The notes under the pieces are model-generated. The model did no database searches, was not told the origin of the DNA, and saw only the letters and a list, made by a program, of their open reading frames with translations. The translations under genes and the position numbers were made by a program. Positions 1-6,252 of a stretch of DNA of 6,252 bases are shown in pieces. Every line of letters starts with the position of its first letter. The first letter of the stretch is position 1. Origin of the DNA: Elusimicrobiota bacterium (GTDB lineage: Bacteria > CG03 > SLGR01 > PWQF01); the NCBI GenBank assembly GCA_003556865.1, contig PWQF01000119.1, positions 1-6,252 of the forward strand, read 5' to 3'.

Positions 1-2
1 CC

Positions 3-932
3 CTGATAGGGAAAGACCTTATCTCGGTTTCCCTGGGCCAGTCCCTGGCAGCGGTCCTGCTGGTGGGGGCGGGTATCTATATTATTACCGGTGACTGGGT
101 TTTTTCACTTGCCCTCTCATCCATACCGGCAGCCACCTCTCCCACTTCAGTAATAATGGCGGTAAGGGAGATGAAGGCCAAGGGGCGGTTCCCGGAAATG
201 CTTATGGGGTCGGTAGCTTTATCTGATTTATGGACGCTGGTTATTTTTGCTTTAATTCTTGCCGTGATAAGGGGGGTCGGAGCCCCCTCTTCCGGGAATA
301 TGGCTTTTCACCTGGGCAGCGGGGTTGTTGAAATAAGCGGGGCGGTTTTTTTGGGTCTGGCAATGGGATGGCTTCTCTCTCTTTTTTCCGCTGCCATATC
401 CCACAGCTCCCAGCTTATGATTCTTACCCTGGGTTTTATACTCTTTAATACCGGTGCGGCTGTTTACCTGGGCCTCTCCTCGCTTTTATCCGCTATGGCC
501 ATGTCCGCGGCAGTAAGCAATTTAAATCCTTCCAGCTTTAAGTTTTTTAACTCCATACGATCGGTGGATTCCCCTCTTTATCTTCTTTTTTTTGTTCTGG
601 CCGGGGCAAAACTTCAGCTGGAGGGTTTAACTGCCCTGGGGCTGATAGGGTCGGCTTATATTTTTTTCCGGATGGCCGGCAAGATAGCCGGCTCCTATGC
701 CGGCTGTCTTATTGCCGATCTTCCGGCATCCATAAGGCGTAATATGGGGATAGCCCTTGCTCCCCAGGCAGGTGTGGCGCTGGGTCTTGCAGTTATACTG
801 GCCTCTGTTTATCCGGATCCCGAAAAAGGAAAAATCATACTTTCTGTTATAGTCGGGAGTACTGTTATTTTTGAAATGCTGGGCCCCTTTTTAACCCGCT
901 ACGCAATATCCAGGGCGTCCGAAAACCGGTGA
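3..932 (+). CDS. Cation:proton antiporter, CPA/KefB-NhaP-like membrane domain (5'-partial)
   Basis: This is the C-terminal 309 residues of a multi-spanning Na+(K+)/H+ exchanger. The frame is open to the window edge, so the real start lies upstream; a GTG at 63 lies inside a hydrophobic stretch and is not a credible start. Residues below are numbered from that GTG. The stretch around 22-45 (AATSPTSVIMAVRE, then AKG) matches the 'ATAPAxT..VIRE..AKGP' segment of the family. It is followed by VALSDLW (51-57), which aligns with the ion-binding 'VALDD' motif. Near the C-terminus, ALAPQAGVALGLAVIL is the typical late-helix signature. The protein ends soon after the last membrane helix, so it has no RCK/TrkA-N regulatory domain. 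The first Asp of the usual DD pair is Ser54, while Asp55 is kept. It precedes the hydrogenase operon on the same strand but is probably a separate transcription unit, because a promoter follows it. The transported ion cannot be read from the sequence. Confidence 0.85.
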   Translation: MIGKDLISVSLGQSLAAVLLVGAGIYIITGDWVFSLALSSIPAATSPTSVIMAVREMKAKGRFPEMLMGSVALSDLWTLVIFALILAVIRGVGAPSSGNMAFHLGSGVVEISGAVFLGLAMGWLLSLFSAAISHSSQLMILTLGFILFNTGAAVYLGLSSLLSAMAMSAAVSNLNPSSFKFFNSIRSVDSPLYLLFFVLAGAKLQLEGLTALGLIGSAYIFFRMAGKIAGSYAGCLIADLPASIRRNMGIALAPQAGVALGLAVILASVYPDPEKGKIILSVIVGSTVIFEMLGPFLTRYAISRASENR

Positions 933-947
933 AAAGGTTACTTATTT

Positions 948-974
948 TTGACAGGACTGCTTATATTTTATACT
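948..974 (+). promoter_or_regulatory. Putative sigma70-type promoter of the rex-hydrogenase operon
   Basis: A perfect -35 hexamer TTGACA (948-953) is followed after 15 bp by TATACT (969-974), five of six matches to the -10 consensus. The spacer is 2 bp shorter than ideal; a 17-bp spacer would give the weaker TACTAA (971-976). A start site about 7 bases after the -10 would fall near 981-983, just upstream of the Rex operator. It lies in the only non-coding stretch of the window and fits as the promoter for all eight genes that follow. Confidence 0.6.
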
Positions 975-980
975 AAAGTT

Positions 981-986
981 AAGGAG
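981..986 (+). promoter_or_regulatory. Strong Shine-Dalgarno AAGGAG, oddly spaced from the rex ATG
   Basis: AAGGAG is the best ribosome binding site in the region, but it lies 19 nt before the ATG at 1006, too far for normal use. The only in-frame alternative downstream of the TGA at 991-993 is a CTG at 994, exactly 7 nt after this site, which would add Leu-Val-Ser-Gln to Rex. Either rex starts at a rare CTG, or the Rex operator inserted between the two elements weakens initiation at the ATG. Confidence 0.5.
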
Positions 987-987
987 A

Positions 988-1005
988 TTGTGACTGGTTT
1001 CACAG
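988..1005 (+). promoter_or_regulatory. Rex operator (ROP), TTGTGA-N6-TCACAG
   Basis: The 18-bp inverted repeat TTGTGACTGGTTTCACAG matches the established Rex consensus TTGTGA-N6-TCACAA at 11 of 12 arm positions, the only mismatch being the last base. It sits between the likely start site and the rex ATG, so bound Rex would block polymerase and autoregulate the operon. Rex releases its DNA when NADH/NAD+ is high, so induction under reducing conditions is expected. The assignment is strong because the gene that follows encodes Rex itself. Confidence 0.88.
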
Positions 1006-1629
1006 ATGTACAATAAACATATTGTAGAAAGACTTATTATTTATAACCGGGTACTTAAAGAGCTCAGCCGCGCCGGAATAAAGAGAGTTACCTCGGCAAT
1101 GCTTGCAGAAAAGCTTTCCAAGACCTCCAGCCAGATAAGAAGGGATTTTTCAGAGGTGGGAAAAAAAGGAAAACCCGGGGTGGGCTACAATGTTGAAGAA
1201 CTGGTGCAGGCGCTTGACAGGGATCTTGGTCTGAACAGGAAATGGGGGGTAGCCCTGGTGGGGGCAGGGAACCTGGGTCGGGCCCTTTTTTATTATCCGG
1301 GTTTTAAAAAAGAGGGTTTTGAGTTCAGGGCGGTTTTTGATTCCGACCCTTCCAAGGTGGGTAAAGTCTGGAGCGGGATAAGGATAGCCTCTACCCGGGA
1401 TTTTAAAAAAAAGATTAAGAAAAAAAATATAGAGATAGGGATTATTGCAGTTCCTGCCTCCGGGGCCCCGGAAGTTGCAAAAGGAATTATAGGTGCGGGA
1501 GTAAAGGCCCTGCTTAACTTTGCCCCTGTTACGCTGGACCTTCCCTCTGATATTTATCTGCGGTATGCGGACCTGGCCATGGATATGGAAAACCTTTCCT
1601 GCTATCTCAGCGAGAAGAAGAAAATATGA
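1006..1629 (+). CDS. rex: Redox-sensing transcriptional repressor Rex
   Basis: Rex is a cytoplasmic homodimeric repressor that reads the NADH/NAD+ ratio. The 207-residue length is normal for the family. Residues 1-78 form the winged-helix DNA-binding domain, with recognition-helix residues SSQIRRDFSE (41-50) and the wing ending in GVGYNVEEL (58-66). Residues 80 onward form the Rossmann domain: VGAGNLGRAL (85-94) is the dinucleotide loop, FDSDPSKVGK (111-120) the ribose-binding segment, and IAVPA (147-151) and NFAP (171-174) are family signatures. The last helix (about 185-203) is the domain-swapped dimer helix. The ATG at 1006 gives a normal N-terminus, but it lacks a well-placed ribosome binding site; a CTG at 994 is the alternative start. 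The stop overlaps the next gene as ATGA (1626-1629). A near-consensus Rex operator abuts the start, so the gene is very probably autoregulated and controls the hydrogenase genes downstream. Confidence 0.96.
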   Translation: MYNKHIVERLIIYNRVLKELSRAGIKRVTSAMLAEKLSKTSSQIRRDFSEVGKKGKPGVGYNVEELVQALDRDLGLNRKWGVALVGAGNLGRALFYYPGFKKEGFEFRAVFDSDPSKVGKVWSGIRIASTRDFKKKIKKKNIEIGIIAVPASGAPEVAKGIIGAGVKALLNFAPVTLDLPSDIYLRYADLAMDMENLSCYLSEKKKI

Positions 1630-2612
1630 AAGGGAGGATAGCATCTGAAGATTTCAACAGGGCACTTACCCTCTGGTCCGGGGATGCTTCTCTTTTTCTC
1701 CCCGGCCCTTCCGGGTTTATGGAGGAATTTTCCCCGGAATTAGAATACGATCTTGAAAAAGTCCCGGTCTGGGGGGGTATAAAAGAGTTTGTTTATCCCC
1801 AGAGGGGAATAGTTGCGGGGGAAGAGAAAAAAGAGATATGCCCGGTTATACTGGCAGGGATAAGAAACTGTGATTTAACGGCCCTGAACAGGGTCTTTGA
1901 TGAAATATTTTTAAGGAGAGAGCCCCAGGATACTGTTTACAGGGCCATGAGAGAATCTCTGACCCTGGTTTCAGTTGACTGCATTTCTCCCGCCCCCACC
2001 TGTTTCTGTGCAGGGGTTGGCGGTTCTCCCTACAGCAGCGGCGGGTCGGACCTTAATCTTTCCCCCGTAAAGGGGGGCTTCATTGCGGAATCTTTTTCCC
2101 CCGCCGGAGAAAAACTGCTTAAATCCATTGAATTAAGAGAAGTTAGCGGGGAAGATGAAAAAAATTACGGGCAGAGAAAAGAGCAGGCTCTTAAAGCCCT
2201 TAAACTTAACTTTAACCTTGATTATAAAAAAGACTCTTTTAAAAAAAAGATAAAGGAGAACGACGGGGAGGAGTACTGGCAGCAGAAAGGTGAAACCTGT
2301 ATGCAGTGCGGCGGCTGTAATTTTTCCTGTCCCACCTGTTACTGTAATATTTTAAGCGAGCTCTCTGATTATAAAAAACCCCTTAAGGCACTTCAGTGGG
2401 ACTCCTGCCAGTATCCCGGTTACGCCCGGGTGGCCGGAGGTTCTACTCCCCGGCCCCGCCTCTGGCAGGGCTTCAGGCACAGGTACCTTTGCAAATTTAA
2501 TCTTATGCAGGGGGAGTTTAATACTCCGGGCTGCACGGGCTGCGGAAGATGCATAATAACATGTCCGGGAAAAATAGATATGAGGGATACCGTTAAGGGT
2601 CTTTATGAATAA
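1626..2612 (+). CDS. hydB: HydB/AsrA-like 4Fe-4S dicluster electron-transfer subunit
   Basis: This 328-residue soluble iron-sulfur protein matches the beta subunit of Pyrococcus sulfhydrogenase (HydB) and AsrA of anaerobic sulfite reductase, which pass electrons between a flavin subunit and a catalytic module. Visible family marks, in order: GIRNCDLTALNRVFDEIFL (78-96), equivalent to the family's 'GVRPCDL..L' segment; DCISPAPTCFCAGVGGSP (118-135); the first ferredoxin-like motif CMQCGGCNFSCPTC (225-238; Cys225, 228, 231, 235); WDSCQYPGYARVAGG (258-272); and a second motif CTGCGRCIITCP (303-314; Cys303, 306, 309, 313). All eight cluster ligands are present. It starts with ATG overlapping the rex stop (ATGA) and is followed by its usual partner, the flavin subunit. 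No siroheme subunit (AsrC) and no soluble hydrogenase subunit follows; an Ech-type membrane hydrogenase does. A hydrogenase role is therefore favoured over sulfite reduction. Confidence 0.87.
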   Translation: MKGRIASEDFNRALTLWSGDASLFLPGPSGFMEEFSPELEYDLEKVPVWGGIKEFVYPQRGIVAGEEKKEICPVILAGIRNCDLTALNRVFDEIFLRREPQDTVYRAMRESLTLVSVDCISPAPTCFCAGVGGSPYSSGGSDLNLSPVKGGFIAESFSPAGEKLLKSIELREVSGEDEKNYGQRKEQALKALKLNFNLDYKKDSFKKKIKENDGEEYWQQKGETCMQCGGCNFSCPTCYCNILSELSDYKKPLKALQWDSCQYPGYARVAGGSTPRPRLWQGFRHRYLCKFNLMQGEFNTPGCTGCGRCIITCPGKIDMRDTVKGLYE

Positions 2613-3447
2613 AAAAATCATAAAAGAGATACCTCCCGAAAAGAATCCCTATACACCCTCCCGGGCTGTAATTAAGGAAATAATAGATGAAACCGGCTCC
2701 ATAAAGACTTTTAACCTTGAACTGGAAAAAGAGCTGGAATTTTCAACCGGCCAGTTTATTCAGCTAACAATACCAGGAGCCGGCGAATGCCCGTTTACTC
2801 CCTCATCCACCCCCGGAAAAACTAAAAATATAGATGTTACTGTAATGAAAGCCGGGGCGGCAACAGAAATACTTCATTCTAAAAAAAAGGGTTCCGTCCT
2901 GTGGGTGCGGGGCCCTTACGGTAACGGGTTTCCCCTGGATGAGCTCAGGGACAGGGAGCTTTTAATAGTGGGGGGGGGATGCGGTATGGCCCCTCTCAGG
3001 TCCCTGGTTCACGAAATAATTTCTGACAGGAACAGGTATCCCCGGGTGATTATGCTTTTCGGTTGCCGCACTCCCCGGGATATGCTTTACAAGGAGGGGG
3101 TCGGTCAGTGGGAAGAGGAGTTTGAGCTTCATAAAACAGCAGATAAGGCCTCCCCGGACTGGGAGGGAAAAGAAGGGGTGGTCACCGGACTTTTTAAGGA
3201 TATAAAAGAAAATTTCTCTAAATGTGCCGCGGTAGTGGTCGGCCCGCCGGTAATGATGAAGTTTGCCTCCCTGGAGCTTTCAAAAATGGGTATGGATGAC
3301 GAAAATATTATAGTTTCCCTGGAAAAAAATATGAGCTGCGGCTTCGGAAAATGCCGTCACTGCCTGGTGGGGCCTTATTATGTCTGCAAGGACGGCCCGG
3401 TCTTTAAATACTCACAGGTAAAGGATTTACCTAATGTCTGGGACTGA
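2605..3447 (+). CDS. hydG: HydG/AsrB-like FAD/NAD(P)-binding oxidoreductase subunit
   Basis: This 280-residue flavoprotein belongs to the ferredoxin-NADP reductase superfamily group that includes sulfhydrogenase gamma (HydG of Pyrococcus, not the [FeFe] maturase of the same name), AsrB and the dihydroorotate dehydrogenase electron-transfer subunit. The N-terminal FAD domain shows GQFIQLTIPGAGECPFTPSS (49-68) and VRGPYGNGFPL (101-111). The NAD(P) domain begins with LLIVGGGCGMAPLRSL (119-134) and ends with the VVGPPVMMKF segment (211-220). The C-terminus carries a [2Fe-2S] motif, Cys245, Cys250, Cys253 and Cys261, within MSCGFGKCRHC...C. It would oxidise or reduce NAD(P)(H) and exchange electrons with HydB; NADH versus NADPH preference cannot be settled by eye, though control by Rex hints at NADH. 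Its ATG overlaps the hydB stop by 8 nt, with AAGGG (2595-2599) 5 nt upstream. A run of nine G (2970-2978) encodes the dinucleotide loop. Confidence 0.9.
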   Translation: MNKKIIKEIPPEKNPYTPSRAVIKEIIDETGSIKTFNLELEKELEFSTGQFIQLTIPGAGECPFTPSSTPGKTKNIDVTVMKAGAATEILHSKKKGSVLWVRGPYGNGFPLDELRDRELLIVGGGCGMAPLRSLVHEIISDRNRYPRVIMLFGCRTPRDMLYKEGVGQWEEEFELHKTADKASPDWEGKEGVVTGLFKDIKENFSKCAAVVVGPPVMMKFASLELSKMGMDDENIIVSLEKNMSCGFGKCRHCLVGPYYVCKDGPVFKYSQVKDLPNVWD

Positions 3448-3862
3448 TTTTCTTTTAATAGACCTGGATAAGTGTTTCGGGTGCAGCCGCTGCGCTGATA
3501 CCGTTCCCGGCATCTACAGGGTAATAGAGGATGGTATAAGAAAGCTTATATGCCGCCGCTGCCAGAACCCTCCCTGCGTGGCGGCCTGCCCGGTGGAAGC
3601 CCTGGAAAAACCCGGGGAGGGTGATCTAAAACGGCATACTTTTATCTGTGTCTCCTGCAAGCAGTGTGCCAGCGCCTGCCCCGTAGGAGCCAACCCCCCC
3701 GCTATCCTCTCATATAAGAATTACCCCCTGCACGGGATTGATTTTCAAAGGTGCCTGAGGGTATGCAGAAAAGGGGCAGTTCAGATAAAAGATAAAATCC
3801 CCCCCGAATATACTCCCTGGGGAAAATCTTTTGCTTTTAAGGCCCGGGAGTGGAGAAAATGA
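3434..3862 (+). CDS. HycB/CooF-type polyferredoxin, apparently three [4Fe-4S] clusters
   Basis: This 142-residue iron-sulfur protein likely wires the HydB-HydG pair to the hydrogenase core. It has the layout of four-cluster electron-transfer subunits (HycB, CooF, HydN): motif 1 Cys14-Cys17-Cys20; motif 2 Cys40, 43, 48, 52 (CRRCQNPPCVAACP); motif 3 Cys72, 75, 78, 82 (CVSCKQCASACP); and a degenerate motif 4 with only Cys107 and Cys111. In that fold each cluster takes three Cys from one motif and one from its partner motif. Here clusters 14/17/20+111, 40/43/48+82 and 72/75/78+52 are complete. The fourth has lost three of its four ligands (Val24, Tyr97 and His100 stand where Cys is expected). The protein is shorter than E. 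coli HycB and has no membrane segment. Its ATG overlaps the hydG stop by 14 nt, with AAGGAT (3421-3426) at good spacing; its stop forms ATGA with echB. Confidence 0.88.
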   Translation: MSGTDFLLIDLDKCFGCSRCADTVPGIYRVIEDGIRKLICRRCQNPPCVAACPVEALEKPGEGDLKRHTFICVSCKQCASACPVGANPPAILSYKNYPLHGIDFQRCLRVCRKGAVQIKDKIPPEYTPWGKSFAFKAREWRK

Positions 3863-4764
3863 TTCTGCTGGAATATTTGGTTTATCCCGGGATGGTTTTT
3901 ATTATTATAATCTCTTTTGCTGTTTCATGGATAGACCGGAAAGTCAGTGCCCTGGTTCAGTGGAGAGTGGGGCCTCCCCCCCTGCAGCCTTTTTATGATT
4001 TTATGAAGCTTATGAAAAAAGAGACCCTTGTTCCTGAAGGGGCAAACCTTGCGGTTTACCTTATTTCCCCCGCTTTTTCTTTTGCCTCCATAGCCCTGGT
4101 CTTTCTTATACTTTACCGCACCAATCTTACGGCCTCCGCTTTTATAGGGGATATTTTTGTGGTGGTATATCTTCTTATCATACCGGTCCTTTCCTTTATA
4201 ATGGCCGGGGCCTCTTCTGCAAACCCCCTGGCGTCTCTGGGAGCCTCCAGGGAAATGAAAATGGCCTTATCCTATGAGCTGCCTTTTATATTGGCACTGG
4301 GGGCTTTAATAATAAATACGGGAGGAAGCCCGGATTTAGGTCATATAATCAGTTACCAGCGCTTATACGGCCCAGCGCTGAACTCGTTTTCCGGGATACT
4401 CTCCTTCCTGGTTCTGATAATATGTTTCCAGGCTAAAATGATGCAGGTCCCTTTTGACATATCTGAAGCGGAGCAGGAGATAATGGGCGGGACGCTTATA
4501 GAGTATTCCGGCCCCCCGCTGGCTTTTTTTATTCTTTCCCGCTGGGCCCTTATGGCGCTCCTTCCCTTTATGGCGGTAATTCTTTTCTGGGGAGGGATAG
4601 CAACTTTTCCCGGACTGCTTAAATATATAGGGGTACTGGTTATTTTTATATTAATAAAAAATACCAACCCCCGTCTCCGTATTAATCAGACCCTCAGGCT
4701 TTTCTGGGGTCCGGTTACTGCGGTTGCGGCTTTAAGCGCGGTTCTGGCAGCGGCGGGACTATGA
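3859..4764 (+). CDS. echB: EchB/HyfC/NuoH-like membrane subunit of energy-converting hydrogenase
   Basis: This 301-residue integral membrane protein corresponds to EchB, HycD/HyfC, MbhM and complex I NuoH, the subunit that joins the peripheral catalytic arm to the ion-translocating membrane arm. Roughly eight hydrophobic helices are visible. Signatures: WIDRKVSALVQWRVGPP (24-40), with Asp26 where complex I often has Glu; LQPFYDFMKLMKKE (42-55); SREMKMALSYELPF (130-143); VPFDISEAEQEIMGGTLIEYSG (197-218), with the acidic residues Asp200, Glu203, Glu205 and Glu207 typical of the channel-facing loop; and NPRLRINQTLRLFWGP (270-285). I chose the ATG at 3859, which forms an ATGA overlap with the ferredoxin stop and has GGGAG (3846-3850) 8 nt upstream, like the following junctions. 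A GTG at 3850 would add three residues but has poorer support. No NuoL/EchA-like subunit precedes it. Confidence 0.93.
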   Translation: MILLEYLVYPGMVFIIIISFAVSWIDRKVSALVQWRVGPPPLQPFYDFMKLMKKETLVPEGANLAVYLISPAFSFASIALVFLILYRTNLTASAFIGDIFVVVYLLIIPVLSFIMAGASSANPLASLGASREMKMALSYELPFILALGALIINTGGSPDLGHIISYQRLYGPALNSFSGILSFLVLIICFQAKMMQVPFDISEAEQEIMGGTLIEYSGPPLAFFILSRWALMALLPFMAVILFWGGIATFPGLLKYIGVLVIFILIKNTNPRLRINQTLRLFWGPVTAVAALSAVLAAAGL

Positions 4765-5201
4765 TATCCGGAAAGATCGGAAAATCAATATGGCTTTACC
4801 ATTTCGGGGCGGCATCCTGCAACAACTGCGATATAGAGATACTGGATACCCTCACCCCCCGTTTTGACGCCGAAAGACTGGGAATAAAGCTTATAGGCAG
4901 CATACGCCACGCCGACTGCATGCTTGTTACCGGGGTGGTAAACAGCAGGAGCCTGCCCCGTCTCAAGGAAATCTATTCCCAGGCCCCCCGTCCCTTTTAC
5001 GTGGCGGCGGTAGGGACCTGTTCCCTGGCAACGGGAATTTTTAAGGGTTCATATAATGTGGAAGGCCCGGTGGACAGGCATATACCGGTAGATGTGTATA
5101 TACCCGGCTGCCCCCCGCGGCCGGAAGTAATTATATCGGCAATGATTAAGTTAATTGAAAAGATTGAAGGGGAAAAGAAAAAAGGTATAAATAAATCATG
5201 A
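4761..5201 (+). CDS. echC: EchC/NuoB-like [NiFe] hydrogenase small subunit
   Basis: This 146-residue subunit holds the [4Fe-4S] cluster that hands electrons to the Ni-Fe site, equivalent to EchC, HycG and NuoB. The cluster ligands are Cys20 and Cys23 in GAASCNNCDIEIL (16-28), Cys87 in VGTCSLATGIF (84-94) and Cys117 in YIPGCPPRPEVI (113-124). These are single Cys at the first position (CxxC), as in group 4 hydrogenases, rather than the CC pair of complex I NuoB. An extra Cys53 has no assigned role. The protein is short, as expected for this group, and lacks the additional C-terminal cluster domain of the small subunits of soluble and uptake hydrogenases. It starts with ATG in an ATGA overlap with echB and ends in an ATGA overlap with echD, so the catalytic and membrane subunits are translationally coupled. 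Confidence 0.94.
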   Translation: MISGKIGKSIWLYHFGAASCNNCDIEILDTLTPRFDAERLGIKLIGSIRHADCMLVTGVVNSRSLPRLKEIYSQAPRPFYVAAVGTCSLATGIFKGSYNVEGPVDRHIPVDVYIPGCPPRPEVIISAMIKLIEKIEGEKKKGINKS

Positions 5202-5623
5202 AGGAAATTTTAGAACTGATAAAAAAGAAGCTGGGCAAAAATATAATAGAGATAAAGCAGCCCCGGAAAAAGAGGGTTTACATAGAGATAAAAAGAGAAG
5301 CCCTGAGGCCGGCGGCCGACTTTCTTTTTAATTCCCTTAAATGCCGATTCTCAACTGCATCGGGAATAGATGAAAAAGATTTTTTTGAAATATTATATCA
5401 TTTTTCCCTTGACCCTAAGGGCCTCTTTATAAACCTGAGGGTAAAAACAGATAAGGATAGGCCTGAGGTGGAAACTGTTGCAGATATTATTAAGGGTGCC
5501 CGCTGGATCGAGAGGGAGATGCATGAACTGATGGGCGTGGGCTTTAAGGGAAGGGAGGATTTAAAAAACCTTCTTTTATCTTCGGATTATAGGGGTCCCG
5601 CGCATCCGCTGAGGAAAAAATGA
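5198..5623 (+). CDS. echD: EchD/NuoC-like (30 kDa) hydrogenase subunit
   Basis: This 141-residue protein is the NuoC/HycE-N-terminal equivalent that braces the large and small subunits in the hydrophilic arm; it binds no cofactor. The N-terminal half is Lys-rich and poorly conserved. The family part is ILYHFSLDPKGLFINLRVKT (65-84), then ARWIEREMHELMGVGFKGRE (101-120) and the tail DYRGPAHPLRKK, which closely parallel 'W.ERE..D..G..F.GHP.L..L' in NuoC. Here Met-His replaces the usual residues before Glu110-Leu111, and Lys-Gly-Arg-Glu replaces the usual Gly-His-Pro, as often seen in Ech-type versions. It is separate from the large subunit, unlike the fused HycE of E. coli. It overlaps both neighbours as ATGA; an AAAGG (5181-5185) lies somewhat far upstream (12 nt), so coupled re-initiation is likely. 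Confidence 0.9.
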   Translation: MKEILELIKKKLGKNIIEIKQPRKKRVYIEIKREALRPAADFLFNSLKCRFSTASGIDEKDFFEILYHFSLDPKGLFINLRVKTDKDRPEVETVADIIKGARWIEREMHELMGVGFKGREDLKNLLLSSDYRGPAHPLRKK

Positions 5624-6252
5624 GCGGTAAAGATAAAGAAAATAATATAACTGAAATACCCATAGGACCTTATCATCCTTTACAGGAAGAGCCGGAGTTT
5701 TTCCGGCTCCGGGTTGAGGGTGAGAAGGTGGTGGGACTGGATATAGAAATCGGCTACAATCACAGGGGTATTGAAAAACTGGCTGAAACCAAGCATTACG
5801 ACCAGGTTCTTTTTCTTGTTGAAAGGATATGCGGCATATGCTCTACATCACATCCCTTTGCCTATGTAAATGCAATAGAGGAGATCTGCGGACTGGATAT
5901 ACCCGAACGGGCAAAATATATAAGAAGTATTGTCGGAGAGATGGAAAGAATACATTCCCATCTTCTCTGGCTGGGCCTGGCCGGCCATTTCCTGGGTTAT
6001 AATACAGTATGGATGTGGTGCTGGAAATACAGGGAGCCCCTCCTGGAGCTCTGTGAAAAGATATTCGGCAACCGCCAGCACTATGCTATGATGAAGATCG
6101 GGGGGGTAAGAAGGGATATCAGCGATGAGCAGGCAAAAGAACTTAAAAAAGGTGTGGATGAACTGCTTCCCAAGCTGGATATGCTGACAAAAGCCATAGA
6201 AGATGATCCCCTTCTGCGGGCCCGGCTTAAGATTGCCGGTACTCTTCCCCGC
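5620..6252 (+). CDS. echE: EchE/NuoD-like [NiFe] hydrogenase large (catalytic) subunit, 3'-partial
   Basis: The first 211 residues of the catalytic subunit are present; the frame is open to the window end. IPIGPYHPLQEEPEFF (13-28), IGYNHRGIEKLAE (44-56) and GEMERIHSHLLWLGLAGH (106-123) are common to the NuoD/EchE superfamily. The deciding feature is ERICGICSTSHP (68-79): Cys71 and Cys74 are the N-terminal (L1) pair that binds the Ni-Fe centre, with His78 following. Complex I NuoD lacks these Cys, so this is a true [NiFe] hydrogenase and not a complex I relic. The C-terminal (L2) CxxC pair and any maturation cleavage site fall outside the window. The ATG forms ATGA with the echD stop and has GAGG (5611-5614) 5 nt upstream. 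Reaction: reversible 2H+ + 2e- = H2 on the cytoplasmic side of the membrane. The sub-clade within group 4 needs a tree of the full protein. Confidence 0.95.
   Translation, partial: MSGKDKENNITEIPIGPYHPLQEEPEFFRLRVEGEKVVGLDIEIGYNHRGIEKLAETKHYDQVLFLVERICGICSTSHPFAYVNAIEEICGLDIPERAKYIRSIVGEMERIHSHLLWLGLAGHFLGYNTVWMWCWKYREPLLELCEKIFGNRQHYAMMKIGGVRRDISDEQAKELKKGVDELLPKLDMLTKAIEDDPLLRARLKIAGTLPR

What the first reader, a model, noticed from the sequence alone, without database searches (positions are those of the whole stretch)
1006..6252. Hybrid hydrogenase operon: HydB-HydG NAD(P)H module wired to an Ech-type membrane [NiFe] hydrogenase, under Rex
Seen: gene order rex, hydB, hydG, polyferredoxin, echB, echC, echD, echE, all overlapping. 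Known: classical Ech takes electrons from ferredoxin, while HydB-HydG pairs normally serve soluble sulfhydrogenase (hydBGDA in Pyrococcus, same B-G order) or sulfite reductase with AsrC. Here the soluble catalytic subunits are replaced by a membrane-bound energy-converting core. Inference: the complex may couple NAD(P)H/H2 electron exchange to ion movement, for instance ion-gradient-driven H2 release from NADH or the reverse, possibly with ferredoxin as a third partner. Related arrangements may already be known from metagenome-derived genomes; I cannot check this.
Basis: partly seen in the sequence, partly recalled or inferred. Interest (0 to 1): 0.8.

Follow-up and report, generated by a model that had tools for sequence, protein, structure and literature searches.

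The report
NADH-fed ion-pumping hydrogen enzyme
This stretch of an uncultured bacterium's DNA encodes a membrane enzyme that probably makes or uses hydrogen gas while moving ions and looks plugged into the cell's NAD(P)H pool; the same gene set recurs in many bacterial phyla, and I found no laboratory test of it.

Summary
Window 1006-6252 reads rex-hydB-hydG-Fe/S-NuoH-NuoB-NuoC-NuoD; each gene overlaps the next by 4-14 bases, and a Rex-operator-like site (988-1005) precedes rex. The window is most likely Elusimicrobiota. The nearest fetched relative shows the rest of the operon: a full Mrp antiporter arm with MbhD/E, a HycF/NuoI-type subunit, a protease and Hyp maturases. So this is an Mbh-type (Mrp-linked) group 4 [NiFe] hydrogenase, not a bare Ech. 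37 of 80 HydB-relative loci keep the same order ahead of this core. In three phylum surveys, 62 genomes with the core gave no readable case without HydBG. HydG copies form one clade and co-diverge with the catalytic subunit. The 'co-regulation only' refuter is not met, apart from one ambiguous genome. Best reading: a membrane NAD(P)H:H+ oxidoreductase. Rex control suggests NADH disposal as H2, helped by low H2 or the ion gradient; physical complex, carrier, direction and pumping are inferred. Precedent: one such locus (asrA/asrB/cooF/Mo-enzyme form, Saganbacteria) was described in 2019 with unknown donor. The breadth, tight linkage and Rex control appear new and question the putative ferredoxin role of at least one 'group 4g' enzyme.

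The parts
988..1005 (+). Rex-operator-like palindrome TTGTGACTGGTTTCACAG directly before rex
   Evidence: the DNA search, 1 of 12 mismatches, expected 0.14 at up to 2 mismatches; similar sites in 13 of 37 linked relatives
1006..1629 (+). rex, redox-sensing (NADH/NAD+) repressor
   Evidence: NCBIfam NF003995 E 4e-66 above cut-off; PF06971, PF02629
1626..2612 (+). hydB/asrA-like Fe-S subunit
   Evidence: PF17179; PDB 9nez_B sulfhydrogenase beta E 1e-32, 3e-47 with the family profile
2605..3447 (+). hydG/asrB-like FAD and NAD(P)-binding subunit with a [2Fe-2S] site
   Evidence: PF00970, PF00175, PF10418; PDB 9nez_C E 1e-50; C245, C250, C253, C261 invariant in 16 rows
3434..3862 (+). HycB/ArrB-family Fe-S connector (142 aa)
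   Evidence: Fer4 families; family profile: ArrB 6cz7_B 3e-22, AOR Fe-S subunit 5e-22, HycB of FHL 1.5e-20, MbhN only 7e-5; 8 invariant cysteines
3850..4764 (+). NuoH/MbhM (EchB-type) membrane subunit, GTG start
   Evidence: PF00146 E 1e-61
4761..5201 (+). NuoB/MbhJ (EchC-type) small subunit
   Evidence: PF01058; best PDB match MbhJ 6cfw_J E 5e-45
5198..5623 (+). NuoC/MbhK (EchD-type) subunit
   Evidence: PF00329 E 9e-25
5620..6252 (+). NuoD/MbhL (EchE-type) [NiFe] large subunit, N-terminal 211 residues, open at the window end
   Evidence: PF00374 and PF00346; best PDB match MbhL 6cfw_L E 1e-57

Best explanation
The operon encodes a membrane-bound, Mrp-linked (Mbh-type) group 4 [NiFe] hydrogenase whose electron-entry module is a dedicated HydB-HydG pair. 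Electrons would pass between NAD(P)H and FAD and [2Fe-2S] in HydG, the Fe-S clusters of HydB, the HycB-type connector, a HycF/NuoI-type subunit (end of operon, seen in relatives), NuoB/MbhJ and the Ni-Fe site of the large subunit, coupled through NuoH/MbhM to an Mrp antiporter arm. In layout it is a formate hydrogenlyase-like chain with HydBG in place of (or, in some relatives, beside) a molybdenum-enzyme subunit, on a Na+/H+-translocating arm. Most likely physiological use: when NADH/NAD+ is high, Rex releases the operon and the enzyme disposes of NADH electrons as H2, with the slightly uphill step paid by low H2 or by the ion gradient; the reverse (H2-driven NAD+ reduction with ion export) should also be possible. 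Shown here: gene content, order, conservation, motifs, co-divergence, Rex-like sites. Inferred: one physical complex, NADH rather than NADPH, direction, ion movement.
For: 37 of 80 HydB-relative loci keep hydB-hydG-fdx-nuoH in one order and strand over at least 10 named phyla. Omnitrophota: 47 of 193 genomes have this large-subunit class; 39 have HydG on the same contig 3.1-4.2 kb away; 5 are split at contig ends with both halves seen; 3 cannot be read upstream. Elusimicrobiota: 13 of 16 genomes have the large subunit and all 13 have HydG, 10 on one contig and 3 split at contig ends. Bacteroidota: 2 of 296 have it, both with HydG close by. HydG of linked loci lies in one clade, 100/99. HydG and large-subunit distances correlate, r 0.90, and 0.81 for cross-phylum pairs, 0 of 5000 permutations as high. 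Both Ni motifs in 31 of 31 full large subunits; four [2Fe-2S] cysteines in 36 of 37 HydG, the 37th being a cut ORF. HypA, HypF, HypC, HypD, a HypE-like protein, a HycI-type protease and a HycF-like subunit follow in the same gene run of L001's contig. Rex-like sites in 13 of 37 linked loci, 0.56 expected, 1 of 40 unlinked.
Against: No activity, purification or interface evidence exists here. The FDX model was of low confidence (pLDDT 69) and had no fold match at E 0.001. No multimer prediction could be run. In genome G327 (L014) hydBG lies mid-contig, away from a Mo-enzyme-FDX-Mbh cluster near another contig's end. NAD versus NADP specificity was not tested. Of 8 carrier genomes searched for PF00374, 5 have a further match elsewhere, so this is often not the only [NiFe] hydrogenase candidate. 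The phylum surveys found weaker large-subunit homologues without this HydG (second class, and seven at 361-380 bits). The 13 Rex-like sites include near-copies (L032, L033). NADH to H2 is uphill at standard potentials (recalled).
Confidence: 0.67

Rival explanations
1. Ferredoxin is an obligatory third partner: the HycB-type connector or the HycF-like subunit takes ferredoxin electrons too, so that the complex joins NAD(P)H, ferredoxin and H2 (confurcation-like, or an Rnf-like ferredoxin:NAD+ step with the Ni site as overflow).
For: Two small Fe-S proteins are in the operon; Mbh of Pyrococcus, the nearest solved relative of the catalytic subunits, is ferredoxin-dependent (recalled; passages of PMC8542988, say the same of Mbh).
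Against: HydG matches carry one FAD/NAD(P) module; no second flavin subunit of NfnB, HdrA or NuoF type appears among the Pfam matches of the window or of the L001 operon genes scanned.
Confidence: 0.15
2. Co-regulation only: HydBG is a separate soluble NAD(P)H oxidoreductase (for example reducing ferredoxin) and the membrane hydrogenase uses ferredoxin as usual.
For: HydBG can occur with other partners: 43 of 80 loci had no core hit, at least three of them (L013, L019, L021) because the contig ends; HydB-HydG fusions occur in L042, L051, L067 without a NuoH-type gene in the locus; one genome has the pair on another contig (L014/G327).
Against: Dedicated HydG clade, no readable core-without-HydBG case in 62 genomes of three phyla, cross-phylum co-divergence; a second Mbh-like class in Omnitrophota shows no such HydG in 6 of 6 genomes that have that class alone.
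Confidence: 0.13
3. Uptake direction: the enzyme mainly oxidises H2 and reduces NAD(P)+, storing the energy drop as an ion gradient.
For: The chain is in principle reversible; thermodynamics favour this direction at high H2 (recalled).
Against: Rex repressors release their targets at high NADH/NAD+ (recalled), and Rex genes or Rex-like sites accompany many of these operons including the window.
Confidence: 0.2

Closest known systems
Saganbacteria RX5A group 4 hydrogenase locus with asrA, asrB, cooF and a Mo-oxidoreductase (PMC6349859; passages read)
   Same: Group 4 core, Mrp antiporter-like subunits, AsrA/AsrB (HydB/HydG family) and a CooF-annotated Fe-S protein; relatives named in Omnitrophica and Zixibacteria; authors suggest an oxidoreductase module.
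   Different: Reported for one lineage and with a Mo-enzyme; donor called unknown; no NAD(P)H reading, survey or Rex site in the passages read.
Pyrococcus furiosus Mbh (PDB 6cfw)
   Same: MbhJ and MbhL are the best PDB matches of small and large subunits; Mrp arm in relatives.
   Different: Mbh takes ferredoxin and has no HydBG (both recalled).
Pyrococcus sulfhydrogenase I, group 3b (PDB 9nez)
   Same: HydB and HydG electron-entry pair.
   Different: Soluble HydD-HydA catalytic pair (recalled); here the core is of complex-I type.
HydDB group 4g (PMC5037454, PMC8542988; passages read)
   Same: The only large-subunit hit (E <= 1e-60) in the Tenebribacter mawsonii genome is the HydBG-linked one (L029/G323); PMC8542988 calls that genus's Mrp-linked enzyme group 4g.
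   Different: HydDB lists 4g as ferredoxin-coupled (putative), undetermined role; HydB is not found in the text of PMC8542988 (0 occurrences).
E. coli formate hydrogenlyase (PDB 7z0s)
   Same: HycB-family and HycF-type small Fe-S subunits with a group 4 core.
   Different: Formate dehydrogenase replaced or joined by HydBG; Mrp arm present in relatives.

Membership tests
Group 4 [NiFe] hydrogenase | Complex-I-like small, large and NuoH subunits with both CxxC Ni-ligand motifs in the large subunit | tested here: met
   Window has the first motif only (truncated); 31 of 31 full-length relatives have both
Mrp-linked Mbh type | MbhD/E and Mrp antiporter subunits in the operon | tested here: met
   In relatives only: L001 has antiporter subunits, MbhD/E, MrpB, C, D, E, F and G (L124); 31 of 37 linked loci show an antiporter hit and 24 of 37 a MrpB hit in the fetched DNA
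Ech (group 4e) | Six-subunit core without Mrp subunits, ferredoxin donor (recalled) | tested here: not met
   Mrp module present in relatives
Group 3b sulfhydrogenase | HydB and HydG with soluble HydD and HydA | tested here: not met
   HydB and HydG present but below the NCBIfam equivalog cut-offs (121 of 690 and 173 of 650 bits); core is NuoB/NuoD type
Anaerobic sulfite reductase AsrABC | AsrA, AsrB and AsrC | tested here: not met
   Below cut-offs (AsrA 103 of 323, AsrB 226 of 289 bits); no AsrC model among the NCBIfam matches listed for the nine window proteins
HydDB group 4g | Placement by HydDB reference set | not testable with these tools
   HydDB tool and reference set not held; indirect link through L029/G323
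Rex regulon | Rex gene and TTGTGA-N6-TCACAA-type operator upstream (consensus recalled) | tested here: met
   Window 988-1005; 13 of 37 linked relatives; binding not tested

The most novel reading that the evidence does not exclude
A widespread, unnamed respiratory complex: an NAD(P)H:H+ oxidoreductase of the complex I superfamily that gained its NAD(P)H entry through a PyrK/HydG-type flavin module instead of NuoEF, is switched by Rex, and reversibly trades NADH, H2 and a Na+/H+ gradient in uncultured anaerobes of at least ten phyla. It would replace the putative ferredoxin role of at least part of hydrogenase group 4g.
Probability: 0.55. Interest if true: 0.8.

Novelty: new variant of a known kind. 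Interest (0 to 1): 0.63.

Why it matters
HydDB lists group 4g hydrogenases as of undetermined role and putatively ferredoxin-coupled (PMC5037454, passages), and a MAG study models energy conservation on that reading (PMC8542988, passages). If many of them are fed by NAD(P)H, the energy budgets of Omnitrophota, Elusimicrobiota, Cloacimonadota and others change from gaining to possibly spending ion gradient when H2 is made. It would also show a second way of attaching an NAD(P)H module to the complex I core. The question is directly testable by heterologous expression or membrane assays.

Tried and rejected
Chance adjacency: rejected by the survey and the trees. Bare Ech: rejected by the Mrp and MbhD/E genes in relatives. 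'Polyferredoxin': rejected. Hydrogenase-related complex without Ni: rejected by both CxxC motifs in relatives and the Hyp genes. Absence of a NuoI-like subunit: first suspected, then a candidate was found at the operon end (L124 754-1428; best PDB match FHL subunit 6). FDX structure: AlphaFold model of low confidence, no fold match at E 0.001. 'No other hydrogenase, so this must be the NADH outlet': not claimed. 5 of 8 carriers have a further PF00374 match, and PMC8542988 lists an [FeFe] enzyme for Tenebribacter where one search found none in G323, so my [FeFe] absences are weak. Literature: ten searches; of the five papers whose passages I read (PMC6349859, PMC8542988, PMC5037454, PMC6305446, PMC11227167) only PMC6349859 describes AsrA/AsrB with a group 4 core; the other listed papers were seen as listings only, and the library lacks most subscription papers and all preprints. 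The large-subunit tree has only two named references and long branches (PfMbhL, HycE, L108, L109), so its deep order is not used.
Full report
What is in the window. One search gives the ORFs; name them. From 1006 on, all on +: rex, hydB/asrA-like, hydG/asrB-like, a 142-aa Fe-S protein, NuoH, NuoB, NuoC and the first 211 residues of a NuoD-type [NiFe] large subunit. Successive genes overlap by 4, 8, 14, 13, 4, 4 and 4 bases. The best solved relatives are the beta and gamma subunits of Pyrococcus sulfhydrogenase for HydB and HydG (9nez_B, 9nez_C) and MbhJ and MbhL of Pyrococcus Mbh for the small and large subunits (6cfw). The Fe-S connector matches HycB3 of a CO2 reductase best on its own (2e-8); its family profile matches ArrB and AOR Fe-S subunits best (3e-22, 5e-22), then HycB of formate hydrogenlyase (1.5e-20), and MbhN only at 7e-5. 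By eye on the printed alignments, the invariant HydB cysteines of A1 and the four [2Fe-2S] cysteines of HydG line up with cysteines of the Pyrococcus proteins. The closest named HydB relatives are Elusimicrobiota MAG proteins, so the window is most likely from that phylum; no genome is held for it.

Regulation. A site TTGTGACTGGTTTCACAG lies at 988-1005, ending just before the rex ATG; 1 of 12 fixed positions differs from TTGTGA-N6-TCACAA (consensus recalled); 0.14 sites are expected at up to 2 mismatches. In relatives, 13 of 37 linked loci have such a site within -300 to +60 of hydB or of an adjacent rex, against 0.56 expected from mononucleotide shuffles, and 1 of 40 unlinked loci. Three of the 80 loci (fused HydB-HydG, labelled HydG: L042, L051, L067) dropped out of that count. 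The 13 include near-copies (L032, L033), and several loci have little upstream DNA. The one unlinked locus with a site, L021, itself has hydB-hydG followed by a Mo-enzyme-like ORF near its contig end.

Relatives. The genome scan kept the best 80 of 428 confirmed loci, chosen by HydB similarity. With the window proteins as queries, 37 of 80 carry hydB, hydG, fdx and nuoH in that order on one strand. By phylum label these are Bacteroidota 10, Omnitrophota 8, Elusimicrobiota 3, Nitrospirota 3, Planctomycetota 2, Thermotogota 2, Cloacimonadota 2, one each of Latescibacterota, Fidelibacterota and Caldifarciminota, one WOR-1 and three unplaced. All 31 full large subunits have both Ni motifs. 36 of 37 HydG have the four cluster cysteines; the 37th (L031) is a cut ORF. 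In four (L006, L009, L024, L027) a molybdopterin-enzyme-like ORF sits between hydG and fdx (Pfam run for L024 only). L013, L019 and L021 show hydB-hydG and a similar-looking ORF and then the contig ends.

Whole operon. In L001 the genes after the large subunit are an antiporter-like subunit, MbhD/MbhE, MrpB, an NuoK-type subunit (MrpC), MrpD-type, MrpE and MrpF. The continuation L124 adds MrpG, a dicluster Fe-S protein whose best PDB match is formate hydrogenlyase subunit 6 (5e-21), then FwdF (4e-17), NuoI (5e-14) and MbhN (4e-12), a weakly matching HycI-type protease (26.6 bits, cut-off 23), HypA, HypF, HypC, HypD and an AIR-synthase-family protein in the HypE position. So this relative encodes a complete-looking, maturable [NiFe] hydrogenase with an ion-translocating arm.

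How tight is the link? A2 is an alignment of 16 linked large subunits, A3 of 16 HydG. Elusimicrobiota, 16 genomes: large subunit (E <= 1e-30) in 13, HydG above 230 bits in 14. All 13 have HydG, 10 on the same contig; in 3 the operon is cut at contig ends with both halves seen. The 14th (G015) has hydB-hydG-fdx-nuoH-nuoB-nuoC up to the contig end. One of the 13 (G022) has only a short, weak large-subunit match (109 bits) at a contig end. Omnitrophota, 193 genomes: 47 have the linked class (45 above 660 bits, two partial). 39 have HydG on the same contig at 3.07-4.23 kb; 5 are split with both halves at contig ends; 2 start at a contig's beginning; 1 reads N upstream. One genome (G508) has hydB, hydG, fdx and nuoH up to a contig end. 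A second large-subunit class (442-473 bits) occurs in 23 genomes, 17 of which also have the linked class; of the 6 with the second class alone, 0 have this HydG at E <= 1e-95. In the one example read (L108) none of the HydB, HydG or FDX queries hits in 14 kb. Seven further genomes have weaker matches (361-380 bits, each with an in-frame stop) and no such HydG; they were not examined. The exception in kind is L014/G327: hydB-hydG mid-contig followed by other ORFs (not annotated), while the Mo-enzyme-like, fdx and Mbh genes lie near the end of another contig.

Trees. Of 80 loci plus the window, 74 HydG rows went into the tree; seven loci (L036, L041, L042, L051, L057, L067, L074) were dropped for lack of a HydG ORF over 100 bits and under 500 aa. 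All 38 linked rows fall in one branch of 42 rows (100/99), whose other four are L013, L014, L019 and L021. The large-subunit tree of 49 rows separates 45 rows from four others (99/99), but those four have long branches; the 45 include L107 from the ambiguous genome and rows whose HydBG lies on another contig piece. Pairwise distances of HydG and large subunit over 31 loci correlate at r 0.90; for 321 cross-phylum pairs r is 0.81; 0 of 5000 permutations reached either value. Shared cross-phylum groupings (Thermotogota with Fidelibacterota; Bacteroidota with Cloacimonadota; Nitrospirota with part of Omnitrophota) are seen in both trees, so the module seems to move as a unit.

Mechanism. Shown: parts, order, motifs, linkage, Rex-like sites. 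Inferred: electrons pass NAD(P)H - HydG - HydB - HycB-type connector - HycF-like - MbhJ - NiFe. With standard potentials of about -320 mV for NADH and -414 mV for H2 (recalled), H2 from NADH costs about 18 kJ/mol at standard state, roughly one ion at a normal membrane potential, and nothing at low H2. Rex control (derepression at high NADH, recalled) argues for NADH disposal. In 22 carrier genomes that I chose, RnfC exceeds its cut-off in 18 and an [FeFe] hydrogenase match (E <= 1e-20) was found in 6. The 16 without one may be incomplete: PMC8542988 lists a group C1 [FeFe] enzyme for Tenebribacter, yet one search found none in G323. In 5 of 8 carriers searched, PF00374 also matches at a second place. 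Rnf making NADH from ferredoxin and this complex making H2 from NADH would form a plausible pair.

Known or new. Passages of PMC6349859 describe one locus in Saganbacteria RX5A with a group 4 hydrogenase, Mrp antiporter-like subunits, a Mo-oxidoreductase, cooF, asrA and asrB, and speak of unknown electron donors. That is the same kind of locus in its Mo-enzyme form. Passages of PMC8542988 assign group 4g Mrp-linked hydrogenases to Cloacimonadota and Omnitrophota and describe Mbh as ferredoxin-dependent; the genome of one of its species, Tenebribacter mawsonii (L029/G323), has a single large-subunit hit at E <= 1e-60, and it is the HydBG-linked one. HydDB (PMC5037454, passages) lists 4g as ferredoxin-coupled (putative), undetermined role. 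None of the other passages I read described the combination. So: new variant of a known kind, with a precedent; the extent and tight linkage appear unreported in what my ten searches could reach.

Noticed in passing
window 3-932: C-terminal part of a membrane transporter-like ORF upstream of rex; only a weak match to Na+/H+ exchanger 7 (E 9e-4), no Pfam match; no hit in L001.
   Followed up: partly
L006, L009, L024, L027; L013, L019, L021; L107: A molybdopterin-oxidoreductase-like ORF between hydG and fdx, or after hydG at a contig end, so some relatives may join NAD(P)H, formate or another substrate and H2 in one complex.
   Followed up: partly
L108 (G319:C45) and 22 other Omnitrophota genomes: A second Mbh-like hydrogenase class; in L108 antiporter genes come first and the second Ni motif reads DPCFSCTD, with no HydBG hit in the locus.
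   Followed up: partly
G500, G490, G396, G471, G452, G441, G519: Seven Omnitrophota genomes have weaker large-subunit matches (361-380 bits), each with an in-frame stop and no HydG of this clade; nature unknown.
   Followed up: no
L042, L051, L067: HydB and HydG fused in one ORF, with no NuoH-type core gene found in the locus.
   Followed up: no
L014 9716-11650 and L107: In genome G327 the hydB-hydG pair and the Mo-enzyme-FDX-Mbh cluster lie on different contigs; real separation or assembly effect not settled.
   Followed up: partly
G003:C13 242-279 kb: Five [FeFe]-hydrogenase matches lie within about 25 kb on either side of the HydBG-Mbh genes in a Bacteroidota genome.
   Followed up: no
L026, L032, L033, L037, L052, L054, L077: In these Bacteroidota loci rex is divergent from hydB; Rex-like sites lie in or beside the stretch between the two in 6 of the 7 (not L037).
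   Followed up: partly
L029/G323: PMC8542988 lists a group C1 [FeFe] hydrogenase for Tenebribacter, but the PF02906 search (E <= 1e-20) found none in this genome.
   Followed up: no
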